NCBI GenBank assembly: GCA_009699205.1
Contig: WLOP01000003.1
Span: forward strand, 1 to 64,000
Direction: 5' to 3'
DNA length: 64,000 bases
DNA from: Actinomycetota bacterium
Lineage (GTDB): Bacteria; Actinomycetota; Actinomycetes; Nanopelagicales; Nanopelagicaceae
Made by a program: the position numbers and the translations under genes. Under the pieces are notes generated by a model. That model was not told the DNA's origin. It made no database searches and was given only the letters and a program-made list of their open reading frames with translations. Positions 1 to 64,000 of the stretch are shown in pieces (the first letter of the stretch is position 1; every line of letters starts with the position of its first letter).

Positions 1-493
1 AAAGGCTCGGTGTTAAGTCGCCAACAGGATAAGTAGATTTCATAAATCTTTCCAAGTCATCTTTCTCTTGGTTTGTTAGATTTGTAGGGATTTCTTTCTG
101 GATTAAGTATTTTTTTACAAAGTCTTTTGTTTGCTTCCTGCTATATCGGCTTTGGCCACTTGAAGTTAGGAATTGGTACATTGCCAATCCAAGGTTGCTT
201 TGAATATCCTTCTTGTGCCGTTGGCCCCAGTTGCTCCAATTCGCTTCAGAGTATTCTTGAACTAATTTCGCGAAAGTTTTTCTACCTCTGCCCCAGTCTT
301 CTGGTTCTCCACTATCAGGGGAGAACTTGATGCCAGCGTCATTTGCCTTATCAAGCGCCTTTTTATAATTTTCAGCCCTAGCCTTTGTAGGAAACGCTCT
401 CGTGTGGTGTCTTGCGTTTACCTTCCACTTAATTCTGTATTTGCTTTTAGCGTCCGCGACTTTAGTGACACTGTAAATTTGTACTTTATCCAT
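1..493 (-). CDS. Tyrosine-type phage integrase, N-terminal part (partial, runs off left edge)
   Basis: Reading the minus strand from an ATG at 493 gives an uninterrupted frame to the window edge (at least 164 residues) beginning MDKVQIYSVTKVADAKSKYR. The start resembles the arm-binding N-terminus of phage and ICE integrases (short beta strands, then a basic YRIKWKVNARHHTRAF stretch). A helical core-binding-like segment follows, with EYSEANWSNWGQRHKK. The catalytic R-H-R-Y domain would lie beyond position 1 and is not seen. The start overlaps by one base (TGATG) the stop of the excisionase-like gene upstream, so the two are probably translated together. The xis-int order beside a tRNA points to an integrated element extending to the left. 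Family assignment is from N-terminal character and context only. Confidence 0.7.
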   Translation of the reverse strand, partial: MDKVQIYSVTKVADAKSKYRIKWKVNARHHTRAFPTKARAENYKKALDKANDAGIKFSPDSGEPEDWGRGRKTFAKLVQEYSEANWSNWGQRHKKDIQSNLGLAMYQFLTSSGQSRYSRKQTKDFVKKYLIQKEIPTNLTNQEKDDLERFMKSTYPVGDLTPSL

Positions 494-708
494 CACAGAA
501 CTCCTTCTGGAAGGTCATTCATAAAATCGTTGAACCAATCTTCGCGAACTCGTAGTTCACCATTGGGCAATCGTTTAGCTCTGGGGCCCTTTTGGGAAGC
601 CCTCCACTTGTAAAAAGTGCTTGTTGATATTCCGAGATATTCACAAACCTGTTGAACGCTGAACCAGTTGTAGGTTCGGTTTTCCTTGATATTTCGCTTG
701 TTTTCCAT
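493..708 (-). CDS. Excisionase-like small DNA-binding protein (MerR-type helix-turn-helix)
   Basis: A 71-residue protein if started at the ATG at 708. It contains WFSVQQVCEYLGISTSTFYK, the helix-turn-helix of the excisionase/AlpA-type DNA-binding family, then a short wing (RLPNGELRVREDWFNDF). The frame stays open to an ATG at 879, but the extra 57 residues have no recognisable character, so the short start is preferred. No strong ribosome binding site is visible at either start. The stop overlaps the integrase start by one base. In integrated elements such genes direct excision and often control the integrase. Its role here is inferred from position and fold. Confidence 0.65.
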   Translation of the reverse strand: MENKRNIKENRTYNWFSVQQVCEYLGISTSTFYKWRASQKGPRAKRLPNGELRVREDWFNDFMNDLPEGVL

Positions 709-963
709 TGTGCTCTTTATGGTGCGCGGAAGCCAAAGAAGCGCATACGAATTTTTAAGGCAAGTAAGTGGCTTTTGAGCGGTATGCTTGGGGGCAGTCT
801 CCAAAGGAGCGTAATTCCGTAAGGAAATGGCAAGCCTTTGGTACGGTAGTGGTACAAAAGTAGGTTGGAAACTTTCCATAGTTTGCTCCCTTGAAGTAAT
901 TGTAATGATTTTTTTATAAAATCATTGTTTTACAAGCACTTCACCACTTGATAGAAATCGTTG
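709..963. other. Upstream region of the xis-int pair, with an AT-rich inverted repeat
   Basis: These 255 bases separate the probable excisionase start from tRNA-Lys. They hold a perfect 9-bp inverted repeat, AATGATTTT (904-912) and AAAATCATT (918-926), around a 5-base TTTAT loop. It could be an operator for the xis-int promoter, since it lies in AT-rich DNA just upstream of that transcript, or a weak hairpin. No copy of the tRNA 3' end is present here, so no attachment-site duplicate can be pointed to. Apart from a possible N-terminal extension of the excisionase frame I see nothing else. Confidence 0.4.
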
Positions 964-1036
964 GGGCCTTTAGCTCAGTCGGTAGAGCAACGGACTTTTA
1001 ATCCGTGGGTCGTCGGTTCGAGCCCGACAGGGCCCA
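964..1036 (+). tRNA. tRNA-Lys (anticodon TTT)
   Basis: A 73-base cloverleaf. The acceptor stem GGGCCTT pairs with AGGGCCC (one G-U pair). The D arm is GCTC/GAGC, the anticodon stem ACGGA/TCCGT holds loop CTTTTAA with anticodon TTT, and the T stem GTCGG/CCGAC holds loop TTCGAGC. The discriminator is A and CCA is not encoded. The gene ends two bases before the stop codon of the convergent metalloprotease gene. An integrase and excisionase lie just 5' of it, making it a candidate integration landmark, although elements more often sit on the 3' side of a tRNA. Confidence 0.96.
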
Positions 1037-1037
1037 C

Positions 1038-2741
1038 TTATTTCTTCTTATACCCAGCAGGACATTTACTTCCTTTAACCACTTTTGTCACTTTGCCCTT
1101 GACGCACGTTACCTTTGCACGCGAGGCAGCTAGCTTTGCAGCAGCTAGCTTTGCAGCAGCAGTTTTATCTGCTTGAATTTTCGCAGCCGCTGCGATATCG
1201 GCTAGGCGGTTTTGTTCGGCTAGAGCTTCTGATTTAATTTTTTCGTCGTAGGCAGTTACAAGATTAACTGCCCCTAAAGTTGCATCAGAAATTTGAGTAG
1301 AAGTTGGCTCAACAGAATTCGGATCCTGCATCAGCACTCCGTGAGGGTTGCCCACATAGGCGGAGTATTTAGCTGATGCAGGGATATATTGACGGAAGAC
1401 ATGTAGGCCTGTGCCCTCTATAACGTATGGCGTGAAATTTGTTGTGCAGCTTGAATCTACGAGAGTGCACGGACTCTTCTGGATGGTTTCCCATCCTGCA
1501 CTTGTAAGTTCTTGGAGCCACACCTCCCCTAGGTCTTGCCCCCAATACATGTTTTGTGGTCCCCATTTTTCACCTGTAAAGCAGAAATCATAGGTACACA
1601 TTGTTGTTGTGTAATCTGCTCGCGAAAGAATTCCAGTGGTGGAAGTTTTCGCCCAAAAAGGTCCGGTCTTTATATCTGCTCGCACAGTGAATTCTTTTCC
1701 CACACGCCATGTGTCTGGAACATCGAAGATACATCCTTTTGTAATGTCATAACTTCCGGTAATCGAAGTTGTTCCGTAATCCAAAGTGCATATAGTCAAT
1801 GAAAGTTGATTCACCGAAGCTAATTCTTGGATAAAGCCCCAACTAAATCCTGGAGTTTGCTTGCCGACGACGGCATAGAATTGACTGTTTCCAATCATTC
1901 CAGCGCTTGAGTAGCTCGCTTTCTGCACCCATTGCGTGGCATCAAGAGTTTGTCCACCACCCGCCCAGATATTCATCTGAGAGATATCTGCACCCGATTT
2001 ATCCCCTCCGAAATAGTTCTGGCGAGTTAGGTCAATAGTGATTCGCTGATTCAAAACTGGGTGGGCCGTGGATGTGCATTCAGGAACACCAATCATTAAC
2101 TCCGAGGAGTTGATGCACGTGTGTGAAACGCCAAGCGTGTGAAAGTATTCATGGATTAGGAATATTCCCATTGAGCGCAATCCGTAATAAGAAGTTGAAT
2201 ATCCATCTGAGTCATACTGCAAACAAATAGGGGATCCATAGAAGACCCCTTGGTTGCTAAAAGTCTGCCCACGCCCGCAGTAAGTGTTAGAAACTGCGCC
2301 ATCCACAATATAAAGGTATGTCTTCGGATTTTCAGTCTTTCCAATTACCGGCGCAATCTCGGTAGTGAGGTCTGAAATCAACGTTGTCGTTTCTAGCGCC
2401 TTAAGTTGGGCGATTGTGTATTTGCTCTTTAAGAAAGTGATGTCGTAAGCGCCATCTGCTGTATCGATGATGAGCGACCGCGAAATCTGACCTTTGAGCC
2501 AAATTTGCACCGCATCAATCCACGTGGCGATAGTCCCGTTTGTATCCCAACTTCGTTCATTAAAGTCAGCAGGTACAACGTAAGCAAAATGTATTTGATA
2601 TCCGGTCACATCATCAGGGCGGTCAGTGGTGCTCCGGCTCTGTGCTGCTGTGGCGGCAGGTGCAGTTATCGGTGCAACGAGCGCTAGAGAAATAGTCAGG
2701 AAGAGTGCGCGAACCCAGAACGCTTTACCTTGTAGGTCCAT
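1038..2741 (-). CDS. Exported metzincin-like zinc metalloprotease
   Basis: 567 residues. The N-terminus has a signal peptide (hydrophobic 8-30, then APAATAA). Residues 197-207 read HEYFHTLGVSH, an exact HExxHxxGxxH metzincin zinc site with the catalytic Glu at 198. A Met at about 216 could supply the Met-turn. Cysteines at 155 and 173 may form a disulfide. The C-terminus is an Ala/Lys-rich helix followed by a small Cys-pair tail (VTCVKGKVTK to SKCPAGYKKK), which looks like a surface-retention or binding tail. The tail appears lineage-specific, but that is an impression. The protein probably acts outside the cell on peptides or surface proteins. No operon partner is visible: the gene converges on tRNA-Lys and lies 27 bases downstream of the glycosidase gene. 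Confidence 0.75.
   Translation of the reverse strand: MDLQGKAFWVRALFLTISLALVAPITAPAATAAQSRSTTDRPDDVTGYQIHFAYVVPADFNERSWDTNGTIATWIDAVQIWLKGQISRSLIIDTADGAYDITFLKSKYTIAQLKALETTTLISDLTTEIAPVIGKTENPKTYLYIVDGAVSNTYCGRGQTFSNQGVFYGSPICLQYDSDGYSTSYYGLRSMGIFLIHEYFHTLGVSHTCINSSELMIGVPECTSTAHPVLNQRITIDLTRQNYFGGDKSGADISQMNIWAGGGQTLDATQWVQKASYSSAGMIGNSQFYAVVGKQTPGFSWGFIQELASVNQLSLTICTLDYGTTSITGSYDITKGCIFDVPDTWRVGKEFTVRADIKTGPFWAKTSTTGILSRADYTTTMCTYDFCFTGEKWGPQNMYWGQDLGEVWLQELTSAGWETIQKSPCTLVDSSCTTNFTPYVIEGTGLHVFRQYIPASAKYSAYVGNPHGVLMQDPNSVEPTSTQISDATLGAVNLVTAYDEKIKSEALAEQNRLADIAAAAKIQADKTAAAKLAAAKLAASRAKVTCVKGKVTKVVKGSKCPAGYKKK
1127..1156. repeat. Two tandem 15-bp units inside the metalloprotease gene
   Basis: The unit CAGCTAGCTTTGCAG occurs twice head to tail, followed by a further CAGC. 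On the coding strand it gives repeated Ala-Lys-Leu-Ala residues in the helical linker before the C-terminal Cys-pair tail. In-frame expansion of such a linker is a plausible length polymorphism. Confidence 0.85.
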
Positions 2742-2768
2742 GCAGTGGAATTTAAAGCAATTACACCC

Positions 2769-3836
2769 TTAGGACAAGGATTGAGAGGCGGGGTTACCGC
2801 CACTGTAAAAAAACATCTCCTCTTTTCCACGAGGAGCATCCCATCCTTGGGCAAAGAACCACTCGCCCCGGTATTCCAACATTCCACCCCACGCCAAAGT
2901 CGCGTTATGGGTGAAATCTAAGGGCGTATATGGATTGCTGAGATCGAAGAGAGCTTGAGCACCTGCATGGTGGCCATTGTTATCGTTATAGAGGAAATCC
3001 ATCACTAGCTGATCCCCGTTGACGATGGCGCAAGCGATTTCGTAGATATGTTTACCAAATCCATCAGGCAGAGGTAAATACTCTTTCTTCTCAAAACTCC
3101 AATCAATCATATTTGTGGAGTGCCCCACGTATTGAAATCCGCCGCATCCCTCACTTAGGAACATCAAATATTCACCATCAATTTTGACCGCTTCGCCTTG
3201 GCCGTTGCGAGGGATTACTGCACCTTTAGCCCATAGTTTCGAAATCTCGTAGGGGACGGCCAAGCCTTTCTTCTCCCAGTGGAGAAGATCACTACTCAGT
3301 GCGTAGTTGATATCGCATGCCACATCTCCGAAAGGTTTTGCATACTCTGCAACTGATTCGGCAGATGCTCTCCAGGCCCCGTTATAAAACATGATGTATT
3401 GATCTTCTCCGTATTTATAGACTTTGGGATCCTCGACGCTAAGGATTTCATTCTCTTGCGTCGGAAAGAGAATGGGGTTTTCTGCATAATCTTCCCATCC
3501 TTGGCCATCTGTATAGATAGCAAGGCCAACTCGAGACCCTAAAGATTCCTTTTTAACAGAGGCGCGATAATAAAGATAAATTTTTTCATCTTTGATAATT
3601 GTTGAAGGATTAAAAATAGATGATGAAGTCCAACCGATTCCAGTGGGATCTGCCATCTGAGTGGATTTCACAAAAGTATAAGTATCATTCTTTGCGAAAG
3701 GTCCTATCGCCCAACTCTTATCAGTTTCATACTTGGAGATGAATTGAGTTTGAGTTATCTCAGTGATCTCTTCATTGATAGGTTGATTAAGTGCTTCAAG
3801 GTAATTCTCTTGCAACGTCTTTTTGTAGTTATCCAT
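2769..3836 (-). CDS. Five-bladed beta-propeller glycosidase (GH43/GH130-like)
   Basis: 355 residues, no signal peptide, so probably cytoplasmic. The sequence has the repeating blade pattern of the GH43/GH32/GH130 superfamily: FNPSTIIKDEKIYLYYR at about 75-91, VEDPKVYKYGEDQYIMFYNG at about 130-149, and IDGEYLMFLSEGCGG about 75 residues later. The acidic residue in the VEDPKV block matches the position of a catalytic or stabilising Asp in these families, but I cannot assign a family firmly. GAGGGAGAG lies just before the ATG. It is divergent from the MFS gene (118-base gap), which may carry its substrate or product. Confidence 0.65.
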   Translation of the reverse strand: MDNYKKTLQENYLEALNQPINEEITEITQTQFISKYETDKSWAIGPFAKNDTYTFVKSTQMADPTGIGWTSSSIFNPSTIIKDEKIYLYYRASVKKESLGSRVGLAIYTDGQGWEDYAENPILFPTQENEILSVEDPKVYKYGEDQYIMFYNGAWRASAESVAEYAKPFGDVACDINYALSSDLLHWEKKGLAVPYEISKLWAKGAVIPRNGQGEAVKIDGEYLMFLSEGCGGFQYVGHSTNMIDWSFEKKEYLPLPDGFGKHIYEIACAIVNGDQLVMDFLYNDNNGHHAGAQALFDLSNPYTPLDFTHNATLAWGGMLEYRGEWFFAQGWDAPRGKEEMFFYSGGNPASQSLS

Positions 3837-3954
3837 GTCTCTCCCTCAACTCATTCAATTCACCAGCCATTATTGGTCCTAAACATTTCTTTGTCGCGTT
3901 TACGTACTTTTGCTTATTTGTGTCAACTATCTTTTTCTTGCAAAAGAGAGAATG

Positions 3955-5187
3955 ATGTCGCACGTTATGAACCCCGATGAAACTCCTAAATCCATCTTTA
4001 CTGCGCTGAAATATCCCAATTTTCGACGTCTTTGGATTTCAAGCATCATTTCCTCAGTTAGCGATCAAGTCTTTCCTATATGCGCCACAATGGTTCTACT
4101 CGGACAGAAATCAGAAGCGCTAGCAATCTCACTCCTGCTTTCACTGCGGGTAATCGCTTATTTAATCTTTTCACCGCTAGGTGGAGTCTTCGCCGACCGA
4201 CTATCGAGGATGCGCATCATTCAAGGTGGGCTTTTACTGCGCTCATTACTCTGTTTTCAGCTCTTTTTCTTTGGCCATACGCCAACCTTGTTACGTTTGA
4301 GCATCACAGTCTTCATCATGGGAGTGATTGAAGCCGGTACGGGGCCAGCGGGGGCAGCAATCATTCCCGATCTGGTTGATCGTGATGTCCTGCAATCAGC
4401 GAACGCACTTCGCGCTGTAACGGGACGTATCGCTTCAATATCTGGTCCCGGCATAGCGGTTGCCCTAGTTGCTCTCACGAGTCCACGATCAGGATTTCTC
4501 TTTACAGCAGTAGGACTCTTACTTGCGCCGCTAGCTTTGCGCGGACTCAAACTTTCATTTGCGGAGCGCGGTCCACATTCACCATTCCGCCAAGAACTCA
4601 CACAGGGTTATCAATTTGTTAAGCGAACCCGGTGGATGCTCCCAGTAATGATCTGTATCGCACTGCAAACATCAGTACTTTTCGGCGCAGAGATGGTTCT
4701 CTTACCAATTATTACAACTCGAGAATTCGGAACAGCAAGTGTCTATCCGATGGCGATTATGTCTTTAAGCCTTGGATCACTGATTACCGCTGCATTTGCT
4801 TCACGGCTACGTACTAAATATCCCGGCAGATGGTCATTTGCTGCATGGTCGCTCATCGTCTTTCTGCTTATCGCTCTGATCTTTCCCATATCGCCAATCT
4901 TTGTCATCATCTGCTACTTCATCGGAGGGGCCGCGACAGAGCCCATGGGAGTTCTCTGGCAGACCGCAATTCAAAAGAATGCACCTGGTGAAATCCGAGC
5001 TCGTGTGATGAGTTTTGACTCCATGGTCAGCAGTGCTCTTATGCCAATCGGGGTGGGATTAGCTGGGCCCATGAGTCGATTAGTTGGAGAAAATGCATAT
5101 ATGGCAGGAGCTTCAGTGATCTTTGCGTTACTTTGCGTTCTTATCCTCTTTGTTCCAGGAGTTTCAACTTTTTCGACCCCTAAATAA
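3955..5187 (+). CDS. Major facilitator superfamily transporter
   Basis: About 410 residues with roughly 12 hydrophobic segments. The loop GGVFADRLSRMRIIQGGLL is the MFS signature between helices 2 and 3 (G-x-x-x-D-R-x-x-R). AAAGAG sits just before two adjacent ATGs (3952 and 3955), and I chose the second for spacing. The frame is open back to 3910. The overall pattern (ALKYPNFRRLW start, NALRAVTGRIASISGPGIAV) resembles the MFS_3/enterobactin-exporter-like group, which exports varied small molecules, so the substrate is unknown. Its neighbours are a divergent glycosidase and the LacI-controlled sugar cluster. Confidence 0.8.
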   Translation: MSHVMNPDETPKSIFTALKYPNFRRLWISSIISSVSDQVFPICATMVLLGQKSEALAISLLLSLRVIAYLIFSPLGGVFADRLSRMRIIQGGLLLRSLLCFQLFFFGHTPTLLRLSITVFIMGVIEAGTGPAGAAIIPDLVDRDVLQSANALRAVTGRIASISGPGIAVALVALTSPRSGFLFTAVGLLLAPLALRGLKLSFAERGPHSPFRQELTQGYQFVKRTRWMLPVMICIALQTSVLFGAEMVLLPIITTREFGTASVYPMAIMSLSLGSLITAAFASRLRTKYPGRWSFAAWSLIVFLLIALIFPISPIFVIICYFIGGAATEPMGVLWQTAIQKNAPGEIRARVMSFDSMVSSALMPIGVGLAGPMSRLVGENAYMAGASVIFALLCVLILFVPGVSTFSTPK

Positions 5188-5194
5188 TTCAAAT

Positions 5195-5226
5195 AAATCA
5201 ACGTAATTTTACGTAATTGTTGATTT
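5195..5226 (+). terminator. Inverted repeat after the MFS gene, possible terminator
   Basis: AAATCAAC (5195-5202) pairs perfectly with GTTGATTT (5219-5226) across a 16-base AT-rich interior that can itself fold (GTAA/TTAC). It begins 8 bases after the MFS stop. There is no long T run, so termination would be weak. TTACGTAA inside it is palindromic, and a further TTACGTAA lies at about 5290, so part may be a protein-binding site instead. Confidence 0.4.
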
Positions 5227-5270
5227 GCTATTGCGCAATCCTTGCGCGACCTATACCTTGCAAAATCAGA

Positions 5271-5286
5271 ACGCAAACGTTTGCGT
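5271..5286. promoter_or_regulatory. LacI-family operator, 16-bp perfect palindrome
   Basis: ACGCAAACGTTTGCGT is a perfect palindrome with a central CG, the typical architecture of LacI/GalR operators. It lies 24 bases before the start of the LacI-type gene. It probably mediates autoregulation and control of the downstream sugar-utilisation genes. A TATACC -10-like hexamer lies just upstream at about 5252-5257, so repressor bound here would block the early transcribed region. No second full copy was found elsewhere in the window by eye. Confidence 0.8.
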
Positions 5287-5309
5287 AAAGATTACGTAAG
5301 GAGGCGACA

Positions 5310-6314
5310 ATGGCGTCGGCGAAGGCACTAGCTGCAGATCTTGGGGTTTCGATCGCCACTGTCTCGCGCGCCCTCAACGGCAAGCCTGGCCTTTCTGCCT
5401 CTTTGCGTACGTCAATTCTTGCCGAAGCGGCGAAACAAAATACCTTTATTAATCCCGCAGCTCGCATGCTTGCAACGTCAAAAAGCGAAAGCGTTTGTTT
5501 CGCGGTGTATCACTTATCAGGGCCAGTATCTAAGGATCCTTTCTACTTTCCGATTTTGATGGGGCTCGAAGAAGAAACTCGCCAAGTTGGCTTGCAGTTA
5601 ACTCTCGAAGTAATCGGGGATGAAGAAATTAAAGATGCCGCTAATTGGCGAATGGTTCGCGAACGCCGTGCCGATGGCGTAATTCTCAACGGACCATTCG
5701 TTCCGGCTTCGTTTATTGTTAAATTGCATGCTCTTGGTATTCCAGTAATTCTTATCGACAACTATTTAGAGCACGTCCCTGTCGATGCGGTCGTTGCCGA
5801 CGACCGCGGCGGAACACGCAAAGCTGCAGAGCACGTTATTTCACTGGGACACAAGAAGGCAGTTATTTTATCTGGACCTAAGGATTGGTATTCAAGCGGA
5901 GAACGCACCGCTGGATTCTTAGAAGAGTTTGCAAAACACGGATTACCTGCACCAACCATTCTTTATGGCGATGACACCACTTTTGAAACTGGACAGAAAC
6001 TATTTGCGCTAGCGCTTAAGGAAAAACCTACCGCGATACTTTGCGTCAACGATGCTCTTGCACTTGGAGCAATGGATGCGGCAACCGCTAAAGGAATCAA
6101 AGTTCCATCTGAAATGAGCTTCACCGGATTTGATGATGTAGATGCTGCTCAAAATGGAAAAGTTCCACTAACGACAATTCAAGTACCACGCGAATTTCTC
6201 GGGCGTGCTGCTGGTCGACTTTTTTGGTCGCGGACTGATGATCCAACATCACCACGCCAACGAATAGAAATCGAGACAAAGCTCGTAGTTCGACAATCCA
6301 CGCGTGCAATCTAA
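5310..6314 (+). CDS. LacI-family transcriptional regulator of the sugar cluster
   Basis: 334 residues. The N-terminal helix-turn-helix (residues 5-25, LAADLGVSIATVSRALNGKP) is classical LacI. A periplasmic-binding-protein-like effector domain follows from about residue 60 to 330, with the usual MDAATAKGIKVPSEMSFTGFDD segment. An AAGGAGG ribosome binding site stands 6 bases before the ATG. The gene heads a run of same-strand genes (GH130, binding protein, permeases, two large unknowns, DUF4432) and has the palindromic operator in its own promoter. The likely inducer is a sugar imported by this cluster; which one cannot be read from the sequence. Confidence 0.92.
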   Translation: MASAKALAADLGVSIATVSRALNGKPGLSASLRTSILAEAAKQNTFINPAARMLATSKSESVCFAVYHLSGPVSKDPFYFPILMGLEEETRQVGLQLTLEVIGDEEIKDAANWRMVRERRADGVILNGPFVPASFIVKLHALGIPVILIDNYLEHVPVDAVVADDRGGTRKAAEHVISLGHKKAVILSGPKDWYSSGERTAGFLEEFAKHGLPAPTILYGDDTTFETGQKLFALALKEKPTAILCVNDALALGAMDAATAKGIKVPSEMSFTGFDDVDAAQNGKVPLTTIQVPREFLGRAAGRLFWSRTDDPTSPRQRIEIETKLVVRQSTRAI

Positions 6315-6337
6315 TGATGACTAGGAGCTGACCAGTT

Positions 6338-7402
6338 ATGTCCGATCTCGCCACACGTTTTGCGATTAACCCCGTCGTAAGGCCCGAGGATGTTCCACCT
6401 AGCGTTGAAGGGTTTGAAGTCACCTGCGCATTCAACCCAGGAGCTTTCTCGTACAAGGGACGAACTGGTTTAGTTTTACGCGTCGCCGAACGTCCTCCCA
6501 CACGTGAGGGTTTTATTGACTCGGTAACAACTTCAGAGACTGGCGAATTGGTTATCACTTCATTTGCGCTGGATGATCCTGACCTAACTGTGGGCGATTC
6601 ACGCGGTTTCTCACATAAGGGAATCGATTACCTCACAACACTTTCGCACTTTCGGATGGCTTGGAGTGATGACGGGGAAAAATTCGAAGTCGATGCCAAA
6701 CCTTTGATCGTCGGATCAAGTGCTTACGAAACTCTAGGTATCGAAGACGCGCGCGTCACCGAACTAGAGGGTCGTTATTACCTCACCTACACCGCGGTAT
6801 CTCGCAATGGCTATGGCGTCGGAATGCGAAGCACGACCGATTGGGAAAATTTCCAAGAGCATGGCGTAGTTATTCCGCCATTTAATAAGGACTGCACACT
6901 CTTTACTGAAAAGATTAAAGGTTCGTATCACATGCTTCACCGCCCAACAGGTGCAGGACTGGGTGGTCCATATATTTGGAGCGCAAAGTCACCAGACCTA
7001 ATTCACTGGGGCGAGCACAAGTGCATCGCACAAGCGCGTCCAGGGATGTGGGACTCAGCACGTGTTGGCGCGGGTGCTGCACCAATTAAAACTTCCGAAG
7101 GATGGCTCGAGATTTATCACGGAGCTGAAGAACTTGGAGTTAACGGCCACCGTTATTGCCTTGGCGCACTTCTTCTTGATCTTGACGACCCAACAAAAGT
7201 GTTGGCTCGTTCGCACGATCCAATTATGGAACCAACCGAGACATATGAACGTCAAGGATTCTTTGGCAATGTTGTCTTCACTAACGGACATGTTGTCAAA
7301 GGCGATGAAATCACTCTCTACTACGGTGCCGCCGATTCATACAGTTGCGGCGCCCGGCTATCGATAAACCAGATTCTTACTTCTCTCAAAGGAGTGAGAT
7401 AA
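6338..7402 (+). CDS. GH130-family glycoside phosphorylase/hydrolase (mannoside-type)
   Basis: 354 residues, cytoplasmic. GH130 features: FNPGAFSYKGRTGLVLRVAE near residue 30, GIEDARVTELEGRYYLTYTA at about 134-153, then CTLFTEKIKGSYHMLHRP, which carries the phosphate- or substrate-contacting HR pair. The family acts on beta-mannosides (beta-1,4- or beta-1,2-mannooligosaccharides), by phosphorolysis or hydrolysis depending on subgroup. I did not determine the subgroup. It follows the lacI gene by 23 bases with AGGAG upstream. It would process the oligosaccharide brought in by the adjacent ABC system, releasing mannose or mannose-1-phosphate. Confidence 0.85.
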   Translation: MSDLATRFAINPVVRPEDVPPSVEGFEVTCAFNPGAFSYKGRTGLVLRVAERPPTREGFIDSVTTSETGELVITSFALDDPDLTVGDSRGFSHKGIDYLTTLSHFRMAWSDDGEKFEVDAKPLIVGSSAYETLGIEDARVTELEGRYYLTYTAVSRNGYGVGMRSTTDWENFQEHGVVIPPFNKDCTLFTEKIKGSYHMLHRPTGAGLGGPYIWSAKSPDLIHWGEHKCIAQARPGMWDSARVGAGAAPIKTSEGWLEIYHGAEELGVNGHRYCLGALLLDLDDPTKVLARSHDPIMEPTETYERQGFFGNVVFTNGHVVKGDEITLYYGAADSYSCGARLSINQILTSLKGVR

Positions 7403-7467
7403 CGCGCAATACAGCACGACGCTCTGCGGACTCTCGTCAGTGGAGTAAAAACCTCGAAGGGAACCAA

Positions 7468-8709
7468 ATGATCAAATCTAAAAAGTGGCTAGCGGGAAGT
7501 GTTGCGTTCGCTTTGATCGCACTTCTCCAAACTCCACTTGCTAACGCGGCAATTCCACACGTTTCGGTAGTAATGCCAAACCAGTGGAAAGACGCTTTCG
7601 AACCAAAAATCAAGGCATTCAATGGCAGCCATACAAACGTCAACATCGATGTCATCTGGGGTGGCGCACAAGATCAATTGATCGCCGCTAACAAGTCGCC
7701 AGACATCATCAATACAGGTGACCTTTTCGTTGCTGCACAGAAGAACCTTTTGGTTGACTTGACTCCTTACATCGCTAAGGACAAGACAATCAACGTCAAG
7801 GATTTCTATCCAGCACTTCTTAACGCTGTGAAATTCCAAGGCCGTCAGCTAGCTCTTCCTTATCGCTTCAATGTTGGTCTTCTCTATTACAACAAGACCC
7901 TCTTTGATGCAGGCAAGGTTGCATACCCAACAGCTAAGTGGACCCAGAAAGATTTCATCGCAGCAGGCCAGAAGCTCACAACAAAATCTGGTACTACACC
8001 TACATCATGGGGCGTTGGCTCAACATTCGGCTGGTGGGGCGAGTGGTTAATTCACGTTCGCCAAGCGGGCGGAGAATGGCTATCCGATGGAGCTGTCGCA
8101 CTTGATAGCCCACAGGCAATTGCCGGACTTACTTTCTTCCGTGACAAGGTGACAAAGTACAAAATGTCTCCAGGAGCAAAAGATGATGCTCTAGGCGGAT
8201 TCAGTGGTGGAAAGACAGCCATGGAATACGGCGGACACACTGGTAACTGGCCTTCATACAACGGAGTATCAACTCTGAAGTGGGATATCCAAGTTCTTCC
8301 CAAGGGTCTCAAGTCATCTAAGGGTGCAGAGCTTGCACTTGAAGCATGGGGCGTATCTGCTAAGTCAGCAAACATCGCTGCCGCTTACGCAGCAGTTGCT
8401 TACATCACCTCTGCAGACTTCTTAACTACACAATGGACTGCTTTGCGTCTTCCAGTAACACGTATCTCTGTTGCTAAGGCCGCACTTGCAGTACCAAAGG
8501 CTTCACGTCCATCACCACAGAACCTAGAAGCACTCTTTGGTGGAATCACAACTGGTACGACACTTCCACGAACAATTCCTTTCATCAAGGTAACTCAGGA
8601 AGTTGTACAACCACTGGTAGACAAAATGATCGAGGGAACATTGACACCTACCGAAACAGGAAACCAAGCAACAGCAGCTGCAAATAAGGCACTATCTATC
8701 TTGCAGTAG
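7468..8709 (+). CDS. Sugar ABC transporter substrate-binding protein (family 1)
   Basis: 413 residues. The open frame extends back to 7345, but the ATG at 7468 has an AAGGGA ribosome binding site and starts the signal peptide (MIKSKKWLAGS, hydrophobic core, ANA cleavage near residue 27). There is no lipobox Cys, unusual for a Gram-positive binding protein, so it may be free or held by another component. The body follows the family 1 pattern (PDIINTGDLFVAAQKNLLVDL, LPYRFNVGLLYYNKTLFDAG, EWGV-like lid segment). It captures an oligosaccharide for the two permeases downstream. Codon choice is uniform and biased towards C-ending and GCA/ACA codons, consistent with high expression. Confidence 0.92.
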   Translation: MIKSKKWLAGSVAFALIALLQTPLANAAIPHVSVVMPNQWKDAFEPKIKAFNGSHTNVNIDVIWGGAQDQLIAANKSPDIINTGDLFVAAQKNLLVDLTPYIAKDKTINVKDFYPALLNAVKFQGRQLALPYRFNVGLLYYNKTLFDAGKVAYPTAKWTQKDFIAAGQKLTTKSGTTPTSWGVGSTFGWWGEWLIHVRQAGGEWLSDGAVALDSPQAIAGLTFFRDKVTKYKMSPGAKDDALGGFSGGKTAMEYGGHTGNWPSYNGVSTLKWDIQVLPKGLKSSKGAELALEAWGVSAKSANIAAAYAAVAYITSADFLTTQWTALRLPVTRISVAKAALAVPKASRPSPQNLEALFGGITTGTTLPRTIPFIKVTQEVVQPLVDKMIEGTLTPTETGNQATAAANKALSILQ

Positions 8710-8725
8710 TAGTAAATATCTGGAC

Positions 8726-8757
8726 GGCGGCCAGGGGCCTTAAAACCTCTGGCCGCC
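8726..8757 (+). promoter_or_regulatory. Strong intercistronic hairpin after the binding-protein gene
   Basis: GGCGGCCAGGGG (8726-8737) pairs with CCTCTGGCCGCC (8746-8757), a 12-bp GC-rich stem with one G-U pair and an 8-base loop. It is not followed by a T run, and the permease gene starts 25 bases later. It most likely stabilises the binding-protein mRNA 3' end or partly stops transcription, giving more binding protein than permease. Similar elements are known after malE-type genes. Confidence 0.75.
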
Positions 8758-8781
8758 ACTAAGAAATGAAAGGGGTTTTAG

Positions 8782-9675
8782 GTGAGTGTTCGTAATCGTA
8801 AAGACACCAGAAATTTCTTTCTCTTCAGTGGAATTTCAATCTTCGGCTTTTTAGCATTTTATGTTTATCCAATTTTCCGCACAATCTTTCTAAGTTTTAC
8901 AAATACCAGCATTATGGATCCGCTTCACGACTTTGTTGGCTGGAAAAACTTCAAACGCGCAATTCTCTACGATGATGTTTTCCATTTGGCTCTAAAAAAC
9001 ACCTTTAAGTATGCAATCTTCGTTGCGGCTTTGAAGCTAGCGCTCGCGCTTCTCGCGGCTATGTTATTAAATAATAAGATTCGTGGAATTGGGATATTTC
9101 GCGCAATATTCTTCTTGCCATTTATAATTCCAACCTTTGCGGTTTCGTACGTATTTCGATTCTTTTTTCACCCCGCTAACGGTTTAGTCAATCAAATGTT
9201 GAAAAAGGTAGGTGTCGAAGGAATTGGTTGGTATGCCGATTCTAAGACGGCGATGATCACTCTAGTTATTTCAAGCTTGTGGGGATTTGGCGTTCCTATG
9301 CTTATTTTCTTGGCAGCTCTTCAACAAGTACCAAAAGAGCTTTATGAAGTGGCAAACCTAGATGGTGCAACACGTTGGCAACAATTTCGCGTAATTACCT
9401 TCCCGGCTATCAGCGCAGTCTTTCTCTTTAATGTAATTCTTTCCACTGTCGATTCATTAAAGAGTTTCGACCTTGCCTTCCTTATGGGCCACGGTGAGGG
9501 ATATCCAGCTAACTCAACTTTGCTCTATTCGGTATATCTCTTTAACCAAGCCTTCCGTAATCCATGGTCACTTGGCTACGCCTCCGCCCTTGCCTTGATC
9601 TTCTTTGTCGTCCTCTTGGTTCTGACCGCAATTAACTTCGGCCTAGGCCGCCTCTATGTAAAGAATGAGAATTGA
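8782..9675 (+). CDS. Sugar ABC transporter permease (MalF type)
   Basis: 297 residues starting at GTG, after AAAGGGG. Six hydrophobic segments are visible. The EAA loop that contacts the ATPase is ELYEVANLDGATRWQQFRVI at about 193-212. The early segment FLAFYVYPIFRTIFLSFTN is typical of family 1 sugar permeases. It pairs with the next permease, which starts at or within its stop codon. No ATPase gene lies in the cluster, so a shared MsiK-type ATPase encoded elsewhere is probably used, as in many actinobacteria. Confidence 0.92.
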   Translation: MSVRNRKDTRNFFLFSGISIFGFLAFYVYPIFRTIFLSFTNTSIMDPLHDFVGWKNFKRAILYDDVFHLALKNTFKYAIFVAALKLALALLAAMLLNNKIRGIGIFRAIFFLPFIIPTFAVSYVFRFFFHPANGLVNQMLKKVGVEGIGWYADSKTAMITLVISSLWGFGVPMLIFLAALQQVPKELYEVANLDGATRWQQFRVITFPAISAVFLFNVILSTVDSLKSFDLAFLMGHGEGYPANSTLLYSVYLFNQAFRNPWSLGYASALALIFFVVLLVLTAINFGLGRLYVKNEN

Positions 9676-9676
9676 T

Positions 9677-10534
9677 ATGACCAAAAAATCCCGTCCGGTC
9701 ACTCTTTTTCTTTACATCTCGTTAATTGGCCTATCAATCACTTTGTTATTGCCTCTACTTTCCTTGATCCTGACTTCATTTAAGACATTTGATGAATCTG
9801 TCGGTGTCTATCGATGGATCCCTAAACAATTCAACTTCAAAAATTACCGAGATGTATTCGCTCTCGAGAATTTTCATTATTGGACCTATCTCCGGAATAC
9901 ACTCACAATCTTTGTATTTAAAGCAATCGGGACGATTCTCACCTGCACCTTGACCGCATATGGTTTGATTCGGTTCGACGTTAAATATCGCAAAATACTC
10001 TTCACCGTTCTCTTATCGGTCATTTTATTGCCAGGCGAGCTACTTGCGATTCCGATGTATCAGATCTACCTCTCTGTCGGCTGGTTTGATACTTACTACC
10101 CATTGGTCACCGCTTGTTTCTTTGCCACGGATGTATTTATGATTTTTATGTTCCGACAGTTCTTTATGTCAATACCAAAAGAACTTTTTGAAGCTGCTGA
10201 AACCGATGGAGCTTCCGAATTTAAGATCTATTGGAAGATTCTGATGCCACTGAGTCGGCCGGCAATTATGACCTGCCTAATCCTCTATTTCACTGGAACG
10301 TATAACGATCTTTATGGTCCACTTCTCTATATTTCCACTCCAACAAAATGGACGATGGCTCAAGGAATTAAATCAATTGAGGATATTTTCAATCTCGGGC
10401 CACGCGATTACATCGTCCCCTGGAACTTGGTATCTGCTGCGACACTGCTCTCACTCATACCTGTTCTCATTCTCTTTGCATTTGCTCAACGTCAATTCAT
10501 GGACAGTATGGCGCGCACCGGCATTAAGGGCTAA
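9677..10534 (+). CDS. Sugar ABC transporter permease (MalG type)
   Basis: 285 residues from the ATG at 9677. An in-frame ATG at 9665 would add four residues and overlap the previous gene, and GAATGAGAA favours the later start. Six membrane segments are visible. The EAA loop is ELFEAAETDGASEFKIYWKI, and the end RQFMDSMARTGIKG is typical for the MalG group. Together with the preceding permease it forms the channel for the substrate delivered by the binding protein encoded upstream. Confidence 0.92.
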   Translation: MTKKSRPVTLFLYISLIGLSITLLLPLLSLILTSFKTFDESVGVYRWIPKQFNFKNYRDVFALENFHYWTYLRNTLTIFVFKAIGTILTCTLTAYGLIRFDVKYRKILFTVLLSVILLPGELLAIPMYQIYLSVGWFDTYYPLVTACFFATDVFMIFMFRQFFMSIPKELFEAAETDGASEFKIYWKILMPLSRPAIMTCLILYFTGTYNDLYGPLLYISTPTKWTMAQGIKSIEDIFNLGPRDYIVPWNLVSAATLLSLIPVLILFAFAQRQFMDSMARTGIKG

Positions 10535-10537
10535 ACC

Positions 10538-12754
10538 ATGTCTTCAACGATTTTGGAGCAAGGAGATTTCCGGATAGTTTTCGGTGAGCATCCACAATCT
10601 GGCTACCATCTAGAAGTACGCGAAGGTTCACTTTGGAGACGAGCGAGTTCGCCTAACAATTCACTGGTATCTGGTCCATCTTTTGATTTGCGTCCCACCG
10701 AAATACGGGCAAGCCAACAGGAACTTCACCTCAAAGGTAAGCAAGCACTACATGGTTACTCGTGGGGCGCAAAAATTACTCGTGTGGGAACGCAATGGAT
10801 CAAAGTTGAAATCACGATCGATTCGCCCGGATTTGTACTTGGCAAAATTGGCGGAATTGAACCAGAAATAACCTTAGATCTGGGAGCTCTGCCACCTTAT
10901 GAGCGAGGCGATCACGTCTGGTTTAAGGTAAATATTGATAATCCGACAAAGTGGAATGACGAAGCTCGTAGTAATGATTTTCCTGCTACTTATTACTACG
11001 ACCCTTACGGGCACAATGAGTTCAGAATGTTTTTTGATATGAGCGCGATGTCTTGGATGGGTCCAGAAAATGTTGCACGTTTTCGCGATCTTCGTTGTGG
11101 ATTCAGGCGCCGATTTGATGGAGAGCTTAAAGCCGAACTTGGCTTGATAGGTGAAACTCAATCTGGGTTTATATTTCCTCAAGGGGAGCAAAGGATTGTC
11201 TATTACATAGGCGCAGGTCATCGTGAACATTTTCCGACGTCGCCAACTGCGCGTGGTGAGTTAATTTCGCTTGTCGAGTCATGTCTTGCTCTGTTGCCAG
11301 AACCTTCGGAATTTCCGAAGAACGCTACTTCCTGGGATGACTTCGCCCGTGGATCGGCAAAAGATTTGATGGATACCGATCATTCGTGGAGTACCGATAA
11401 CGACGGTGAACATCTCATGGGCTACGTCGATGCGCGTTCAGATGCTTGGGCGCTAGCAATGGGAGCGCGCGGTCGCGAATGGGAAGGCACAGGTCCATGC
11501 CTTGAAGCGGGCCTATGGATACTTCACCCTCTTGAAATATTGTCACGAGTGAGACCAGATCTTCCCTTTGAGCCACTACGCCAGCGCGTAAATACATTTA
11601 CTCGTCGACAGATATTGAGTTCGCAAAGTGATCTATTCGGAGGCATCGCATCTAAGCCGATGAACGTTGGTACATGGCAATATATTTATATCATCGCCGA
11701 ATGTTGGCGTATTTACGCACTCAGCAACGATAAAGAAGTGCTCGAAAGAATCCTAAAAGAAGTTCATGAAGTCATGCTCCCTATGGTGGCAAATACTGGC
11801 GGCGTATTTCCGTTGGAATTCGATAAGTCAACTCTTAGAAAAATTGGTTCTGGGGATGGTCACGCAATCGGGGGTCTCTTCGCTCTCTTCATGCTCGAAA
11901 TTGCACAATACACAGCAGATGAAAGCTATAGAGAGCACGCAAAAGCGGCCTTAATTACCCTATATAACTTACCCATTAACGCGATTACTCAAGAATCATT
12001 TCTCACTGCCCATGCTGCAGACGCGGCGGATCGACTTGCTGCACTGGATAAAGAGAATCCCGAATGGGCGCAGATGAGTCGATATTTCGTAGCGCAATCA
12101 CTTCGGATGATGTATTGGTATAACGACTCCACTAGTGAGCGAAATAAAATGGTCGAACAGTTAGGAATGTTTGTTGCATGCGGAACAATTAACTATCCCG
12201 CCTTCTTTGAAAACCTAGAGATGGATGCGCGCCTTAGCGCACTCATAAATGTCGGAACCCCCAAGAAGGAATTCCTCAGCGTTCTCGATCATGGGCGACG
12301 TGTTAACTTTCATTTCTTCCCAGTTGTGCAACCAGATTTATATGGACCAATGCCGCTCCAATATATTCCTTATGAAGAAGTACCTGTTTTAGAAGGTGGA
12401 CTTGCTTCTGATGGTTTTATTGGTCAGGAAATCTATGGATCGGGTTGGGTATTTAGGGCGCTTCTTATCTGGGAGGCGATTTCTACCTGTACAAATCGCG
12501 AACTTATGGTTGTCAATACCACTTCTTATCGTGAATCCAAGAAGGTGACCTTGGTGGTTTCGAATTCAACTGCCACAATCCAAAGTGGAGAACTCGAGTT
12601 TCCGGCTCTGGCCTCTGGTAAAAAAGCCAAAGTTTCATTGACGCAAGACGGAGACCTCCTTGGCAATTGGACTCTATCTTCAGGAGAGCGGATTCCCGTT
12701 GAAATTCTCCCCGGTAAATATATTGAAATGCTCTATGAAGAAATATCCTCATGA
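10538..12754 (+). CDS. Large cytoplasmic protein, probable carbohydrate-active (alpha/alpha) barrel enzyme, family not recognised
   Basis: 738 residues, no signal peptide. Residues 1-250 look beta-rich with many aromatic and acidic residues, like an N-terminal beta-sandwich. Residues about 260-620 are helical with paired repeats (WALAMGARGREWEGTGPCLEAGLW, NVGTWQYIYIIAECWRIYAL, GDGHAIGGLFALFMLEIAQY), the pattern of an (alpha/alpha)6 toroid seen in many glycoside hydrolases and polysaccharide lyases. A small beta-rich C-terminal domain starts at about 650. I cannot place it in a named family or identify catalytic residues with certainty. It sits between the permeases and the mutarotase-like gene, whose ATG overlaps its stop (ATGA), so it probably degrades the imported sugar. 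Confidence 0.6.
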   Translation: MSSTILEQGDFRIVFGEHPQSGYHLEVREGSLWRRASSPNNSLVSGPSFDLRPTEIRASQQELHLKGKQALHGYSWGAKITRVGTQWIKVEITIDSPGFVLGKIGGIEPEITLDLGALPPYERGDHVWFKVNIDNPTKWNDEARSNDFPATYYYDPYGHNEFRMFFDMSAMSWMGPENVARFRDLRCGFRRRFDGELKAELGLIGETQSGFIFPQGEQRIVYYIGAGHREHFPTSPTARGELISLVESCLALLPEPSEFPKNATSWDDFARGSAKDLMDTDHSWSTDNDGEHLMGYVDARSDAWALAMGARGREWEGTGPCLEAGLWILHPLEILSRVRPDLPFEPLRQRVNTFTRRQILSSQSDLFGGIASKPMNVGTWQYIYIIAECWRIYALSNDKEVLERILKEVHEVMLPMVANTGGVFPLEFDKSTLRKIGSGDGHAIGGLFALFMLEIAQYTADESYREHAKAALITLYNLPINAITQESFLTAHAADAADRLAALDKENPEWAQMSRYFVAQSLRMMYWYNDSTSERNKMVEQLGMFVACGTINYPAFFENLEMDARLSALINVGTPKKEFLSVLDHGRRVNFHFFPVVQPDLYGPMPLQYIPYEEVPVLEGGLASDGFIGQEIYGSGWVFRALLIWEAISTCTNRELMVVNTTSYRESKKVTLVVSNSTATIQSGELEFPALASGKKAKVSLTQDGDLLGNWTLSSGERIPVEILPGKYIEMLYEEISS

Positions 12755-13692
12755 TTATTTCTTCAGCATCACTTGATGTAACCGTTACCCCAGAAAAAGG
12801 GTGTGACATTCTCGCTATCGTTCACAAAGAATCTGGAATCGATCTCCTCTTTAAATCTCCCTGGGAACTCCCCGTCCCCCACGCGGAGTCTGCTGATTGG
12901 CTTGCCCGGTACCCCGGAGGTTGGCAAATACTTATATCCAGCAACACGATTGAAGGCTCAGAGCTTTATGGAGAGTCATCTTTGGCGGCCTGGGAAATAA
13001 GAGACTTTTCGGAAACCTTTCTCGTTGCTACTTTAAATCTAAAGTCGGCGCCGTTATCCCTCACACGAAGAATTGAAGTTATCGATGGCCACATTCTCAT
13101 TTCCGAGAGCGTGGAAAATCTAAGTACGATTCCGCAAGAGATCAGTTGGCTAATTCATCCAGCATTTGGTTCGCCTTTGCTAGAGGCCGGGAGTCGAATC
13201 AAAACAGGAGCGACAACTCTTATTCTGGAACCAGGGCGCACCCCATATTCTACTGAGCAGGCAGTGACAGTCATTAAAGATATGAAATCAAACGTTGCGG
13301 CCATTGACCTTTCTAGAATTCCAGACACTCCTCGAGAATTCTTTGCCACCTTGGGCGATTTCGATGAGAGTTACGCTGTACTCATCAATGACCGTCTGGA
13401 TATTGGTGTTGCACTTTCTTGGGATAGCGAAATTTTTCCTTACGCATGGTTCTGGCAAGACCTCAACGCAGTGCAAGAATCACCTTGGTTTGGCCAAGCG
13501 TATGTAACTGCGATCGAACCTGCCACTCACAAAACTCAATCAGGCGAAAACCAAAATATCCCAGGACAAAGCCGCCTAACGACGACAATCACTTTTTCAC
13601 TTTTCAATAACGTTCAGAATGAAGAAATAGTTAAAGAAACTCTCTTGGAAGCTAAATTGCTCCAAGATCAGCTATCTGGGATAAAGGGGTAA
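12751..13692 (+). CDS. Galactose-mutarotase-like protein (DUF4432/aldose-epimerase fold)
   Basis: 313 residues. The start (SLDVTVTPEKGCDILAIVHKESGIDLLF) and the pattern of the beta-supersandwich (RYPGGWQILISS, ISWLIHPAFGSPLLEAG) match mutarotase-like carbohydrate-binding enzymes, often annotated DUF4432. It would interconvert sugar anomers or act on a sugar derivative in the cytoplasm. The start overlaps the preceding stop by four bases (ATGA) and its own stop overlaps the next ATG (TAATG), so it is translationally coupled on both sides. The exact substrate is unknown. Confidence 0.7.
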   Translation: MIISSASLDVTVTPEKGCDILAIVHKESGIDLLFKSPWELPVPHAESADWLARYPGGWQILISSNTIEGSELYGESSLAAWEIRDFSETFLVATLNLKSAPLSLTRRIEVIDGHILISESVENLSTIPQEISWLIHPAFGSPLLEAGSRIKTGATTLILEPGRTPYSTEQAVTVIKDMKSNVAAIDLSRIPDTPREFFATLGDFDESYAVLINDRLDIGVALSWDSEIFPYAWFWQDLNAVQESPWFGQAYVTAIEPATHKTQSGENQNIPGQSRLTTTITFSLFNNVQNEEIVKETLLEAKLLQDQLSGIKG

Positions 13693-15236
13693 TGATGAAA
13701 TCCATTTCGCGACGAGGGCTGATTATCGGAACGCTTGCCCTCATACCGTTAGCCGCCATTGGTAAGTTCGTCATCGCAGGCGGCAAGAAAGTAAAAGCAT
13801 TCATCAGTTCACCCTTGATCGATGCGATGCCCATCAATCAAAAGACTGGAACGCTAATTGATTGGAAAGTACGCGCAAAAGCTACCTATGACCTTCTCTT
13901 TGATTTCAATGCAAAGGGCACGAATTTACCTGTCATTTGGGTTGATACTGAACGCCGCAACTACAATTTCGACGTTTTCGCACTTCCCGCATATTTAGGC
14001 GATTATCGCCAAAATCCAGAACATCAAGGCTCGCACGAATCTGTTGCTGGCGTCGGTGCAGTGCTCGGTGCTTCGGTGTTCGGTATTGATATGCATGATT
14101 ACCAAGGTCGAGATTTCGTGAAAGAGATTCTTGGGTACCACCAACAAAACCGAGTTGCGAAAATTCTATTTAATCAAACCGCCGACAGTGGCAGTGAAAC
14201 ATCTTTTTGGTACATGATTTATCCAAATATTGCATTTTATGCAATTAACAGTATGTATCCGAAGGAAGAATTATTTGAAGGTGTATCACGCAATATCGCT
14301 GACGAATTTGTCGAGATGTTGACACACCTAAAAACAATCGAAGGCGCGCTTTCATTTGAATTTGCTGGGTATAACTTCCTTAACAAAGAAGGCGTTTATG
14401 GATCGCAAAAGGAACCTGATGCCGCCGCAGGAGTTGCTTGGGTTCTCTACATGGCTTATGCGCGCTTCGGTGATAAGAAGTACCTGGAGGGAGCTAAGAC
14501 CGCTCTTGATTATCTAGAGAAACGAACCGTTGCCGAGAATCCATTTTACGAAATTCTTCTCGCCTTTGGTGTCATCATCGCGGCTCGCATGAATGTTGTT
14601 GAAGGAACTGATTACGACGTCGCTAAGTTCTTTGACTGGATATTTGATGGCTTCTCGGATGCTCGCCCAGGTTGGGGAATCATTTCCGATATTTGGGGAC
14701 TCTACGAAGTGCACGGATTGCAAGGTAGCGTTTCAGATTCCGGTGGCTACGCATTCGCGTTTAATACCTACAACATAGTTGCTGCCCTTGCTCCGCTTCC
14801 GATTTATGCTCCGCAATACACTCAAGAAATTGGTAAGTGGCTCTATAACGTCGCTCTTTCGGCACGCCTGTTTTATCCTGATCAATTGCCTGCTGAGAAT
14901 CAGAGCCAACCTGAACTTATAGGCCTCTATAACAACGCATTGGCGTACGAAGGCGTTCGCAAGGAATGGGCATTTGTTTATCCATTCGCGACAGCAGATT
15001 CTCGCCGCAATACCTGGGCATCAACTGATATCGGGATTTATGGTTCGGGTTTGGTTGGAGTTCTTGCAGGCCTTATCTACTCAATCGAAAGCACTGGTGT
15101 AGTTGTTTTCGAGATCTCTAAAACGGACTTCTTCCCTCTTAAGCCAGACAAGGTTCTCTTGGCATATAACCCAAGTGATGCTGATCAAAGTTACGAGGGC
15201 CACACTCTCAAATCTGGTGAATCAGTAATCCTTTAA
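13692..15236 (+). CDS. Exported (alpha/alpha)-toroid-like protein, probable extracellular carbohydrate-degrading enzyme, family not recognised
   Basis: 514 residues. The N-terminus SISRRGLIIGTLALIPLAAIG has a twin-arginine-like pair before a hydrophobic stretch, so export by Tat is plausible and membrane anchoring possible. The mature part is helical with aromatic-rich repeats (SFWYMIYPNIAFYAINSM, AAGVAWVLYMAYARFGDKKY, YAFAFNTYNIVAALAPLP), again suggesting a helical toroid. Acidic residues in WVDTERRNYNFD and GIDMHDYQGRD could be catalytic, which is a guess. Two adjacent ATGs (13692, 13695) are possible starts. It ends the cluster at a palindromic terminator. As the only exported enzyme of the cluster it may release the oligosaccharides that the ABC system takes up. 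Confidence 0.6.
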   Translation: MMKSISRRGLIIGTLALIPLAAIGKFVIAGGKKVKAFISSPLIDAMPINQKTGTLIDWKVRAKATYDLLFDFNAKGTNLPVIWVDTERRNYNFDVFALPAYLGDYRQNPEHQGSHESVAGVGAVLGASVFGIDMHDYQGRDFVKEILGYHQQNRVAKILFNQTADSGSETSFWYMIYPNIAFYAINSMYPKEELFEGVSRNIADEFVEMLTHLKTIEGALSFEFAGYNFLNKEGVYGSQKEPDAAAGVAWVLYMAYARFGDKKYLEGAKTALDYLEKRTVAENPFYEILLAFGVIIAARMNVVEGTDYDVAKFFDWIFDGFSDARPGWGIISDIWGLYEVHGLQGSVSDSGGYAFAFNTYNIVAALAPLPIYAPQYTQEIGKWLYNVALSARLFYPDQLPAENQSQPELIGLYNNALAYEGVRKEWAFVYPFATADSRRNTWASTDIGIYGSGLVGVLAGLIYSIESTGVVVFEISKTDFFPLKPDKVLLAYNPSDADQSYEGHTLKSGESVIL

Positions 15237-15242
15237 GGATTA
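15226..15242 (+). terminator. Terminator between convergent genes
   Basis: TAATCC (15226-15231), a TTTAA loop and GGATTA (15237-15242) form a perfect 6-bp hairpin, followed on the plus strand by GCTTTT. It contains the stop codons of both convergent genes. The short stem is compensated by compactness. It most likely ends the sugar operon. Confidence 0.6.
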
Positions 15243-16862
15243 GCTTTTCTCCGGCACCATGATTATGGAACCTGATGGACATTCGGTGACACAGATTCCG
15301 CAACCTTTGCAATAGTCGAGGTTGATTTCGAAACCCAATCCAGGGCCCAATTTGATAACTGCGTTATCAGGACATACGCCGAAGCAGTTGTCGCACTCAA
15401 AGCAGTTGCCACACGACATGCAACGACGCGCTTCATAAAGCGCAGTCTCTTCATCGAGACCTTTAACGACTTCATCAAAATTGGTTGCCCGCCTTGCACC
15501 CTCTAAGCGATCGCGCATTGCATGAGGTGCATCCGAGTAATACCAAGGGTTCAATTTCTCGTATTCGATAACCTCTGGGGTTTCAGCTTTTGTGAATTCG
15601 CCCTTGCGCAACCACGCGTCGATATTGCGAGCGGCTTTCTTGCCATGTCCCACACCTGTGGTGACAGTGCGATCAGCTGGCACCATGTCACCACCAGCGA
15701 ATATCCCCGCACGTCCGGTCATCATTCGCGAATCAACTTGGACAGTGCCATCTACAATTTGTAGATCTGTCATATTAGAAAGAAGCGAGAGATCAACCTC
15801 TTGCCCTAAAGCTAAAACTAGAGAATCCGCCTCTAACTCTTCAAACTCTCCTGTCGGTTGAGGGAAACCGTTGGCATCAAGTGCCATCTTCTCGATCTTC
15901 AAAGTTCCTTCTTCGGCATGTTTCACTGTGGCAAGCCACTTCATCAGGACGCCTTCTTCGATTGCTTCTTGAATTTCGCCATCATCGGCGGGAGCCTTTT
16001 CGCGCGTACGACGATAAACAATGATCGCTTCTTCAGCACCTAAACGTTTCGCTGTTCGTGCAACATCAACGGCAGTATTTCCGCCACCATATACGACAAC
16101 GCGACGTCCAAGCAGTGGCGCCTGTCCATCTTCTACATCGCGCAGAACGCTTACTGCGTCAAGAATTCGTGCAGCTTCACAAGCAGGGATATATGCGCGC
16201 TTGCCGATTTGAGCCCCAACAGCAAGGAAAACCGCATCAAATCCATCATCAATCGCATCCTGCAAATTATCTACGTGGTGCTCGAGCTGAAAGTGCACAC
16301 CCATCTCTTGAATCCGCGCAATCTCTGCATTCAATATATTGCGCGGCAAACGATACTTCGGAATTCCAAATCGCATCATCCCGCCAGCAACTTTGGCAGC
16401 ATCGCGAATAGTTACATCATGACCGAGGCGACGCAGATGATATGCCGCTGATAATCCTGTTGGTCCTGCGCCGATAATAAGAACTCTAAATCCGGATGCA
16501 TGTTCTGGCGCTGGGATTTTCCATCCCTTTGCAATTGCAAGATCTCCTAGGAAGCGCTCAACGGAGTTGATACCCACTGCTTCATCTAATTTTGCACGGC
16601 TACATACATCTTGGCATGGGTGGTAGCAAACCCGTCCCATGATTGCAGGGAATGGATTCTCCTGAATCAGAGCCTGCCATGCTGCTTCGTAGGATCCATC
16701 TTCGGCGATGTAGAGCCAATTCTGAATGTTTTCTCCGGCAGGACATGCGTTATTACATGGAGGCATCAAATTCACATATTGAGGTCGCTCAACGCGCCAT
16801 GATCCAGTGTGATTGGCCAAACTTGATTCAACATCAAGTGTGATTGCGTAAGGCTTTTTCAT
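15240..16862 (-). CDS. GltD-like NAD(P)H flavoprotein fused to a ferredoxin domain, partner of 2-oxoacid:ferredoxin oxidoreductase
   Basis: 540 residues. Residues 30-110 form the N-terminal Fe-S domain of the GltD/DPYD family (CNNACPAGENIQNW, then GRVCYHPCQDVC). Residues 125-450 are the FAD and NAD(P)H module (VLIIGAGPTGLSAAYHLRRL, YGGGNTAVDVARTAKRLGA, GIFAGGDMV). Residues about 470-535 hold two Cys clusters (CMSCGNCFECDNC and CKGCGICVTECPSG), a two-cluster ferredoxin of the PorD/VorD kind. Its ATG follows directly on the stop of the beta-subunit gene. It probably passes electrons between the oxidoreductase and NADP, taking the place of a separate delta subunit. The fusion is seen in the sequence; the electron partner is inferred. 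Confidence 0.85.
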   Translation of the reverse strand: MKKPYAITLDVESSLANHTGSWRVERPQYVNLMPPCNNACPAGENIQNWLYIAEDGSYEAAWQALIQENPFPAIMGRVCYHPCQDVCSRAKLDEAVGINSVERFLGDLAIAKGWKIPAPEHASGFRVLIIGAGPTGLSAAYHLRRLGHDVTIRDAAKVAGGMMRFGIPKYRLPRNILNAEIARIQEMGVHFQLEHHVDNLQDAIDDGFDAVFLAVGAQIGKRAYIPACEAARILDAVSVLRDVEDGQAPLLGRRVVVYGGGNTAVDVARTAKRLGAEEAIIVYRRTREKAPADDGEIQEAIEEGVLMKWLATVKHAEEGTLKIEKMALDANGFPQPTGEFEELEADSLVLALGQEVDLSLLSNMTDLQIVDGTVQVDSRMMTGRAGIFAGGDMVPADRTVTTGVGHGKKAARNIDAWLRKGEFTKAETPEVIEYEKLNPWYYSDAPHAMRDRLEGARRATNFDEVVKGLDEETALYEARRCMSCGNCFECDNCFGVCPDNAVIKLGPGLGFEINLDYCKGCGICVTECPSGSIIMVPEKS

Positions 16863-17864
16863 TTACTCACCCGCGCTTTCTAGCAGGTCATAACGGACGA
16901 TATTGCGATCTGCCATAGCTTGTAAGTGGTCGATAACATCATCGCGACGTTTAGGTGAGAAGAGATGACCGTATCGAGCTTGCAGTTTTAGATATTCCTC
17001 AACTGGTACTTGGCGGCGAATCTTCTTCGACGCCGTTACTTCACCGCGCTCTGCTTCAAATACAGGGAACAATCCGCTTTCGGTTGCAAGGCGAGCAATC
17101 TTTACCGTGTCACACGATTGCGATCCCCAACCCAGTGGGCAAGGCACGAGAACATGCAGGTAGCGCGCCCCTCTCATCTGCATTGCCTTTTCAACTTTAT
17201 TTTCTAGGTCACGCAAATCCGCAACAGTTGCGGTAGCAACATAAGGAATTTCGTGGGCCATAGCGATACGAGGCAAGTTCTTTCCCTGCCCAAAAACATT
17301 GCCAGGGGCTTCTCCCACAGCTTGCGTCGTCGATGTACGAGCCGCAGGAGGCGTGGCCCCTGACCGCTGAACACCGGTGTTCATATATGCCTCATTGTCG
17401 TAACAGATATAGAGAACATCATCATTGCGTTCGAACATTCCAGAGAGAGCACCGAATCCGATATCTACTGTTGCGCCATCTCCTCCTTGTCCAACGACAC
17501 GAATATCGGTCCGCCCTTTAGCTTTTAGCGCTGCTGCGATACCTGTCGCAACTGCTGGCGCGTTCCCAAATAGAGAGTGGAGCCATGCAATGCGCCACGA
17601 TGTTTCTGGGTAAGGCGTTGAGAAAACTTCGAGACAGCCAGTGGCATTTACGGTGATGACTTTATTATTTGCTACTCGCATTGCTGCATCGAGTGCGTAA
17701 CGGGCACCTAGCGCCTCACCGCATCCTTGACAGGCACGGTGACCTGAAGTGAGTGCATTTGTGCGGTCGGCATCCGATTGCACTGACCCGGCCGCTGATG
17801 GCAATAAGCGATTGCCGATTGCGTAGCTACCTACTTGATAAAACTTAATTGGCGCAGTTGTCAT
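16863..17864 (-). CDS. porB: 2-oxoacid:ferredoxin oxidoreductase beta subunit (thiamine diphosphate-binding)
   Basis: 333 residues. HRACQGCGEALGARYALDAA carries the Cys pair for the [4Fe-4S] cluster. A further conserved Cys sits in VNATGCLEVFSTPYPETSW. The ThDP motif is GQGGDGATVDIGFGALSGMFERNDD with YICYDNEAYMNTG closing it (GDG to N about 28 residues later). This is the PorB type rather than the shorter KorB type, so pyruvate is the most likely substrate. The start overlaps the alpha-subunit stop by four bases. It catalyses decarboxylation and CoA-dependent oxidation together with alpha and gamma. Confidence 0.9.
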   Translation of the reverse strand: MTTAPIKFYQVGSYAIGNRLLPSAAGSVQSDADRTNALTSGHRACQGCGEALGARYALDAAMRVANNKVITVNATGCLEVFSTPYPETSWRIAWLHSLFGNAPAVATGIAAALKAKGRTDIRVVGQGGDGATVDIGFGALSGMFERNDDVLYICYDNEAYMNTGVQRSGATPPAARTSTTQAVGEAPGNVFGQGKNLPRIAMAHEIPYVATATVADLRDLENKVEKAMQMRGARYLHVLVPCPLGWGSQSCDTVKIARLATESGLFPVFEAERGEVTASKKIRRQVPVEEYLKLQARYGHLFSPKRRDDVIDHLQAMADRNIVRYDLLESAGE

Positions 17865-19051
17865 GATTGCACTCGAGTCTTTGCGATTTCAGTATCAACA
17901 AGTTCTTGATCAAGATCCAAGAAAGTCAGTGCTCTTAAATCATCTGTCACTGCAGTTTCGAAGAGTTCGTGCAGTGAAGCTTTTGTTATCTGCCGTCCAC
18001 CAAGACCGGCAATAACTGTGTACTTAGCAATATCGATTCCAGCCAAAGCCATCCTTATGTTCTCGGCAACGATGCCCCCGATGCCAAGTGAAAAAGCTTT
18101 CTCGATGATGATTACGCGAGTGGCATTTCGCAGAGCCGTGCGGACGACATCAAATGGAAATGGTCTAAAGGAGATAATCCCAAGAACTCCGATTGATACT
18201 CCAGCTTCGCGTTGCTCATCAACGACATCTTTGATCGTGCCGAGCATTGATCCAAGGGCAATCACAACCGTCTCGGCTCCTGCACATTTATATGGACGAA
18301 TAAGTCCGCCCGAGTGCCGATGGAAAACACCTTCGAATTCTTTTGCAACTTCTGGAATCACATCCAGTGCTCGCAGAGTATTGGCATGGGTTATATAACG
18401 CACCTCTGTAAAGGCTTCTGGCCCTACCATCGCTCCGATTGAAACGGGATTTGCTGGGTCAAGGACTTGGCGAGGAACGAACGGCGGAAGGAATTTATCT
18501 ACTTGTTCTTGCTCAGGAACATCCACTTGTTCGTATGCATGGGTCAAAATGAATCCATCCATACAGACCATCACTGGTAGAGATAACTCTTCAGCAATTT
18601 TGAAAGCTTGCACATGCAAATCTGCTGCTTCTTGATTGGTCTCGGCATACAGTTGAATCCAACCGCAATCTCGTTGGCTCATAGCATCAGAGTGATCGTT
18701 CCAGATATTGATTGGACCACCGATTGCGCGGTTTGCAACAGTCATGACAATCGGTAAACCAAGCCCCGACGCGTTATAGACCGCTTCAATCATATAGAGC
18801 AAGCCTTGGCTAGCGGTGGCGGTATATGCGCGAGCACCTGTTGCACTTGCGCCAATCGCAACCGACATCGCAGCAAATTCAGATTCGACGTTAACAAATT
18901 CGCAACCAAGTAATTCGCCAGATTTGACCATGCGGCTTAAACCTTCGACGATATGAGTTTGTGGCGAAATCGGATACGCACAAATAACTTCAGGGCGACA
19001 AACTGCGACTGCTTCGGCAACGGCACGCGATCCTTCTATCTGCTTAAGCAT
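17861..19051 (-). CDS. porA: 2-oxoacid:ferredoxin oxidoreductase alpha subunit
   Basis: 396 residues. The start has VICAYPISPQTHIVEGLSRM, the alpha-subunit signature (YPITPST-like) that lines the active site. EFVNVESEFAAMSVAIGASA and ATASQGLLYMIEAVY follow, with the GLPIVMTVANRAIGGPINIW segment typical of PorA. The C-terminal transketolase-like domain includes VIALGSMLGTIKDVVDE. It overlaps gamma by eight bases and beta by four, so the three subunits are made together. Family homologs are oxygen-sensitive in anaerobes. Its use in a presumed aerobic plankton bacterium is notable. Confidence 0.9.
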   Translation of the reverse strand: MLKQIEGSRAVAEAVAVCRPEVICAYPISPQTHIVEGLSRMVKSGELLGCEFVNVESEFAAMSVAIGASATGARAYTATASQGLLYMIEAVYNASGLGLPIVMTVANRAIGGPINIWNDHSDAMSQRDCGWIQLYAETNQEAADLHVQAFKIAEELSLPVMVCMDGFILTHAYEQVDVPEQEQVDKFLPPFVPRQVLDPANPVSIGAMVGPEAFTEVRYITHANTLRALDVIPEVAKEFEGVFHRHSGGLIRPYKCAGAETVVIALGSMLGTIKDVVDEQREAGVSIGVLGIISFRPFPFDVVRTALRNATRVIIIEKAFSLGIGGIVAENIRMALAGIDIAKYTVIAGLGGRQITKASLHELFETAVTDDLRALTFLDLDQELVDTEIAKTRVQS

Positions 19052-19640
19052 GTGGACTCACTTCTCCTACAGGAACTTTCTGCGAAATTTGCGCCATCAC
19101 AATTGCATAAGCAGCAGTAGCAGCTTCACTGTTTCCATCAGCAAGCTTGCCTTTGAACTTTGCGCCGATTGCATCAGTAACTGATTTGATAGAAACAACT
19201 TTTGTTAACGCGGCAAAAGCTCCAAGCAAAACTGCGTTTGGTACTGGGCGACCTAGATGTTGCATTGCCAACGCAGTTGCAGGTACCGTCACAAATCGAT
19301 CGCAAGCGCCGGAATATTGATCAAGCCCGAGTTCACTAAAAGTATTGGTTGAATTAATAAGGACAAATCCCGCAGGAGCCAATCCAGCAAATACATCAAT
19401 TGCTCGCAAGAGGGTTTCATCTTGCACGATAAGGGCATCCGGGATCATCACTGGTTCGCGGACCCGGATCGCGCTATCGGCGATACGACAGAAGGCGACA
19501 ACGGGCGCCCCGGTACGTTCTGAGCCAAAACTGGGGAAAGCTTGAGCGTGGCGCCCCTCATCAAAAGCGGCTTGGGCCAGCAGCTCGGCGGCGGTAACTA
19601 CGCCTTGGCCTCCACGGCCGTGGATTCTGACCTGAAACAT
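19044..19640 (-). CDS. porG: 2-oxoacid:ferredoxin oxidoreductase gamma subunit
   Basis: 198 residues. RIHGRGGQGVVTAAELLAQA at the N-terminus and FPSFGSERTGAPVVAFCRI are the hallmarks of the gamma subunit, which holds CoA and completes the catalytic heterotrimer. It is the first gene of a four-gene minus-strand operon, then alpha, beta and the GltD-ferredoxin fusion. GAGAGGAG lies about 12 bases before the ATG. Upstream is the divergent sigma-factor gene, with 278 bases shared between them. Confidence 0.9.
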   Translation of the reverse strand: MFQVRIHGRGGQGVVTAAELLAQAAFDEGRHAQAFPSFGSERTGAPVVAFCRIADSAIRVREPVMIPDALIVQDETLLRAIDVFAGLAPAGFVLINSTNTFSELGLDQYSGACDRFVTVPATALAMQHLGRPVPNAVLLGAFAALTKVVSIKSVTDAIGAKFKGKLADGNSEAATAAYAIVMAQISQKVPVGEVSPHA

Positions 19641-19758
19641 CGCTTAGGGGACTCCTCTCCGAGAATCACGCTCAACGGTCACCATAGACCCGAGCCCTCG
19701 TCGATTGGCCTGAGGTTACGAGTGCTCACTCTCCAAAAAGTGTGTCTGTCGGCACAAG

Positions 19759-19794
19759 ATAAGTAATAGGTATAGCTATATAAGTAATAGGTAT
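19759..19794. promoter_or_regulatory. Two 15-bp direct repeats 21 bp apart upstream of the sigma-factor gene
   Basis: ATAAGTAATAGGTAT occurs at 19759-19773 and again at 19780-19794. The 21-bp period places both copies on the same face of the helix, as expected for an activator or ECF-type regulator bound as tandem dimers. Between them is the small palindrome TATAGCTATA. The site lies 125 bases before the GTG of the sigma gene and 119 bases upstream of the divergent porG start, so either or both could be controlled. Nothing else recognisable was seen in the 278-base gap. Confidence 0.6.
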
Positions 19795-19918
19795 CCCGCT
19801 TGGCGATATGTCCGTTTTGTCCGACCTCCGCGACAAAGTACCATCGGATTCGTAGTAGCAGGTAGAGGCGGCGACGGTCGGCTCTGCACTACATAACCGG
19901 TAAAAAAGGATCCCAGAA

Positions 19919-21334
19919 GTGTCAAAGAAATCTGCAGCTCACGCAGGTCCGATTGATTGGACTGTTGCGCAGCTGGGTGCTTTCTACACAGAGCACCGCT
20001 CAGAACTTCTGACACATGCAAATCGCGTTCTAAAAGATTCAGCCAAGGCCGAGGAAATCACTCAAGATGCCTTGATTAAGTTCATGCTCGCAGCTCCAGA
20101 GCTTGAGTCCACTGAACATGCACTCTCTTATCTACACCGCACTATCGAAAACCTCTGCATCGACTTCTTCCGCCTCGAAGGACGTCGCCCCAACCTGGTT
20201 CTTCTCGATGATGCAACTGCCGAAGTAGAAGCAACATGGCAAAACAGCGGAGATCACTCCGCAGCACTTAGCGCAGCAGAAGATGCAGCAATCATTCGCC
20301 AAGCACTTGCAATGTTGTCACCTGCAGAGCGCGCAGCACTTGTGATGTGGGAGATGGAAGGTCGCTCCACAGAAGAGATTGCCGCCGAACTTGGTATCAA
20401 AGAATCTGCAGTGCGCCACACAGTTTCACGTGCTCGCGCTTCTTTGCGTCGCGTACTTTCTGAAATTATTGTTGACGAAGAGCGCGGACTTACAGCCCTT
20501 GATCTTCTCTCGACCTCTTACAAGAAGGCCGCAGTCATCGCCAAGAAATCTTCTAAGGTTGCACTCTCACTTATCCTCCTTTTCACCGCATTCCTTGGCT
20601 TTAACTCAATGACCGGCAACGAAGGATCAAATATTCCTTTGGCTCAATCAGAGATTTCGAATCAGACTCCAATTCTTGACGATGCAACAACTCCTTCGCT
20701 TTCACCAACAACTGACAATGCAACATCACCTGCCGCTAGTGCAGCAGCGACGAAGCAAGCAACTGCAGCAGCCACTGCGGCCGCTCGCAAAGCAAGCGCA
20801 CTAAAGAGTGGGCTAACAATCAAGACCCCACGCCTTTCATTTGCTGGCCTTGATAAAGATGGAGTACCCACAGGATTTACTGTTACTGACTCCACCAACG
20901 TTGCAGGCAAACTCTTCGTTGGAAAAGATGCACCAGTCCTTACTTCTAACGGCATGATTTTGAGCAACCACGCGATGACATCCGGAGATGCGCCAAACGT
21001 GCTTCTTGGACAATCCATCACCGTAGATCCATCAGGTACCACCTATAACTCAACTGTCACAGTGGGCATCAATGGCAGTTGGACTCGCCTCAATGTCGCT
21101 AACACCACGACTACAATTGACCGTTTGGCCACGGGCCAGTACCTCATGACTGTGACCTTCGCCATTGATTCGGCTCAAGAGTCGATGCTCAGCGTTTCCA
21201 CAAACGGCAGAGGGTATGATTTCGCCTCTGCGCCAAAGACAATCACCACCCGTCTTCTGCTCACAGCTGGCAAGACTCAGATTCTTGCCCAAGCCGTATC
21301 GATCTCCGGTACAGCAGATGGAGCCTCTTCATGA
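19919..21334 (+). CDS. ECF-type sigma factor with C-terminal transmembrane anchor and exported domain
   Basis: 471 residues from GTG, with AAGGAT 8 bases upstream. Residues 20-88 match sigma region 2 (DSAKAEEITQDALIKFM, YLHRTIENLCIDFFRLEGRR), and 126-180 match region 4 (LSPAERAALVMWEMEGRSTE, IAAELGIKESAVRHTVSRAR). Residues 213-230 form one hydrophobic helix (VALSLILLFTAFLGF). The remaining 240 residues begin with a Ser/Thr/Ala-rich linker and end in a beta-rich domain that would lie outside the cell. An ordinary ECF sigma has about 180 residues and a separate anti-sigma; here a sensor-like tail is fused on. The surface-protein gene 131 bases downstream is a natural target. Membrane control of the sigma is inferred. 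Confidence 0.82.
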   Translation: MSKKSAAHAGPIDWTVAQLGAFYTEHRSELLTHANRVLKDSAKAEEITQDALIKFMLAAPELESTEHALSYLHRTIENLCIDFFRLEGRRPNLVLLDDATAEVEATWQNSGDHSAALSAAEDAAIIRQALAMLSPAERAALVMWEMEGRSTEEIAAELGIKESAVRHTVSRARASLRRVLSEIIVDEERGLTALDLLSTSYKKAAVIAKKSSKVALSLILLFTAFLGFNSMTGNEGSNIPLAQSEISNQTPILDDATTPSLSPTTDNATSPAASAAATKQATAAATAAARKASALKSGLTIKTPRLSFAGLDKDGVPTGFTVTDSTNVAGKLFVGKDAPVLTSNGMILSNHAMTSGDAPNVLLGQSITVDPSGTTYNSTVTVGINGSWTRLNVANTTTTIDRLATGQYLMTVTFAIDSAQESMLSVSTNGRGYDFASAPKTITTRLLLTAGKTQILAQAVSISGTADGASS

Positions 21335-21391
21335 AGCGCTCCGTAATAACCCAGATTTCCTCCGTACTCCGGATAGTGCGGGGGGAAAGAG

Positions 21392-21454
21392 ATGCGTTAG
21401 TACGTACAACGCATTTCAAAGCCGCAGTCGAGAACGTCTCGATTGCGACAATCG
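21392..21454 (+). promoter_or_regulatory. Structured 5' leader of the surface-protein gene
   Basis: Three inverted repeats precede the start at 21466. ATGCGTT (21392-21398) pairs with AACGCAT (21408-21414). TCGAGA (21428-21433) pairs with TCTCGA (21437-21442). CGATTG (21440-21445) pairs with CAATCG (21449-21454). The last two share bases 21440-21442 and so compete. The final hairpin ends where the ribosome binding site GAAAGGA begins. Such leaders often stabilise abundant mRNAs or gate translation. Confidence 0.55.
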
Positions 21455-21465
21455 AAAGGAAAACA

Positions 21466-23286
21466 ATGTCTACAAAGACAACTCTCAAGCGCATCGCGCT
21501 TGTTGCTGTTGCTGCAACAGGTTTCGGCCTGATGTCTGTAGTGCCTTCATCGGCAACACACTTCGGTGACACTCTCACCGTTTCAGATGCAACAGATACC
21601 ATGGCAATTGGTGGCACTGCTGCTACTACAACAGTTACTCAATCTTTCTTGGCACCTGGCGGTACCGCTGACTCCATGACTGTGACAGCTTCTGTTGTGA
21701 GCTCACCAGCCACAATGTCTGCAGTTCCAGTTCTTACTGTTGGTGCAGGAAGCGTCAATACAACTCCAGTAGTTGTTGGCCAGGTTGTTTCAGTTAACGC
21801 TGACTCTGCTGCAGTTACAACAGGTGTAATTACCGCAACATTGAACGCAACTGTTGCTGGTGTTTACATAATCAAGTTCACACCTGCAACTCTAGATACA
21901 GCTCCAGCTGGCGCTGTATCGGCTACTGCAGTTACATGGACAGTTACTGTTGGTGCGGCTAAATTAGTTAGCGCATCACACACACTCTCATTAATCGGAC
22001 CACTTGTTACTCCTGCTGCTTCAGTTGCAGCTGAAACTGCAGCTGGCACGCTTAACCACTACAAGGCAGCCCTTACAACTAGTGCAGGTTCACAACTTGC
22101 AACAATCAAGGTAACTCCTTTGGATGATGCAGATGCTGCACTAAATACAAACGTAGCTATCTCAGCCAAGATCGTTAGCGGCCCAGGATCTCTAGGCATT
22201 GCTGCTTCTGCAGGTGCTGCAGTTCCAGCCGGACGTGACGTAACTGATGCAACAACACGCACAGCTCACTACGTTGGTATTTGGGGCGATGGAACTTCAG
22301 GTACAACTGTTGTTAACATCTACACAGGTACAACTCTTCTATCAACAGAGTCATTCGTCTTCTACGGCGATATTGCATCTATTACAGCCACAAAGGTATC
22401 TGGACTAGTCCATGCTGGCGTGACTAACACAGCTGCAATCACAGTAGTTGCTAAGGACTCAAATCAAGTAACTATTCCTGTTGGAAACGTTTACTTCACC
22501 TCTTCAGATCTCACAGTGATTAACAACAGTTACTCAACAGTGGATCTTGCAGTAGGTACAGTTTCACTAGTAACACTTGTTGCCGGAACTGCAAACATCA
22601 CATTCAGTGATGCCAACACAGCAGCTGGTACAACAGTGACTTCAAACGTAGTTGCAATGCGTGTAGCTGCGGCTGCTGCAACTGCAACAATTGCATTCGA
22701 CAAGAGCTCATATGCTCTAGGCGAGAAGGCAACTGTTACAGTTTCAATCCGTGATGCTGCTGGACTTCCAGTAGATAAGACTGCAGTTGCTACTGCTTTC
22801 GCAGCCGGTGGTATGGTTTCAAACTTCGCCCTTACAGGCGCTGATTTGACCCTCGCTAGCGTTACACCTTTGCTTGACTCAGGTGATGCTACATACACCG
22901 TTTACCTTCCAGCATATGCTGCAGATATCACTCTTACCGCAACTGGTGGGGCTGGACTTGCAACTGATTCTGGTCTAACAATCACATCGCCAACTGTTTC
23001 TGTAAGTGACACTGCTGCTGATGCAGCATCTGCCGCCGCTGCAGAAGCAACTGACAATGCAATTGCTGCTTACGAAGCAGCCGTTGAAGCAACATCTGCT
23101 GCAGAAGATGCAGGAGCTGCTGCTCTAGCCGCACAAGAGTCAGCTGATGCTGCTCTTGAGGCAGTTACTACTCTGGGAACAGATGTAGCTGCAGCAATTC
23201 AGAAGATCTCTGATCAAATCACAGCTATCAACGTTGTATTGGTCAAGCTCGGAACGACACTTGCTAAGCTAGCTGCAAAGAAGTAA
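21466..23286 (+). CDS. Exported repetitive surface protein, possible S-layer component
   Basis: 606 residues from the ATG at 21466, which has GAAAGGA upstream and starts a signal peptide (MSTKTTLKRIALVAVAATGF, cleavage after SSA near residue 30). The frame is open back to 21331, but that overlaps the sigma gene. The mature protein is Ala/Thr/Val-rich with repeated beta-sandwich (Ig-like) segments, almost no Cys, and a C-terminal Ala-rich coiled coil (about residues 510-606) with heptad-like spacing. Strongly biased codon use and a strong terminator point to very high expression. These are the general traits of S-layer or sheath proteins, but no S-layer anchoring domain (SLH) is present. Confidence 0.65.
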   Translation: MSTKTTLKRIALVAVAATGFGLMSVVPSSATHFGDTLTVSDATDTMAIGGTAATTTVTQSFLAPGGTADSMTVTASVVSSPATMSAVPVLTVGAGSVNTTPVVVGQVVSVNADSAAVTTGVITATLNATVAGVYIIKFTPATLDTAPAGAVSATAVTWTVTVGAAKLVSASHTLSLIGPLVTPAASVAAETAAGTLNHYKAALTTSAGSQLATIKVTPLDDADAALNTNVAISAKIVSGPGSLGIAASAGAAVPAGRDVTDATTRTAHYVGIWGDGTSGTTVVNIYTGTTLLSTESFVFYGDIASITATKVSGLVHAGVTNTAAITVVAKDSNQVTIPVGNVYFTSSDLTVINNSYSTVDLAVGTVSLVTLVAGTANITFSDANTAAGTTVTSNVVAMRVAAAAATATIAFDKSSYALGEKATVTVSIRDAAGLPVDKTAVATAFAAGGMVSNFALTGADLTLASVTPLLDSGDATYTVYLPAYAADITLTATGGAGLATDSGLTITSPTVSVSDTAADAASAAAAEATDNAIAAYEAAVEATSAAEDAGAAALAAQESADAALEAVTTLGTDVAAAIQKISDQITAINVVLVKLGTTLAKLAAKK

Positions 23287-23287
23287 A

Positions 23288-23308
23288 AAGTTAGTTTCTA
23301 ACTAACTT
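23288..23308 (+). terminator. Short hairpin directly after the surface-protein stop
   Basis: AAGTTAGT (23288-23295) pairs perfectly with ACTAACTT (23301-23308) around a 5-base loop, starting two bases after the stop codon. It lies just before the larger terminator and may protect the mRNA 3' end. Confidence 0.55.
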
Positions 23309-23312
23309 CTCA

Positions 23313-23352
23313 CCGAAACCCGGTTCCTACTTTGGTAGGGGCCGGGTTTCGG
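23313..23352 (+). terminator. Strong rho-independent terminator of the surface-protein gene
   Basis: CCGAAACCCGG (23313-23323) pairs perfectly with CCGGGTTTCGG (23342-23352), and the interior TCCTAC/GTAGGG extends the stem. CTTTCT follows. This is the strongest hairpin in the window and fits a very highly transcribed gene. Confidence 0.9.
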
Positions 23353-23439
23353 CTTTCTAAAAGGCTTTCGCTCTTGCTGTCATAAAGCGAGTCAGTGATT
23401 TAGTATGGGCGCAGGAGTGGGTAGCGAGGGGATGGGATT

Positions 23440-25245
23440 GTGAAGAAGTTAGCTCAGTTAGGTGAAGTCGAGGCAAAGCAGAGTAGGCGCTTGGTTTTGG
23501 CTGCTGGGACGCTCACTACTCTGCTGGTCTGGAGCACCTTGGATGACCCCATCAATATCCCGAAAATGTTTCTTCTCAGCATCTTTGCTGCATGGCTCTT
23601 GGCAACTGTCGGTAGTTCGTTTCTTGCGACACGTAACTTTGGGTTCAATTTAGGTCAGATTTGCGTGGGGCTTTTTGCTCTAGGAATTTTGGTTGCAGCC
23701 ATGGTGAGCGATCTTCGATATACCGCCTTTTATGGAGCGCCACAGCGGCACTTAGGGGCATTTTCCTATTGGTCTTTAGCGGTAGTGGCATTTGCTTCGA
23801 TGGCATCTTTCACGTTGAACACTCTCACTCAGATTCGTTCACTTCTTTTTTATCTAGGTATCGCCATGGGGCTTTATGCCCTTGTGCAGAGCACGGGACA
23901 CGATCTATTCAGCTGGGTGCTTCTATATGGGCCAGTGGTCGGCACTCTAGGAAATCCTGACTTTGCTTCGGGACTTCTTGGAGTGACAACAATTGCAGCG
24001 CTTTGGGTTGTGGTGAATCCGCAAGGTTCGGGTGCTCGAAGAATACAGATGCGTGTTCTGGCGGGTTTCGGATTAGTAGTTGAACTCCTTGCAATAAAGA
24101 AAACCGGATCAATTCAAGGATTTGCAGCATTCGCACTCGGTCTGACTTCGTTGGTAATTATTCTTGCTTGGCAAAAACGTAAGTACTTTGGATACATCGC
24201 TCTCGGGGTTGCTGCAGTTGGGGTATTGGGTGTGGTTGCTGGTTTGCTTAACAAAGGTCCATTCGCTGCGCGTATTTATCAATCCACATTACTTAACCGT
24301 TTAGATTATTGGAAAGCGGCGTGGAGCGCATTTAAAGCCCATCCACTTTTCGGTATTGGTTTAGATCGTTTCGGCGAATACTACGGTCAATATGCTCCGC
24401 AAATACAGGTGGTTGAGAACCAAGGAACAGATAATGCTCACAACGTGTTTTTGCAGTTGTTAGCAACGGGAGGGCTAGTTGTTGTACTGCCTTATCTATT
24501 GCTTCTTGGAGTTATCTTCTGGGCAGGCTTACGTGCAGTTATACGGAGTAAAGGTAACAATCAGATTCACCTTGGTGCACTTTTTGCAATCTGGTTAGCT
24601 CTTTTAGCAATCTCAACAATCTCTATCGATAATTTGGGTATCGCAATCTGGCTCTGGATTGCAGGGGGCGCTCTTTATGCGGCTAGCGCTAAGAATGTTG
24701 GCGCTGGCAAAAATTCTCAAAGTGCCACCCTCATTGCACCGATTGCGGGACTTGTTTTCTCGGTTATCGCCCTGGTGGTGATATTTCCTGTCTGGAAAAC
24801 TTCGGCGCTAGTCTTTGATCTTCAGCGAAATAGAGGTGCGCTCTCTGAACCTGATCTGAAAGCTAAAGTGGATCAATTAGCAACAATTAATTCGAGCAAC
24901 GTTCAAGCTTTGATAAACGCGACTGACTTTGCCTTGCAACTAGATGATAAGCCGCTTGCACTTTCCTATGCCAAGAAAGCATTGGCGCTTGACCCACGCT
25001 CGTACTACGGAAACTATCTCAGCGCTTTGGCCAATGAGATGCAAGGGAAATTTGCAGAGGCGATTGCCTTTAGAGTCCAGATAACGCAGACCGATATTTG
25101 GAATACCAACAATATGCTGGAATTAACCAAAGATTATGTGAAAGTAAAAGATCTATCCAGCGCTAAGGCTATGGCAAGCAAGATTGCAACGCTTAAACCC
25201 GAGAGCGATAACGCCAAAGCGGCTTTAGCGCTTCTCAATGGATAG
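23440..25245 (+). CDS. O-antigen ligase/polymerase-like membrane protein with C-terminal TPR domain
   Basis: 601 residues from GTG, with GAGGGGA upstream; a TAGTAT -10-like box is at 23401-23406. About 10-12 membrane segments cover residues 15-460. The Wzy_C-type loop contains PLFGIGLDRFGEYYGQYAP and the conserved DNAHNVFLQLLATGG. A soluble region from about 470 carries TPR-like helices (ALSYAKKALALDPRSYYGNY, MQGKFAEAIAFR). WaaL/Wzy-family proteins join lipid-linked glycans or transfer them to acceptors, including proteins. Position between the surface-protein gene and nucleotide-sugar genes suggests a role in glycan assembly or glycosylation of the surface protein. Confidence 0.78.
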   Translation: MKKLAQLGEVEAKQSRRLVLAAGTLTTLLVWSTLDDPINIPKMFLLSIFAAWLLATVGSSFLATRNFGFNLGQICVGLFALGILVAAMVSDLRYTAFYGAPQRHLGAFSYWSLAVVAFASMASFTLNTLTQIRSLLFYLGIAMGLYALVQSTGHDLFSWVLLYGPVVGTLGNPDFASGLLGVTTIAALWVVVNPQGSGARRIQMRVLAGFGLVVELLAIKKTGSIQGFAAFALGLTSLVIILAWQKRKYFGYIALGVAAVGVLGVVAGLLNKGPFAARIYQSTLLNRLDYWKAAWSAFKAHPLFGIGLDRFGEYYGQYAPQIQVVENQGTDNAHNVFLQLLATGGLVVVLPYLLLLGVIFWAGLRAVIRSKGNNQIHLGALFAIWLALLAISTISIDNLGIAIWLWIAGGALYAASAKNVGAGKNSQSATLIAPIAGLVFSVIALVVIFPVWKTSALVFDLQRNRGALSEPDLKAKVDQLATINSSNVQALINATDFALQLDDKPLALSYAKKALALDPRSYYGNYLSALANEMQGKFAEAIAFRVQITQTDIWNTNNMLELTKDYVKVKDLSSAKAMASKIATLKPESDNAKAALALLNG

Positions 25246-25254
25246 GGTTGCCAC

Positions 25255-26487
25255 GTGCCTTCACGCGAAAAAACAATTGCAATAATCGGGCAGGGCTACG
25301 TTGGATTGCCCCTAGCCATGGCTGCAGTTGAAGCCGGTTGGACAGTATTTGGTGTTGAGAATTCGCCAACTAAATACGCGTTAATCGCTAGCGGTAAAAG
25401 TCCAGTCGAAGATGTGAAAGATCAATTGATTGCCGGCGCTTTGAAATCCGGGAAGTATAAGATTTCAGATACCTCCATCTCTGTTGCTGAGGCATCTATT
25501 GTTGTCATTTGCGTACCAACCCCACTGGATGACAATCGCGCGCCAGATATATCTCTCTTAGAATCTGCAGTGATATCTATTGCGCCGCACGTGCAATCAG
25601 GCACGCTAGTGATCAGTGAATCGACTTCTTATCCCGGCACTGTGCGTGATGTTGTAAAGCCGTTGATAGAGAAACATAAGAAAAGCGCTGACATTTCCGT
25701 AGATATTGCGGTCGCACCCGAGCGAGTTAATCCAGGGGATGCGATATATCACCAGAAGAACACACCGCGACTCGTGGGCGGATTAGATGCTGCTTCAACT
25801 AAGCGTGCAGTGGATTTCTATAGCTCGATTTGTGATCAAGTGGTACAGGTATCAAGCCCAGAGGTTGCAGAAACAGCGAAGTTACTCGAAAACACTTTCC
25901 GCTTAGTCAATATTGCTTTAGTTAATCAGCTTGCTCAATTATGCGCAGATCAAGATATCAACGTTCATGAGGTCATCGAGGCAGCTGCAACAAAGCCATA
26001 TGGATATATGAAATTCACACCGAGTGTAGGTGTTGGTGGCCATTGCATTCCGGTGGATCCAATGTATCTCTCTTGGTGGGCCGAGAACAATGGCAAGAGC
26101 GCATCTATCATCGACACTTCGGATGCAATCAATGTTGGGATGCCGCTATATATCTCTTCCCGAGTTCGCCAACTTATTACCGGGGCGAGCAAGCGAGTAT
26201 TAATTATGGGTGTTGCATACAAACCTGGTGTTAAAGATGTCCGCGAGACTCCTGCAACAGCCTTACGTGATGACCTCATAGCGCACGGGTGCGAGGTCGC
26301 CTGGATTGATCCGCTGGTAGATGAATGGGATGGCTCAAAACCCGTTGATACTCAATGGCTTTGCGATGTTGTTGTAGTTGCCACGGCCCAGCCGGGACTG
26401 CCTGTTGCTGAATTTTCAAAGCGCGGAGTTCCGATTTTAGATTGCACGGGTACTTTTAAAGATCTGCCTCACGTCACTCGAATCTAA
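25255..26487 (+). CDS. Nucleotide-sugar dehydrogenase (UDP-GlcNAc/ManNAc/glucose 6-dehydrogenase type)
   Basis: 410 residues from GTG. The N-terminal NAD fold starts with IAIIGQGYVGLPLAMAAVEA. The central part has VVICVPTPLDDNRAPDIS and the C-terminal domain VLIMGVAYKPGVKDVRETPA. The catalytic Cys is in GVGGHCIPVDPMYL, where four-electron oxidation of the sugar C6 takes place to give a uronic acid. The pattern GGHCIPVDPxYL fits the WecC/TviB/WbpA group rather than strict UDP-glucose dehydrogenases. It lies 9 bases after the ligase-like gene and probably shares its mRNA, supplying an acidic sugar for surface glycans. Confidence 0.88.
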   Translation: MPSREKTIAIIGQGYVGLPLAMAAVEAGWTVFGVENSPTKYALIASGKSPVEDVKDQLIAGALKSGKYKISDTSISVAEASIVVICVPTPLDDNRAPDISLLESAVISIAPHVQSGTLVISESTSYPGTVRDVVKPLIEKHKKSADISVDIAVAPERVNPGDAIYHQKNTPRLVGGLDAASTKRAVDFYSSICDQVVQVSSPEVAETAKLLENTFRLVNIALVNQLAQLCADQDINVHEVIEAAATKPYGYMKFTPSVGVGGHCIPVDPMYLSWWAENNGKSASIIDTSDAINVGMPLYISSRVRQLITGASKRVLIMGVAYKPGVKDVRETPATALRDDLIAHGCEVAWIDPLVDEWDGSKPVDTQWLCDVVVVATAQPGLPVAEFSKRGVPILDCTGTFKDLPHVTRI

Positions 26488-26504
26488 AAGATTTTATTTA
26501 GATT
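26481..26504. terminator. Bidirectional inverted repeat between convergent genes
   Basis: AATCTAAA (26481-26488) and TTTAGATT (26497-26504) pair perfectly across an 8-base loop. The repeat contains both stop codons of the converging dehydrogenase and epimerase genes. It is AT-rich, so termination may be weak. Confidence 0.5.
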
Positions 26505-27456
26505 TAATGTAGTCAGCAACATCTTTGATAATAGTTTCAAGGTTGCGCTTTGGTGCCCAGCCAGTAAGTTCTTTAATCCGATCAATATTTGGTACACGGC
26601 GTTCCATATCTTCAAATCCAACTTTGTACGCTTGCTCGTAAGAGACGTGAACAACCTTACTTGCTGAGCCAGTAGCGGCGATTATTTTAGAGGCAAGGTC
26701 GTTGATAGATATTTCTTCGCTATTGCCGATATTTACCACAGTACCAATTGTTTTATCTGTACTTGTCACCGCAATGAGTGCATCGATGATATCTGCGACA
26801 TGGCCAAAGCAACGCGTTTGATTCCCATCGCCATAAATTTGAATATCCTTATTTGCAAGAGCTGCTTCCACAAAGCGAGGAACAACCATTCCGTATGCAC
26901 CGAGTTGACGTGGGCCAACGGTGTTAAAAAAACGGACAATCCGAACTTGAAGGTTTGCATCTTGGTAAAAAGCAAAGGCGAGAGTTTCATCAATCGCTTT
27001 GGCTTGGCTGTAGGACCAGCGCAGCATGAGGGGCGAACCAAGAATTCGTGAATCATCCTCTTGAAGCGAATCGGAAATATTCTTTCCATAAACTTCACTG
27101 CTGCTCGCGATGAGGACTGGACGCGAATGTTTAAGAGAAGCGTCCAGGACATTCTCTGTTCCGCGAATATTTGTCATCAAACTTGCTAGGGGTTTGTCGA
27201 GAATATTAAATACACCAACAGCAGCGGCAAGGTGGTAGGTGAAATCATTTTCGCTCACTAAGCGCTCAACAAGTGGTGCATCAAGAACGGATCCGTTGAT
27301 AAAGGCGAGCTGCCCGCTAGCTTGTGCGCCCTCAAGGTTGGATAGCTGGCCTGTCTCCAAGTTATCCAGGACGCAGACCTGGTGGCCATCGGCGATAAGG
27401 CGATCGCACAGGTGTGAGCCGATAAAGCCTGCTCCACCGGTGACAAGTACGCGCAT
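26494..27456 (-). CDS. NAD-dependent epimerase/dehydratase (extended SDR)
   Basis: 320 residues. LVTGGAGFIGSHLCDRLIAD binds NAD. The catalytic residues are the Ser in ASSSEVYGK and the Tyr and Lys in YSQAKAIDE. The family includes UDP-glucose 4-epimerase, UDP-glucuronate decarboxylase and dTDP-glucose dehydratases. The AAVGVFNILDKPLASLMTNI segment, with VGV after the second Ala, resembles UDP-xylose synthase and related enzymes, but I leave the reaction open. A TAGGCT -10 box lies 6 bases before the ATG, so the mRNA is probably leaderless. It converges on the nucleotide-sugar dehydrogenase and probably acts on the same nucleotide sugars. Confidence 0.82.
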   Translation of the reverse strand: MRVLVTGGAGFIGSHLCDRLIADGHQVCVLDNLETGQLSNLEGAQASGQLAFINGSVLDAPLVERLVSENDFTYHLAAAVGVFNILDKPLASLMTNIRGTENVLDASLKHSRPVLIASSSEVYGKNISDSLQEDDSRILGSPLMLRWSYSQAKAIDETLAFAFYQDANLQVRIVRFFNTVGPRQLGAYGMVVPRFVEAALANKDIQIYGDGNQTRCFGHVADIIDALIAVTSTDKTIGTVVNIGNSEEISINDLASKIIAATGSASKVVHVSYEQAYKVGFEDMERRVPNIDRIKELTGWAPKRNLETIIKDVADYIKSK

Positions 27457-27568
27457 GGGCTCAGCCTATTGCCTCACAGGGGTTGGTGAGCCGGCCTTGA
27501 GTCTCACTCAGGTGCGGGTCATATCTACCTCACATTTAACTCTCAGGTTTATAGGGTTATCTATCGCC

Positions 27569-28915
27569 ATGTCACATACAGCGCGCCCAGCGAGAACAGC
27601 GGGGGTTGATTGGGCGGCGTTGCTGACCGGATTAGGCCTTGGTCTGACTATCTCTTTAGAACTGACAACGTTACGTTCGTCAGATATTTCTTCGGTCTAT
27701 GCATCGATAAATACTTTCTCGCGTTTGTGCGCACTTGTCGGCACCTACTTTGCACTCCTTGGAATCTTGTTAGTTGCACGTATCCCTTGGGTCGAGCGCG
27801 GGGTCGGACATGATCGCTTAGTTACTTGGCACCGCAAATTGGGACCGTACTCACTCTTTCTTGTTGGCTTTCACGTTCTCTTCATTACTTTGGGATATGC
27901 GGGACAAGATCACATCTCATTGATCGTTGAACTCTGGCGATTGCTTCACCAGTACATGTGGATGTGGGCCGCGCTCGCAGGATTTATATTCATGATTAGC
28001 GCTGGCGTAACTTCGTATAAAAAAGCTCGCGCCAAGATGAGTTATGAGACGTGGTGGATTATCCATATCTACACCTATCTCGCAATCGGGCTCTCCTTTA
28101 TGCATCAAGTACTCAATGGGCCGATGTTTATCGAGCACCCCTTGAATCGCTTGTATTGGACTTTGCTCTACGTATCAATGGCCGCAAGTATTGCAATTTG
28201 GCGAATCGGCATCCCGCTTCTGCGATCTATGCGCCATAACTTACGGGTTGAGAAAGTTGTCATCGAAGGTCCCGGAATTATCTCTGTCATTATGCGCGGT
28301 CGTAAGTTAAGCAAACTTGCTGCAGAAGGTGGACAGTTCTTTGGTTGGCGCTTCTTCTCGCGTGGACACTTGTTAATGTCACATCCCTATTCGCTCTCTG
28401 CGGCTCCAACAGAGCACCTATTACGAATCACCGTTAAAGATCTAGGAGATCACTCGCGATCTCTTGCTTTCATTAAACCTGGTACCCGAGTTTTCGTTGA
28501 AGGCCCATACGGTGCATTTACCGCAGGTCGCTCTACCCGACCACATGTGGTCCTCGTTGGCGGAGGCGTAGGAATCACGCCTATTCGCGCCATTATTGAG
28601 GAATTCCGCGATGGTGTGCAGATGGATGTTATTTATCGGGCCTCCAAGAATGAAGATTTAGTCCTAAAAGAGGAGCTGGATTATTTAGTTTCTAAATCAG
28701 GCGGGTTGATGCGCGTTCACTACCTTGTCGGGCCAAGAAAAGATCATCCAATGGATGCCAAAACTTTGCGTCGTTTAGTGCCTCGCTTTGCTGATTCTGA
28801 TATTTATATCTGCGGTCCCGCGCCACTTGTTGAGGCTGTACGTCAAGCTTCACGCGATTGCGGAGTTCCTAAGAATCGCTTCCACGACGAAGCCTTCGCG
28901 TTTCATTCCGAGTAA
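27569..28915 (+). CDS. Ferric-reductase-like haem/flavin transmembrane oxidoreductase
   Basis: 448 residues from the ATG at 27569; TTATCT lies 6 bases upstream, so a leaderless mRNA is likely (the frame stays open to 27239 across the divergent gene). Residues 15-215 hold six hydrophobic helices with paired His (LVTWHRKLG, LVGFHVLF, WWIIHIYTY, FMHQVLNG) suited to bind haem. Residues about 225-330 are the FAD domain (HPYSLSAAP), and the C-terminus is the NAD(P)H domain (LVGGGVGITPIRAIIEE, DIYICGPAPLVEAVRQ). It would move electrons from cytoplasmic NAD(P)H across the membrane, probably to the FMN-binding protein encoded next. Confidence 0.88.
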   Translation: MSHTARPARTAGVDWAALLTGLGLGLTISLELTTLRSSDISSVYASINTFSRLCALVGTYFALLGILLVARIPWVERGVGHDRLVTWHRKLGPYSLFLVGFHVLFITLGYAGQDHISLIVELWRLLHQYMWMWAALAGFIFMISAGVTSYKKARAKMSYETWWIIHIYTYLAIGLSFMHQVLNGPMFIEHPLNRLYWTLLYVSMAASIAIWRIGIPLLRSMRHNLRVEKVVIEGPGIISVIMRGRKLSKLAAEGGQFFGWRFFSRGHLLMSHPYSLSAAPTEHLLRITVKDLGDHSRSLAFIKPGTRVFVEGPYGAFTAGRSTRPHVVLVGGGVGITPIRAIIEEFRDGVQMDVIYRASKNEDLVLKEELDYLVSKSGGLMRVHYLVGPRKDHPMDAKTLRRLVPRFADSDIYICGPAPLVEAVRQASRDCGVPKNRFHDEAFAFHSE

Positions 28916-28926
28916 TGATGGTGACA

Positions 28927-29040
28927 ATGGACTTTAAAAGTCGCACCTTCAGCACTGGTGCATCTAAGGGATCTCTCAGGCACTTACGTCAGAGTGTGCT
29001 TGTTGATGTGAGACATCTTCTCAACAGGGGGTCAAAATGA
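28927..29040 (+). CDS. Possible 37-residue upstream ORF before the FMN-binding gene
   Basis: An ATG at 28927 opens 37 codons (MDFKSRTF to LLNRGSK) whose TGA overlaps the next gene's ATG (ATGA). Such overlap often marks coupled translation, and the frame fills the gap between the two electron-transfer genes. Against it: no good ribosome binding site and no recognisable similarity. Small hairpins in the same interval (GACTTT/AAAGTC, GCACC/GGTGC) mean it could equally be a structured leader. Confidence 0.25.
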   Translation: MDFKSRTFSTGASKGSLRHLRQSVLVDVRHLLNRGSK

Positions 29041-29720
29041 AGCGGGCGTTGCTTATTGCAGGGGGCACTGTAGGTGGCCTTGGCGCGGTTTTGTCGATCA
29101 CTCCTCCCCACCTAGGTTCCTCAGCAATGACGAACTTGGCTGGTCTTCCTAGTGCTTCGACAAATTCGGGGACCGCAGCCACACCGCAAGCAACAGCGAG
29201 TCAAACTCCTGTGGCTTCAACAGCGTCGGCAACGTCCGCTTCATCACCAACAAAAGCAAAGGTAAAAGCTCAAGCCACCGTGAAGGCAACAGCTAAGAAA
29301 GTTGTTAAGGCTAAGACGATAAAGAAGAGTTCTACTGCTTCTTCATCTCACACCACCAGTAGTTCATCGGTTGCTGCGACAACACCGACAGCAACTCCAA
29401 CTCCAACGCATACTACGACTCCAACGCCAACTCCCGCTGTAAAAGCAGTGACAGGAACTTTCACGGGTAATGCAGTTAATGTTGGTTACGGCATTGTTCA
29501 AGTGAGAATTACAGTGGATAACGGACACATTACAGATGCCCAAGCAATCCAAACACCAACCGGGCGTAGCGATCGATATTCAAACTACGCCGTGCCAATC
29601 CTGCGCCAACAGACAATCAAAGCTAACTCAGCAAAGATTACTGGCGCCTCGGGAGCCTCATACACTAGCTACGGCTGGTACACCTCTTTAGTAGACGCGC
29701 TTTCAAAAGCCGGTATGTGA
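29037..29720 (+). CDS. Membrane-anchored FMN-binding domain protein, target of ApbE
   Basis: 227 residues. An N-terminal hydrophobic stretch (residues 3-24) anchors or exports it. Residues 35-145 form a long Ser/Thr/Ala/Lys/Pro linker. Residues about 148-227 are an FMN_bind domain, with NVGYGIVQVRITVDNGHITD and the flavinylation-type motif GASGASYTS. Two overlapping [ST]-G-A-S cores are seen, at about 202-205 and 205-208; in this family FMN is joined covalently to the last Ser/Thr of such a core. AGGGGG lies upstream. The ApbE gene overlaps its stop by four bases, strong support for a flavinylated extracytoplasmic electron carrier. Confidence 0.85.
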   Translation: MKRALLIAGGTVGGLGAVLSITPPHLGSSAMTNLAGLPSASTNSGTAATPQATASQTPVASTASATSASSPTKAKVKAQATVKATAKKVVKAKTIKKSSTASSSHTTSSSSVAATTPTATPTPTHTTTPTPTPAVKAVTGTFTGNAVNVGYGIVQVRITVDNGHITDAQAIQTPTGRSDRYSNYAVPILRQQTIKANSAKITGASGASYTSYGWYTSLVDALSKAGM

Positions 29721-30508
29721 CATCATCAGGTGTGGCTCGCTTAACTGCAAAAATCGAAGTCTGGGGAACAATCCTCTTTCTTGATATTTCTTCTCCTAAT
29801 ATCAAGGAAGAAATCCTCGAATCAAGTATCGAAAAGGTGCGCGCCTTTGCCATTCATGTTGATGAAGTTTTTTCCACTTACAAAGAGAATTCGATTATTT
29901 CGCAGTTGCGCCGAAAAGAGATTGCTATTGAAGATACAAGTGATGTAGTACGCGAAGTCTGGGACTTATGCGCACATACTCGCTATTTAACCGATGGAGC
30001 ATTTGATCCTTGGGCGGTCGAAGGTGGCTTTGATCCATCAGGTTTAGTTAAAGGTTGGGCCGCAGATAAATGCGCCGAGATTTTATTGGCCGACGGAATT
30101 GAAAATATTCAAGTTAACGCAGCGGGGGATTTAACTCTGCGCGGAGGTGTTATGGAAGATGGAGTAATCGCACCGTGGGCTATAGGTGTCGTGAACCCGG
30201 ATAGCAAAATGGAAGTTGTGCAAGTTTTTAACATTACAGATGGCGCTATTGCAACGAGTGGAACGTATGAACGCGGGGCACATATTGTTGACCCACACTC
30301 GCACTTAATTGCAATAGGAGCAAAATCTGCGACAGTGCTTGGCCCAAATGGTGCGATCGCAGATGCGCTAGCCACTGCGTTGATGGTTGATGGTCGCGAT
30401 GGAGCTATCTGGTTTTCACAGCCCGAATTGGCCGAATATTCAGCGTGGGTAATCGATCGTTATGGCGATGTGGCGTGGAGTCTGGGTCCGGCAATAGGGC
30501 AAGATTGA
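29717..30508 (+). CDS. apbE: FAD:protein FMN transferase (ApbE)
   Basis: 263 residues from GTG overlapping the previous stop (GTGA). Typical ApbE blocks: FSTYKENSIISQLRRK, GAFDPWAV, FDPSGLVKGWAADKCAEIL, NAAGDLTLRGG, and the T-SGTYERG region (AIATSGTYERGAHIVDPHS). The enzyme splits FAD and attaches FMN by a phosphoester bond to a Thr or Ser of the target, here surely the preceding FMN-binding protein. ApbE usually acts outside the membrane, but this copy shows no signal peptide, so it may work in the cytoplasm before export or leave by another route. Sugar-metabolism genes follow within 3 bases. Confidence 0.9.
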   Translation: MTSSGVARLTAKIEVWGTILFLDISSPNIKEEILESSIEKVRAFAIHVDEVFSTYKENSIISQLRRKEIAIEDTSDVVREVWDLCAHTRYLTDGAFDPWAVEGGFDPSGLVKGWAADKCAEILLADGIENIQVNAAGDLTLRGGVMEDGVIAPWAIGVVNPDSKMEVVQVFNITDGAIATSGTYERGAHIVDPHSHLIAIGAKSATVLGPNGAIADALATALMVDGRDGAIWFSQPELAEYSAWVIDRYGDVAWSLGPAIGQD

Positions 30509-30511
30509 GCC

Positions 30512-31420
30512 ATGAGTATCTGGGTATGCGGAGAAGTTCTCATCGATCTTCTCCCACATGGGGCTGTCGTTGGCGGAGGTCCTGCTAACACCGCTAAAGC
30601 TCTGGCGCTCTTAGGTCACGACGTTCAATTTATTGATGGACTTTCTCGCGATGCATATGGAGTTACTGCACGTGAGGAATTAATAGCCGATGGCGTGGGT
30701 CTTACCTTCGCGCTCGATAGCGAAAAACCTATGTGTACCGCTGCCGTCACCCTTGATGAAAATTCGAGCGCATCATATGTATTTACCATCGACGGCACAG
30801 CAACCTTCGATTTCAACGCGTCATGGCTTCCTGATCCGTCTCGCCACAAACCGCAACTTTTGCATATTGGAACATTGGCCACCATTGTTGAACCAGGATC
30901 GCTTGCGCTTTATGACTGGGCGCTACAGGTTGCAGAGTTTGCACCAATCGTTTTCGATCCAAATATTCGATCATCTGTCCTTAGCGACCGCGATATGTAT
31001 GAGGCAGTCGTTGAAAAATGGGTAGCAATATCTACCGTTGTGAAGGTGAGCGATGATGATTTAGCGTGGCTCTTTCCCGGGGTTGATTACCTAGAAATTG
31101 CGAAACGTTGGGTCAATGATGGAGTTGCGATTGTTTTTGTTACTCGCGGAGCGGATGGAATCGCCGCAGTTACAGAGAATAAAGTTACCCAAGTCGCTGG
31201 AGTGAAGGTAGATGTAATCGACACTGTCGGCGCAGGGGATACAGTTGGTGCAATTGTTTGTGAAGCTTTAATCGCGCAAGGCGTTCTCAATCTTCGTGGA
31301 GAAGCAATGCGCAAAGTTCTAGAGCGCGCAGTAGTTGCTGCTGGGATAACCTGTAGCCGTGCGGGTGCAAAACCACCGACTCAGCGCGAACTCGCGCAAG
31401 CGCTTAAGGAGCGAAAGTAA
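30512..31420 (+). CDS. PfkB-family carbohydrate kinase (fructokinase-like)
   Basis: 302 residues. The N-terminus GEVLIDLLPHGAVVGGGPAN binds sugar, and the C-terminal ATP and anion-hole motif is DTVGAGDTVGAIVCEAL with the catalytic Asp. The pattern GGGPANTAKALALLGHDVQF resembles fructokinases and related hexose kinases. It starts 3 bases after apbE and is followed without gap by an aldose epimerase gene, so the three probably share an mRNA. It phosphorylates a cytoplasmic monosaccharide. Confidence 0.85.
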   Translation: MSIWVCGEVLIDLLPHGAVVGGGPANTAKALALLGHDVQFIDGLSRDAYGVTAREELIADGVGLTFALDSEKPMCTAAVTLDENSSASYVFTIDGTATFDFNASWLPDPSRHKPQLLHIGTLATIVEPGSLALYDWALQVAEFAPIVFDPNIRSSVLSDRDMYEAVVEKWVAISTVVKVSDDDLAWLFPGVDYLEIAKRWVNDGVAIVFVTRGADGIAAVTENKVTQVAGVKVDVIDTVGAGDTVGAIVCEALIAQGVLNLRGEAMRKVLERAVVAAGITCSRAGAKPPTQRELAQALKERK

Positions 31421-32185
31421 TTGGACTTTATCGATGATGCAGAATTTCAAATTGCAATAGATCTAGATCAAGGCGCACGCATCGCCTCATTAAAATGGCG
31501 CGAAATGGAATTCGCTCTACCCTTCCGCGGTGAAATCGGCACCTGGGGTTGGTTTCCTATGGCTCCTTGGGCTGGACGTATCCGCGATGGGATTATTACG
31601 AGCCCGCAAGGCGAAGAATTTCAATTACCCGTAAATTACGATCCACCTCATGCAATACATGGATTTGGATATACATCTTCTTGGCGTGAAATCGGCCCGG
31701 GGCGGGCGTTACTAGAGCTCCCCGCGCCATATGGTGGTGCCACTGTGGAGCAGACCATCGAAGTACTTGATGATGCAGTTCGATGGAGTTTGGAATATGA
31801 CCCCGGAAAGTGCGAATTACCTGCGTGGTTAGGTTTCCATCCTTGGTTTCCGCGCGACCTAGATCGTGGCGATAGCGCAGAGATTGATTTTAAAGCAGCG
31901 GTCATGCTCGAACGCGCAAGTGATGGAATTCCTAACGGAAAACAAATCGAGCCAACGAAACAACCATGGGACGATGCGTTCACACAAATTCGCGGAACGC
32001 CTTCGATCACCTGGGAAGGTGCAGCCCGCATCGATATTGAATCAGATGCCCCATGGTGGGTTGCATTCACTGAAGACTCCGAAGGTATCTCTCTCGAACC
32101 ACAAACAGCTCCGCCGGATGCAGCCAATCTAGGAATTTCTGGCGAGCACTATCTTGAAGCGCTATTTCTATTCTCGGAAGGATAA
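31421..32185 (+). CDS. Aldose 1-epimerase (mutarotase) family protein
   Basis: 254 residues starting at TTG, chosen because AAGGAG lies 8 bases upstream and the start abuts the kinase stop. Family features are RIASLKWREMEFALPFRGEI, PMAPWAGRIRDG, and PHAIHGFGYTSSW with the catalytic His, plus LGFHPWFPRDL and SLEPQTAPPDA near the C-terminus carrying the catalytic Glu. It equilibrates alpha and beta sugar anomers in the cytoplasm. Substrate unknown, but adjacency to the PfkB kinase suggests a shared hexose. Confidence 0.85.
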   Translation: MDFIDDAEFQIAIDLDQGARIASLKWREMEFALPFRGEIGTWGWFPMAPWAGRIRDGIITSPQGEEFQLPVNYDPPHAIHGFGYTSSWREIGPGRALLELPAPYGGATVEQTIEVLDDAVRWSLEYDPGKCELPAWLGFHPWFPRDLDRGDSAEIDFKAAVMLERASDGIPNGKQIEPTKQPWDDAFTQIRGTPSITWEGAARIDIESDAPWWVAFTEDSEGISLEPQTAPPDAANLGISGEHYLEALFLFSEG

Positions 32186-32188
32186 GAG

Positions 32189-33541
32189 ATGATCAACCGT
32201 CAACGCCTCGCAGAACTGAACGCTATCGAAGAGGCGCGGTTCTTGCAGCTGCATCCCAAATCTGGCGAAATGTTTGAGTCGGCGAAGAAGGTAATGCCTG
32301 GCGGCGTACCGATGTCATGGATGGCAAAGTGGCCCGGCGCATATCCAATCTTCGTTGAAAGCGCGCAAGGTGCACACTTTGTTGACGTCGATAACATTTC
32401 GTATATTGATTTTTGTTTAGGCGATACTGGATCGATGACCGGACATTCACCAGCTCCCACGGTTGCCGCAATTGCCGAACAGATGAAGCATGGTTTTACT
32501 TCAATGCTCCCTACACAAGATGCAGTCACTGTTTCAGAGGAATTATCTCGTCGATTTGGACTCCCGCTGTGGCAATTCACTGTCACCGCCACGGATGCCA
32601 ATCGCCATTCGATACGTTATTGCCGTTTGATTACAGGGAAATCCAAAATCATAGTAATTGATAAGTGCTATCACGGAAGCGTTGATGAGACATTTGCAAC
32701 GTTAGATAGTGCAGGAAATACTATTAAGCGAGAAGGTAATCTCGGAGCGCCCGTTGATCTAGACCAGACAACACGTGTAGTTGAATTCAATAACTTACTC
32801 GCGATGGAAGACGCCTTAAAACATGGTGATGTAGCTGCGATATTGATGGAACCGGCCATGACCAATATCGGAATTGTTCTGCCCGAAGAGGGCTATCTAG
32901 AAGCAGTGGGAGTACTTGCCAAGAAATATGGCGCTATTTGGATTATCGACGAAACTCACACAATTTCTGTTGGCCCTGGCGGAATGACAGCGCTCTATGG
33001 CCTTAAGCCAGATATGTTAACAATCGGAAAAGCTATTGCAGGCGGTATCCCTACTGGAACATTTGGAATGACCGCGGATGTGGCCGCACAAATCAAGGAA
33101 AGAACATCTCGCGAAATCATCGACACGGGTGGGATTGGTTCTACCTTGGCAGGTAACTCCATGAGTCTTGCAGCAATGCGCGCAACGCTCACTCAAGTTT
33201 TGACGGTTTCTGCTTTTGAAAAGATGGTCAAACTAGGAACCGCTTGGTGTGATGGAGTCGATTCTGCGATTAGAGAATTTGCTCTGCCATGGTTTTGCTC
33301 ACGTCTTGGAGCGCGCGGGGAATATCTCTTCCAAGCAACAGCGCCAAAGACAGGTAAGGAAGCGGCAGATGCCGGAGACTTCGAACTCGAGCAATATATT
33401 CATCTACGTATGCTCAACGACGGATTCTTGATTACGCCATTTCATAATATGGCACTGATGTCACCAGAGACTTCAATGGCTGATGTTGACGCACATACCG
33501 TTGCTTTTAGAAAGATGTGCGCTGATTTAGTTGAAGCCTAA
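32189..33541 (+). CDS. Class III PLP-dependent aminotransferase (glutamate-1-semialdehyde aminomutase-like)
   Basis: 450 residues with GGAAGG upstream. Features: KVMPGGVPMSWM near residue 35, DFCLGDTGSMTGHSPAP, the PLP-phosphate region, WIIDETHTISVGPGGMTALY with the PLP-contacting Asp, and the Schiff-base Lys in LTIGKAIAGGIPTGTFG. It resembles hemL and related aspartate-aminotransferase-family proteins but lacks enough diagnostic signs to be called hemL. The Arg-Leu pattern of the substrate site is unknown. It is the last gene of the kinase-epimerase run and overlaps the convergent acetyltransferase gene by 15 bases. Confidence 0.82.
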   Translation: MINRQRLAELNAIEEARFLQLHPKSGEMFESAKKVMPGGVPMSWMAKWPGAYPIFVESAQGAHFVDVDNISYIDFCLGDTGSMTGHSPAPTVAAIAEQMKHGFTSMLPTQDAVTVSEELSRRFGLPLWQFTVTATDANRHSIRYCRLITGKSKIIVIDKCYHGSVDETFATLDSAGNTIKREGNLGAPVDLDQTTRVVEFNNLLAMEDALKHGDVAAILMEPAMTNIGIVLPEEGYLEAVGVLAKKYGAIWIIDETHTISVGPGGMTALYGLKPDMLTIGKAIAGGIPTGTFGMTADVAAQIKERTSREIIDTGGIGSTLAGNSMSLAAMRATLTQVLTVSAFEKMVKLGTAWCDGVDSAIREFALPWFCSRLGARGEYLFQATAPKTGKEAADAGDFELEQYIHLRMLNDGFLITPFHNMALMSPETSMADVDAHTVAFRKMCADLVEA

Positions 33542-34000
33542 GTGCGAATAGAGCGCTAAGCCTTTTTCATTATCAGCATCGACATAGAGCATTGCCTCCT
33601 TGATACCTTTACCTATCAAGTAATTGATCGCCGCGACGGACACAGCTCGACCTATTCCTTTACCTGAAAATTCTGGATCCACACCAATGACATAAAGCTC
33701 TCCGGTGGGGTCTTGGTTGACAAATTCATGGTGGATTTTTGTCCAACAAAAGCCAATAATCCGGCCCTTTTCGACCGCTATAAAGAATCCGCTCGCATCA
33801 AACCAGGGCTCGGCAATGCGATTTTCTAAATCCGCCAGCGCCCAATTACCTTGATCGGGATGGTTGATGAAAATCGTGTTATTTAGCTTTAACCACGCCT
33901 GCTTATGAGCCTCAGGATCAAAAGTTTCGATTGTAAAACCTTGGTGGGTTTGCGGGAGTAACTCCTGCAACGAGCGATGGATTTTTAGTATGTGACGCAT
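33527..34000 (-). CDS. mshD: Mycothiol synthase C-terminal-type GNAT acetyltransferase, short form
   Basis: 157 residues. IIGFCWTKIHHE, GELYVIGVDPEFSGKGIGRA with the acetyl-CoA loop, and AMLYVDADNEKGLALYSHLG match the C-terminal GNAT domain of MshD, which acetylates the Cys amine in the last step of mycothiol synthesis. Normal MshD has about 300 residues in two GNAT domains; here the N-terminal, non-catalytic domain is absent, and the C-terminus stops at GFN, about 15 residues short. It lies next to glnR, as mshD does in other actinobacteria, and mshA is 7 kb away. It may be a minimal MshD, or a relative with another substrate. Confidence 0.72.
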   Translation of the reverse strand: MRHILKIHRSLQELLPQTHQGFTIETFDPEAHKQAWLKLNNTIFINHPDQGNWALADLENRIAEPWFDASGFFIAVEKGRIIGFCWTKIHHEFVNQDPTGELYVIGVDPEFSGKGIGRAVSVAAINYLIGKGIKEAMLYVDADNEKGLALYSHLGFN

Positions 34001-34002
34001 TC

Positions 34003-34716
34003 TTACACGCGCTCGGAAGCGTGGCTATCTTTACTCCCACTCGAGACAGTAAAGCGATATCCAACGTTTCGAACTGTGCCAATAATTGATTCGAATTCGG
34101 CGCCCAATTTTGCGCGAAGGCGACGTATGTGGACATCAACTGTTCGAGTACCACCGAAATAGTCGTATCCCCAGATTTCTTGGAGCAACTGCGCACGAGT
34201 GAATACGCGTCCTGGGTGCTGTGCAAGATATTTTAAAAGTTCAAACTCTTTGAATGTTAAGTCGAGTGAACGGCCCTTAATTTTTGCCGTGTAAGTTTTT
34301 TCATCGATGACAATTTCTCCGCTACGTATCTCACCCGTTGTTGGATCTGCTGCATTACGGATTGCAGTGTGCTCACCAATTGCAAGGCGGATGCGGGCTT
34401 CAACTTCTGCAGGACCTGCGGTATCAAGTATGACATCTTGCACGCCCCAATCTGTAGTGAGCGCAGAGAGACCGCCTTCTGTTGTAATAACAATTATTGG
34501 AGCACCGACTCCTGTAGTTGTCAGCAAACGCGTAAGGCTTTTAGCTGCAGGTAGTTCGCGCCTTGCATCAATAAAGAGGAGATCGGTTTCAGGAACATCT
34601 ACCAAGATGCTTGCTTCTGCTGGCAGAATTCGAACGTGATGTTGCAAAAGTCCAAGGGCCGGAAGAACTTCAGCGCTGGCGCCATGAGTGTTTGTTAATA
34701 ACAGAACACGGGCCAT
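34003..34716 (-). CDS. glnR: Nitrogen-response regulator GlnR
   Basis: 237 residues. The receiver domain begins [20 protein letters not shown] and includes [20 protein letters not shown], the characteristic GlnR sequence; it keeps the Asp position near residue 50 but lacks a typical acidic pocket, as in other actinobacterial GlnR. The winged-helix domain (about 135-228) ends [18 protein letters not shown], then TVRNVGYRF. GlnR activates or represses ammonium, glutamine synthetase and nitrogen-uptake genes. GGAGGAAG lies before the ATG. It ends 2 bases before mshD and is divergent from thiX, as in other actinobacteria. Confidence 0.93.
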
Positions 34717-34755
34717 ATTTGACTTCCTCCCCTATAAGTAGGACAGACTACCCGT

Positions 34756-35166
34756 GTGAAATCCTTGATTCCAATCCTGATTGTTCTGGCAATCGCTAGC
34801 GCCTATGGAATCTGGTATCAGCGAAGCCGAGGCAAAATAAAGGCAGCTAAATCAAGCACTTCTGGGCTCACATCCGAGATCCTTGGCCAACCACTGGGTT
34901 CTCGGGCAACCTTGGTGCAGTTCTCGTCGGCATTCTGTACCCCTTGCAGGGCTACGCGTACCTTGCTGCAAAACATGGTGGCAGATTTATTCGATGTTGA
35001 GCATATTGAAATCGATGCTGAAGCTAACCTCGATCTCGTACGTAAACTTGATATTCGCTCGACTCCAACGACCCTCTTCTTGGATTCGCGAGGAGTTGAA
35101 GTTGGCCGTGCAGTTGGTGCCCCTAAACGCGAACAAGTTGCAACTGCTTTAGCTGCACTGCGCTGA
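34756..35166 (+). CDS. Membrane-anchored thioredoxin-like protein (ThiX type)
   Basis: 136 residues from GTG. Residues 1-20 are a hydrophobic anchor. The thioredoxin fold has the redox motif FCTPCRATRTLL (CTPC) at about 58-61 and the cis-Pro in STPTTLFLDSRG. Because the anchor is N-terminal, the thioredoxin domain would face outward unless the topology is reversed by the flanking basic residues (YQRSRGK), so the side is uncertain. AGGA lies upstream, with a TATAAG -10-like box at 34733-34738. It is divergent from glnR and followed by the leader-peptide and DUF4395 genes, a conserved actinobacterial neighbourhood. Confidence 0.82.
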   Translation: MKSLIPILIVLAIASAYGIWYQRSRGKIKAAKSSTSGLTSEILGQPLGSRATLVQFSSAFCTPCRATRTLLQNMVADLFDVEHIEIDAEANLDLVRKLDIRSTPTTLFLDSRGVEVGRAVGAPKREQVATALAALR

Positions 35167-35208
35167 AGATGCGACCTTTTCGCAATTAGTTTAATTTGCG
35201 AAACTTGC

Positions 35209-35214
35209 TTATCC
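35209..35214 (+). promoter_or_regulatory. -10 box of a leaderless transcript for the leader peptide
   Basis: TTATCC ends 7 bases before the ATG at 35222, the spacing expected when transcription starts at the A of the ATG. Confidence 0.45.
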
Positions 35215-35221
35215 TTTTCCA

Positions 35222-35305
35222 ATGTTTCAAACAGAGCCAACGCATTTCACTAAGCGCCGAGTTTTGGATTACGGCCGCTTAGCTGGCTCCTTGTGTCGAA
35301 TGTGA
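35222..35305 (+). CDS. 27-residue Cys-containing leader peptide of the sulfur/redox type
   Basis: The reading frame encodes MFQTEPTHFTKRRV, then LDYGRLAGSLCRM. The arrangement (basic RR followed by hydrophobic-D-x-x-R-x-A-x-x-LCR near the end) matches the short leader peptides annotated ahead of sulfur-assimilation and related genes in Streptomyces and other actinobacteria, typically ending in LCR or CC. The ATG seems to be the transcription start (TTATCC 7 bases upstream), as for known leaderless Cys attenuators. It precedes DUF4395 by 51 bases. Its Cys codon near the 3' end is the likely sensor of charged tRNA-Cys. Similarity is recalled, not searched. Confidence 0.65.
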   Translation: MFQTEPTHFTKRRVLDYGRLAGSLCRM

Positions 35306-35313
35306 TGTAAGCG
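35251..35313 (+). promoter_or_regulatory. Mutually exclusive hairpins overlapping the leader peptide
   Basis: CGCTTA (35276-35281) can pair with TAAGCG upstream (35251-35256, extended by CCG/CGG) or with an identical TAAGCG downstream (35308-35313). A ribosome paused at the Cys codon (about 35294) would disturb the pairing choices. This is the layout of a translation-coupled attenuator for the DUF4395 gene. Stem lengths of 6-9 bp are modest. Confidence 0.45.
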
Positions 35314-35356
35314 TTTATAGCTTCCACATCCATTCAACCCAAGAGAAGGAAATCAC

Positions 35357-35806
35357 ATGTCACAAGTATTTTCTAAAGAATCTATTCAAGCAACTAAATC
35401 GATTTCAATCGATGCGCGAGGTCCACGTTTTTCTGCACTACTTACCGTTCTTGTACTTTCAACAGCGCTAGTTACCCATTCCCTTTGGGTTGTAATTGCT
35501 CAAGCAATTGTTTTTGCAATTGGTGCTTTCCGTGGCCCACAGTTCACACCCTATGCGGCGATATTTCGCACCGTTATCCGCCCGCGCTTGAAAGGTGAAG
35601 TTCCAACCGAGGATGTCCGCCCACCACAATTTGCGCAAAGTGTGGGACTTCTATTCGCGTTGACTGCGATTGTCGGCTCACTCACGAGCGTGCCACTTCT
35701 CTTTACAATCGCTCTTTCTTTCGCATTAGCTGCCGCTTTCTTAAATGCTGCCTTTAACTTCTGCTTAGGTTGCGAGATTTATCTACTTCTGCTTCGCCTG
35801 AAGTAG
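35357..35806 (+). CDS. DUF4395 family membrane protein
   Basis: 149 residues, RBS AAGGAAAT. It starts with a polar segment containing DARGPRFSALLTVLVL, followed by four hydrophobic stretches, and a Cys-containing C-terminus (FNFCLGCEIYLLLLRL). DUF4395 proteins are commonly found next to a thioredoxin-like gene, as here with the ThiX-type gene 190 bases upstream; a role in membrane thiol chemistry is inferred from that and from the Cys-sensing leader. The Cys pair CLGC near the end could be redox active or bind metal. Confidence 0.78.
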   Translation: MSQVFSKESIQATKSISIDARGPRFSALLTVLVLSTALVTHSLWVVIAQAIVFAIGAFRGPQFTPYAAIFRTVIRPRLKGEVPTEDVRPPQFAQSVGLLFALTAIVGSLTSVPLLFTIALSFALAAAFLNAAFNFCLGCEIYLLLLRLK

Positions 35807-35815
35807 GATAACTTC

Positions 35816-36232
35816 ATGGCTGAGCAACATGAGTTAAGAGATAAAGGTCTACGCCTTACCCCCCAACGCGAATTAGTACTCTCTGCTGTTCGCGCGCTAG
35901 GTCACGCAACCCCTGAAGAAGTTGCTGAGAAAGTTCGTCAGTCACATCCAGGGATCAATCTCTCAACCGTTTATCGCAACCTTGAAACGCTAGAAAATGT
36001 TGGCCTCGTGCAACATACGCACTTGGGACATGGTGGAGCGACCTATCACGCAGCCGAAGAACTCACTCATCTACACCTCGTCTGCGGAGTTTGCGGATCT
36101 GTCGGAGATGCACCGATTGAGGCTGCAGCTAATTTCGTAAACTCTCTCGCCGATGATTACGGGTTTAAGACTGATGTCACCCACTTTGCGATTTATGGCA
36201 CCTGCTCTGCATGTATCCCCGTAGAGGACTAG
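35816..36232 (+). CDS. Fur-family metal-dependent repressor
   Basis: 138 residues. N-terminal winged helix with LRLTPQRELVLSAVRAL and INLSTVYRNLETLENVGLVQ. The metal region has THLGHGGATYHAAEELTHLH and two CxxC pairs (VCGVCG, GTCSAC) for structural zinc. The family includes Fur, Zur, PerR and Nur; the residues seen do not settle the metal, although Zur/FurB-like is plausible for a small actinobacterial genome. TAGGAT lies 6 bases before the ATG, so a leaderless transcript can start here inside the run of genes. Confidence 0.88.
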   Translation: MAEQHELRDKGLRLTPQRELVLSAVRALGHATPEEVAEKVRQSHPGINLSTVYRNLETLENVGLVQHTHLGHGGATYHAAEELTHLHLVCGVCGSVGDAPIEAAANFVNSLADDYGFKTDVTHFAIYGTCSACIPVED

Positions 36233-36242
36233 ATTTGTCGTT

Positions 36243-37139
36243 GTGAGCGCGGTACTTGTTGAAGATGGCCCGGATAAGGGCGCTATTTGGCATTTCGGAG
36301 AACCAACAAATGAACAACGCGCCCTTGCTGCAGGCAGTGCATGGGCAGACCTATCCCACTTTGAAATCATTGCTGTTGCCGGAAGCGAACGTCTCACGTG
36401 GCTTCATTCGCTAACAACTCAGCATCTCGAACATTTACTTCCAGGGGTTTGGCAAGAAGTTTTGATTCTTGATCCGCAAGGTCATATCGAACATCAATTC
36501 TTAATGGTTGATGACGGGGCGACCTCTTGGTTGATTGTGGACCCGCACCGAAGTGAAGCCCTGATTGCACATTTAGAGAAGATGAAGTTCCGAACGGAAG
36601 TTGAGATCCGTGATGCTTCTCGCGAATTCGCATTACTCAAAGCACCGGGTATTACCGACGAACTTGGCGGTCCGTATGCGTTGGTGCCACGGGCGGAGTT
36701 AGAACAGATGCGCGAGAGCTTCTCTTCCATTGCAACACAGATAGGCACCTGGGCACTTGATGCAGAACGCGTTGCATCTGCTCGCCCACGTATTGGTTTT
36801 GAGATGGATGGTAAATCAATTCCGAACGAACTTGGTTTGCTCAACAAGGCAGTTCACATGAATAAAGGTTGTTACCGTGGACAAGAGACTGTTGCTAAGG
36901 TTGCAAATTTAGGAAGCCCACCACGGCGATTAGTTCTTCTCCATCTAGATGGAAGTGTCGTATCTATTCCTGCGGTAGGGGCTGATGTTGAGAAGGATGG
37001 AATTCGCGTTGGTTTTGTTGGCACGACCGCACGTCACCACGAGCTAGGGACCATTGCCTTAGCTGTAATAAAAAGAAATACTCCGATAGAGGCAGAGTTA
37101 ACAGTCTCTGGAATACCTGCAAGCCAAGAAGCTATTTAG
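36243..37139 (+). CDS. ygfZ: Folate-binding protein YgfZ (iron-sulfur repair/assembly)
   Basis: 298 residues from GTG; TAGATT ends 7 bases before it and no ribosome binding site is visible, so leaderless. GcvT-like folate-binding fold with AWADLSHFEIIAVAGSERL near the start. The diagnostic YgfZ signature is NKGCYRGQETVAKVANLG (K-G-C-Y-x-G-Q-E), with the functional Cys at about residue 211. YgfZ uses tetrahydrofolate to support certain Fe-S enzymes, relevant to the oxygen-sensitive oxidoreductase at 15-19 kb, though this link is only suggestive. The stop overlaps the convergent DsrE stop by four bases. Confidence 0.9.
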   Translation: MSAVLVEDGPDKGAIWHFGEPTNEQRALAAGSAWADLSHFEIIAVAGSERLTWLHSLTTQHLEHLLPGVWQEVLILDPQGHIEHQFLMVDDGATSWLIVDPHRSEALIAHLEKMKFRTEVEIRDASREFALLKAPGITDELGGPYALVPRAELEQMRESFSSIATQIGTWALDAERVASARPRIGFEMDGKSIPNELGLLNKAVHMNKGCYRGQETVAKVANLGSPPRRLVLLHLDGSVVSIPAVGADVEKDGIRVGFVGTTARHHELGTIALAVIKRNTPIEAELTVSGIPASQEAI

Positions 37140-37504
37140 TAAACCAGAGCTTGTGTGGCGTCCTGCGTAATCTCTTCTACAAATGTTGCAGCACCAGCAA
37201 TTCGGATCCCCGTAATTTGATCGCCATCAGCGATATTTCGACGAATCGCACATTGCGAACATAAAGTGATTGTGCCGGCAGTCAAGATTGTCTGAAGCAT
37301 TTCATGCAAAGGTGCGGCATGCGCAAGCAAAAACTCCTCAGCTTTCCCTGGTAAGGCAAACCATGACGCCTCACCTGTAAGCCAAAGTGAAACCTCGATC
37401 CCGCTTGCAAGTGCAGTGGATGCGACCGAAAATGCCTGAGAGACCCGCTCGGGTTCTTGAACCCCTGAAGCGAGTTTGATGACTAGACGAGATGAACGTG
37501 CCAT
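37136..37504 (-). CDS. DsrE-family sulfur-relay-like protein
   Basis: 122 residues. The N-terminal beta-alpha unit LVIKLASGVQEPERVSQAF and the Cys pair in TITLCSQCAIRRNI near residue 86 match the DsrE/DsrF-like family, small proteins that carry sulfur or take part in peroxide and sulfur metabolism. The Cys in LCSQC is the likely persulfide site. TACCCT lies 6 bases before the ATG (leaderless). It converges on ygfZ with a 4-base stop overlap and diverges from the tiny membrane-protein gene. Confidence 0.8.
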   Translation of the reverse strand: MARSSRLVIKLASGVQEPERVSQAFSVASTALASGIEVSLWLTGEASWFALPGKAEEFLLAHAAPLHEMLQTILTAGTITLCSQCAIRRNIADGDQITGIRIAGAATFVEEITQDATQALVY

Positions 37505-37554
37505 GAGGTAAGGGTAAAGCCTCTAACGGGTAGGCTTACAACTATGGAGCGCAG

Positions 37555-37659
37555 ATGGAGTTAATTACTTCGATTGCGCTCGCATTGGCTGCAATTATTC
37601 TTGGCGCAGCCTTAATCGCCTACGGAGTGAGCGATTTTCGCCGAAAGGGTAGACGGTAA
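37555..37659 (+). CDS. 34-residue single-pass membrane microprotein
   Basis: MELITSIALALAAIILGAAL starts a hydrophobic helix that ends in a basic tail (DFRRKGRR), so N-outside, C-inside by the positive-inside rule. GGAG sits 5 bases before the ATG. The stop and the next ATG overlap (TAATG), coupling it to the nitrobindin-like gene. A TAGGCT -10 box at 37531-37536 would start transcription at 37544, giving a leader of about 11 bases. No known family recognised. The coupling and RBS make it more than a chance frame. Confidence 0.65.
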   Translation: MELITSIALALAAIILGAALIAYGVSDFRRKGRR

Positions 37660-38156
37660 TGGCATTTGTAATTCCCGAAGGACTTCACGAAGATCTCTAT
37701 CCGCTTGCCTGGTTGGTAGGAACATGGCGCGGAAAAGGCCGAGGCGAATACGAAAGCGTTCCAGCTTTCGAGTTCGACCATGAAGTTGTCTTTAGTCATG
37801 ATGGTCGACCATTTCTAACTTACTTCTCTCGTTCGTGGATTATCGATGACAAGGGCGAAACTATTAGAGCCGGTGCATCAGAGACCGGTTTTTGGCGCGT
37901 CAAAGAAGGCAACGTTCTTGAAGTATTAATCTCGCACAACACTGGCATTACTGAAGGTTGGGTAGGTCGCTTTGATGGTCCGAAGATCCAGTTAGAAATG
38001 GATCGGGCTTATTCGGCACCAAGCGCCAAAGTAGTGACGGAAGGTTCGCGTCTGTATGGTCTAGTAGAAGGCGAGCTATTTTTTGCTTATGACATGGCCG
38101 CAGAAGGCTATGTCATGCAACCGCACTTGTGGTCGACGCTACCTCGCGCGCACTAA
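37659..38156 (+). CDS. Nitrobindin-like FABP-family haem-binding protein
   Basis: 165 residues. LAWLVGTWRGKGRGEY near residue 17 is the GxWxGxG motif of the nitrobindin (THAP4-like, DUF1794) lipocalin-type barrel. The protein should bind haem through a His near the C-terminus (YVMQPHLWSTLPRAH). Related proteins isomerise peroxynitrite or sense nitric oxide. It is coupled to the tiny membrane-protein gene upstream and converges with a 4-base stop overlap on the exported LytM-like gene. Confidence 0.87.
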   Translation: MAFVIPEGLHEDLYPLAWLVGTWRGKGRGEYESVPAFEFDHEVVFSHDGRPFLTYFSRSWIIDDKGETIRAGASETGFWRVKEGNVLEVLISHNTGITEGWVGRFDGPKIQLEMDRAYSAPSAKVVTEGSRLYGLVEGELFFAYDMAAEGYVMQPHLWSTLPRAH

Positions 38157-39952
38157 CGGTGATAGGTACGTTTTGCTGCAGTGAAAGCAGTGAACTGAGA
38201 AGCTGAGGTCATCGAAGTATTAATCTCGACGCTCAGTGTTCCATCGGCATTTACTTGAAGTCCAACAACTCCTCTTACCATTCCGGCACCTACTGTGTAA
38301 CCAACTGCATGAGGGAAGGTACTTCCTGCTTCTGGCACGGGCGATCCGGGCGGATCGTTAGCCACAAAAGTCACTAACTGGTAGGCGACTAATCCTGCTG
38401 CAGATGTTAATTTATCTGGAGCGAGTTGCCCTTGGGAAATATTGAACATTACTTGCGTTGCGTCTCCATCTGGATTAGTCCACCAGCCAGTTGAGAAAAT
38501 CCATTTACTTATATCAACAGGTTCTGGCGCAATTGCAAGGTGGCTCCAGGAGTAATCATTTTTTCCGGCGACTGACCCACCCGATATTAAGGAAGTGGCA
38601 TTTTGATATGTAGTGATTAAATTGCCACTATAGCCAATCGTGCCATCCAAGAACCAGTTACCAGAGGCGGCGCCTATTACATCGTAATCAATCTTGCCGA
38701 TGCGATTGCCCGTGGCACGTTGTAATTGAGCTTCATAGGCAGCCCGTATTTCTGCTGAGAAAAATGGTAGCGGGTTTGCGGTGTATGGCTTTGTTTGATC
38801 TTGAGATGTATACGAAAATGGATTTGCAAATCCACTAAGCCAACTAGTGCCATCAAAAACGTTGAAGTCCAAAGCGTTATCTCGTTGTTGGCCAAATTCT
38901 TGTCCAGCCTTTATCGGGACGTTAACGCTGACCGATCCTTTGCTTGCAAGTTCGGCTGCATACGAAGCCAAAACCCCAGATGGTCGGTTAAGAACCATGT
39001 AGACAGAAACTACGTTGCACCCATGATCTATGACGACTCGATTTGATGTGGGAGAACCAAGAGTTGAAAGTTCAATGATGGTGCCATCTGCGGGGGCTGT
39101 AACAGAGGCATAGTCGGATTCTGTGCGGCTAGCCAGTGCCTTAAAGAGAGATTGAACTCCAAGGTATTCATGGTCAATAGGAGTGACGTGGCCGCCAATC
39201 ATTGCCCCGTAAGGAATTGTGGGAGCAATTTTATCGAGAGGAATTACAGGTGAGGTAAATTTTATTGAGCTAGGCGCGCACGTAGGTTCAGTTGTTTTAC
39301 CCAATTGTTGAGCCAAACTCGGATACCAAGATGGTCGCGATGTATATCCCCCAGCTGGAGTTGCTGGGATATCCGAGGGCATCGCATAGCGGACTTTCGC
39401 ATTTGCACAGACTGCAAGTGCGCCGTCAACTAAACCGAAAACGCCATCTTTACTACAGGACATCCCCAGTCGTTTTCCGTAGAGATAACTCTTGTCATCG
39501 GTTGATGATGCGCCACTACCAGTTCCACCTCCACCAGTGCCTCCACCACTTTGTGGAGGTTGCCATGCATATTTACCATCGACACCTTGCAAACATGTCA
39601 GTTCTTTTCCGGAGGAGCTTTTACCCGTTAAAGATTCTTTTGGATCGCAAATGACACCTTCAACCACGGTGGTAGTCGTCGTTGCAGTTCCGGTACCAGT
39701 TCCCCCACCAGTTCCTCCACCACTTCCTGTTGACTTAACGGGGACCCCTTTAGACCAAACAAATTTCTTCCCAGACTTAACACATGTATAGGTCTTGCCA
39801 TTAAAGACAACTTTTCTTTTCTCTTTTGCGCAGGTCGCACCCGCTTTCGGGGTAGCAGCAAAAGCGTCAACAGATACCGATAATGATGAAATTAAGAGGA
39901 GAGCAATCGCTATGGCGCGGCGTCTAGGAGTAAATTTCATAGGCAGGAGCAT
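38153..39952 (-). CDS. Exported protein with three Cys-pair modules and a degenerate LytM/M23-like domain
   Basis: 599 residues with a signal peptide (hydrophobic 12-33, AFAAT). Three short modules, each with two Cys (41/57, 102/120, 166/182) and an aromatic residue soon after, are separated by Gly/Thr-rich linkers. Residues about 225-400 have an M23-like shape (GGHVTPIDHEYLG, VTAPADGTIIEL, VVIDHGCNVVSVYMVL), but the second zinc site HxH is replaced (VYMVLN), so hydrolysis is doubtful. A beta-rich C-terminus follows. It probably sits at the cell surface. The Cys modules recall the C-terminal tail of the metzincin at 1038-2741. GGGGA precedes the ATG. Confidence 0.68.
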   Translation of the reverse strand: MLLPMKFTPRRRAIAIALLLISSLSVSVDAFAATPKAGATCAKEKRKVVFNGKTYTCVKSGKKFVWSKGVPVKSTGSGGGTGGGTGTGTATTTTTVVEGVICDPKESLTGKSSSGKELTCLQGVDGKYAWQPPQSGGGTGGGGTGSGASSTDDKSYLYGKRLGMSCSKDGVFGLVDGALAVCANAKVRYAMPSDIPATPAGGYTSRPSWYPSLAQQLGKTTEPTCAPSSIKFTSPVIPLDKIAPTIPYGAMIGGHVTPIDHEYLGVQSLFKALASRTESDYASVTAPADGTIIELSTLGSPTSNRVVIDHGCNVVSVYMVLNRPSGVLASYAAELASKGSVSVNVPIKAGQEFGQQRDNALDFNVFDGTSWLSGFANPFSYTSQDQTKPYTANPLPFFSAEIRAAYEAQLQRATGNRIGKIDYDVIGAASGNWFLDGTIGYSGNLITTYQNATSLISGGSVAGKNDYSWSHLAIAPEPVDISKWIFSTGWWTNPDGDATQVMFNISQGQLAPDKLTSAAGLVAYQLVTFVANDPPGSPVPEAGSTFPHAVGYTVGAGMVRGVVGLQVNADGTLSVEINTSMTSASQFTAFTAAKRTYHR

Positions 39953-39963
39953 AGAGTGTCCCC

Positions 39964-40902
39964 ATGCTAAATAAAAGAGATTCCAATCCAGAAGTTCTAG
40001 CCGAGATAGTCCGAAGCGAAATGGTTGAATCCAGACATAGGGGATTTTTGCTGCTTCTTAACGCCGATGGCAGCGAGTTATTTTCCTTAGGAAATGCAGA
40101 TGCGCTAGTTTTCCCACGTTCAAGTATCAAATGTATTCAGGCTTCGGCAATGGTGCGGGCTGGGTTGTCGCTCGAACCACGCCTTCTCGCACTCGTTGCT
40201 GCGAGCCACTCGGGAAGTCCGATGCATCAAGACGGGGCCGTTGAGATTTTACGACAGGCGGGGTTAACCGTTGATGCGCTCCAAAATGCCAAAGACCTTC
40301 CTATCGGCGAAGTTGATCGCCGCAATTGGGGAACCCAAGCTCCAACATCACTCGCACAAAATTGCAGTGGTAAGCATGCAGGAATGCTGGCAACGTGTGT
40401 GGCAAATAATTGGCCAATCGAAAATTACTTATCTCCAGTCCACCCATTACAAGTTGCAATTCGCGAAGAGCTAGAAGAGTTGGCCGAAGAGAAAGTTGCG
40501 CTCATTAGCGTCGATGGCTGTGGAGCTCCGCTATTTGTAAACTCTCTTCAAGCAATTGCTCGCGCAATTCACAAAATCACAATTTCGAATGACCCAGTAC
40601 ATCAAAGTGTTATTGAAGCTTGTAGAAACTTTCCTGAAATGGTTGCAGGTGAAGGACGACTTACCACTCGAAAGATGCGCGAGATTCCAGGGCTATTTAT
40701 GAAGGAAGGCGCTGAGGCTGTAAACGTTGGCTCTATGCCTGATGGCCGTACTTTCGCTTACAAAATCGAAGATGGATCTCCGCGCGCTTCGGCGCCAATA
40801 TTGGCAGCAGCGCTTAAAAAGCTAGGGATTACCTCCATAGATGAGCCCGTATACATTCATGGAGGCGGCAAAGTGGTTGGTTCCATTCGCGCAAATTTCT
40901 GA
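39964..40902 (+). CDS. L-asparaginase (AnsA type II, thermolabile family)
   Basis: 312 residues. ESRHRGFLLLLNADG, FPRSSIKCIQASAMVRAG and LVAASHSGSPMHQDGAVEIL match the bacterial thermolabile asparaginase family first known from Rhizobium etli, with the Ser-Lys pair in SSIK and NCSGKHAGMLATC as the active-site blocks. It hydrolyses asparagine to aspartate and ammonia in the cytoplasm. TAGAGT lies 6 bases before the ATG (leaderless). It diverges from the exported protein and precedes mshA by 12 bases. Confidence 0.88.
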   Translation: MLNKRDSNPEVLAEIVRSEMVESRHRGFLLLLNADGSELFSLGNADALVFPRSSIKCIQASAMVRAGLSLEPRLLALVAASHSGSPMHQDGAVEILRQAGLTVDALQNAKDLPIGEVDRRNWGTQAPTSLAQNCSGKHAGMLATCVANNWPIENYLSPVHPLQVAIREELEELAEEKVALISVDGCGAPLFVNSLQAIARAIHKITISNDPVHQSVIEACRNFPEMVAGEGRLTTRKMREIPGLFMKEGAEAVNVGSMPDGRTFAYKIEDGSPRASAPILAAALKKLGITSIDEPVYIHGGGKVVGSIRANF

Positions 40903-40914
40903 CCTAGGTAGAAT

Positions 40915-42183
40915 ATGCAGATGAAAGCGCATATCGCCACCTTGATGGTGCACACATCACCACTTGATCAACCAGGAATTGGTGATGCTGGCGGCATGAA
41001 TATTTATGTCGCCGAAAGTGCAAAACGTATGGCAGCGATGGGCGTGAAGGTTGATATTTTTACGCGACGCGCAAATGCTGACCTTCCCGATGTCGTTGAG
41101 TTAGCTCCTGGAGTTCTCGTTCGGCACTTAGATGCTGGTCCAGTCGACGGGGTGACCAAAGAAGAGCTGCCTCAGTACATTCCTGAATTAGCTGACAAAT
41201 TCACTGCAGCGTTGCAAGGTAAAACAGCCTATGAAGTGATCCATTCGCATTATTGGATTTCAGGTGAAGTAGGTATGCCTGCAAGTAAGAAGTTAAATAT
41301 TCCGTTAGTGCATACGATGCATACGATGGCGAAGGTGAAAAACCTTGCACTTGCCGAAGGCGAGACCCCTGAACCTGGCTCTCGTGTTCGCGGAGAGATG
41401 GAAGTAGTTGCTGCAGCTAGTGCGCTCATAGCTAACACCGACGCCGAAGCGGCGAGTTTAGTTTCTCTCTATTCGGCTTGTCCCGACATTGTTCAAGTTG
41501 TAAGTCCTGGTGTGGATCTCTACACATTCACCCCCGGTGAAGGCCGAGCTCGAGCACGTACATCACTTGGAATATCTCCAGATGCACACGTCATCACTTT
41601 CGTCGGCCGCATCCAGCCGCATAAAGGCCCTGAAATTTTGATTCGCGCCGCTGCTGAAATGGTCACGCACTCACCTCATCTGCGTAGCAACTTAATTGTT
41701 TACATCATCGGCGGTGCTTCAGGAAGTGGGAAAGGGGAAGTCGCCCGACTACAAGAATTAGTAAAGTGGCTCGGAATCGTCGATGTCGTTCGCTTCTTGC
41801 CACCAGTAGCGCGCGAAGATTTGCCGAATTGGTATCGCACAGCAGATTTAGTCTGTGTACCTAGTTATTCAGAATCTTTTGGACTAGTTGCCCTTGAAGC
41901 CCAAGCATGTGGCACCCCCGTTGTTGCAACTGCTGTTGGTGGATTACGAACAGCAATTGCCGATGGAATTTCAGGAGTACTTGTTGATGGCCACGACCCA
42001 CGTGCATGGTCATCAGTACTTTCACGCTTAATACTTGAACCGCAACGTCGAGTTCTGCTGGCAATGGGTGCCCTTGAGCATTCTTCACATTTTGGTTGGG
42101 ATACAACAGCGCGCGGAACGCTAGATGTCTATGACCACGTACTCTCTGTCGCGAGAGCGGCAAATATAGTTTCAGGCAAGTAA
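40915..42183 (+). CDS. mshA: D-inositol-3-phosphate glycosyltransferase, first step of mycothiol synthesis
   Basis: 422 residues. GT4 glycosyltransferase with MVHTSPLDQPGIGDAGGMNI and YVAESAKRMAAMGVKVDIFT at the N-terminus, the actinobacterial MshA start. The donor domain has FVGRIQPHKGPEILIRAA and the E-x7-E block in PSYSESFGLVALEAQACGTP. It joins N-acetylglucosamine from UDP-GlcNAc to inositol 3-phosphate. An ATG at 40921 is an alternative. AGGTAG lies before the start. mshD lies at 33.5 kb; mshB and mshC are not in this window. The next gene abuts its stop. Confidence 0.93.
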   Translation: MQMKAHIATLMVHTSPLDQPGIGDAGGMNIYVAESAKRMAAMGVKVDIFTRRANADLPDVVELAPGVLVRHLDAGPVDGVTKEELPQYIPELADKFTAALQGKTAYEVIHSHYWISGEVGMPASKKLNIPLVHTMHTMAKVKNLALAEGETPEPGSRVRGEMEVVAAASALIANTDAEAASLVSLYSACPDIVQVVSPGVDLYTFTPGEGRARARTSLGISPDAHVITFVGRIQPHKGPEILIRAAAEMVTHSPHLRSNLIVYIIGGASGSGKGEVARLQELVKWLGIVDVVRFLPPVAREDLPNWYRTADLVCVPSYSESFGLVALEAQACGTPVVATAVGGLRTAIADGISGVLVDGHDPRAWSSVLSRLILEPQRRVLLAMGALEHSSHFGWDTTARGTLDVYDHVLSVARAANIVSGK

Positions 42184-42666
42184 ATGGTTGCCATTGATCC
42201 ACGCGCCATCATTGAGGAATTCTTAGATTCACATGACCTCGAATTCGAAAGTAAAGATGAAAATACTTTTCTTATAACATTGCCAGGGGAGAAGAAGTTA
42301 GAAACTCACTGCGCACTCATCGTTGGTCAGCACTCATTAAGTATTAATGCATTCGTTATACGCAAACCAGATGACAATCAAGATGGTGTTCATGCTTGGT
42401 GCATGCGCAAGAACGCTTCAATGTATGGAGTTGCATTTGCAACCAATGATCTAGGTGATATTTTCCTTGTCGGACGCTTACCGCTTCCTGCAGTGAGCAA
42501 TCAAGAAATCGACCGATTACTGGGAGCGGTATTGCAGTATTCGGATTCTGCTTTCAATCCGCTACTCGAACTAGGTTTCTCTTCAGCAATTAGGCGCGAA
42601 TGGGCGTGGCGCGTATCTCGCGGAGAGTCACTGGCAAACCTCAAAGCTTTCGAGCATTTGATTTAA
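42184..42666 (+). CDS. YbjN-domain protein
   Basis: 160 residues starting one base after the mshA stop. The fold FLDSHDLEFESKDENTFLIT, HSLSINAFVIRKPDDN and FATNDLGDIFLVGRLPLPAV matches the YbjN (T3SS-chaperone-like) family found between mshA and gpm in actinobacteria, including Mycobacterium. No catalytic residues are known. These proteins are thought to aid folding or regulate partners, but the job of this group is unclear. Confidence 0.82.
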   Translation: MVAIDPRAIIEEFLDSHDLEFESKDENTFLITLPGEKKLETHCALIVGQHSLSINAFVIRKPDDNQDGVHAWCMRKNASMYGVAFATNDLGDIFLVGRLPLPAVSNQEIDRLLGAVLQYSDSAFNPLLELGFSSAIRREWAWRVSRGESLANLKAFEHLI

Positions 42667-42693
42667 TCTCTGCATCTTTGAGAAGATTGCCCT

Positions 42694-43437
42694 ATGACCT
42701 CAACTCTTATTTTATTGCGCCATGGCGAAAGCGAATGGAATGCCAAGAACTTGTTCACCGGCTGGGTTGACGTAAACCTTTCAGAGAAAGGTCGCGCAGA
42801 AGCAAGTCGCGGAGGCGAGTTACTGAAAGATCACAACCTCCTTCCTGATGTCGTGCATACATCTCTGCTTCGCCGCGCGATACACACATCTCAACTGGCT
42901 TTAGATTCTTGCGACCGCCATTGGATTCCTGTTCGTCGCTCGTGGCGTCTCAACGAACGTCACTACGGAGCACTGCAAGGAAAAGATAAGAAAGAAACGC
43001 TCGCAACGTATGGCGAAGAGCAGTTCAAACTTTGGCGTCGCTCTTATGACGTTCCGCCCCCACCAATAGAAAATGACGACCCCTTTAGTCAATTTGGCGA
43101 TCCTCGTTATGCCGATTTGGGGTCAGAACTACCAACGACTGAATGCCTCAAAGATGTTGTAAACCGGATGATTCCTTACTGGAGAGAGTCAATAATTCCT
43201 GACCTTCGCGCCGGAAGCAGTGTTCTTGTCACGGCTCATGGAAACTCATTACGCGCCCTGGTTAAACACCTAGATGGAATTTCCGATTCAGATATCGCAG
43301 AATTAAATATCCCAACGGGTATTCCACTTCTGTACAACCTTGATGAGAACATGGCGCCAGTCGGCAAGGGCAGATATTTAGATCCAGCTGCAGCAGATGC
43401 CGCAATTAGCGCAGTAGCTAATCAAGGAAAAGCTTAA
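42694..43437 (+). CDS. gpmA: 2,3-bisphosphoglycerate-dependent phosphoglycerate mutase
   Basis: 247 residues. [20 protein letters not shown] carries the phosphorylated His of the RHG motif, followed by the long GpmA insert with [16 protein letters not shown] and the second catalytic His in [16 protein letters not shown]. It interconverts 3- and 2-phosphoglycerate in glycolysis. Its place between mshA-ybjN and the phoU-senX3-regX3 set is conserved in actinobacteria. It converges on phoU with a 4-base stop overlap (TTAA). Confidence 0.95.
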
Positions 43438-44117
43438 GCCTCATCCGAGGCGTATTGGCCAGTAACTAAGAAGTACACACGTCGCGCTACTGATACGGCA
43501 TGGTCAGCGCAACGTTCGTAGTAGCGACCAAGAAGAGTCATATCAATTGCGGTTTCAATTCCGTGTGGCCAAGCATCATCAAGTAACGTTAAGAAAAGTT
43601 TACGATGCAACTTATCCATTTCGTCATCATCTTTTTCTAGTTGCAAGGCCGCTTCCAAGTCGTGCGATTCAATGACACCAGTTGCCTTAGCGATTATGCG
43701 TTTGGCTACATTTCCCATTTCCTGAATTGTGAGAGCTAGTTCAGGAGGGACCGCCGTTGCTGGATAACGCATTCGAGCCAATTTGGCGATGTGGTGAGCT
43801 AAATCTCCCATGCGCTCAAGATCAGCACTCATACGTAAAGAAGTAACCAAAGTTCTTAGATCCCCTGCTACAGGTTGTTGGCGGGCTAGTAAGGTGAGAG
43901 TTTTGGCATCTAATTCGTGCTGCATAGTGTCAATAAAATCATCGTCAGAAATTACCTGCTCGGCTAACTTCAAGTCGGCTGTAAGCAAGGCTGTTGTCGC
44001 CAATTCCATAGCAACTTTGACTCGGTCCCCCATATCAATCAAGGTTTGACCGATGGAATCGAGCTCGTCATGAAAGGCATCGCGCATAGCGTGAATGCTA
44101 TCTATATGACGCCTCAT
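43434..44117 (-). CDS. phoU: Phosphate-signalling regulator PhoU
   Basis: 227 residues, all helical, with two three-helix PhoU repeats. The metal-binding E/DxxxD motifs are visible ([30 protein letters not shown], and [18 protein letters not shown]). PhoU links the phosphate ABC transporter to the SenX3/RegX3 (PhoR/PhoP) kinase pair, which lies divergently next to it. The 114-base gap between them contains the promoters of both. Confidence 0.92.
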
Positions 44118-44218
44118 TTAAAGGTTTATTAGTGAACGCAAGTTTAATGTGGCGTTAAAAGTTGACGTTTTGAGCAGGACAAGAGCACCCCCAAGGGGCA
44201 ACTCCATCTAAGAGTCTC

Positions 44219-44224
44219 TACTAT
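44219..44224 (+). promoter_or_regulatory. -10 box of the senX3-regX3 operon
   Basis: TACTAT lies 6 bases before the GTG at 44231, fitting a leaderless start. No clear -35 is seen, as is usual in this window. Confidence 0.5.
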
Positions 44225-44230
44225 GGGGGT

Positions 44231-45328
44231 GTGATGCGACGCCGTCGAAACCGACAGACCGAGGTTGATGACTGGCAAATCCCCGATGGGCTTATCGATT
44301 TACTAATGGTTATTGATGCTGAGCATCTAATTTTGGCGCCAGGGGAAGTAGTTCTGCATTCATCTCAGGGCACTGGAGTTTTGAGTTTGGTTAAAGAGAA
44401 AAAATTGGTTTCTGAACCTCTAGTTTTGTTGGTTCGCGCAGCACGTCGATCTGGGATCTACCAAGAAGCAACCGTGGAATTGCCTCGGGGTCCGGTCGGT
44501 GAAGGTACGCACGATTTGTTAGTCCGCGTGACACCTATTAGTAACCGTGGGTTAGTTATTGCCCTTATATTTGATGACAGCGAACTTCGTCGTCTCGACT
44601 CCATTCGTCGCGATTTTGTCGCCAACATTTCACACGAACTTAAGACACCGATTGGAGCACTTTCCATTCTTAGCGAAGCGGTACTTGAAGCAAGCGACGA
44701 TCCTGAAGCGATCGTTAAGTTCGCTTCTCGCATGCAACTTGAGGCAAAACGCCTGGCAGATCTCGTGCAGGAAATTATTAACCTCTCTCGATTGCAAGAT
44801 GATGATCCGCTCAAAGATGCCAAAGTGCTCTCTTTGACAGACTTAATATCCGAAGCAATTGATTCATCAAAACTAGCTGCTGAAAATAGGAAAATTTCTA
44901 TCGCCTTCGCTGTGGCGGCCGATGTCAAAGTTCGTGGCGATCGCGGCCAAGTAGAGATGGCTATTAGTAATTTAATCGAGAACGCAATAAATTACAGTCC
45001 AGATGGAACGCAAGTAGCTATTGCTTTACGTGAATACGGCGCGCTTGCCGAAATCTCAATAAGCGATCAAGGAGTTGGAATTGCAGAGAAGGAGCAAGAA
45101 AGAGTGTTTGAAAGGTTTTACCGAGTAGATCCTGCGCGATCTAGGGATACAGGTGGAACTGGACTTGGGCTTTCAATTGTAAAACACGTAATTACAAATC
45201 ACGGCGGCGACATTTCAGTTTGGAGTGTAGAAGGTGCGGGAAGCACTTTCACAATTCGCTTGCCACTTTATAGAGAACCAGAAATGGTCAATGAGATGAA
45301 GAACAATTCCGTGGAGGCAAGCAAATGA
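44231..45328 (+). CDS. senX3: Sensor histidine kinase SenX3 (PhoR), without transmembrane segments
   Basis: 365 residues from GTG (or ATG at 44234). Residues 15-115 are a PAS-like domain. The DHp domain follows with RDFVANISHELKTPIGALSI, His 135 being the phosphorylated residue, and the ATPase domain has NLIENAINYSP, ISDQGVGIAEKEQERVFERF and TGGTGLGLSIVKHV. Homologs of about 400 residues usually have two N-terminal membrane helices. None is seen here, so this sensor may be soluble and depend on PhoU for its signal. The regX3 ATG overlaps its stop (ATGA). Confidence 0.93.
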   Translation: MMRRRRNRQTEVDDWQIPDGLIDLLMVIDAEHLILAPGEVVLHSSQGTGVLSLVKEKKLVSEPLVLLVRAARRSGIYQEATVELPRGPVGEGTHDLLVRVTPISNRGLVIALIFDDSELRRLDSIRRDFVANISHELKTPIGALSILSEAVLEASDDPEAIVKFASRMQLEAKRLADLVQEIINLSRLQDDDPLKDAKVLSLTDLISEAIDSSKLAAENRKISIAFAVAADVKVRGDRGQVEMAISNLIENAINYSPDGTQVAIALREYGALAEISISDQGVGIAEKEQERVFERFYRVDPARSRDTGGTGLGLSIVKHVITNHGGDISVWSVEGAGSTFTIRLPLYREPEMVNEMKNNSVEASK

Positions 45329-46011
45329 CCAGAATCCTTGTTGTTGAAGATGAAGAATCTTTTTCTGAAGCTTTGGCTTATCTCCTCGGGCGCGAAGGTT
45401 TTGAGGTGGGAATAGCAGACACTGGTCCTAAAGCCATCGAAGAATTCGATCGAAATGGCGCAGACCTCGTCTTACTTGATTTGATGTTGCCAGGTTTGTC
45501 AGGAACAGAAGTGTGCCGCCAACTTCGAAGCCGATCGAATGTGCCGATTATTATGCTCACTGCCAAAGATGGTGAAGTGGATAAGGTCGTTGGACTTGAA
45601 TTAGGCGCTGATGATTATGTAACAAAGCCATATTCCACACGGGAACTCATTGCCCGAATCCGTGCAGTCCTGAGGCGCAACGGAGAAGAGTCAAATGCCG
45701 GAGTTGATGGACATGTGCTCTCTGCAGGGCCTGTACGAATGGACACGGAGCGACACTTGGTTTCGGTGGACAACCAGAGTACGAATTTGCCACTAAAAGA
45801 GTTTGAATTACTTGAATTTCTTATGCGAAACTCCGGCAGAGTCCTGACCCGAATGCAATTAATTGATCGTGTTTGGGGCAGCGATTATGTGGGAGACACC
45901 AAGACGCTAGATGTACACATTAAACGTTTGCGTGCGAAGATTGAAAAAGATCCGGCAAATCCAGTGTTTATCCAGACTGTTCGGGGTCTTGGCTACAAGA
46001 TGGAAGCCTAA
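45325..46011 (+). CDS. regX3: Response regulator RegX3 (PhoP) of the phosphate response
   Basis: 228 residues. The receiver starts RILVVEDEESFSEALAYLLG with the phosphorylated Asp at 52 in LVLLDLMLPGLSG and the conserved Lys in DYVTKPYSTRELIAR. The winged-helix domain (about 135-225) ends KTLDVHIKRLRAKIEKDP and QTVRGLGYK. It controls phosphate-starvation genes; ppk and ppx further downstream in this window are natural members of the same response, although no PHO box could be assigned with confidence. The stop overlaps the convergent lipoprotein gene by four bases. Confidence 0.95.
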   Translation: MTRILVVEDEESFSEALAYLLGREGFEVGIADTGPKAIEEFDRNGADLVLLDLMLPGLSGTEVCRQLRSRSNVPIIMLTAKDGEVDKVVGLELGADDYVTKPYSTRELIARIRAVLRRNGEESNAGVDGHVLSAGPVRMDTERHLVSVDNQSTNLPLKEFELLEFLMRNSGRVLTRMQLIDRVWGSDYVGDTKTLDVHIKRLRAKIEKDPANPVFIQTVRGLGYKMEA

Positions 46012-46487
46012 GCAACAACTCCAGAATAGATTCCACTTTGTTCGACAACGAGTGCGTCTAGAGTCATTTCACCTGCGCGTGAAAAAAAGATTTTAACTGG
46101 CACGCGGTTGCCTGGCAGGATATTAAGTCCTATGAAAAAAGCTTTCGCGTTTGCGGTGTCTCCAGAAAATCTTAGAGGTTGATTTTGTAGCATTGGCAAT
46201 GAAGTTTCAGAGAGAGTTCCCATCACTTGCCCGGCAGCTATTGCAAGTAAATCTTCTTGTTCTGCAGCGGCATTTACCATTGTTGCAACAAGGACTGCCG
46301 AACCATCTGGTTGTGCAACAAGGAGTAAGCCGGTAACTGTGACATCGCTACCGTGATCTACGATCTTTGCTTCAACACCATCGGTTACTTGCTTAGTATT
46401 GGCAGTAGGTGAATTAGCACCAGCTGCACATCCTGTAATTGAAAGAGCAATAGCCAAGCTGAGTGCGGTGACCGAATACTTGCGCAT
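46008..46487 (-). CDS. LpqE-like lipoprotein
   Basis: 159 residues from the ATG at 46487, chosen for GAAGGAG upstream (an ATG at 46502 is further away). The signal peptide ends in a lipobox, LSITGCAAG, with the lipidated Cys at about residue 20. The mature part is beta-rich, of copper-chaperone-like (DUF461/LpqE) type, with pairs of conserved acidic and Met residues. lpqE next to carD is conserved in actinobacteria. Function is not established. The gap of 172 bases to carD holds the carD promoter. Confidence 0.75.
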   Translation of the reverse strand: MRKYSVTALSLAIALSITGCAAGANSPTANTKQVTDGVEAKIVDHGSDVTVTGLLLVAQPDGSAVLVATMVNAAAEQEDLLAIAAGQVMGTLSETSLPMLQNQPLRFSGDTANAKAFFIGLNILPGNRVPVKIFFSRAGEMTLDALVVEQSGIYSGVVA

Positions 46488-46606
46488 GTAATGCTCCTTC
46501 ATTAATTAACACCATCAACAAATAACATTGATGCTATTTCCTGCGGGAATTCTCTCACGCGCATGCAAATAAGCCATATAAGCCTTTTTTGCGCCCAAAA
46601 CCCGAG

Positions 46607-46636
46607 GTGACTGGCCTCACTAATGGCTGGTATTCT
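46607..46636 (+). promoter_or_regulatory. carD promoter
   Basis: GTGACT (46607-46612) and TATTCT (46631-46636) are separated by 18 bases and lie 23 bases upstream of the carD ATG, giving a short leader with a normal ribosome binding site. The -35 is a weak match. Confidence 0.45.
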
Positions 46637-46659
46637 TAGCCCCTAACGAAGGGCATTAC

Positions 46660-47142
46660 ATGTCATTTAAGGTCGGCGAAACCGTTGTTTATCCCCATCA
46701 CGGAGCGGCTCTCATTGAAGCTATTGAGACCCGAGTGATCAAAGGCGAAGAAAAGACCTATCTCGTTCTCAAAGTGAAGCAAGGGGATTTGACCGTTCGT
46801 GTCCCTTCCGAAAACGTTGACCTTGTCGGGGTTCGCGATGTCGTAGATAGCGCCGGCTTAGACCGCGTATTTAACGTTTTGCGTCAGCCTTATACCGAAG
46901 AGCCAACAAACTGGTCCCGCCGTTACAAGGCAAACCTTGAAAAACTCGCCTCAGGTGATGTCATCAAGGTTGCCGAAGTAGTTCGCGATCTCTATCGCCG
47001 CGATCTTGACCGCGGCTTATCAGCTGGAGAAAAACGCATGCTTGCAAAAGCGAAGCAAATTCTTATCTCTGAGCTCGCACTTGCAGAGCGCACAGATGAA
47101 GAAAAAGCCGGAGTAATCCTCGATGAGGTTCTTGCTTCTTAA
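46660..47142 (+). CDS. carD: RNA polymerase-binding transcription factor CarD
   Basis: 160 residues. N-terminal Tudor-like RNA polymerase interaction domain starts [20 protein letters not shown]. The C-terminal helical DNA-contacting domain includes [19 protein letters not shown] and the conserved Trp that wedges into the upstream edge of the transcription bubble. CarD stabilises open complexes at many promoters, including rRNA promoters. It is followed by ispF, with no ispD between them, unlike Mycobacterium. Confidence 0.96.
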
Positions 47143-47173
47143 TTCTTTTTACTGAGTGACCGAAAGGTAATTT

Positions 47174-47689
47174 ATGACTCCGCTCAACTCTGAGGGCGTC
47201 AGCGCTTCATCATTTCGTACAGGTGTTGGTGTTGACGCACATGCTTTCTCGCTCGATCACGATTGTCAGATGTGGTTAGCCGGTTTGCACTGGCCCAATG
47301 AAATCGGAGTCGAAGCTCATTCAGATGGGGATGTAGCAGTACACGCAATTTGTGACGCGCTATTTTCTGCGGCCGGTCTTGGGGACCTTGGAACAAATTT
47401 CGGAACTGACCGTCCCGAGTATGTAGCTGCATCAGGCTTGCAACTTCTCACCGAAACTCATCGGTTAATTTCTGCAGCGGGATTTCGCATCTCAAATGTA
47501 TCTGTTCAAGTAATTGCCAACCGTCCCAAATTAGGTGCTCGCAGAGCTGAAGCTCAAGAGGCAATGTCCACTGCTCTCGGTGGTGCTGAGGTTTCGATCT
47601 CTGCCACAACTACCGACGGATTAGGTTTTACAGGCGAAGGCAAAGGGATTGCCGCCATCGCTTCGGCTCTGATCTACAAGACCTCCTAA
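47174..47689 (+). CDS. ispF: 2-C-methyl-D-erythritol 2,4-cyclodiphosphate synthase
   Basis: 171 residues. [15 protein letters not shown] contains the metal-binding D-x-[21 protein letters not shown] is the second hallmark and [17 protein letters not shown] lies near the substrate cytidine pocket. It makes the cyclodiphosphate in the non-mevalonate isoprenoid pathway and works as a trimer. AAAGG lies before the ATG. Its usual neighbour ispD is not in the window, so ispD must lie elsewhere. Confidence 0.94.
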
Positions 47690-47721
47690 GCTTTTCGCCA
47701 ACGTAAGAATAGACTTCACCA

Positions 47722-49125
47722 ATGAGTTCACTCGAGTTATATGACACGCTAACGCGAACGGTGAGCCCATTTACTCCCATCAAAAAGGGCGAAGTTTCTA
47801 TCTACTTATGTGGGGCAACAGTTCAAGCTCCACCACATATTGGTCATATTCGCAGCGGTGTTAACTTCGACATTCTTTCGCGTTGGCTGACAAAGAGCGG
47901 ATATGCAGTTACTTTTATTCGCAACGTCACAGATATAGATGACAAGATTTTACAAAAAAGCGAGATTGAGAAAATGCCGTGGTGGGCGCTGGCCCAGAAA
48001 TATGAACGGGCATTTAGTAAAGCCTACGCCGCGCTAAATGTTGCGCCTCCGACCTACGAACCTCGCGCTACAGGGCACATCACTCAAATGATTGAATTAA
48101 TGAGCACATTAATCGCACGCGGCGCTGCATATGCTCCAGGCAATGGCGATGTCTACTTGGAGGTCCGTAAACTTTCCTCTTATTTAACTCTTTCACGACA
48201 GAAACTAGATGACTTACTTTCTGCCGACGATGCAGAAGAAACTTTTAAGAAAGACCCCAGGGACTTTGCACTTTGGAAGGGCGCCAAACCTGGAGAACCT
48301 TCATGGCCAACTCCATGGGGACCTGGTCGTCCAGGCTGGCATCTTGAGTGTTCTGCAATGGCGCATGCATACCTTGGCGAATCATTTGATATTCACGGTG
48401 GCGGTTTAGATTTAATTTTCCCTCATCACGAAAATGAGATCGCACAATCAGAAGGCGCCGGATATAGCTTTGCTAAACGTTGGATGCACAATGCATGGGT
48501 CACTACATCAGGCGAGAAGATGAGTAAGTCGCTTGGAAATTCACTTCAAGTTACAGAGTTGTTAAAAAGTGTTCGAGGAATCGAACTGCGCTGGTATTTG
48601 GGAAGTGCGCACTATCGATCGATGCTCGAATTTTCTCAGGCGGCACTTGACGAATCAGCAACTGCGTTTCGCAGAATTGAAAGTTTCTTGCATCGAGCGT
48701 CGGAGACTTTAGGTCATTTGCCCAAGCCAACTCTCTCGCAGGAATTTACCGACGCCATGAACGATGATTTAGCTGTGCCTGCAGCTCTGGCCTCGATTTC
48801 CGAGGCTCTGCGCCTTGGAAATATCGCACTTAGTGCGCAAGATTCCACCGGTATTGCGAACAATGCAGGCCAAATTCGAGGCGCCCTTGAAGTCTTGGGC
48901 TGCGACCCATTCGATCCAGCCTTTGCATCTTCAGAAAGTGGTGATTTAACCGCCGCACTTGATGGGACAATTGCGCTGGCCCTTGCACAACGCGCAGCGG
49001 CCCGCGATAGAAAAGATTTTGCTGCATCGGATGAAATTCGTGATGGCTTAAGTGCCCTTGGAATTACCATCGAAGATACGCCGCAAGGACCACGGTGGTC
49101 GATTTCACGTATAGAAGAGCGGTAG
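47722..49125 (+). CDS. cysS: Cysteinyl-tRNA synthetase
   Basis: 467 residues. Cys 30 in IYLCGATVQAPPHIGHIRSG precedes the HIGH motif, GEKMSKSLGNSLQV is the KMSKS loop, and GWHLECSAMAHAYLG and FPHHENEIAQSE carry the other zinc ligands. TAGACT lies 6 bases before the ATG, so a leaderless transcript. The C-terminal anticodon-binding domain is complete. It charges tRNA-Cys; the leader peptide at 35222 would sense such charging. The order carD-ispF-cysS-rlmB is conserved. Confidence 0.96.
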   Translation: MSSLELYDTLTRTVSPFTPIKKGEVSIYLCGATVQAPPHIGHIRSGVNFDILSRWLTKSGYAVTFIRNVTDIDDKILQKSEIEKMPWWALAQKYERAFSKAYAALNVAPPTYEPRATGHITQMIELMSTLIARGAAYAPGNGDVYLEVRKLSSYLTLSRQKLDDLLSADDAEETFKKDPRDFALWKGAKPGEPSWPTPWGPGRPGWHLECSAMAHAYLGESFDIHGGGLDLIFPHHENEIAQSEGAGYSFAKRWMHNAWVTTSGEKMSKSLGNSLQVTELLKSVRGIELRWYLGSAHYRSMLEFSQAALDESATAFRRIESFLHRASETLGHLPKPTLSQEFTDAMNDDLAVPAALASISEALRLGNIALSAQDSTGIANNAGQIRGALEVLGCDPFDPAFASSESGDLTAALDGTIALALAQRAAARDRKDFAASDEIRDGLSALGITIEDTPQGPRWSISRIEER

Positions 49126-49130
49126 TTGAA

Positions 49131-50072
49131 ATGGCTGGTAATTCATCACGTAAAGGAGCCGTGCGCGCTTCTAAAAAGGGTCCTACAGGTGGTAGCGGCG
49201 GAACAAATAAGAAACGTCTAGCTGGAAAAGGTCCCACACCAAAAGCTGAAGACCGTCCCTATCACGCAGCTGCAAAACGCAAGAAGGCGGCTTCCAAAGA
49301 TACGCGCACCCGTGCACCACGCGTTAAGAGCGAACGCCCTAAAGGCGGAGGCGAATTAGTAGCCGGCCGCAACGCAGTTGTTGAGGCGCTACGTGCCGGA
49401 GTTCCTGCAATCGAATTAATTGTTGCTCGAAGTATTGATGTTGATGATCGCATTACTGAATCTTTGCAACTTGCACTCAGCATGCATCTTCCTATCCGCG
49501 AAGTGCATCGTGCAGAAGTTGAAGGTCTCTCAGGAAGTAGCCAAGGAATTTTGTTGGCCATTAAGCCATTTCAATATTCAAGCTTTGAAGAAATTATGAT
49601 CCGTGCCACCGAACCAAAATTAATCGTTGCACTCGATGGAGTCACCGACCCACGAAATCTTGGAGCAGTTGTGCGAAGTGCTGCTGCTTTTGGCGCCCAT
49701 GGAGTTGTAATGACTGAACGTCGGGCAGCGGCAATGACCGCATCGGCTTGGAAGAGTTCAGCAGGAGCCGCAGCACGCTTGCCTATTGCTCAAGTTACCA
49801 ACCTTGCACGCACCATTGATGCCGCAAAGAAGGCTGGCTGTTTTGTTATTGGTTTAGATGGAGAATCTGAACAAACGCTCACAATGATGAAGGTGGCAAG
49901 CGAGTCGCTCATGATTGTTGTAGGTAGCGAAGGTAAAGGACTCTCTCGCTTAGTAAGCGAGAAATGCGATCTTGTAGTTTCTATTCCCATGAACTCCAGC
50001 ACCGAATCACTCAATGCCAGCGTTGCGACATCAATCGCACTCTTTTGGGTGGATGAGCAACGCCGCAAGTAA
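49131..50072 (+). CDS. rlmB: 23S rRNA 2'-O-methyltransferase (TrmH/RlmB family)
   Basis: 313 residues from the ATG at 49131, five bases after cysS. The first 65 residues are a Lys/Arg-rich, probably disordered tail (AASKDTRTRAPRVKSE). Then comes the substrate-binding domain (ELVAGRNAVVEALRAG) and the SPOUT knot with NLGAVVRSAAAFGAHGVV, VGSEGKGLSRLV and SLNASVATSIALF. The tail is usual in actinobacterial members. It methylates a ribose in rRNA using S-adenosylmethionine. No exact site is assigned. Confidence 0.92.
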   Translation: MAGNSSRKGAVRASKKGPTGGSGGTNKKRLAGKGPTPKAEDRPYHAAAKRKKAASKDTRTRAPRVKSERPKGGGELVAGRNAVVEALRAGVPAIELIVARSIDVDDRITESLQLALSMHLPIREVHRAEVEGLSGSSQGILLAIKPFQYSSFEEIMIRATEPKLIVALDGVTDPRNLGAVVRSAAAFGAHGVVMTERRAAAMTASAWKSSAGAAARLPIAQVTNLARTIDAAKKAGCFVIGLDGESEQTLTMMKVASESLMIVVGSEGKGLSRLVSEKCDLVVSIPMNSSTESLNASVATSIALFWVDEQRRK

Positions 50073-50858
50073 ATGTTATTTAATAGATATATTGCTTGCG
50101 GTGATTCCTTCACAGAAGGAATGGCTGATGAGGTTGTGCGCGGCCATTTTCGTGGGTGGGCTGACAGGGTTGCCGACGTGATGGCCGAGCAAGTAGAAGG
50201 ATTTACTTACGCTAATTTGGCTATCCGAGGAAAACTTGTTCATCAAGTCATAGAAAACCAAATCCCAATTGCAATCTCATTTGTCACTGGCCCCGAAACG
50301 CTCATCTCTTTTCACGCTGGCGCTAATGATGTACTTCGCCCAAATTACAAACCGGAGTTGGTACTTCCTGCATATAAGAAAGCGGTAAGAACAATCGCAG
50401 AATCTGGCGCAACCGTCATGCTCTTTACTGTTTTGGAGCGCACTGATGGTTCAGGTAAGTCAGCGGAAATTTGGGCTCAGAGGTTTTCACAGTTTAACGA
50501 AAACGTTCGAAGCATTGGTAAAGAGGTGGGCGCCATTATTGCCGATGCAAATGAAGAGGGATTTCTTAGCGATAGAAGATTTCTTGCAGAAGATCGTTTA
50601 CATCTCAATCCAATCGGCCACGATCGTGTTGCCCAGGCTGTCCTGGAAAAACTCGAACTTCCCTTTTCGGCCGAGTGGAGAATCCCACTTCCTCCACGCG
50701 CACCAACTCCTTGGCACACAAGGGTCTACCAAAATTTTCGATGGTTCGTGACTTTTTTGGCTCCATGGATGTGGCGCCGATTAAGGGGTAAGTCATCGGG
50801 AGATGGACGTAGCGCCAAGCAATCTGCGCCTATACATTGGCCAATTGGCAACGAATAG
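50073..50858 (+). CDS. SGNH/GDSL hydrolase
   Basis: 261 residues starting directly after the rlmB stop, so coupled translation. The nucleophile Ser is in YIACGDSFTEG near the N-terminus. NLAIRGKLVHQV, FHAGANDVLRP (the Asn of block III) and DRLHLNPIGHDRVA with the Asp-His pair complete the catalytic set. No signal peptide. It hydrolyses an ester, perhaps of lipid or acetylated sugar. Substrate unknown. The C-terminus has a Trp-rich, basic segment (FRWFVTFLAPWMWRRL) that may contact membrane. Confidence 0.85.
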   Translation: MLFNRYIACGDSFTEGMADEVVRGHFRGWADRVADVMAEQVEGFTYANLAIRGKLVHQVIENQIPIAISFVTGPETLISFHAGANDVLRPNYKPELVLPAYKKAVRTIAESGATVMLFTVLERTDGSGKSAEIWAQRFSQFNENVRSIGKEVGAIIADANEEGFLSDRRFLAEDRLHLNPIGHDRVAQAVLEKLELPFSAEWRIPLPPRAPTPWHTRVYQNFRWFVTFLAPWMWRRLRGKSSGDGRSAKQSAPIHWPIGNE

Positions 50859-50937
50859 CCCTATAACACTCGATTGGTTTGTCCTATTGTGGCTTTCTAG
50901 TCACCCTCTATTCACTTTGATTGGAGAACCTTGACCC

Positions 50938-53001
50938 ATGGTTCACTCAGATCAATTGACTGACCGAGAACTCAGTTGGCTTTCCTTCAACCAACGAGTT
51001 CTCGAACTGGCAGAGGATGTTTCACTTCCTTTGCTCGAGCGCGTGAGGTTCTTGGGCATCTTTTCTTCGAATCTCGATGAATTTTTTATGGTACGTGTCG
51101 CAACCTTGAAGACAAAAATTGATAGCGGAATTACATCTAGAAACTCGGCGGGATTTACACCACATGAGCTGCTTAAAGAAATTTCTGAGAAAACTCGCAC
51201 GCTTATAGATCGTCAATATGCATGTCTTCATGAATCGATTCTGCCTGCGCTCAGCACAGAAGGAATAGCCCTTGTCTCTTGGGAAGAGATGGACCTACAA
51301 GAGCGAGAGTATGCCACTGGCCTTTTCAACGAACGAATTTTCCCTGTGTTAACGCCATTGGCCGTGGACCCTTCACACCCCTTTCCCTACATTTCCGGAC
51401 TTTCGCTTAACTTGGCGGTAATTGTCAAGAACAAAACAACAGCAGAAGAGTTCTTTGCGCGAGTAAAAGTTCCACCAGTTCTATCTAGATTTGTTGCAAC
51501 TAGCCCTTCAGGGAGCAAGCGATTCATTCCTCTAGAAGATCTCATTACTGCACATCTGCATCAACTTTTTCCGGGCATGGAGATTGAAGACCATTTCACA
51601 TTCCGCGTGACGCGCAATCAGGATTTAGAACTTGACGATGAAGAAACGGAAGACTTGCTCTCATCCTTGGAACAGGAATTGCTCCGCAGACGTTTTGGTC
51701 CTCCAGTTCGCCTTGAGATTGAATCTGGCATCAAGCAAGAACTTCTTCACAAACTTACTCAAGAGCTAGAGATTGATCCATCTGGAATCATGACTTCAAG
51801 GACGCCATTAGATCTCACAGGGCTTTTCAAGATTGCCGATGTTGATATGCCCCATTTGAAGTTCTCGAATTTTAGATCTCAAAACGTACCTGCTTTATCA
51901 GGCATTGACCTTGAGGACTCCGATGCTTTCTTTGCCAGCATTCGTCGTGAAGAAATTCTGCTGCATCATCCCTATGAATCATTCACAGGATCAGTAGTTC
52001 AATTCCTCAACCATGCCGCACAAGACCCTCATGTTCTGGCCATAAAGCAGACCCTTTATCGAACATCTGGAGATTCGCCGATTGTTGAAGCGCTCATAGA
52101 AGCTGCAGAAGCTGGCAAACAGGTCCTTGCTGTTGTAGAAATCCGAGCTCGCTTCGATGAACAAGCAAATGTTCGCTGGGCGAGAAAACTTGAAGCAGCC
52201 GGAGCGCACGTTGTTTATGGATTAATGGGATTGAAAACTCATGCAAAACTCTCTTTGGTTATCCGCGATGAATCACATGGATTGCAACGCTACTGCCATG
52301 TCGGTACTGGCAATTACAACCCGAAAACTGCGAGGTTCTATGAAGACCTTGGCTTAATTAGCGCAGATCCAGTTTTGACCGAAGATCTCATGAAGCTATT
52401 CAATCAGCTCTCGGGGTTTGCGCCTCAATCCGAATACGCCAGATTATTAGTCGCACCCAGGACTCTGCGAAGTGGATTACTCGCAAAGATTGATCGTGAA
52501 ATTGAAAACCATAAAGCTGGGCTTAAATCAGGTATTCAATTTAAATTGAATTCACTCCTGGATGAAGATTTTGTCGAGGCGTTATATAAGGCATCTGAAC
52601 ATGGCGTGCCCGTGGAACTAATCATCCGTGGTATCTGTGCCCTGCGAACTAATATGCCTGGGCTTTCAGAAGATATCAAAGTGCGATCAATTCTCGGCAG
52701 ATTTCTTGAGCACTCTCGCATATTTCATTTTGTCAATTCTGGTAGTGATGAGTATTGGATTGGGAGCGCAGATTTGATGCATCGAAACCTCGATCGCCGA
52801 GTTGAAAGCTTGGTTCGGCTCGATAACGCTTCGCATAAGAAAGAGTTACAGCGAATTCTTGATTTAAGTTTCTCTCCAGGGGTATCTAGCTGGCATTTGA
52901 AGAAAGATGAATGGGTTCGTCATGCTTTGAGCGCAAATGGAGAGAAACTCGCTGACATCCAGGAGGCGATGATCGCTCACTACCAAAAGGAGCGTCTCTA
53001 A
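50938..53001 (+). CDS. ppk: Polyphosphate kinase
   Basis: 687 residues. The PPK1 domains are N-terminal (DRELSWLSFNQRVLELAED, SNLDEFFMVRVATLK), middle, and the phospholipase-D-like C1 and C2 domains. The catalytic His is in RYCHVGTGNYNPKTARFY, and the second conserved His is in SRIFHFVNSGSDEYWIGS. It makes polyphosphate from ATP reversibly. GGAGAACC precedes the ATG. The Nudix-phosphatase gene follows two bases after its stop, and ppx converges beyond that, making a polyphosphate locus. Confidence 0.95.
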   Translation: MVHSDQLTDRELSWLSFNQRVLELAEDVSLPLLERVRFLGIFSSNLDEFFMVRVATLKTKIDSGITSRNSAGFTPHELLKEISEKTRTLIDRQYACLHESILPALSTEGIALVSWEEMDLQEREYATGLFNERIFPVLTPLAVDPSHPFPYISGLSLNLAVIVKNKTTAEEFFARVKVPPVLSRFVATSPSGSKRFIPLEDLITAHLHQLFPGMEIEDHFTFRVTRNQDLELDDEETEDLLSSLEQELLRRRFGPPVRLEIESGIKQELLHKLTQELEIDPSGIMTSRTPLDLTGLFKIADVDMPHLKFSNFRSQNVPALSGIDLEDSDAFFASIRREEILLHHPYESFTGSVVQFLNHAAQDPHVLAIKQTLYRTSGDSPIVEALIEAAEAGKQVLAVVEIRARFDEQANVRWARKLEAAGAHVVYGLMGLKTHAKLSLVIRDESHGLQRYCHVGTGNYNPKTARFYEDLGLISADPVLTEDLMKLFNQLSGFAPQSEYARLLVAPRTLRSGLLAKIDREIENHKAGLKSGIQFKLNSLLDEDFVEALYKASEHGVPVELIIRGICALRTNMPGLSEDIKVRSILGRFLEHSRIFHFVNSGSDEYWIGSADLMHRNLDRRVESLVRLDNASHKKELQRILDLSFSPGVSSWHLKKDEWVRHALSANGEKLADIQEAMIAHYQKERL

Positions 53002-53003
53002 AG

Positions 53004-53906
53004 ATGAGTTATTCCGAGGAGTTCATCCAGGCGGCTGGAGCTGTGCTTTGGCGCCGAGATCGGGAAAAGATTCTTGAAGTTGCCCTGATACATCGTCCAC
53101 GTTATGACGATTGGTCGCTACCAAAAGGTAAATTGGAAAAAGGTGAGTCACATATTGCCTGCGCGTATAGAGAAGTGCAAGAAGAGACTGGATTTAGCGC
53201 GGTATTCGGCCCGGAATTAGGGGAAACGATTTATAAAGTTGAAGGCCAACTCAAAGTGGCAAAGTATTGGTCTGCCGAAGCGACAGGTAAACCCTTGGGC
53301 AAAGTTGATCCCAAGGAAATCGATAAATTACTCTGGCTTACACCAATCGACGCGAAAGAGAAATTAACAAACAAGGATGACTGCAAGATAATTGATTTCT
53401 TTCTCGAATTTGGTCCCGACACCACCCCATTAATACTTCTTCGCCATGCGAAGGCAGTTAAACGTGAAGATTGGGATGGAGATGATGGAGATCGTCCTCT
53501 AGATACTTTGGGACAAAAACAAGCCAAGAGGTTTCTTCCGAATTTTCTTCCTTATGGTTTGAAGGAAGTCCATTCCTCTGACGCTATGCGCTGCCTTGAA
53601 ACCTTAGAGTTGCTAGATCGCTCTCTTGATATTCAAGCAAAAGTTTCACAAGATCTCAGCGAATATGGATACGCTCGCGATAAAGATGCGCCGGTTACTT
53701 ATGTAGAAAAGATTGTGAAGAAGCGCCTGCCCACATTAATTTGTAGCCATAACCCAATTCTCCCGAAGGTTGTTAAATCACTGATTGGCAAGAAGAATTT
53801 CAAGAATCTGGACTATGAAAAGCTAAGCCCTGGCGATGCATGGGTACTCCACCACCGTGATGGCGAAATCATTGCAGTTGACTGGGTTTTGGCACCTTTG
53901 GTCTAG
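53004..53906 (+). CDS. Nudix hydrolase fused to a histidine phosphatase (MutT1 type)
   Basis: 300 residues. Residues 8-130 hold a Nudix domain with the box GKLEKGESHIACAYREVQEE (G-x5-E-x7-REUxEE). Residues 145-295 are a histidine phosphatase of SixA type, with LLRHAKAVKREDWDGDDG and the C-terminal His in LICSHNPILPKVV. This is the architecture of MutT1 of mycobacteria, which splits 8-oxo-GTP and diadenosine polyphosphates. Position after ppk suggests polyphosphate or dinucleotide control. The stop overlaps ppx by four bases (CTAG). Confidence 0.9.
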   Translation: MSYSEEFIQAAGAVLWRRDREKILEVALIHRPRYDDWSLPKGKLEKGESHIACAYREVQEETGFSAVFGPELGETIYKVEGQLKVAKYWSAEATGKPLGKVDPKEIDKLLWLTPIDAKEKLTNKDDCKIIDFFLEFGPDTTPLILLRHAKAVKREDWDGDDGDRPLDTLGQKQAKRFLPNFLPYGLKEVHSSDAMRCLETLELLDRSLDIQAKVSQDLSEYGYARDKDAPVTYVEKIVKKRLPTLICSHNPILPKVVKSLIGKKNFKNLDYEKLSPGDAWVLHHRDGEIIAVDWVLAPLV

Positions 53907-54820
53907 CGCTCATTCCAATCAAGCCACTTCAAGATAACTCCTTCACGTAGCGCCCAAGGGCAAATTTCAAGTTCAGAAACACTCATAGATTCCATAACTG
54001 CTTGGGCCACGACAGCGCCAGCAACAATTTGTTGGGCCCGCGTAGCTGAAACTCCAGGTAACTTCGCTCTCTCTTCAGTAGACATATCTATAAGGCGCGG
54101 GATGATTCCTAAGAGCGCATTTGCTTCAAGATATTGGGCCTTATCTCCGTACCAATGATTTCCAATGCGCGCTAAGGTACGAAGAGTTTTACTTGTAGCC
54201 ACGAAATGATCCGCGTCGTGCGAAAGCAATTTGGCTGGCATTTTATTCGCTACGATGTTTGCGACATGAGCCTCAAGCGCTTTCAAGCTTTTGCCCGTTA
54301 TCGGACCATCACTTAAGAATTCACGGGTAAGCCGAGCAGCGCCTAATGGAAATGAGACTGCGGTATCTGGGCTCTCGTCGACTCCTGTAGCTAATTCGAG
54401 AGAACCTCCACCGATATCAAAAACCAGTAGTTTTCCACTTGACCATCCGAGCCATCGGCGAACCGCTAAGAATGTTATACGCGCTTCTTCAACACCTGAA
54501 AGTATTTGTAAATCTATGTCGAACTCTTTATTAATGTCCGCAATGATTTCTACGCCATTCTTTGCTTCTCGAAGAGCAGAAGTGGCAAAAGCCAGAATTT
54601 CCACTGTATTGAAATTCTTGGCATGCGCCACTGCGTCACCGATAGATTGGCGAAGGAGAGCGACACCTTCTTGGCTAATTGCACCCTTTTTATCGAGATA
54701 TTCGGTGAGGCGAAGTTCAACTTTATGATTGGTGGTGGGAGCTGGCCTTGCACCGGGGTGGGCATCCATAACCTGGAGATGGATGGTATTTGAGCCTACA
54801 TCCAAGACTCCCAGTCGCAT
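53903..54820 (-). CDS. ppx: Ppx/GppA exopolyphosphatase-family phosphatase
   Basis: 305 residues. LGVLDVGSNTIHLQVMDAHP is the first phosphate loop and LLVFDIGGGSLELATGV the second. EARITFLAVRRWLG and NHWYGDKAQYLEAN complete the ASKHA fold. It is shorter than E. coli Ppx (no C-terminal extension), as in Mycobacterium Ppx1. It hydrolyses polyphosphate or pppGpp. TAAGTT lies 6 bases before the ATG, so leaderless. It converges on ppk's operon and is divergent from tRNA-Thr. Confidence 0.9.
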   Translation of the reverse strand: MRLGVLDVGSNTIHLQVMDAHPGARPAPTTNHKVELRLTEYLDKKGAISQEGVALLRQSIGDAVAHAKNFNTVEILAFATSALREAKNGVEIIADINKEFDIDLQILSGVEEARITFLAVRRWLGWSSGKLLVFDIGGGSLELATGVDESPDTAVSFPLGAARLTREFLSDGPITGKSLKALEAHVANIVANKMPAKLLSHDADHFVATSKTLRTLARIGNHWYGDKAQYLEANALLGIIPRLIDMSTEERAKLPGVSATRAQQIVAGAVVAQAVMESMSVSELEICPWALREGVILKWLDWNER

Positions 54821-54891
54821 GGCGCCAACTTACACGCTTAGCACTGGCAATTCAGGCATCGAGTTGATGGCATAATGCTCCAGTACCAAAT

Positions 54892-54966
54892 GCCTCCCTA
54901 GCTCAGTGGTAGAGCGCCCGCCTTGTAAGCGGAAGGTCGTCAGTTCAATCCTGACGGGGGGCTCCA
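54892..54966 (+). tRNA. tRNA-Thr (anticodon TGT)
   Basis: 75 bases. The acceptor stem GCCTCCC pairs with GGGGGGC, with a U discriminator and encoded CCA. D arm GCTC/GAGC, anticodon loop CTTGTAA (anticodon TGT), T arm GTCAG/CTGAC with loop TTCAATC. The first anticodon-stem pair is C-A, a mismatch. CATAAT at 54871-54876 is a good -10 box. The gene is followed 38 bases later by a tiny basic ORF. Confidence 0.95.
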
Positions 54967-55004
54967 AATAAATTAGAATCTCTGCTAACACGAAAGGATC
55001 GACA

Positions 55005-55109
55005 ATGGCTAACAAAGAGCAAAAGAGCAACGCAAACCAGAAGAAAGAACCAAAGCTTTCTCTCAAAGAAAAGCGTGCAAAGAAGCAAGAGAAGAAGGAT
55101 AAGAAGTAG
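55005..55109 (+). CDS. 34-residue lysine-rich microprotein
   Basis: MANKEQKSNANQKKEPK is followed by a Lys/Glu-rich tail ending EKKDKK. AAAGGAT lies 7 bases before the ATG. There is no hydrophobic segment, so it is cytoplasmic and probably disordered, possibly binding nucleic acid or the ribosome. It may share transcription with tRNA-Thr or start separately, and the carbonic anhydrase follows 27 bases later. A real gene is supported by RBS and gap-free placement, although no family is known to me. Confidence 0.6.
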   Translation: MANKEQKSNANQKKEPKLSLKEKRAKKQEKKDKK

Positions 55110-55136
55110 TTATTCCATTTTGGGGAGGTTCTTGCA

Positions 55137-55667
55137 TTGACTGAACAAACCCCAAAAAACCCATTCCCTAGTGAGTTTTTTAACGATTGTTTAAAAGCTA
55201 ATGGTGAGTTCGCTGCTGGATTTCAAGGTAGCGCTCTCACTGGGTCAGCAGCTAAAGGTCTGGCAATCGTTACCTGCATGGACTCCAGGATTAGTCCTTT
55301 GGCAGTTGTTGGGATGGAATCTGGCGATGCCAAGATTTTACGTAACGCGGGGGCTCGCGTCACAGAGGATGTGCTGCGCACCTTGGTCTTAGCAACTTAC
55401 CTCCTGGGCGTAGATCGAATTCTGGTAATGCCTCATACAGATTGTCGGATGGCCCAGAGTGAAGAGGCAGATATCCACGCCACCATTAATCAGCAATTTG
55501 GGGTTGATACTCGCAGCATCGAATTTAGGACTGTGGCCGACCAGAAAGCGGCTCTGGCTACTGATTTAACCCGCATTCGAACCTACCCATTGCTTCGCAC
55601 AGGGGTACACGTGGGCGGGGCGATTTATAACGTAGGTACGGGAGTTCTCGAGCCTTTTAACGGCTAA
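55137..55667 (+). CDS. Beta-class carbonic anhydrase
   Basis: 176 residues from TTG, which has GGGGAGG 8 bases upstream. The zinc ligands are Cys 47 (VTCMDSRISP, with Asp 49 and Arg 51), His 100 and Cys 103 (MPHTDCRM). The protein interconverts CO2 and bicarbonate, which small oligotrophs need for anaplerotic carboxylations. The short size and HTDC spacing match the small beta-CA group. A signal peptide is absent. Confidence 0.9.
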   Translation: MTEQTPKNPFPSEFFNDCLKANGEFAAGFQGSALTGSAAKGLAIVTCMDSRISPLAVVGMESGDAKILRNAGARVTEDVLRTLVLATYLLGVDRILVMPHTDCRMAQSEEADIHATINQQFGVDTRSIEFRTVADQKAALATDLTRIRTYPLLRTGVHVGGAIYNVGTGVLEPFNG

Positions 55668-55715
55668 CACCTGCCTATCGCTCAGGTGCTCAGTAAAAGC
55701 TCAATGACGTGGGGT

Positions 55716-55721
55716 TAAACT
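55716..55721 (+). promoter_or_regulatory. -10 box of murT-gatD
   Basis: TAAACT ends 7 bases before the GTG of murT, so the mRNA is probably leaderless. Confidence 0.5.
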
Positions 55722-55728
55722 CGCTGAC

Positions 55729-56955
55729 GTGTTACCTCTTCGCCCCATTATCGCCTTAGCCGGCCTTGCGGGCTGGCTCTCCAGAGTCAGCCGACAGGGC
55801 AGCGGCGTAATGGTCTCGGGCCGCCTCTTACTCAAAATTGCTCCGCATGCTGTGCGCACCCTTTCTCGAGATAAGAAAGTGATCTTGGTTTCGGGAACAA
55901 ATGGCAAGACGACAACAACATCGTTGATTTATCACGCACTGGCATCCGAGAACAAAGTTGCTACAAACTTTACAGGCGCAAATCTCTTTGCAGGAATTGC
56001 TGAAACTCTTGGGCGCTCGCGCAATGCAACTCTGGTAGTTCTTGAAGTGGATGAAATGGTGATGCCCTGGGCAATAGATGAGACAAAGCCGCGGCTTATC
56101 GTTCTCCTGAATTTGGGTAGAGACCAACTCGATCGACTTTCGGAAGTTCGCCAGGTGGCACAAAAATGGAAAACGGCTTTGACTCGCATTCCACCATATT
56201 GCGTAGTGCTAGCCGATGCCGATGATCCATTTGTTACTTGGGCTGCCAAAGATTGGGTCAATGTCATTTGGTTTACCAGTGGCGCAATTGGCCACATCGA
56301 TGCCTCCACTTGTCCCGAGTGCGGAATCATTTTAGATTGGAGTAAAGATCAATCGACATATTCCTGCACCTGTGGTTTCAAGAAACCTCAACCTGAATGG
56401 ATTATGCGCGGGAATACTTTGACTGGCCCCGAACGCAAAGAGATAGTCGTGCGCACCGCGATTCCTGGCGCCGCAGCTATGAGCAATGCGGGACGTGCGA
56501 TTGTGGCTGCATCCATATTTAAGGTTGATGGAGAAAAAGCAGCCGAAGCAATCGCCTCCGTTTCTAGCGTCGATGGTCGATTCGGAAAGTTAACCATAGG
56601 AGCCACGACATTTAGGTTGCTCTTATCCAAGAACCCTGCAAGTTGGCGCGAAACGCTAACTACAAGCGCACTGGGCCCAAAGAATGTGCTCTTAGTTGTC
56701 AATGCAAATACTCAAGATGGCAAAGATACTTCGTGGCTATGGGACGTTGATTTTTCACCATTACAAGGGCGGAATGTGATTGTTACGGGCGAAAGAAAAC
56801 TCGATCTCTCTGTACGTCTCACAGTAAATGAGATACCTCATCAAATCGCCGATACTGAAGCCAAGGCAGCAACGATATTTGGCGCTAGCGAAGCCGACAT
56901 TATCGCCTCGTATACGGCCTTTCATCGCTTAAGTAAGTTGGTGAAAAGAAGATGA
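55729..56955 (+). CDS. murT: Lipid II isoglutaminyl synthase, ligase subunit MurT
   Basis: 408 residues from GTG. Mur-ligase ATP site ILVSGTNGKTTTTSLIYHAL near residue 52. ARNATLVVLEVDEMVMPWAI and NLGRDQLDRLSEV follow. A Cys4 zinc ribbon (TCPECGIILDW, YSCTCGF), typical for MurT, is at about 200-226. The C-terminal domain DUF1727 ends the protein. Together with GatD it amidates the D-Glu of lipid II. The gatD ATG overlaps the stop (ATGA). Confidence 0.94.
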   Translation: MLPLRPIIALAGLAGWLSRVSRQGSGVMVSGRLLLKIAPHAVRTLSRDKKVILVSGTNGKTTTTSLIYHALASENKVATNFTGANLFAGIAETLGRSRNATLVVLEVDEMVMPWAIDETKPRLIVLLNLGRDQLDRLSEVRQVAQKWKTALTRIPPYCVVLADADDPFVTWAAKDWVNVIWFTSGAIGHIDASTCPECGIILDWSKDQSTYSCTCGFKKPQPEWIMRGNTLTGPERKEIVVRTAIPGAAAMSNAGRAIVAASIFKVDGEKAAEAIASVSSVDGRFGKLTIGATTFRLLLSKNPASWRETLTTSALGPKNVLLVVNANTQDGKDTSWLWDVDFSPLQGRNVIVTGERKLDLSVRLTVNEIPHQIADTEAKAATIFGASEADIIASYTAFHRLSKLVKRR

Positions 56956-57647
56956 CTCTGACCCTTGTTCACTTACTCCCTGAACTCCTTGGCACATATG
57001 GCGATCGCGGCAATGTTGATATCGCGAGCTGGCGCCTCACTCAACGTGGAATCGCTCATGAAGTTCTTACCATTCATGTGGGTGATGTCATTCCAACGAA
57101 TGCGGATCTATATTTTCTGGGAGGCGGTGAAGACGATGCCCAAATTGCCGCCGTCGAAATTCTTGCAAAAAACCAAGTTACAGAAAAGATAATCAAACAA
57201 GGTGGGCACTTCTTTGCAGTATGCGCTGGTTTCCAATTACTCGGCGAGAGTTTTCCGGCATCAGGGGAGCGGATCATCTCTGGTCTTGGAATTCTTCCTA
57301 TCAAGACAGTTGCTGGATCTCCACGCAGCGTCGGTGAGTTACTTGCGACAGCAACAATTCCCATCGCCATGCTGACAGGTTTTGAAAACCATAGCGGGCA
57401 GACGCATTTCCTCCAGGATTTACAACCACTAGGCCGAATTGAAAAAGGGATAGGAAATTCTCCAGAGAGTAAGGTTGATGGCGTTGTGACAGAGCAAATC
57501 CTCGCTACTTATATGCATGGTCCCGCATTTGCCAGAAATCCAGAGTTAGCGGATTGGGTTTTATCTCGCAAGGTTGGCGCGTTGACTAAATTGGATGCGC
57601 CGATATTTCAGCAATTACATGATGAGCGAGTTGCTACCGTAAGTTGA
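56952..57647 (+). CDS. gatD: Lipid II isoglutaminyl synthase, glutaminase subunit GatD
   Basis: 231 residues. A class I glutamine amidotransferase with the nucleophile Cys 91 in GHFFAVCAGFQLLGESF and the catalytic His in LATYMHGPAFARNPEL. ADLYFLGGGEDDAQIAAVEI is characteristic of GatD/CobB-like amidases. It supplies ammonia to MurT for D-isoglutamine formation in the peptidoglycan stem. It is translationally coupled to murT. Confidence 0.94.
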   Translation: MTLTLVHLLPELLGTYGDRGNVDIASWRLTQRGIAHEVLTIHVGDVIPTNADLYFLGGGEDDAQIAAVEILAKNQVTEKIIKQGGHFFAVCAGFQLLGESFPASGERIISGLGILPIKTVAGSPRSVGELLATATIPIAMLTGFENHSGQTHFLQDLQPLGRIEKGIGNSPESKVDGVVTEQILATYMHGPAFARNPELADWVLSRKVGALTKLDAPIFQQLHDERVATVS

Positions 57648-57658
57648 TAAAGAAAAAA

Positions 57659-58882
57659 TTATTCTGAATCCATAATGTGGCGATTGCCGCGATCAAAGGT
57701 GAGGTAATTCCACATCCAGTCAGTCACGGTGAGTACTTTATTGCGCCCGCCTAAGAGATAGAACAAGTGCAGAGTTAACCAAGCGCTCCATGCAATTGCT
57801 CCCGTAAGTCTAATTCTGCCAACTTCCACGACAGCTTTGTGGCGACCAATTGTTGCCATAGAGCCTTTATCTTTATACACGAAGCGCTTTGTTGGTTGAG
57901 AGCCTGCAACATTGAGAATTTGTCTAGCAACCCACCGGCCTTGTTGCATCGCAACAGGTGCAACCATAGGCAAGAACTTGCCGTCACCGCTCCTAGAACC
58001 GGCGATATCTCCGATAGCCCAGATGTGAGGATAATTCTTTACTTGCAACGATTCTTCGACATCAATTCGTGTGGAGGTAATGGGTAAATTCAAAATACCT
58101 GCAGTGGGTTCACCGCGAACTCCTGCTGCCCAAATAGTAACTTCCGAAGGAACAAAATCTCCGTTTTTCAAAAATATCTTGCGAGGTTTAATTTCTTGCA
58201 CCGCAGTGTTGCACAAGACTTTCACGCCGAGTTTTACTAAATCTTTCTCTGTTCTGGAGGAAAGGGTTGGAGAGAAACTTGGCAGAAGTCGCGGCCCCGC
58301 TTCAATCAAGTAGACATTTATATGTGCCGCTGCATGTGGCTGGTCTAACGTGAGTGGGCCACGAACAAGTTCTGCCATCGCCCCAGCCATTTCGACACCT
58401 GTTGGGCCGCCCCCAATTATCGCTATTGAAAAGATAGTGTCATCTTCGAATCTGCAAAGATCTTCAAAACGCCGCATCACTTCTGCACGAATGCTGAGCG
58501 CTTCAGTGACGCTTTTCATTCCTAGTGCATGATCGGCTACACCTTTGACTCCAAAATCAGCCGTCGCCGAACCTAAAGCAACAACGAGATGATCAAACTC
58601 AAGAGTTTCACTGCTGTCGAGTTTTACTGCTTTATTTTTGTGATCAATGGAAATGGGGCTACCCATGCGAAATGCGACATCTGTTTTTCTCAGCGCGCCA
58701 CGAATTGGATAAGCAACGTGATCTGCCGCTAATCCCGCCGTTGAAACTTGGTAGAGAAGAGGGAGGAAGGTTTGAAAATTATGTCGGTCCACTAAAGTTA
58801 CGTGGGCTTTTCCGGCAAGAGCTCTCGCTGCGGTTAAGCCGCCAAAGCCAGCACCAAGGATTACTACGCGTGGCTTATTCAT
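57659..58882 (-). CDS. ndh: Type II NADH dehydrogenase (NDH-2)
   Basis: 407 residues. FAD fold VVILGAGFGGLTAARALAG and the quinone-site region QTFLPLLYQVSTAGLAADHV. The second NADH fold IAIIGGGPTGVEMAGAMAEL and the FAD-closing block IWAIGDIAGSRSGDGKFLP are present. The C-terminus WLTLHLFYLLGGRNKVLTVT is the usual amphipathic membrane-binding end. The enzyme passes electrons from NADH to quinone without pumping protons. GGAAAGGCG precedes the ATG. It converges on gatD. Confidence 0.93.
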   Translation of the reverse strand: MNKPRVVILGAGFGGLTAARALAGKAHVTLVDRHNFQTFLPLLYQVSTAGLAADHVAYPIRGALRKTDVAFRMGSPISIDHKNKAVKLDSSETLEFDHLVVALGSATADFGVKGVADHALGMKSVTEALSIRAEVMRRFEDLCRFEDDTIFSIAIIGGGPTGVEMAGAMAELVRGPLTLDQPHAAAHINVYLIEAGPRLLPSFSPTLSSRTEKDLVKLGVKVLCNTAVQEIKPRKIFLKNGDFVPSEVTIWAAGVRGEPTAGILNLPITSTRIDVEESLQVKNYPHIWAIGDIAGSRSGDGKFLPMVAPVAMQQGRWVARQILNVAGSQPTKRFVYKDKGSMATIGRHKAVVEVGRIRLTGAIAWSAWLTLHLFYLLGGRNKVLTVTDWMWNYLTFDRGNRHIMDSE

Positions 58883-58933
58883 GATTCGCCTTTCCGCGAG
58901 CGGTCTAAGAGGGTTAAGTCTAAGGTTTGTGAT

Positions 58934-60409
58934 GTGAATCCGCAGATGATTAATCGCAGATACCTGGTCACTGGCGCTTCGGGCTATGTTGGCGGGCGTT
59001 TAGTGCGCGCTTTAGTTGAAGATGCGCGCAATGTTCGAGTTTTCCTTCGCGATAAGTCGAAAATTCAAGGACAACCGTGGGCACAAGAAGTCGAGATCTT
59101 TGAAGGAAATGCCAATAGTTTCGAAGATGTGAATAACGCTTTAGCCGGAATTCATACCGCCTATTACTTGCTGCATTCAATCAACCTTGGTCCGGATTTC
59201 GACAAGATCGAAGCTCAGATGGCCCGCAATTTTGCTCAAGCTGCAAAAGCTCAAGGCGTTTCTCAGATCATCTATCTTGGCGGCATTGCCAATGACAAGA
59301 AGAGAAGCAAACATTTAGCCTCACGGGCACAAGCTGGCACCGAACTCGCTTCAACCGATGTTTGCGTTATGGAACTGCGAGCAGGAATTGTCATAGGTTC
59401 CGGGTCGGCATCTTTCGAAATGCTTCGCCACCTAACTCATAGGTTGCCGATAATGACAACTCCGAAGTGGGTAACTAATAGAACGCAACCAATTGCGATT
59501 CGCGACGTGCTTTGGTATTTAAGAAAATCGGCCTCACTTGAGCAACCTGTATCGGCGATTTTCGATATTGGCGGACCCGAGGTACTTACGTATGCAGACA
59601 TGATGCAAAAGTTCGCTCAAATATCAGGCCTTCGAAAGAGATGGATTATCAAAGTTCCAGTCCTCACTCCAAAACTTTCAAGTATGTGGATTGGATTAGT
59701 AACGCCAGTACCTACCGCGCTGGCACGGCCACTTGTCGGCTCGTTGATAAGTGAAGTCGTTGCCGATCCAGAAAAAAGTATTGATGCACTCATTCCACCT
59801 CCACCAGAAGGATTACTCAACGTTGAAGGTGCCATCAGGTTGGCTCTTAGTCGCATTTCAGAACACACTGTCGAAACTCGTTGGTCTGATGCTGGAATCG
59901 CTACGGCTCCGTGGCAGAAAGCTCAAGGTGATCCAGAGTGGTCGGGAGAAGTAGTTCTACGTGATCGTCGTGAAATTCTTAGTCCGCTTCCCGCAAGCAA
60001 AATCTGGAAAGAGATTGAAGCTATTGGCGGAGACAATGGTTGGTATGGGGCCGATTGGCTTTGGTGGCTACGTGGATTATTGGATCGATTTTTCGGCGGA
60101 GTAGGACTTCGCCGAGGAAGACGAGATCCAGATTATTTACGAGTTGGCGAAAGTTTGGATTTCTGGAGAGTAGAAGCGTTAGAGAGCCAGAAGAAACTCC
60201 GCCTTTACGCTGAAATGATTTTGCCAGGAAAGGCTTGGTTGGAATTTACTTTGCAAACAGTTGTAGGCGGAACTCTTGTTACCCAAGAAGCAACATTCGC
60301 CCCTCGTGGCTTGGGAGGCCAAATTTATTGGTTTTTGGTTTCACCTTTCCACTCATTTATCTTCCCGACGATGCTCAAGAATATTCTGAAAAAGAGTGCA
60401 AGAAAGTAA
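58934..60409 (+). CDS. SDR-family NAD(P)-binding protein with DUF2867 C-terminus
   Basis: 491 residues from GTG; TAAGGT lies 7 bases before it, so leaderless. Residues 8-290 form an atypical SDR (NmrA-like) with YLVTGASGYVGGRLVRALVE, YLLHSINLGPDFDKIE and YADMMQKFAQISGL. Residues about 310-490 are DUF2867, beta-rich with WSGEVVLRDRREILSPLPAS and ending LVSPFHSFIFPTMLKNI. Proteins of this architecture are widespread in actinobacteria, but their substrate is unknown. The gene overlaps the convergent UbiA gene by 35 bases. Confidence 0.85.
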   Translation: MNPQMINRRYLVTGASGYVGGRLVRALVEDARNVRVFLRDKSKIQGQPWAQEVEIFEGNANSFEDVNNALAGIHTAYYLLHSINLGPDFDKIEAQMARNFAQAAKAQGVSQIIYLGGIANDKKRSKHLASRAQAGTELASTDVCVMELRAGIVIGSGSASFEMLRHLTHRLPIMTTPKWVTNRTQPIAIRDVLWYLRKSASLEQPVSAIFDIGGPEVLTYADMMQKFAQISGLRKRWIIKVPVLTPKLSSMWIGLVTPVPTALARPLVGSLISEVVADPEKSIDALIPPPPEGLLNVEGAIRLALSRISEHTVETRWSDAGIATAPWQKAQGDPEWSGEVVLRDRREILSPLPASKIWKEIEAIGGDNGWYGADWLWWLRGLLDRFFGGVGLRRGRRDPDYLRVGESLDFWRVEALESQKKLRLYAEMILPGKAWLEFTLQTVVGGTLVTQEATFAPRGLGGQIYWFLVSPFHSFIFPTMLKNILKKSARK

Positions 60410-61049
60410 CGTCACCAAAGTTTAAAATAATCAAGGCAACTGAAATAAGTAGCAGGATCGTGACAAAAATACTTTTGCGTGTACCAAGAATCTGCGGGAG
60501 ACCCAACATCCCGGCAGATCGATCATTCTCCATATCCTTGAAACCATTGATGAAATGAGCGCTCACGCCAGCTAGCGCTCCGACTGCGAGAACCCAAAGA
60601 GGGAGGGTTGAAGATTTACTTAACACGATGGAACCTGGAAGTGCTGCAAATCCAACTGCATAAGGCAACGGTGATAACCACATAGATTTGAAGTAGAAGT
60701 TATAGGCAACACCAAAACCGACGCCCAATAAGTGGAAGAGTCCGCCCGCAATCCCAAGCGGCCCAAAAATAGAAAACAGAACGCAGATAAATAAGGAAAG
60801 AAAAGTTAAACGTTTAATTGCTTCACGAGAAACTTCCCCGTTGGCTAGAGGTTTATTCTTGCGGCCCTGGGCTTGATCACTTTCTTGGTCTACTAAGTCA
60901 TTAGTCCATCCCACGCACAGTTGCCCTGTAAAAATAGTGAAAGCAATTACATAGGCGGGACCCTCCCACCACATTTGGAGCGCTAAGAAATAGGCAATAA
61001 ATGTGACCAAAAGGGTTGGCCCGAGGTGGGCGGTTCTTAAGACACGCAT
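60375..61049 (-). CDS. UbiA-family prenyltransferase
   Basis: 224 residues from the ATG at 61049, chosen for GGCAGGA upstream; an ATG at 61091 lies in the neighbouring gene's start region. The two Asp-rich motifs that bind the prenyl diphosphate magnesium are NDLVDQESDQAQG and NGFKDMENDRSAG. Seven or eight hydrophobic helices are seen. The enzyme joins a prenyl chain to an aromatic or other acceptor in the membrane, for example in quinone or carotenoid-linked pathways. Acceptor not identified. Its 3' end overlaps the convergent SDR gene by 35 bases. Confidence 0.88.
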   Translation of the reverse strand: MRVLRTAHLGPTLLVTFIAYFLALQMWWEGPAYVIAFTIFTGQLCVGWTNDLVDQESDQAQGRKNKPLANGEVSREAIKRLTFLSLFICVLFSIFGPLGIAGGLFHLLGVGFGVAYNFYFKSMWLSPLPYAVGFAALPGSIVLSKSSTLPLWVLAVGALAGVSAHFINGFKDMENDRSAGMLGLPQILGTRKSIFVTILLLISVALIILNFGDVTFLHSFSEYS

Positions 61050-61085
61050 AGCGCAATCCTGCCTCAAAGTGGCACACTTACAACC

Positions 61086-62435
61086 ATGCATGAGTTCACA
61101 TCTGAGTTAGAAGTTTTAGCAGCAAAAGCCCTGGCTTACAGCCTCGAGAGATTGAAAGATGATCCGCCTCTTGATGGCCCACGTTCTGCTGAAGATCTCT
61201 ACGCAGAAGTGGGAAACACAATTACTGCTCAAGGCATGGGTGGGCTTGAAGCTCTTTCAGTTTTTACTGATGTCCTAGCGCGCGCATGTATTTCGACAGA
61301 TCACCCACGTAACTTGGCTTATATTCCTTCGGCTCCCAGTGAACATGCAAACCTTTTCGACTTAGTTGTGGGGGCGAGTGCGCTTTATGGCGGATCGTGG
61401 CAAGAAGGTGCGGGCGCGGTATTCGCTGAAAATCAAGCACTTCGTTGGGTTGCCGATCTAGCCGGGTTACCTCAAAGTGCCGGTGGAGTATTTGCTCAAG
61501 GTGGAACTGTGGGCAACTTGTCATCGCTGGTTGTAGCAAGAGCGCAAGCGCGCAAAATTTGGCCGGAAACAACGCGATGGGCAGTGGCTTGTAGCAAAGA
61601 AGCACACTCTTCGATTGCATCTGCTGCAAATGTTATGGATGTTGATGTTCTGCTTATCGAACCATCTGAAAGCAGAAAACTCACTGGAGTAGAAGTAGCT
61701 CGCGAAGTTGATAACTTTCATGCAACACATTCGGCGCGAGTATTTGCTGTAGTTGCAACGGCCGGAACAACTAATTTGGGAATTATCGATGACCTGATAA
61801 GCGTTGGTGCCGCCGCAAAAGAACGGAACCTTTGGTTCCATGTAGATGGCGCCTACGGTTTGGCTGCGCTCTGTGCACCATCAGTGCGTGCGAAATTTAA
61901 CGGAATCGAAAATGCAGATTCATTTATCGTCGATCCACACAAATGGCTCTTTGCACCTTTTGACGCTTGTGCACTTTTATATCGGAATCCAGAATTAGCG
62001 CGAGAAGTACATACACAAAGTGCGTCTTACTTAGATGCGCTGCACGAAGGTGGCGCATGGAATCCTTCTGACTATGCAATTAACTTAACGCGTCGCACGC
62101 GCGGTTTACCATTTTGGTTCTCACTCGCAGCAAATGGCACCGATGCTTACACGGTCGCGATGGAGAAAACTTTATCGATGGCTCAAATCGCCGCCGAGAA
62201 AATTCGTCAGCATCCGCGCTTAGAGCTTTATCGTGAGCCTGAACTTTCCGTTGTTGCATTTACTCGCCCAGGTTGGCAAAAGAGTGAGTACAAAGCATGG
62301 AGCGATAAATTGCTCGAAGACCAGATTGGATTTATCCCGGCATCTTCAGATAAAGGTCAGCCGATATTGCGCTTTGCCATCGTGAACCCTTGGACAAAGG
62401 TCAGCGATATCGATGCAATCTTGGCGACGCTCTAA
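61086..62435 (+). CDS. PLP-dependent group II amino acid decarboxylase
   Basis: 449 residues. GGVFAQGGTVGNLSSLVVAR, the PLP-stacking His in SKEAHSSIASAANV, WFHVDGAYGLAALCAPS and the Schiff-base Lys in FIVDPHKWLFAPFDACALLY define the family that includes aromatic amino acid, glutamate and diaminobutyrate decarboxylases. The substrate cannot be fixed from these motifs. It is divergent from the UbiA prenyltransferase with overlapping upstream regions; whether the products meet is unknown. Confidence 0.88.
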   Translation: MHEFTSELEVLAAKALAYSLERLKDDPPLDGPRSAEDLYAEVGNTITAQGMGGLEALSVFTDVLARACISTDHPRNLAYIPSAPSEHANLFDLVVGASALYGGSWQEGAGAVFAENQALRWVADLAGLPQSAGGVFAQGGTVGNLSSLVVARAQARKIWPETTRWAVACSKEAHSSIASAANVMDVDVLLIEPSESRKLTGVEVAREVDNFHATHSARVFAVVATAGTTNLGIIDDLISVGAAAKERNLWFHVDGAYGLAALCAPSVRAKFNGIENADSFIVDPHKWLFAPFDACALLYRNPELAREVHTQSASYLDALHEGGAWNPSDYAINLTRRTRGLPFWFSLAANGTDAYTVAMEKTLSMAQIAAEKIRQHPRLELYREPELSVVAFTRPGWQKSEYKAWSDKLLEDQIGFIPASSDKGQPILRFAIVNPWTKVSDIDAILATL

Positions 62436-62475
62436 ATCCCACAATTTGACGGGACTTTGGCTTAGGCTGAGCTTC

Positions 62476-62748
62476 ATGGACGAGAGCGTGGCTACTGAAT
62501 TTGACCTGCAGGTTGGCACCTTGAGCGACCTCGAGTCACGAATTCTCGATTTCGAGCGGAGCTGGTGGCAGTATGCCGGGGCGAAAGAGAGCGCAATAAA
62601 AGAACTCTTCGACCTCACCCCGCCTCGCTACTACCAACTCCTCAATGATTTGATCGATCGGGAGGATGCTCTACTCGCCTCTCCCATGCTTGTAAAACGC
62701 CTGCGCCGCCTGCGTCAGGCTCGCATGGCTGCTCGCTCAGCTCGCTAG
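62476..62748 (+). CDS. DUF3263 helix-turn-helix protein
   Basis: 90 residues. SDLESRILDFERSWWQYAGA and DLTPPRYYQLLNDLIDREDA are the DUF3263 signature, small actinobacterial proteins with sigma-4-like helix-turn-helix character. TAGGCT lies 7 bases before the ATG (leaderless). DUF3263 genes are conserved in this phylum and often lie near groEL or lytR-type genes. Its targets are unknown. A GC-rich 140-base gap to groEL follows, with the hairpin CTCGG/CCGAG. Confidence 0.85.
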   Translation: MDESVATEFDLQVGTLSDLESRILDFERSWWQYAGAKESAIKELFDLTPPRYYQLLNDLIDREDALLASPMLVKRLRRLRQARMAARSAR

Positions 62749-62823
62749 CAAAACCCCTGCCACCACCCCACCTCGCACCTGCCCTCGGTTTGCCCCGAGC
62801 CACGCCCTGCTCTAGATTTAGCG

Positions 62824-62850
62824 TTAGCACTCTCGGGGTGCGAGTGATAA
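62824..62850 (+). promoter_or_regulatory. CIRCE element (HrcA operator) upstream of groEL
   Basis: TTAGCACTC, a 9-base spacer and GAGTGATAA match the CIRCE consensus (TTAGCACTC-N9-GAGTGCTAA) with one mismatch, at 62847. It lies 38 bases before the groEL ATG. HrcA repressor bound here would keep groEL low until heat or other protein stress. hrcA itself is not in the window. Confidence 0.93.
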
Positions 62851-62881
62851 GTACCCCCATAGCGAAGAAAAATAGGAGTAA

Positions 62882-64000
<1,119 letters not shown>

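Follow-up and report, generated by a model that had tools for sequence, protein, structure and literature searches.

An ECF sigma factor that continues, within one chain, through a single membrane helix into an outside domain is encoded directly upstream of a surface-layer-like gene in the 64,000-nucleotide stretch of actinobacterial DNA analysed here (the window). We put at about an even chance the reading in which this protein is a self-activating ECF sigma factor, tethered to the membrane and serving its own operon only, that would read the state of the surface from outside the cell and be freed by cleavage. The features concerned are collected in Table 1.

Table 1 Features of the fused sigma locus (window coordinates)
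Feature	Position	Strand	Basis or remark
Conserved element TGTCCGTTTTGTCC, TGTCC direct repeat, just upstream of the type-A promoter	19809..19822	+	Nearly all type-A loci
ECF-type promoter of the sigma gene, GACAAA ... CGTAGTAG (ACA-N15-CGTAG)	19831..19858	+	Upstream of 31/31 type-A sigmas
Fused ECF sigma factor, whole ORF, 471 aa	19919..21334	+	No internal stop, GTG start
Sigma domain, region 2 (aa 22-89) to region 4 (aa 125-176)	19982..20446	+	Pfam; PDB fold matches
Juxtamembrane helix and single transmembrane helix (about aa 186-229), strongly conserved	20474..20605	+	Alignment, AlphaFold
Disordered extracytoplasmic linker, Ala/Ser/Thr-rich (about aa 230-301)	20606..20821	+	pLDDT below 50; composition
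Extracytoplasmic beta domain (aa 302-465), 165 residues	20822..21313	+	Structure prediction
Structured RNA leader of the surface gene	21357..21447	+	Hairpin 1 21357-21386, hairpin 2 21389-21417, hairpin 4 21423-21447
Ribosome-binding site GAAAGGA of the surface gene	21454..21460	+	Near-invariant in alignment
Surface-layer-like protein, 606 aa, best start ATG 21466	21466..23286	+	Follows the sigma gene

Architecture and topology of the fused sigma factor

The preliminary description of this region had proposed a complete ECF sigma factor, a transmembrane (TM) helix and an exported part in one frame, and this is borne out by the intact open reading frame and its Pfam matches to sigma regions 2 and 4. 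The start codon is preceded, 8 nt upstream, by AAGGA. Sigma70_r2 (E 2e-12) and Sigma70_r4_2 (E 1e-14) were matched in the full-length protein; these Pfam matches and TIGR02937 (NCBIfam) lie above cut-off, and the predicted sigma domain resembles ECF sigmas in fold (PDB, E 4e-7). Region 3 is absent, a weak sigma-3 Pfam match falling below cut-off and overlapping region 4. The predicted domain content, with regions 2 and 4 present and region 3 absent, thus places the protein among the ECF sigma factors.

Only one hydrophobic segment was found, from about residue 214, and AlphaFold predicts a long helix at residues 193-229. Lysine and arginine average 4.4 in the 15 residues before the TM helix versus 0.6 after it across 64 family proteins, and are more numerous before than after in every one of the 64, so an N-in/C-out topology is predicted throughout. 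This agrees with the earlier account of one hydrophobic helix followed by about 240 exported residues, the length estimated here for the extracytoplasmic part. The juxtamembrane/TM segment contains many invariant residues in the alignment of relatives, and its conservation would seem to exceed the needs of a mere anchor.

The beta domain, predicted alone, reaches a pLDDT of 91.9 and a pTM of 0.87. No Pfam family was matched in the C-terminal 290 residues, no convincing family match was obtained for the outside domain, and its best PDB fold match was no better than E 0.18. A copy of a surface-protein domain can be ruled out, given an hhalign probability of 0.1%. As had been described, a sensor-like domain and a sigma factor share one chain and no anti-sigma gene lies adjacent. 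A fused zinc anti-sigma domain is likewise ruled out: the HxxxCxxC zinc-finger motif occurs in 0 of 64 family proteins, which mostly contain 0-1 Cys, and a search of the fused sigma for a Pfam zinc finger gave no match.

Relatives and exchangeable modules

A tblastn scan of GTDB genomes yielded 78 loci. The protein is full-length in 61 of these (438-505 aa, ~45-75% identity), always in a single frame, and several come from complete genomes; the fusion is therefore not due to chance. A split or frameshift in relatives, named beforehand as the observation that would refute the fusion, was looked for and is absent from all 61, which rules out two separate proteins. The one short frame of a second survey (150 aa, genome G317) corresponds to a contig end.

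Within the order, a profile of the outside domain matches 73 of 201 genomes, which all belong to one family; in a sample of 295 other genomes from across the phylum it gave 0 matches. By these profile searches, the fused sigma is confined to one family, the Planktophila-like actinobacteria. Most genomes in the collections are metagenome-assembled, and contig ends frequently fall at the surface locus, which makes absence from fragmented genomes weak evidence. Among the single-contig genomes listed for the family, the tethered sigma is present in 17 of 17 and the complete protein, with beta domain, in 15 of 17. The complete genomes G314 and G316 keep the sigma, the TM helix and the leader (sigma-to-TM part 77-87% identical) and have a short alternative tail instead of the beta domain. 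The beta domain is thus not indispensable; the outside module is exchangeable, with the sigma-TM unit as the fixed core. The replacement tail looks helical in both loci, which belong to two genera (L179 1266-2279 and L180 complement 2951-3907; G316 and G314).

Two sigma subtypes can be distinguished by promoter type, A (n=31, window included) and B (n=28). Mean A-to-B identities are 0.49 (region 2), 0.63 (region 4), 0.73 (juxtamembrane/TM segment) and 0.41 (outside domain). In certain A/B protein pairs, identity rises to as much as 0.91 across the juxtamembrane/TM segment and 0.84 across the outside domain. This points to past recombination, as sigma and promoter moved jointly against a common anchor and outside part. 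A tandem duplicate of the whole sigma-leader-surface unit, with two sigmas and two surface genes, was observed in locus L193 (G392:C24, 1241-7828).

The relationship between the outside domain and the surface protein was assessed by Mantel tests. The partial Mantel value between the outside domain and the whole surface protein is 0.49 when corrected for sigma, versus 0.17 between sigma and surface protein when corrected for the outside domain. When the surface protein is represented by its variable N-terminal half, the outside domain shows no excess over sigma (0.18 vs 0.18). Such tests cannot tell functional pairing apart from physical linkage, and the correlation could partly reflect linkage or shared descent. 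We infer that the outside domain may report on the surface layer.

Promoter and predicted regulon

The sigma gene is preceded by an ECF-type promoter. Its counterpart at type-B loci is (C/G)AACAT(Y)TG-N10-GTGTC, and promoter type agrees with sigma subtype in all 59 loci having enough upstream sequence, a concordance to which physical linkage and shared descent may contribute. Of the 20 type-B genomes, 19 contain the type-B motif exactly once and one lacks it, with no control matches. In the window's genome, the type-A motif was found at the sigma's own promoter and at one other site, inside a dksA-like coding sequence; as this sole other match falls within a coding sequence, we rejected a wider regulon. 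With the promoter present essentially once per genome, the regulon is predicted to consist only of the operon that holds the sigma gene, and the sigma appears to switch on this operon alone, including the surface-layer-like gene. The motif analysis speaks for autoregulation, in which the sigma would probably recognise its own ECF-type promoter.

TGTCCGTTTTGTCC occurs once in the window's genome at up to 1 mismatch and is found beside type-A promoters only; it is possibly an activator or repressor site. The 5' region of the sigma mRNA (19862-19918, GTAGAGGCGGCGACGGTCGGCTCTGC) is also conserved and hairpin-like in look, and type-B loci have a different 5' region (GGCAAGACGTTGCC) in its place.

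The surface-layer-like gene and its RNA leader

The surface-layer-like protein has a signal peptide, is acidic, contains no Cys and ends in a conserved Ala-rich C-terminus. The position of the fused sigma directly upstream of a surface-protein gene had been pointed out in the preliminary description. This adjacency is conserved and operon-like, the surface gene following the sigma wherever the sequence extends far enough downstream, and the link is strengthened by the sigma gene's own promoter and by the structured leader. No sigma-70-like promoter was seen in 21000-21500, and no terminator was seen between the sigma stop codon and the surface gene.

Across loci the leader measures about 110-180 nt and comprises three constant hairpins and one optional hairpin. 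The distance from the sigma stop codon to hairpin 1 is only about 10-14 nt in many relatives. Changes on both sides that preserve pairing were found at 24 of 31 base pairs, and 97.8% of cells are paired; the observed pairing values were reached by 0 of 500 shuffles. A covariance model of the leader gave one match in the window's genome and matches in 80 of the 201 genomes of the order. A known Rfam family is ruled out, the three matches obtained being sub-threshold and chance-like. A short coding frame has also been rejected: many loci have an open frame leading into the surface gene, but others do not (for example L017-L019, L035). As this frame is not always open while the base pairs co-vary, the leader probably acts as RNA rather than as a coding sequence.

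The region 3' of the surface gene (23440-26487) encodes a Wzy_C/O-antigen-ligase-like membrane protein with TPR and a UDP-glucose/GDP-mannose dehydrogenase. Proteins similar to the former lie downstream of the surface gene in many relatives, and both the Wzy_C-like protein and the dehydrogenase may take part in glycosylating the surface protein.

Extra surface genes in relatives

Additional surface genes were found near the locus in L184, L185, L188, L189, L062 and L064. The extra genes keep the ribosome-binding site and hairpin 4, usually also the optional hairpin, and lack hairpins 1-2, the sigma and the promoter; the tandem extra copy in L060 fits the hairpin-2 loop pattern, not hairpin 1. 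As the extra genes lack sigma, promoter and hairpin 1, the sigma operon seems to be the sole site of expression. Several of them are inverted, with a tyrosine recombinase (PF00589) between them, as in L189 (2949-9408; G319:C28:7948-14407), where an oppositely oriented surface-gene pair flanks the recombinase next to the sigma; this layout was noted in L184, L185, L188, L062 and L064 too. A CTCAT-N5-ATGAG palindrome is present in the leaders of most inverted or extra copies. Among the 61 full-length loci, recombinase matches occur only together with the palindrome (4 of 16 palindrome loci versus 0 of 45 others). Nothing of this arrangement was seen in the window itself.

The gene order suggests that the inverted surface genes and recombinase may form an invertible switch of the surface layer, in which expression would take place from the sigma operon. 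Invertible surface-gene systems include Vpma of Mycoplasma agalactiae and S-layer switching in Campylobacter fetus. Some relatives share with these the tyrosine recombinase, the inverted surface genes and a single promoter-bearing copy. They differ in that the expression site encodes a dedicated sigma, and in that the switch is suggested here by gene arrangement in relatives.

Comparison with known systems

The comparison with ECF groups having C-terminal extensions, suggested at the outset, held in part. ECF48, ECF52 and ECF53 have one to two C-terminal TM helices and an outside extension, and the protein described here resembles them with one TM helix and about 240 residues. Their zinc anti-sigma domain (HxxxCxxC), located between sigma and TM, is absent. 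By the features tested, the fused sigma is an ECF sigma factor but not a member of ECF48, ECF52 or ECF53.

The closest layout is that of the ECF52 protein SCO4117 from Streptomyces coelicolor, where a sigma, a C-terminal TM region, a flexible linker and an outside domain form one chain (PMC5826349). Positive autoregulation has been suggested for SCO4117 and release by cleavage proposed, and a truncated ECF52 sigma supports release in this related design (PMC5826349). ECF52 differs in its zinc-finger anti-sigma and carbohydrate-binding module, neither of which was found here by Pfam or PDB fold searches, and SCO4117 has 29 putative target operons, whereas only the own operon is predicted here. 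IutY of Pseudomonas putida (ECF243) likewise supports sigma release by cleavage in a related design (PMC8999054). Its sigma is fused to a membrane-bound regulatory part, and release by intramembrane cleavage, as proposed here, would match; in contrast, IutY has an anti-sigma factor, functions in cell-surface signalling for iron and relies on Prc, an S41 protease not found here.

Envelope-linked control of an ECF sigma and an autoregulated promoter are also features of the canonical pairs of an ECF sigma and a membrane anti-sigma, SigW-RsiW and RpoE-RseA. In the present case the anti-sigma is neither separate nor fused, and the anchor and outside domain lie within the sigma itself. The membrane-bound one-component regulators ToxR and CadC are alike in layout only, with an inside DNA-acting domain, one TM helix and an outside domain, a layout that could allow action without release; they are winged-helix activators, whereas a sigma factor must bind RNA polymerase. 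A search of the literature on a surface layer or a tethered sigma in Planktophila/acI gave nothing useful.

Discussion

In the mechanism we propose, the sigma part would recognise the single ECF-type promoter at its own gene and transcribe on into the surface gene, and the RNA leader would let the latter be processed, stabilised or translated differently from the sigma gene. The beta domain, on its flexible linker, would report the surface-layer or cell-wall state to the sigma. Most likely, the chain would then be exposed to a first cleavage, after which site-2 cleavage in the conserved TM helix would free the sigma. Within this scheme we infer the sensing, its ligand, the protease route and the role of the leader; envelope sensing and proteolytic release had both been raised in the preliminary description. 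Release by cleavage is suggested by analogy with IutY and SCO4117 and by the presence of a site-2 protease. A homolog of the latter had been proposed as a check, and one PF02163 (M50) gene is indeed present in the window's genome, but the family is near-universal (14 of 14 control genomes), so its presence is weak support. A Prc-type (S41) protease, the partner of IutY, was not found in the window's 96%-complete genome, which weakens the cleavage route. The lack of a fused anti-sigma domain also leaves without explanation how a tethered sigma would be held inactive.

If the sigma acts at the membrane, release is perhaps unnecessary. It could work while membrane-bound, in the manner of ToxR/CadC, being inserted co-translationally near its own gene, with the outside domain tuning its activity without cleavage. 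The single target site per genome, which is the sigma's own, fits such action, as do the absent anti-sigma domain and the missing S41 protease; we nevertheless consider it rather unlikely, as both studied fused ECF sigmas point to cleavage and a site-2 protease gene is present. The conservation of the TM helix beyond an anchor's needs fits recognition by a protease, and equally any membrane partner. The long disordered linker could also indicate that the outside part is passive, a constitutive cut yielding free sigma and a secreted beta-domain protein that builds or anchors the surface layer. That the outside domain goes with the surface-protein type, and that two genomes have a short tail in its place, also speaks for this. 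However, no signal-peptidase-like site is evident after the TM helix and the fusion, needless for a mere co-product, is kept in all relatives, making a passive product improbable.

Surface proteins are usually very highly expressed, often from strong dedicated promoters, and on this general ground the surface gene might have a housekeeping promoter of its own, the sigma being a conserved neighbour with another job. Such a promoter was not seen in the interval searched, the gap between the sigma stop and hairpin 1 is very short in many relatives, and the two genes are adjacent wherever enough downstream sequence is available; we regard this arrangement as more improbable still. An artefact, in which a sequencing error or missed start joins two genes, is refuted by the single-frame full-length relatives, several from complete genomes, and retains a negligible probability. 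Returning to the tethered sigma, which would act on its own promoter alone, it may form part of a closed loop in which the surface state, via the outside domain and the leader, sets transcription of the surface gene, the tethered sigma providing the only expression site and the recombinase swapping surface genes in some relatives. This wider loop is offered tentatively, as a possibility on which we would lean towards doubt.

ECF sigmas with a fused membrane part were already known (ECF52, IutY). New here are two sigma subtypes with matching promoters, a structured leader and extra surface genes devoid of a sigma, and the leader is a candidate new regulatory RNA family. Planktophila-like actinobacteria are streamlined freshwater organisms and among the most abundant lake bacteria. 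These streamlined actinobacteria keep very few sigma factors; the window's genome has three by Pfam region 2, namely a housekeeping-type sigma, a SigH/SigR-like sigma with a zinc anti-sigma and the tethered sigma. As the latter is present in every single-contig genome listed for the family, it probably has a central role. If the loop is true, it would provide a simple system for how a cell senses its own surface coat, a way to ask whether a tethered sigma can work, and a way to ask how the cells cope with pressure from phages or grazers on their surface proteins.
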